Shown in pieces: positions 1 through 11,882 of a stretch of DNA of 11,882 nt; within the stretch, counting starts at the first letter, position 1, and each line of letters starts with the position of its first letter. The stretch comes from Deltaproteobacteria bacterium RBG_13_61_14. Its GTDB lineage: Bacteria; RBG-13-61-14. The position numbers and the translations under genes are program-made. The notes beneath the pieces were generated by a model. That model was given only the letters and a program-made list of their open reading frames with translations. It did not search any database and was not told the DNA's origin. Where the stretch lies: NCBI GenBank assembly GCA_001797815.1, contig MGQK01000106.1, positions 110,930 through 122,811 of the forward strand, written 5' to 3'.

Positions 1-83
1 CGGCCGGAGACCTGAATCAGGATGGGTATGCCGACCTGATTATCGGCGCCCCGGACGCGGGCTTGGCCTACCTGGAATTTTAA
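1..83 (+). CDS. C-terminal end of an FG-GAP repeat protein (partial)
   Basis: This is the 3' end of a gene entering from the left, read in the frame beginning at base 3 and stopping at TAA 81-83. The 26 visible residues contain GDLNQDGYADLIIGAP. This is the core of an FG-GAP/integrin-alpha beta-propeller blade, with the calcium-loop pattern D-x-N-x-D-G-x-x-D followed by the LIIGAP strand. Proteins of this kind are normally secreted or surface-exposed and bind ligands or matrix. Only the last blade is seen, so total length, signal peptide and partner domains are unknown. The cyclophilin gene starts 7 bases after this stop, suggesting co-transcription. Confidence 0.8.
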   Translation, partial: AGDLNQDGYADLIIGAPDAGLAYLEF

Positions 84-90
84 CGGATAG

Positions 91-723
91 ATGCGACGTC
101 TAATTCAACTTATTATCGGCTCTCTGGTCATCCTTCTCTTCTTCTCGGCCTGCTCCCGGCCGGAGCCGCCGGCGGATGACTCCATCCTGCGCAAGCCGCT
201 GGATGAGCTCACCGTGGAGGACATGGAGCGGATGGGAGCGGTGGTGGAGACCAACTACGGCGCCTTCCGGTTCCGCTTTTTCCCGCGGGAGGCGCCGAAC
301 ACGGTCAAGAACTTCATCAAGCTGGTCCGGGTCGGTTTTTACGACGGGCTGCACATCCATCGGGTGGCGCCGGGCTTGTATCTCCAGGGGGGGGATCCCA
401 AGGGGGACAGCACCGGCGGCCCCGGCTGGACCATTCCGCTCGAGCGGAACTCTCATTCGAACCGGCGGGGCGCGGTGGGCATGTGGCATGCCCCTTTGTA
501 TGTCAATGATGCCGGCAGCCAGTTTTACGTCATGATCGCCCACCACCCAAAGATGGATAAGACCTATACCGTGTTCGGCGAGGTCTGGCAGGGCATGGAT
601 ACCGTGGATCGCATCGCCCATCTGCCCCTGGATTCCACCCGGGGCCAGCCCGGCGCTCCCCTCAGCCCGGTGCTCATGACTCGAGTCCGGCTGGAGCCGC
701 TCCCGAACTCCGCGAGGCCCTGA
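91..723 (+). CDS. Cyclophilin-type peptidyl-prolyl isomerase, predicted lipoprotein
   Basis: This 210-aa protein should catalyse cis-trans isomerisation of prolyl bonds in the cell envelope. Residues 1-20 form a lipoprotein-like signal (RR, hydrophobic run, then FFSA) with Cys21 as the candidate lipidated residue. The Phe at -3 is a loose fit to the lipobox. The cyclophilin fold runs from about 50 to 203. HRVAPG carries the catalytic Arg91, QGGD gives Gln99, and GSQFYV supplies Gln144/Phe145. VFGEV (161-165) closes the family signature. The position of human Trp121 is Lys154 by alignment, as in many bacterial cyclophilins, so low cyclosporin sensitivity is expected. The ribosome site is weak (GGAT just upstream). 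It is followed after 2 bases by the SppA-type gene, so the two are probably translationally coupled. Confidence 0.93.
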   Translation: MRRLIQLIIGSLVILLFFSACSRPEPPADDSILRKPLDELTVEDMERMGAVVETNYGAFRFRFFPREAPNTVKNFIKLVRVGFYDGLHIHRVAPGLYLQGGDPKGDSTGGPGWTIPLERNSHSNRRGAVGMWHAPLYVNDAGSQFYVMIAHHPKMDKTYTVFGEVWQGMDTVDRIAHLPLDSTRGQPGAPLSPVLMTRVRLEPLPNSARP

Positions 724-725
724 CC

Positions 726-2426
726 ATGCTCCGCGCCCTCTTCCAGAGCATCCGCCTCGGCCTGGGCCAACTGCTGCGCCATCTCTACCGGCGCCTCCGG
801 CCCTGGCCCAATGTGCTGGAACTGGAGATCGAGGGCGAGGTGGTGGAAGACCAGTCGGGCTTTTCCTGGCTGAACCGGTTCCTGGCCCGGCCGGCCATTG
901 CTTTTCGCGAACTGATCCTCACGCTCCGCGACGCGGAAAAAGACCCCGAGCTTTCCGCGCTCATCCTCTACCTGCGGCCCAATTCCCTGGGCTGGAGCCG
1001 CGCCCAGGAATTGCGCCAGGCGCTCCTCGCGTTCCGCGCCTCCGGTAAAAAAACCCAGGCCTTTCTGGAAGAAGCGGACACCCTCGATTACTTCATCGCC
1101 AGCGCCTGCGAAGAGGTGATCTTCACCCCCCTCGGCTCCCTGGGCCTGACCGGCTTAATCAGCGAGGTTATCTATTTCAAGGGCGTCCTCGATAAACTGG
1201 AGATCAAACCTGACCTCTTTCAGGCCGGCAAATACAAATCCGCGGTGGAACCCTATACCCGCTCCGGCATGTCCCGGGCCCAGCGCGAGTCCATCAATTC
1301 CCTGCTCGACAGCCTCTATCAGCAGTTGGTCGCGGCCGTGGCCGAGAGCCGCGCCCTTTCCCCGGCGCGGGTGCGCCGGGCGATTGACCGCGGCCCTTAC
1401 CTCGCGCCCGCGGCCCGGGAACAAGGCCTGGTGGACTACCTGCTTTACGAGGACCAACTGGACGATCACCTGGAAAAGCAGTTGGGAGAGCCGCCCCGCC
1501 GGACCTCCCTCGCCCGCTACCGGCTCTGGATCGGGCCCGGGCTCAATTGGCGCGACGCCTGGCGCTCAATCCCCGGCCTGGCCCTGGTTTATGCGAGCGG
1601 GGTGATCCACCTGGGCGAGAGCCGGGCTTACGGCCGGCTGGGCGGGGAATCGGCGGGGTCCGATACTTTATGTCAGGCCTTGCGCGAGGCCCGCGACAAC
1701 CCCCAGGTGCAGGCGGTGGTGCTGCGGGTGGACTCCCCCGGGGGCTCCGGCCTGGCCTCGGACCTGATCTGGCGGGAGGTCAGCCTGTTCCAGGGGAAAA
1801 AGCCGGTGGTGGTTTCCATGGGCGATGTCGCGGCCTCGGGCGGCTACTACATTGCCATGCCCGCGGACCAGATCCTGGCCCAGCCGGGGACGCTCACGGG
1901 TTCCATCGGGGTGATCGCGGGCAAGATCAACCTCCACGGCCTCTACCACAAGATCGGGCTGAAAAAAGAAACGGTCCGCCGGGGCCAACACGCCGACCTC
2001 CATTCCGACTACATACCTTTTTCCGAGTCGGGCCGGCAAAAGGTCAAGGAGGAGATGGCGAGCTTTTACCGCGAGTTTGTGAGCAAGGCCGCGGCCGGCC
2101 GCAAGCAGGATGTGGCCCGGATGGAAAAAGCGGCCCAGGGCCGGGTCTGGACCGGCGAACAGGCCAAAGAGCTGGGCCTGCTCGACGGCTTCGGCGGGCT
2201 GCGCCAGGCCCTGGAGACCGCCAAGCGCCTGGCCGGGATCGCCGAAGAGGAGAAGGCCCTGCTTTACGTCCTGCCCCGCCGCCGGCGTCTCATGCCTCCC
2301 CTGCTCAGCCTCTTCCTTCCGTTTTCGCCCCGCCTCAGCCCGGCGCTCTCTGAACTCTTCAGCCTCGAGTCGCTCGCCGATTCCCGCATCCTCGCGCTCC
2401 TTCCCTTCCGGCTCCGCATTCGCTAG
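726..2426 (+). CDS. sppA: Signal peptide peptidase SppA-type protease (peptidase S49, two-domain)
   Basis: This 566-aa protein resembles the long (E. coli-type) SppA/protease IV, which degrades cleaved signal peptides and other membrane-associated peptides with a Ser-Lys dyad. Two S49 domains are visible. The N-terminal one (about 60-260) has AGKYKSAVEPYTR, whose Lys171 matches the catalytic lysine. The C-terminal one (about 285-500) has VDSPGGSG (335-342) and AASGGYY with nucleophile Ser371, then GTLTGSIGVI. The region around 475-490 (WTGEQAKELGLLDGFGG) is the typical end. Oddity: the N-terminus (LRALFQSIRLGLGQLLRHLYRRLRPW) is basic and amphipathic, without the clear membrane anchor of the E. 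coli enzyme. A hydrophobic tail, 523-563, may contact the membrane instead. GAGG at 714-717 is a fair ribosome site for the ATG at 726. Confidence 0.93.
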   Translation: MLRALFQSIRLGLGQLLRHLYRRLRPWPNVLELEIEGEVVEDQSGFSWLNRFLARPAIAFRELILTLRDAEKDPELSALILYLRPNSLGWSRAQELRQALLAFRASGKKTQAFLEEADTLDYFIASACEEVIFTPLGSLGLTGLISEVIYFKGVLDKLEIKPDLFQAGKYKSAVEPYTRSGMSRAQRESINSLLDSLYQQLVAAVAESRALSPARVRRAIDRGPYLAPAAREQGLVDYLLYEDQLDDHLEKQLGEPPRRTSLARYRLWIGPGLNWRDAWRSIPGLALVYASGVIHLGESRAYGRLGGESAGSDTLCQALREARDNPQVQAVVLRVDSPGGSGLASDLIWREVSLFQGKKPVVVSMGDVAASGGYYIAMPADQILAQPGTLTGSIGVIAGKINLHGLYHKIGLKKETVRRGQHADLHSDYIPFSESGRQKVKEEMASFYREFVSKAAAGRKQDVARMEKAAQGRVWTGEQAKELGLLDGFGGLRQALETAKRLAGIAEEEKALLYVLPRRRRLMPPLLSLFLPFSPRLSPALSELFSLESLADSRILALLPFRLRIR

Positions 2427-2453
2427 GAATCCCCGAATGCGAACCAGGTTTTT
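2415..2453 (+). terminator. Possible terminator hairpin at the end of the SppA gene
   Basis: CGCATTCG (2415-2422) and CGAATGCG (2434-2441) form a perfect 8-bp stem with an 11-base loop that includes the stop codon. Five T residues follow at 2449-2453. The T run starts 7 bases after the stem, so this is a weak fit to an intrinsic terminator. Confidence 0.35.
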
Positions 2454-2468
2454 ACTTGTAACTTAAGG
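2443..2468 (+). repeat. Left copy of a 26-bp direct repeat flanking the pilin-like pair
   Basis: It begins ACCAGGTTTTTA and continues CTTGTAACTTAAGG. The other copy at 3593-3618 differs at only two positions (6th base G to A, 12th base A to C). This copy lies between the SppA gene and the pilin-like promoter. The pair may be insertion or recombination scars, or shared 3'-end elements. Confidence 0.7.
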
Positions 2469-2480
2469 TTCAATTGAACC
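2467..2480. promoter_or_regulatory. Perfect 14-bp palindrome upstream of the pilin-like promoter
   Basis: GGTTCAATTGAACC is its own reverse complement and lies 31 bases upstream of the TTGACA box. A further GAACCAGGT element occurs at 2441-2449 and again at 2476-2484. There are therefore three GAACC/GGTTC half-sites within 40 bases. Symmetry, placement and AT-rich surroundings suggest a dimeric regulator site. No regulator is identified in the window. Confidence 0.45.
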
Positions 2481-2511
2481 AGGTATTTGATTAATATTTA
2501 TACATTTTTTC

Positions 2512-2541
2512 TTGACATTATTGAAAGAATTGCTGTAGAGT
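2512..2541 (+). promoter_or_regulatory. Sigma70-like promoter for the pilin-like gene pair
   Basis: A perfect -35 box TTGACA (2512-2517) is followed 18 bases later by TAGAGT (2536-2541), 4 of 6 matches to the -10 consensus, with TG directly before it. The region is strikingly AT-rich against its surroundings. It leaves about a 30-base leader before the ribosome site GGAGG (2569-2573). No sigma54 -24/-12 signature was found. Confidence 0.55.
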
Positions 2542-2580
2542 GCCAGCCATAACAACCCGCCCGGACTTGGAGGTTAGATC

Positions 2581-3072
2581 ATGGAAACCCGTCATGTGGA
2601 GGTTTGGATCAACGGCGCCCTGATCGCCCTGCTCCTCGGCCTGGTCGTATTCGCAGGCCGGGCCTGCCGCACCGAGACCGACTGCGAATGCCGAGGCAGC
2701 CGCGATTGCGGAGAATGCATCACCTATCAAGAAAGGTTCGCTCTCCAGGAGGAAGTCAAAACAAACCTGAATGCGATTTATGTGGCCGAGTGGTCCTACT
2801 TCGCCAACGCCAATACCTATTCCCCTTTCTTTTGGGAGATGAATTGGTATCCTCTGGCAGATCATTACTATGCCTATTTCTTGCCCAAGGAAGAGATCCA
2901 ACCCGATATCACTCAACCTTATTCTTTGCCGGCAGGGTTGGCGCCGGCGGTCAACGACTGGGGTTTTACCGCGGTGGCCGTGGGCAACATTGACTGCGAT
3001 ACTGTGCTCGACATCTGGACGATTAATGACGCCAAAGTTCTCGAGAACCTGGTGAACGACGTGGTGGAATAA
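2581..3072 (+). CDS. Pilin-like protein 1 with Cys-rich membrane-anchor region
   Basis: This 163-aa protein has a C-terminal part resembling type IV pilin heads. VKTNLNAIYVAEWSYFANANTYS (59-81) matches the stretch where pilins have '(S)EAKTNLGAI..AE.SYFAE..TY'. GFTAVAVGNIDCD..LDIWTIND (128-150) matches the pilin C-terminal strand pattern. The N-terminus is unlike a pilin: a 12-residue leader ending in Gly12, then a hydrophobic helix (about 13-28) with no Glu at +5. After it come Cys29, 35, 37, 43 and 46, and Cys139 lies in the head. The protein is expected to be in the inner membrane with its head outside. Processing by prepilin peptidase is uncertain. GGAGG lies 7 bases upstream of the ATG. 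A paralogue follows after 21 bases. Function is unknown; a pseudopilin or surface sensor is possible. Confidence 0.8.
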   Translation: METRHVEVWINGALIALLLGLVVFAGRACRTETDCECRGSRDCGECITYQERFALQEEVKTNLNAIYVAEWSYFANANTYSPFFWEMNWYPLADHYYAYFLPKEEIQPDITQPYSLPAGLAPAVNDWGFTAVAVGNIDCDTVLDIWTINDAKVLENLVNDVVE

Positions 3073-3093
3073 AGGCGAGCCGGGAGGGAGAAA

Positions 3094-3579
3094 ATGAAAA
3101 CGATTTGCTGGGAATTCGGGGGGCACGGAATTTTGATCGCGCTCCTCGTCGGCCTGGTCTTCAGCGCGGGCAGGTCCTGCCGCACCGAGACCGATTGTGA
3201 ATACAGGGGCACCTGTGGGAATTGCGTTACTTACCAGGAAATGTTTGCCCTCCAGGAGGAGGCAAAAGTGAACCTGGCGGCAATTTACACCGCGGAATTG
3301 AGCTATTTCAGCAACAGCAACACCTATGCCCCGACTTTCGATCAAATTAACTGGGCACCCGACTCCGGATATCGCTATGCCTATTTCCTGCCTGACCAGG
3401 AAATCCAGCCCGAGGGAGCCGAACCTTATCAATTGCCAGCCGGACTGGCTCCCTTGATCGCGGAAGTGTCTTTTATGGCTTATGCGGTCAGCAACATTGA
3501 CTGCGACGCAGTGATGGATGTTTGGATGGTTCACGACGCCCGCGCCATCGAAAATCTGGTCAATGACGCTTTGGAATAA
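3094..3579 (+). CDS. Pilin-like protein 2, paralogue of the preceding gene
   Basis: This 161-aa protein is a tandem paralogue of the preceding gene, at about 55-60% identity by eye. It keeps the same plan: leader ending in Gly12, hydrophobic helix (13-27), AGRSCRTETDCE (25-36) and C-x-x-C at 41-44. A pilin-like helix (about 48-75, with VNLAAIYTAELSYFSNSNTY) leads to a head ending SNIDCDAVMDVWMVHD. Cysteines are at 5, 29, 35, 41, 44 and 137. Cys37 of the first protein is Tyr here. Shared cysteines at the membrane exit and in the head suggest disulfides or a bound metal/cofactor, which is inference. GGGAGGG (3082-3088) is a strong ribosome site. The pair is one transcription unit, and divergence under a conserved Cys frame argues that both are functional. 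Confidence 0.8.
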   Translation: MKTICWEFGGHGILIALLVGLVFSAGRSCRTETDCEYRGTCGNCVTYQEMFALQEEAKVNLAAIYTAELSYFSNSNTYAPTFDQINWAPDSGYRYAYFLPDQEIQPEGAEPYQLPAGLAPLIAEVSFMAYAVSNIDCDAVMDVWMVHDARAIENLVNDALE

Positions 3580-3603
3580 ATCTTAAATCCGGACCAGATT
3601 TTT
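3551..3603 (+). terminator. Inverted repeat ending the pilin-like unit
   Basis: AAAATCTGGTC (3551-3561, inside the last codons) is perfectly complementary to GACCAGATTTT (3592-3602), with a 30-base loop and a T run to 3603. A smaller competing hairpin, AAATC (3585-3589) with GATTT (3597-3601), ends in the same T run. Either could terminate the plus-strand unit in this convergent 33-base gap. The long loop weakens the call. Confidence 0.4.
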
Positions 3604-3618
3604 CCTTGTAACTTAAGG
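3593..3618 (+). repeat. Right copy of the 26-bp direct repeat
   Basis: It matches 2443-2468 at 24 of 26 positions, including the unbroken 14 bases CTTGTAACTTAAGG. Its last six bases encode the final Pro codon and stop of the minus-strand LolA-like gene. The repeat therefore sits at a gene 3' end, as attachment or insertion sites often do. Confidence 0.7.
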
Positions 3619-4428
3619 CGCGGGCTTGGTCTTGCGCAGTTTCTCGCCTTTTTCTTCGAGCTTGGTGGAGATGAACTGCTCGTCGGGCAGGTCGGTATCG
3701 AACCGGGCGTCCAGGATCTCGAAGACCACGGTCTGGCCCTTGATTTTGTCCTGGTAGGCGCCGCCGGTCTCCTGCCAGTAAGGGCCGTAGGGCTTGAGCC
3801 CGGTGAGCTGGAAGTCGCGGATGATTTCTCCCTGGGCATTGAACGCTTGAATTTTAACGGTCACGAAGTTGTCCTGGCGGACCCAGGTCAGGGCCCGAAC
3901 GCCGCGAGGGTCGTCGGGGTTTTTCATCACGCTCTCGATTTTCCAGCAAACCACGCCGTCCCGGGTCTCCTCGCCCCAGAGCTGGTGCAGGGCCGCGTCC
4001 AGGTTGACGGCAAAGATGTCCACGGAGAAGCCGAACTGCTCCTCGTAGCGGGCGCCGGCGCCGGCGTCGAGCTTCTGGTAGCGGTTGATCTGGGGCAGGT
4101 AATACCATTTTTCGTCGGGCGTCTTCGGGTCCTGGTAATCCCAGGTGAGGAAGGAGATGCCCCGGGCCTCGTCCGGCGATTCGAGCTGGATGAGGGTGGT
4201 GGTCATCCGGGGATAGACCTTCTGATAGAGGACCATGGTCATGGTTTTGGTGCGGCCGGTGGCCTGCTTGGTCTTTTGCAGCTTCAGGTGCAAGGTGACG
4301 TCGTGATAGGTCTGGCGGTGCACCGTGCGCTCGAGGATCTGGCGGGCGGTGAGAGCAGGGGAGGCGGCCAGGGCGAGGGCCGGGAGCAGGACCCGGAGAA
4401 AGAGGGTTTTCGGCATCGGGAATTTCAC
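3613..4428 (-). CDS. LolA-like outer membrane lipoprotein-sorting protein
   Basis: This 271-aa secreted protein has a signal peptide at about 1-28 (hydrophobic [12 protein letters not shown], probable cut after ALTA). The body fits the LolA_like family (PF17131): QILERTV near the start, [28 protein letters not shown] (87-101), [13 protein letters not shown] (108-120), then the closing [17 protein letters not shown]. Members have an open beta-barrel half thought to hold lipid or lipoprotein in the periplasm, and often accompany RND/MMPL exporters. None is seen here. The chosen GTG start at 4428 overlaps the chemoreceptor stop as GTGA, implying coupling. The ATG at 4416 (Met5) is an alternative that keeps the signal peptide. 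Neither start has a good ribosome site. Its role next to a chemoreceptor is unexplained. Confidence 0.85.
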
Positions 4429-7079
4429 AAGCGCATGGTCTGGGGCTGGTCCTCGCCCTTCTCGTCGAGCTTGAAGAGCGCGACCACCGCCTTGAGGATT
4501 TCCGACTGCTGGTTGAGGATGGCGATGTTGCGGTCGAGGCTGGTGACGCTGCCGACGTTGGCCAGGGTGATGTTCTTGATCCGGTTGATGGCCTCGACGA
4601 TGCGCTCGGAGGCCAGGGCCTGGGCTTTCTGGGAATTGTGGATGAACTTGACCATCTGGCTGATGTTGTCCATGGCGTGGTGCACCTGGCGGGAGGCCTC
4701 GGTCTGCCGCTTGGCCTTGGCCTGGACGTTGGGCGCGATCTCCTTGATCTGGCCGGTGGCGTGGATGATCTGGTCCGAACCCTTGGTCTGCTCCGCGGTG
4801 GACCCGGCGATCTGCTGGATCAGGTCGGTGATGATCTCGATGGCCTGAGTGGCCTTGCGGGTGTTTTGCACCTGCTCGGCGGTGACCTTGGAAATCCGGC
4901 CCATCATGGCGTAGGACTGCTCCACGCTCTTCTGGATCTTCTCCAGCGCGCTCCCGGCCTGGTAAGAGAGGTTCACCCCCTGCTCCACGTTCTGGTACCC
5001 GACCTTCATCACCTCCACCACCCGCTTGGTTTCGTTCTGCACCCGCTTGATGATCGCGTCAATCTCCTTGGTGGAATTCGCCACCCGCTCGGCCAGGTTC
5101 TTGATCTCGTCCGAAACCACGGCGAAGCCCTTGCCGTGCTCGCCCGCCTGGGAGGCGATGATGGCCGCGTTCAGGGCCAGCAGGTTGGTCTGGTTGGCCA
5201 CGTCGCGGATGACGTTGAGGATCTTGCCGATCTTCTCCGTGCTCTCGCCCAGGGCGTGGATCACCTCCATCGCCTCGCTCACCGACTCCTCGATGGCGCC
5301 GATGCCCCCGATGGTGGACTGCACCGCATCCACCCCCAGCCGGGCGTTCTCCTTGACCAGGTCGGAGATCCCCGAATTCTCCCGGATGGTCTCTTCCACC
5401 TGCTTGATCGAGGCCTCCATCTCCAGCATGGCCGAGCTGGTCTCTTCGCTGCGCGAGAGCAGCGCTTCCACGTTCCCCGCCACCTGCCGGATGGAGGCGG
5501 TCATCTCCCAGATCGAGCTGGAAGTGGACTCCACCGCCTGGGACAGCTCTTCAAAATTCTCCTCCACCTCCTCCACCAACTGGGCCATCTCCTGGATGCG
5601 CCGGGTGCCATCCTCGGCCGAGGACTGCAGGATCTCGACGTTGTCCGAGACCTCCCTGATCACCGTGTTCATCTCCTCGGTGGAAAGCGAGGTCTCTTCC
5701 AGGGAGTTCGCCTGCACCTCGGCGCCCTTGGCCACTTCTTCCGAGCTCTTGAGGATATCGCTGATCGCCGTATCCACGTTGTGGTAGGCGGTCTGAATGC
5801 GCTCGACCAGGTCGCGCAGGTTGAGCATCATCGCCTTCATCCGGCCGGCCAACAGCCCGATCTCGTCCTCGGAGAGGATGTTGAAATCCACGTTGAGGTA
5901 GCCCTGGGCCACCTTCTCGATGTTGGCCACGATCTCGTTGATCGGGTCGAGGATGTCCCGGGCGTGGAGGCGCACCACCCAGAAAGAGAGGAAAATGATG
6001 CCGACGCCGATGATCAGGAGCAGAACCAGCATCTTGTGCTCTTGGGGACGGACGTCGGACCAGCGGAAGATCTGGGTCAGAAAGACGGGTTCGCCCGCGC
6101 CCAGGAGGTCGGGCACCGCGGTGAAGATCATCTCCGAGCCGGAGCTGAGGCGATAGGTGACCAGTTGCTCGGGACGGTCGGCGGCCCGGCGGAGCTCGCG
6201 GACCAGGGCCTCCGACACGGCCGCGGCATATTCCGGGGGCGGTTCCCCGTAGAGGGGGATGCCGGCGTGATCCACCACGAAGAACTTGATGCCGGTATGA
6301 AGGAAGGCCTCGCTGAGTAAAGAGTTGGCCCAGGTGCGCTGCATGCCCTGCTGGACATGGTCCACCCAGTTCCGCTTCATTTTGCGCTCGAGCTCCAGGT
6401 TGGAATCGCGCAGGATCCGGCTCCCCTGGAAGTAGGCGAACAAGATGGTCCAGATCAGCCCGACGGCCAGGAGCGAAATAAAGGTGAACTGCAGCTTCAC
6501 CTGCAGCCGACGCGAGCGGGCCACCTTCTGCCGCAGATGGAACCCGGTTTCCCAGCGCATCAACTGGCCCAACTCCCGGCGGATCGCCTGCTTGCAGAAA
6601 TAGAACTGGAACACAAAATTAATTACCCCTCCCAGCCCGGACATGGCGGCGATGAGCACGACCTCCCAGAGGAAAAAGGTGGCGTGCCAGGGGATGGAGA
6701 GGGTGACGGCCAGGAACAGGCCGCAGAAGCTCCAGAGGATGAAGGAGAGCAGCGAGGCCCGGAAGGGGAAATCCTGGAGCTCTTCCTGGGCGAGCAAGGC
6801 CGCCGGCCCCAGCTCTTCTTCCGGAGGCGAGCTGCGGCCGAGGAGTTCATAAAAATCTCGGGTACGGACCAGCCAGCGCTGATATAAACCGGCCTGGAGC
6901 ACGGTCACGATCACGATCAGGATCAAGACCGGGGGCAGCGCCTGGATCAGGTGGTCGGGGAAGGTGAGATCGGTGGACACTCCCAGGAAAAAAGCGATGA
7001 TCGCGGTCTCGCCGGCGCTGGCGAGGTAAGCCGAGGCCAGGACCTTGACCAGCACTTGCATATAAGGGTTTCTCTTCAT
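4425..7079 (-). CDS. Methyl-accepting chemotaxis protein with multi-helix N-terminal membrane region
   Basis: This 884-aa transmembrane chemoreceptor signals through CheA/CheW to flagella or pili. Hydrophobic helices are predicted at about 10-33, 44-63, 107-128, 133-160, 196-217 and 349-368. An external domain of about 130 residues (218-348) lies between the last two. HAMP follows (369-426; DPINEI, then [11 protein letters not shown]), then a long coiled coil. The hairpin tip is [39 protein letters not shown] (627-665). The usual Glu and Arg of 'AAIEAARAGE' are Ile640 and Gln644 here, a variant known in some receptor groups. LEETS (460-464) and EETSS (545-549) look like methylation sites. No CheR-binding pentapeptide ends the protein. 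The ATG at 7079 has only a poor ribosome site; Met7 is an alternative. The gene lies 60 bases after the acyl-CoA synthetase gene and is coupled to the LolA-like gene. Confidence 0.93.
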
Positions 7080-7139
7080 CGTCTTACCCGTGAGGGTCCG
7101 GCAAAGCTCCCCTTTTCATACCACACTCGGCCCCGCGGT

Positions 7140-8645
7140 TCAAGGCCGCTTCGCCGCCCGCCGGTTTCGGGCCGCGACCCGAGCCAGCACCGAGAGGGCG
7201 TTCTCGGCATGGTCAAAGCAGGGGATTCCGTTTTGGGTGTAATGCCGGCGCGCCTCCCGCCGGCCGGCTTCCATCTCCAGATGGTCCGGGTCCGAGGCCA
7301 CATCGGGCAGAACCAGGAGCAGGGGCTTGCCGGTCTGGGCCCGGATCTTTTTGGCGATCTCGGCCAGGGCCAGGTGATAATCGAGCTTGAGCGCCGGCGC
7401 CGCCGCATCGGCCGGCCGGAAACGGCGGACTTCTTTTTGCATGTAAAAAATCGCTTGATACAGCAGCAGCGCCTCCACCGCCGGCTCCCGCGCCAGCGCC
7501 TCCATGATCGGCCCGATCGCGCCGGGCGCCAGCACCGGGTTGGCCAGGTCGGTCGGGTTCCCGGCCCGGCCGCCGGCCGGCGGGAGCAGCGGCCGGATCG
7601 CGGCCGCGGTCTCGGAGCCGACCGCCGGCACCTGGAAGCCGAAATGCCCGGCGGCGTCGAGGGCCTCGACGTTGCGGGCGCCGCCGCCGGCCATGATCCC
7701 GAGGCTCATGCCCGTGAATTCGGGCAGGCAGAGGCAGGCCATCAGGCATTCGACCAGGTCCGGCAGTCCCGCGGCCGTGATCGCGCCCGCCTGGCGGATG
7801 GCCGCGGTCCAGGCCGAGAGGCTGCCGGCGAGACTCCCGGTATGGCTCAAGGTGCCGGCCGCGCCGGTCTCGGTGAGCCCGCCCTTGTAGATGACCACGG
7901 GCTTCTCCCGGGCACAGCGCTTAAGCGCCTGGAAAAAGGCGCGGCCGTCGCGCACGCCTTCCAGGTAGGCGCCCACCACTTTCGTGTTCGGGTCTTCCCG
8001 GAAATAGTCGAGCAGCTCGACCGCCTCCAGGTCGCAGCCGTTGCCGTAGCTGACCAGGACTGAAAAATCGAGGCCCCGGCCCCGGGCCATGTAAGCCAGG
8101 TCGCAGGAGCCGCCCCCGCTCTGGGAGAAGAACCCGACCGGGCCCGGCTCGCGGCTGAACTCGGAGCCCGGCATCAGGGTGATCCCGGCCGCCGGCGAAT
8201 ACACCCCGAAGCAATTGGGCCCGATCACCCGGATGCCCCGGCCGGCGATGGCCGCCACCTCGTCCTCCAACCTTTGCCCCGCTTCGCCTTCCTCGCCAAA
8301 ACCGGCCGAGAGAACCTGCGCGCCCGGAACCCCTTTTTGCAGGCATTCCTTAAGCGCCGCCGGCACCGCCCGGGCCGGGACCGAGACGCAGGCCAGGTCC
8401 ACCGGCCCCGGGACCGCGGCCAGCGAAGGATAAACCTTGTAACCGAGAACCTCATCCAGCTCCGGGTTGACCGGGTAGAGCCGGCCGGGAAAGCCAAATT
8501 CCTTGAGCGCCCGCAGGTAGTTGAAACCGAACTTGAGGGGATGGCGGGAAGCGCCCAGCACCGCGACCGCGCGGGGATAGAAAATCGGCTGGAACTGTTC
8601 CCGAAGGGACGGCATGGGGAGCGAAAATCCTGGGGGGACAGGCAT
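7140..8645 (-). CDS. NDP-forming acyl-CoA synthetase, alpha-type subunit without ATP-grasp domain
   Basis: This 501-aa protein is homologous to the alpha part of ADP-forming acetate/acyl-CoA synthetases (succinyl-CoA synthetase superfamily). A CoA-binding Rossmann domain opens with FYPRAVAVLGASRHP (22-36) and includes YPVNP (57-61), VDLACVSVP and IGPNCFGVYSP (141-151). A ligase domain with GFFSQSGGG (171-179) follows. The phosphohistidine motif LSHTGSLAG places His268. NPTDLANP (363-370) starts the last region. The beta/ATP-grasp subunit needed for ADP or ATP exchange is absent here and in its neighbours, so it may pair with a distant subunit or have another role. The outer ATG (8645) has AGG at workable spacing but sits inside a palindrome. 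Met11 (8615) better fits the family's usual N-terminus but lacks a ribosome site. Confidence 0.85.
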   Translation of the reverse strand: MPVPPGFSLPMPSLREQFQPIFYPRAVAVLGASRHPLKFGFNYLRALKEFGFPGRLYPVNPELDEVLGYKVYPSLAAVPGPVDLACVSVPARAVPAALKECLQKGVPGAQVLSAGFGEEGEAGQRLEDEVAAIAGRGIRVIGPNCFGVYSPAAGITLMPGSEFSREPGPVGFFSQSGGGSCDLAYMARGRGLDFSVLVSYGNGCDLEAVELLDYFREDPNTKVVGAYLEGVRDGRAFFQALKRCAREKPVVIYKGGLTETGAAGTLSHTGSLAGSLSAWTAAIRQAGAITAAGLPDLVECLMACLCLPEFTGMSLGIMAGGGARNVEALDAAGHFGFQVPAVGSETAAAIRPLLPPAGGRAGNPTDLANPVLAPGAIGPIMEALAREPAVEALLLYQAIFYMQKEVRRFRPADAAAPALKLDYHLALAEIAKKIRAQTGKPLLLVLPDVASDPDHLEMEAGRREARRHYTQNGIPCFDHAENALSVLARVAARNRRAAKRP

Positions 8646-8656
8646 TCCTGCCTGTC
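8637..8656. repeat. Perfect palindromic element, 8-bp arms and 4-base loop
   Basis: GACAGGCA (8637-8644), loop TTCC, TGCCTGTC (8649-8656). It lies between the hsp70 remnant, whose stop it overlaps by two bases, and the synthetase gene, whose outer ATG it contains. It resembles short dispersed palindromic repeats of bacterial genomes and could also form a stable hairpin in the minus-strand transcript. Only one copy is seen in this window. Confidence 0.6.
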
Positions 8657-8762
8657 ACCTGGCGGCCATGAGCACGTTGCCGTAAATGGCGGCGCCGATG
8701 GCCACCGCCTCTTCGGGCGGGATTTGATCGTAAGGGCTCCCAGATTGGTCAGGCCTCGCCAT
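8655..8762 (-). pseudogene. Remnant copy of the 3' end of an NBD-only hsp70
   Basis: A 35-codon reading frame (ATG at 8762, TGA at 8655) ends YDQIPPEEAVAIGAAIYGNVLMAAR. The intact neighbour ends YDQILPEEAVAIGAAIYGNVLQAAKK. The DNA shares an unbroken 32-base match within about 70 similar bases, with differences mostly at third codon positions. The first ten codons show no similarity to Hsp70. This looks like the tail of a second, tandem hsp70 whose body was deleted. Both copies stop at the same place, so the lost paralogue also lacked a substrate-binding domain. Translation of the short frame is possible but unsupported by a clear ribosome site. Confidence 0.75.
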
Positions 8763-8763
8763 C

Positions 8764-9984
8764 TTACTTTTTAGCCGCCTGAAGCACATTGCCGTAAATG
8801 GCGGCGCCGATGGCCACCGCTTCTTCGGGCAGGATCTGGTCGTAAATGATCTCGCCGAAGACTTCCCGCAGGCGCTGCTTGATCTTGGGCATGCGGGCCT
8901 GGCCGCCGACCAGGAGCAGCGCATCAATCTTGAATTTGGGGGCGAGGGTGCGGGCGTTGTCAATCGCGTCCAAGGAGATGGAAATAGTTTTTTCGATCAG
9001 GTCGGTGACAATATATTCGAGCACGTCGCGGCTGAGCTTGATGTCCATGTGCAGGTCGGGATCAATCTCGGGGATGACGTTGGAGACGTGGATCAGGGTG
9101 TGGGCGGAGTCGGAGAGCGCAATCTTGGCTTTCTCGGCTTCGGTCTTGATCGCCCGGAGGATGTCCTTGTCGGTGATGGTGATGCCGTCCTTATAGACCT
9201 TGCCGTCGGCGAAGCGGCGGTTGCGGGTGCTGGCCTTAAACTCCCGGAGCAGATATTCGGTGATGGCGTAGTCGAAGTCGTCGCCGCCCAGCCAGCCGTC
9301 GCCCAGGCTCCCCAGCTCTTCGTACCCGCCCTTGACCCGGCGCAAGATGGAGAAGTCAATGGTGCCGCCGCCCAGGTCATACACCGCGATGGTGTGCTCG
9401 CCCTTGTTCAGGTAGCCGAAGGCAAAGGCGGTGGCCATGGTCTCGTCCAACAGCCCGATCACGTTAAAGCCGACTTTTTCCGCCACCTGCTTGATCGCGG
9501 CGGTGTAGCGGGTCTTGAAGGTGTTGGGCATGGTGATGACCACGTCCTCCATCGGCTCGCGCAGATAGGCCTCGGCCATCTGCTTCAGGTAGCGGAAGAT
9601 GTAAACCGCGATGTCCACCGGCGAGGTGGAGATATCGTATTCGTGGATGCGGATCAGGATGTCGAACTCGTGGCTCTGGGCCTTCTCGTCCTTCTCCAGG
9701 ATGTAAAAATAGCGCTCCTGGGCCATGCGCACGTCTTCCGAATCATAGGACTTGCCTAAAAAGCGCTTGATCGAGTGAATGGTGCAGAAGGGGTTCTCCA
9801 CGTATTTCGACTTGGCCGCCCGGCCCACCATCAGGCGCACGTTGTCGTTCTTCTTGTAAATGTAAACGCAGGAAGGCACGATCTTGTAGCGCTCTTTGTC
9901 CAGCACCACCCGGGGCTTGCCCTGGTCCAGATAGGCCACGCAGGAGTTGGTGGTCCCGAAGTCAATCCCGATCACTTTTCCCAT
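8764..9984 (-). CDS. Hsp70-family protein consisting of the nucleotide-binding domain only
   Basis: This 406-aa actin-fold ATPase of the Hsp70/DnaK family stops where DnaK's linker and substrate-binding domain would begin. The visible motifs are phosphate-1 IGIDFGTTNSCVA (5-17), the KRFLG segment with Lys73 in the place of DnaK's catalytic Lys70, and VVITMPNTF (148-156). Also present are LDETMATAFAFG with Glu181, phosphate-2 VYDLGGGTIDFS with Thr208, adenosine motif LLLVGGQARMPKIKQ (356-370), and connect-2 PEEAVAIGAAIYG. ATP binding and hydrolysis look intact. Without a peptide-binding domain it is unlikely to be a classical foldase; a nucleotide-switched scaffold is inferred. GGAGG (minus strand, 9994-9990) lies 5 bases from the ATG. 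The cyclic-nucleotide-binding gene ends 21 bases upstream, so the two are almost certainly co-expressed. Confidence 0.9.
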   Translation of the reverse strand: MGKVIGIDFGTTNSCVAYLDQGKPRVVLDKERYKIVPSCVYIYKKNDNVRLMVGRAAKSKYVENPFCTIHSIKRFLGKSYDSEDVRMAQERYFYILEKDEKAQSHEFDILIRIHEYDISTSPVDIAVYIFRYLKQMAEAYLREPMEDVVITMPNTFKTRYTAAIKQVAEKVGFNVIGLLDETMATAFAFGYLNKGEHTIAVYDLGGGTIDFSILRRVKGGYEELGSLGDGWLGGDDFDYAITEYLLREFKASTRNRRFADGKVYKDGITITDKDILRAIKTEAEKAKIALSDSAHTLIHVSNVIPEIDPDLHMDIKLSRDVLEYIVTDLIEKTISISLDAIDNARTLAPKFKIDALLLVGGQARMPKIKQRLREVFGEIIYDQILPEEAVAIGAAIYGNVLQAAKK

Positions 9985-10005
9985 GCCTACCTCCGGCCGC
10001 CGGCT

Positions 10006-10488
10006 TCAGCGATTCTGGCTGGCCGCCCGGATGATCCGGTTGGCAATCGCCAGCCGATCCGTGGTCTCCCGCAGCCGGTCGGTCAAGATCATGTTGATCC
10101 GCCGGTAGATCTTGAGCGCCAACTCGTGGTCCTCGTCCATCAGTTTTTCGAAATATTCCCGCTTGATCCGGAACAGGCGCACGTCGGTCATCGCCCGGAT
10201 GGTGGCCGAGCGCGTCTCCTTGCCGAACAAGGCCATCTCCCCGAAGATCTCGCCCGGACCCAGGTCCGCCACCACCTCTTCCGCGATTTCCTTGAGCGCC
10301 AGCTTGATCACCGCCACCTGGCCTTCCCGGATCACATACAGCGCGTCCCCGGCCGCGCCGGCCGCGAAGATTTCTTCTCCCGCCCGCGCCCGCACCTTCT
10401 GGCAGACCGCCGCCAGTTTCTGCAACTCCGGGCTGGTGCAGTCCTGGAATAAAGGGATGCCCTTAAAAATATCGAGGCTCTCAACCAA
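10006..10488 (-). CDS. Cyclic nucleotide-binding (CNB) domain protein, no DNA-binding domain
   Basis: This 160-aa protein is a single CNB domain of the CRP/PKA-regulatory type, starting at LDIFKGIPLFQDCTSPEL (5-22). GEEIFAAGAAGDALYVIREGQVAV covers the first barrel strands. The phosphate-binding cassette is IFGEMALFGKETRSATIRA (81-99). Glu84 (ribose 2'-OH) and Arg93 (cyclic phosphate) are present, so cAMP or cGMP binding is plausible. The C-terminal 40 residues are helical and charged, with no helix-turn-helix, so it is not a transcription factor. A protein-protein switch is more likely, perhaps acting on the co-transcribed Hsp70. The TTG start at 10488 is fixed by GGAG 7 bases upstream and by the promoter directly before it. 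Confidence 0.88.
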   Translation of the reverse strand: MVESLDIFKGIPLFQDCTSPELQKLAAVCQKVRARAGEEIFAAGAAGDALYVIREGQVAVIKLALKEIAEEVVADLGPGEIFGEMALFGKETRSATIRAMTDVRLFRIKREYFEKLMDEDHELALKIYRRINMILTDRLRETTDRLAIANRIIRAASQNR

Positions 10489-10495
10489 AGGTTAT

Positions 10496-10499
10496 CTCC
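10496..10499 (-). promoter_or_regulatory. Ribosome binding site fixing the TTG start of the CNB gene
   Basis: GGAG on the minus strand is followed by 7 bases and then TTG (10488). No ATG or GTG lies near the domain start, so this site decides the call. Confidence 0.7.
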
Positions 10500-10521
10500 G
10501 GGCAAATCAATCTAATCGTTT

Positions 10522-10551
10522 ATCATAGCGAAAAGCATGGAAGTCTGTCAA
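10522..10551 (-). promoter_or_regulatory. Strong sigma70-like promoter of the CNB-hsp70 unit
   Basis: On the minus strand a perfect TTGACA (10551-10546) is followed by an 18-base spacer and TATGAT (10527-10522), 5 of 6 matches to TATAAT. Transcription would start around 10515, leaving about a 26-base leader with the GGAG site. It is the clearest promoter in the window and may drive the whole minus-strand run of genes down to 3613. Confidence 0.75.
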
Positions 10552-10708
10552 CTTTTTAGCCATGGACCAGGCCCTGAAGAATCGGGAAGGTTTTACGGAA
10601 GGCTGAAGATTTTTTCTTGAAGGGCCGCCCGATGATGGCGAATTGCGGGCAGACGGGGAGCGGGAGCTGCCTTGGGGAGACGGCTTCGAAGAGGACGTGG
10701 GAGATGGG
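10552..10708. other. Intergenic stretch with no identified gene
   Basis: About 157 bases separate the CNB promoter from the stop of the membrane protein. I see no convincing coding frame, hairpin with T run or RNA gene. Short frames on either strand have no ribosome site and no recognisable product. It would serve as 3' untranslated sequence of the membrane-protein gene. Confidence 0.5.
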
Positions 10709-11272
10709 TCAGTTCGATTTTGGCTTCAAGCGCAGGGCAATCAGATAAAAGACCACCGGCGCGGCCAGCCAGATCAATTGGGGCAGCAGGGTGATATCCG
10801 AGCCGGAGAACCTGAACAGAGAAGGGTTCCACCAGTAAGGGATGTAGGCCCAGCCGTGGTTGAAGGTGCTGAGGAGTTCGACCGCGAGCTCGGAGGCCTG
10901 GCCCCAGAGGAGGAGGACGAGGAGCTCGTTGAGGCGGAATCGCTCGAACCAGCGGCCCGGGTAACATTTGGCCGCCAGCCAGACCCCGACCAGGAAGAGC
11001 CCGCCGTCCCAAAACGAATGGAGGACAATGAGGACCGAGAAGTGGGTAGGCAGGGGCTGGATGAACCGGGCCACCGGATGGGTGGCGCTGTAGGCATTGA
11101 GCAGGGACAGGGGGAGTTCCCAGGTCAGGCCCAAGGCGGTCCCCAGCCAGAACAGGCGCCATCCGAACCGGCTGATCCGACCGCGCCGGTGCAAACCCAG
11201 CACCACCAGCGGAATCGCGGTCCCGATCGAAAAGTCAATCCAATAGAAATTGTTTTTCAAAAAATCCATCAT
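10709..11272 (-). CDS. Unrecognised integral membrane protein (about five helices)
   Basis: This 187-aa protein is dominated by hydrophobic helices at about 9-27, 38-60, 77-101, 114-136 and 160-181, separated by short basic loops and ending RLKPKSN in the cytoplasm-like style. Polar residues sit inside helices: TWELP (50-54), HSFWDGG (85-91), WGQASELAVELL (123-134). A loop NHGWAYIPYWWNPSLFRF (138-155) is rich in aromatics. Buried Glu, His, Asp and Gln suggest an enzyme or binder rather than a simple anchor. The placement faintly recalls EXPERA/emopamil-binding-type membrane proteins, but I cannot establish that. The MM start at 11272 is the only Met pair in the protein. There is no good ribosome site, and the promoter lies immediately upstream. 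It diverges from the sugar kinase gene. Confidence 0.75.
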   Translation of the reverse strand: MMDFLKNNFYWIDFSIGTAIPLVVLGLHRRGRISRFGWRLFWLGTALGLTWELPLSLLNAYSATHPVARFIQPLPTHFSVLIVLHSFWDGGLFLVGVWLAAKCYPGRWFERFRLNELLVLLLWGQASELAVELLSTFNHGWAYIPYWWNPSLFRFSGSDITLLPQLIWLAAPVVFYLIALRLKPKSN

Positions 11273-11283
11273 CTCGGAAAGGA

Positions 11284-11312
11284 ATTATACCAAGCAACCG
11301 GGCTTTTGAAAA
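11284..11312 (-). promoter_or_regulatory. Extended -10 promoter of the membrane-protein gene
   Basis: The minus strand reads TTTTCA (11312-11307, 4 of 6 to -35), a 17-base spacer and a perfect TATAAT (11289-11284) preceded by TGG, the extended -10 form. The start ATG lies only 11 bases after the -10 box. The transcript would have almost no leader, which fits the missing ribosome site. Confidence 0.65.
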
Positions 11313-11463
11313 TGAATGATGAAATAGGCAGGATATCCTCCATTGACACCCGTCTTCACAAACCGAGCCTGAAGTGATAAATTTGGGAGAGATGGAGATT
11401 GGAAAAGGTCTATCCGCGCGCCGGCCTCATCCGACGCCGCGGTTAAGGGCGTGGCCATTGACC
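11313..11463. other. Divergent intergenic region before the sugar kinase
   Basis: It holds a 10-bp palindrome AGGATATCCT (11330-11339) and a TTGACA (11343-11348). No acceptable -10 box lies 16-19 bases after that TTGACA. The kinase frame is open back to 11373, but with no ATG and no FGGY similarity before the TTG at 11475. The palindrome could be part of an operator; this is a guess from position. Confidence 0.3.
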
Positions 11464-11469
11464 AGGGAG
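11464..11469 (+). promoter_or_regulatory. Ribosome binding site fixing the TTG start of the kinase
   Basis: AGGGAG lies 5 bases before the TTG at 11475. This start gives an N-terminus of M-SPLFLGIDLGTS, typical for the family. The upstream GTG at 11451 would add eight residues and has a poorer site. Confidence 0.65.
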
Positions 11470-11474
11470 AAAAA

Positions 11475-11882
11475 TTGAGTCCGCTGTTTCTCGGCATTGA
11501 CCTGGGCACTTCCGCGGTCAAGGTCCTGATGGTGGACGAGGCCGGGCGGGAAGTTTCCGCGGGCCGCGCCGAGTGCAAGGTCTATCAGCCGCGGCCCTCC
11601 TGGCAGGAGCAGGACTTGGAGGAAGTGGGGACGGCCATGACCGCCGCGGTGCGGCAAGCGGTGGCCAAGGCGGATGCAAAAGCGATCCGGGCCATTTCTT
11701 TTTCCGCGTCCATGCACGGCCTGATGGCGGTGGACCGCGACGGCCGGCCGCTCACCCGCCAGCTCACCTGGGCCGACGGCCGGAGCCAGGAGCAAGCCCG
11801 CTCCCTGGCCCAGGCACAGGGGGCTGTCATCTACCGGCGCACCGGCTGCCCGGCCACCGCGCTCTACTATCCGGCCAAGATC
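11475..11882 (+). CDS. FGGY-family carbohydrate kinase, gluconokinase-like (partial, 3' end cut)
   Basis: The first 136 residues of a sugar kinase that phosphorylates a polyol, sugar or sugar acid with ATP; FGGY enzymes are usually about 500 aa. The N-terminal phosphate-binding loop is LGIDLGTSAVKVLMVD (6-21). SWQEQD (42-47) follows, then SFSASMHGLMAVDRDGRPL (75-93) and TWADGRS (98-104). IYRRTGCPATALYYPAKI (119-136) ends the window. TWADxRS and the (V/I)IYRRTGxP stretch resemble gluconokinases more than xylulokinases, where W-N-D-x-R and other contexts are usual. HPMxPL of typical gluconokinases is replaced by TALYYP, so the substrate remains open. It diverges from the membrane-protein gene. 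No downstream partner is visible. Confidence 0.88.
   Translation, partial: MSPLFLGIDLGTSAVKVLMVDEAGREVSAGRAECKVYQPRPSWQEQDLEEVGTAMTAAVRQAVAKADAKAIRAISFSASMHGLMAVDRDGRPLTRQLTWADGRSQEQARSLAQAQGAVIYRRTGCPATALYYPAKI

Follow-up and report, generated by a model that had tools for sequence, protein, structure and literature searches.

Pilins are usually defined by their N-terminal assembly helix, the head being taken as the variable exterior of the fibre. The question raised by the present locus is what becomes of a pilin head when it is carried by an N-terminus other than that of a pilin. Within the window, i.e. the whole stretch of 11,882 nucleotides analysed, two paralogous genes lie in tandem, separated by a gap of 21 bases, exactly where the earlier note had located a pair of adjacent paralogous open reading frames:

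2581..3072, + strand: P0001, 163 aa, an open reading frame with a hydrophobic N-terminal segment, a Cys-rich linker and a PilA-type pilin head
3094..3579, + strand: P0002, 161 aa, an open reading frame for a paralogue with the same architecture as P0001
2512..2541, + strand: sigma-70-like promoter TTGACA-18-TAGAGT upstream of P0001, matching at 10/12 positions

The two proteins are 61% identical in pairwise alignment, which is what the "wide divergence" formerly attributed to them amounts to. Shine-Dalgarno-like sequences precede P0001 (GGAGG at 2569-2573) and P0002 (GGGAGGGA at 3082-3089), and the promoter is to be taken as a consensus match only, because the region holds 2 such sites vs. 0.9 in shuffled sequences. 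Over the whole gene, the Nei-Gojobori method gave a dN of 0.32 against a dS of about 1.85, i.e. saturated, and therefore both frames are real genes kept by selection; in other words, purifying selection acts on P0001 and P0002. For the Cys-rich segment (residues 29-50), the dN between the paralogues is 0.11.

Regarding the C-terminal part of both proteins, the claim of a pilin-like head was confirmed by Pfam, NCBIfam, comparison with the PDB and the predicted fold, with the following boundaries:

2725..3069, + strand: pilin head of P0001 (alpha1-C and beta sheet), residues 49-163, with Cys 139 in NIDCD, from the AF2 model and structure alignment
3232..3576, + strand: pilin head of P0002, residues 47-161, with NIDCD, from Pfam, phmmer and alignment

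Against Pilin_PilA (PF14245), P0002 scores above the gathering threshold of 28.5 (E 1.7e-7, 32.0 bits) and P0001 below it (E 0.0019, 18.9 bits), and the NCBIfam model of Myxococcus PilA (NF041775) is matched by both partially and below cut-off (E 3.4e-7 for P0001). Among PDB sequences, P0002 retrieved the M. xanthus PilA chain 8tj2_C by phmmer (E 2e-12), and the same chain was reached by hmmsearch with an alignment of the heads (E 5.4e-26). The AF2 model of the P0001 monomer, for which 33 sequences were used, mostly ordinary pilin heads from public genomes, displays a pilin head made of a helix (residues 49-77) and five strands with a pLDDT of 92-98; residues 1-48 are poorly modelled (pLDDT 52-71), and the model gives the linker no fold. 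In VIA-align, this model superimposes on M. xanthus PilA 8tj2_A with a Z of 14.0 and an rmsd of 2.3 over 119 residues at 29% identity, and the structure matches that come next are other type IV pilins. With an alignment of only P0001 and P0002, no usable model was obtained (pLDDT 36.5), so that prediction is not the sole basis of the fold claim, homology being the other. The pair also shares the NxDxDxxxDxW motif and the C-terminal ND motif with related pilins. Judged from sequence comparison and modelling, in which P0001 and P0002 resemble M. xanthus-type PilA (PF14245, NF041775, PDB 8tj2), the head is a type IVa PilA-type pilin domain. A weak likeness to Pilin_GH (PF16734, type IV pilin-like G and H) was seen by Pfam in some related heads, and not in P0001 or P0002 themselves. 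Besides, a cathepsin S match in the PDB search (E 0.8) and VP1 capsid matches to the head profile (E 0.25) were attributed to chance, and the non-pilin structures of the structure comparison, all with a Z under 4, were set aside.

Compared with M. xanthus PilA, what differs is everything that precedes the head, namely the absence of the GFxxxE site and of alpha1-N, in the place of which a hydrophobic segment and a 20-residue Cys-rich linker are found, as well as a Cys residue in the NIDxD loop:

2602..2658, + strand: hydrophobic segment VWINGALIALLLGLVVFAG, P0001 residues 8-26, a signal anchor or the h-region of a Sec signal
2659..2724, + strand: Cys-rich linker RACRTETDCECRGSRDCGECIT, P0001 residues 27-48, in no other protein searched
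3115..3171, + strand: hydrophobic segment FGGHGILIALLVGLVFSAG, P0002 residues 8-26, Kyte-Doolittle 19-residue mean 1.88
3172..3231, + strand: Cys-rich linker RSCRTETDCEYRGTCGNCVT, P0002 residues 27-46, from the pairwise alignment with P0001

The hydrophobic stretch covers about 14-19 residues; its Kyte-Doolittle 19-residue mean reaches 2.27 in P0001, and a crude hydropathy score makes it a fair transmembrane helix in P0001 and a borderline one in P0002. A basic n-region is absent from both proteins, the net charge being near zero. In the model of P0001, a helix is predicted with low confidence at residues 10-24 and, at similarly low confidence, none between residues 24 and 49. In the sequence itself, the Cys-rich segment interrupts the passage from the hydrophobic helix to alpha1-C, so that the continuous alpha1-N/alpha1-C helix is absent; GFxxxE is missing as well, as is alpha1-N, the assembly helix, in its entirety. 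A genome-wide search with N_methyl (PF07963) matched nine pilins or pseudopilins, P0001 and P0002 not being among them. The 12-residue leader ending in Gly described in the earlier note stands insofar as G12 is common to both paralogues, and falls short in that it is accompanied neither by F or M at +1 nor by E at +5 nor by a preceding basic cluster. A lipoprotein was considered and rejected, as a lipobox is absent, GRAC or GRSC having Arg at -2 and Gly at -3.

The Cys residues are located at positions 29, 35, 37, 43, 46 and 139 in P0001 and at positions 5, 29, 35, 41, 44 and 137 in P0002. Five of them are common to both proteins, i.e. C29, C35, the CGxC pair and the Cys of NIDCD; C37 is peculiar to P0001 and C5 to P0002. 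Between the hydrophobic stretch and alpha1-C, the linker follows the pattern RxCRTETDCE...CGxC, and the alignment bears out that CRTETDCE (29-36) is identical in the two paralogues. As for the Cys in NIDCD (C139), this position is never Cys in the NIDxD-type pilins of the alignment. The conservation of the Cys frame had been put forward as a sign of function; the frame is indeed shared, yet this gives the argument modest support only, since conservation of the Cys and linker residues relative to the head shows no significant excess between P0001 and P0002 (Fisher p = 0.27), and a common Cys frame alone is weak evidence for function.

Searching the linker separately from the head brought up no annotated family carrying the CRTETDC segment. 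Patterns of the Cys segment gave 29 matches in about 85,000 species genomes and 44 in viral contigs, none of which is a relative, in searches that depend on conserved short peptides and which diverged copies may escape. Profile searches of 386 related or sampled whole genomes returned head matches only, the linker being absent elsewhere; the N-terminal 55 residues searched against three genomes of the phylum retrieved the pair itself and a chance match (E 0.5), and tblastn against a plasmid collection retrieved none. The literature search found no paper on a Cys-rich anchor for pilin heads. Among the genomes searched, including the remainder of the pair's own genome, the full architecture, i.e. 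Cys linker plus pilin head, was found only in P0001 and P0002.

The broader combination of a pilin head with a non-pilin membrane segment is by no means restricted to this pair. In the same genome, L003 has a pilin head without GFxxxE on another membrane segment, and in sister genomes the heads of L012, L020, L021 and L022 likewise lack GFxxxE behind other membrane segments. DUF4190-like helices precede pilin heads in these sister genomes, L022 (genome G001) combining a zinc ribbon with DUF4190, and L011 (G001:C1) is a 668-aa protein with an internal PilA-type head and membrane segments after it. A head of the same kind without GFxxxE occurs in an unrelated genome (L013). In Myxococcota, GFxxxE is missing at 6 of the 17 readable loci (L143-L146, L152, L163), a count that is no frequency since these loci were picked by their likeness to a DUF4190-type query. 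Of these, L143-L146 and L152 are membrane proteins of the DUF4190 type in which a PilA head, again with no GFxxxE, forms the C-terminal end. The literature search found no paper joining DUF4190 with pilins or naming this architecture. On a tree of the heads with many weak branches, 4 changes of the re-anchored label are required, of which at least 2 are forced by well-supported branches; the heads of P0001 and P0002 stand on a long branch, apart from the pilins of their own genome and from L003. Like P0001 and P0002, these other proteins (L022, L012, L021, L020, L003, L011, L143-L146, L152, L163) have the head and a non-pilin membrane segment and lack GFxxxE; unlike them, they mostly possess several transmembrane helices or large domains, most retain the AIAIPNF part of the pilin alpha1, and none has the CRTETDC...CGxC linker. 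The combination of a pilin head with a Cys-rich non-pilin N-terminus is supported, and its uniqueness was oversold, because re-anchored pilin heads already recur elsewhere and only the Cys linker is particular to P0001 and P0002. As a separate observation, a putative lipoprotein encoded elsewhere in the genome (L008, C82:8176-8367) matches the pilin profile only over about 40 residues near its C-terminus, where the segment IIGNADNDDGMDLFMLND resembles the C-terminus of a pilin head.

Elsewhere in the genome, a prepilin peptidase gene, PilM (E 1.3e-79) and ordinary PilA pilins were found, the latter (L004 and L005) with a GFTLIELMI...AIPNF helix and related heads. The organism probably makes pili, because its sequence contains type IVa machinery (PilM, prepilin peptidase) along with ordinary pilins. 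The immediate neighbours of P0001 and P0002 are an S49 peptidase (SppA-like) gene and a convergent LolA-like gene, pilus genes being absent there. The GC content of the pair is 54-55% vs. 59-69% in the other window genes measured, which need not mean a foreign origin because the pilins of the same genome are at 54-56%. The two-gene segment is flanked by a direct repeat:

2436..2468, + strand: direct repeat of 33 bp, left copy (88% identity with the right one)
3586..3618, + strand: direct repeat of 33 bp, right copy, on the other side of the two genes

Across the 4.7 Mb genome, the repeat core GAACCAGGTTYTTACTTGTAACTTAA is present in 4 copies; the two outside this locus (C45:55416 and C63:67774) lie next to gene ends. 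The segment between the repeats is no more than a possible mobile cassette, because four copies of the core are all that the genome contains and none of the genes in the window was recognisable as that of a recombinase. Further along the window, another direct repeat of 72 bp (88%), at 8662-8733 and 8774-8845, covers the 3' end of an Hsp70-like gene, and because of it a second copy of the last codons follows this gene. The Hsp70-type protein concerned (8764-9984, - strand; 406 aa) matches the ATPase part only (1-378 of 599 of the profile), and its gene adjoins one for a cyclic-nucleotide-binding protein (10006-10488, - strand).

From sequence and model, P0001 and P0002 are best read as pilin heads that do not polymerise, are either tethered to the membrane or secreted, and stand on a stalk braced by disulfides. 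In its more specific form, where the head would be held at the membrane by its non-pilin N-terminus, braced by disulfides and unable to polymerise, this explanation has an even chance of being right. Export would depend on the hydrophobic segment, which would most likely serve as a signal anchor in N-in orientation. The periplasm is oxidising and favours disulfides; there, C29 and C35 as well as the CGxC pair may form disulfides bracing a short stalk, and the Cys of NIDCD could possibly connect stalk and head or join P0001 to P0002. In T4aP, alpha1 helices build the pilus core and alpha1-N is the membrane anchor of the subunit (PMC11046646); given this architecture, entry into the pilus core is unlikely for proteins with no assembly helix. 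Lacking alpha1-N and E5, P0001 and P0002 would undergo neither ordinary prepilin handling nor pilus-core entry and would act at the membrane as non-polymerising pilin heads; probably, they do not assemble into pili and remain at the membrane or on the surface of the cell. Most likely, they would modulate pilin subunits or partner with them, or else serve as a self-contained binding module in the periplasm; that they take part in pilus control is a guess. Against parts of this explanation stand the low confidence of the model at residues 1-48, the dependence of the fold on the alignment with pilins, the number of Cys in the linker and head of P0002, which at five is odd for fully paired periplasmic Cys, and the position of the locus away from pilus genes, which leaves a link of the pair to pili conjectural.

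The same N-terminal features have to be weighed for other explanations. Secretion of soluble pilin-head proteins through a cleavable Sec signal peptide, the mature form starting with the Cys-rich segment, is possible if rather unlikely: judging from crude hydropathy only, the hydrophobic core may be as short as about 14 residues and small residues that could occupy positions -3 and -1 come after it, with possible signal peptidase I sites between VFA and GR in P0001 and between VFS and AG in P0002, the latter protein also having a borderline insertion score; against it, the basic n-region is absent, the net charge is near zero and P0001 scores as a fair transmembrane helix. That the pair would be atypical minor pilins, cut by the prepilin peptidase after G12 and serving as tip or minor subunits in the manner of members lacking Glu5, is distinctly improbable. 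G12 does sit directly before the hydrophobic helix in both paralogues and the genome does hold a prepilin peptidase and pilus genes, but F or M at +1, E5, a basic leader and an N_methyl match are all wanting, and alpha1-C begins 36 residues after G12, vs. about 24 in pilins, with the Cys-rich break in between.

Split pilins come to mind because GSU1497-like proteins are pilin heads encoded without alpha1-N (PMC5174107), an arrangement matched by P0001 and P0002, for which Geobacter PilA-C/GSU1497 is the nearest described separate head; docking of the heads on a separate short alpha1-N pilin would nonetheless be very improbable here. GSU1496/GSU1497-like genes are adjacent (PMC5174107), whereas no pilin gene adjoins P0001 and P0002; no short PilA-N-like pilin was seen in the genome-wide N_methyl search, the smallest frame being of 158 aa; and, unlike PilA-C/GSU1497, the pair has alpha1-C and an extra Cys linker, with no detectable short partner. 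PilA-C or Geobacter pilus chains are also absent among the PDB matches of the head profile; that a geobacterial pilus structure is not among the structure matches listed proves nothing either way. A redox or metal module is hardly credible. In such a module, the four linker Cys (C-x5-C-xn-CGxC) would coordinate a metal such as zinc or form a thiol switch, and the head would be the sensor or the ligand. These four Cys, including the CGxC pair, are conserved in both paralogues, but searches of Pfam, NCBIfam and the PDB matched no domain known for metal or redox functions, the linker has no fold in the model, and the periplasm favours disulfides.

Returning to the membrane-held, non-polymerising head, a bolder proposal, clearly unlikely as it stands, is that in bacteria of this lineage and in Myxococcota the pilin head serves as a portable domain of the periplasm, released from the assembly of fibres, and that the pair would form a disulfide-braced heterodimer regulating or sensing the pilus from the membrane. 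In practical terms, a head profile alone would mislabel genes of the P0001/P0002 type as pilins and N_methyl alone misses them. Genes under selection in which the head has been retained and the assembly helix discarded suggest that the pilin head has a use of its own, and since such heads recur on unrelated anchors, culturable Myxococcota offer a way to test this.
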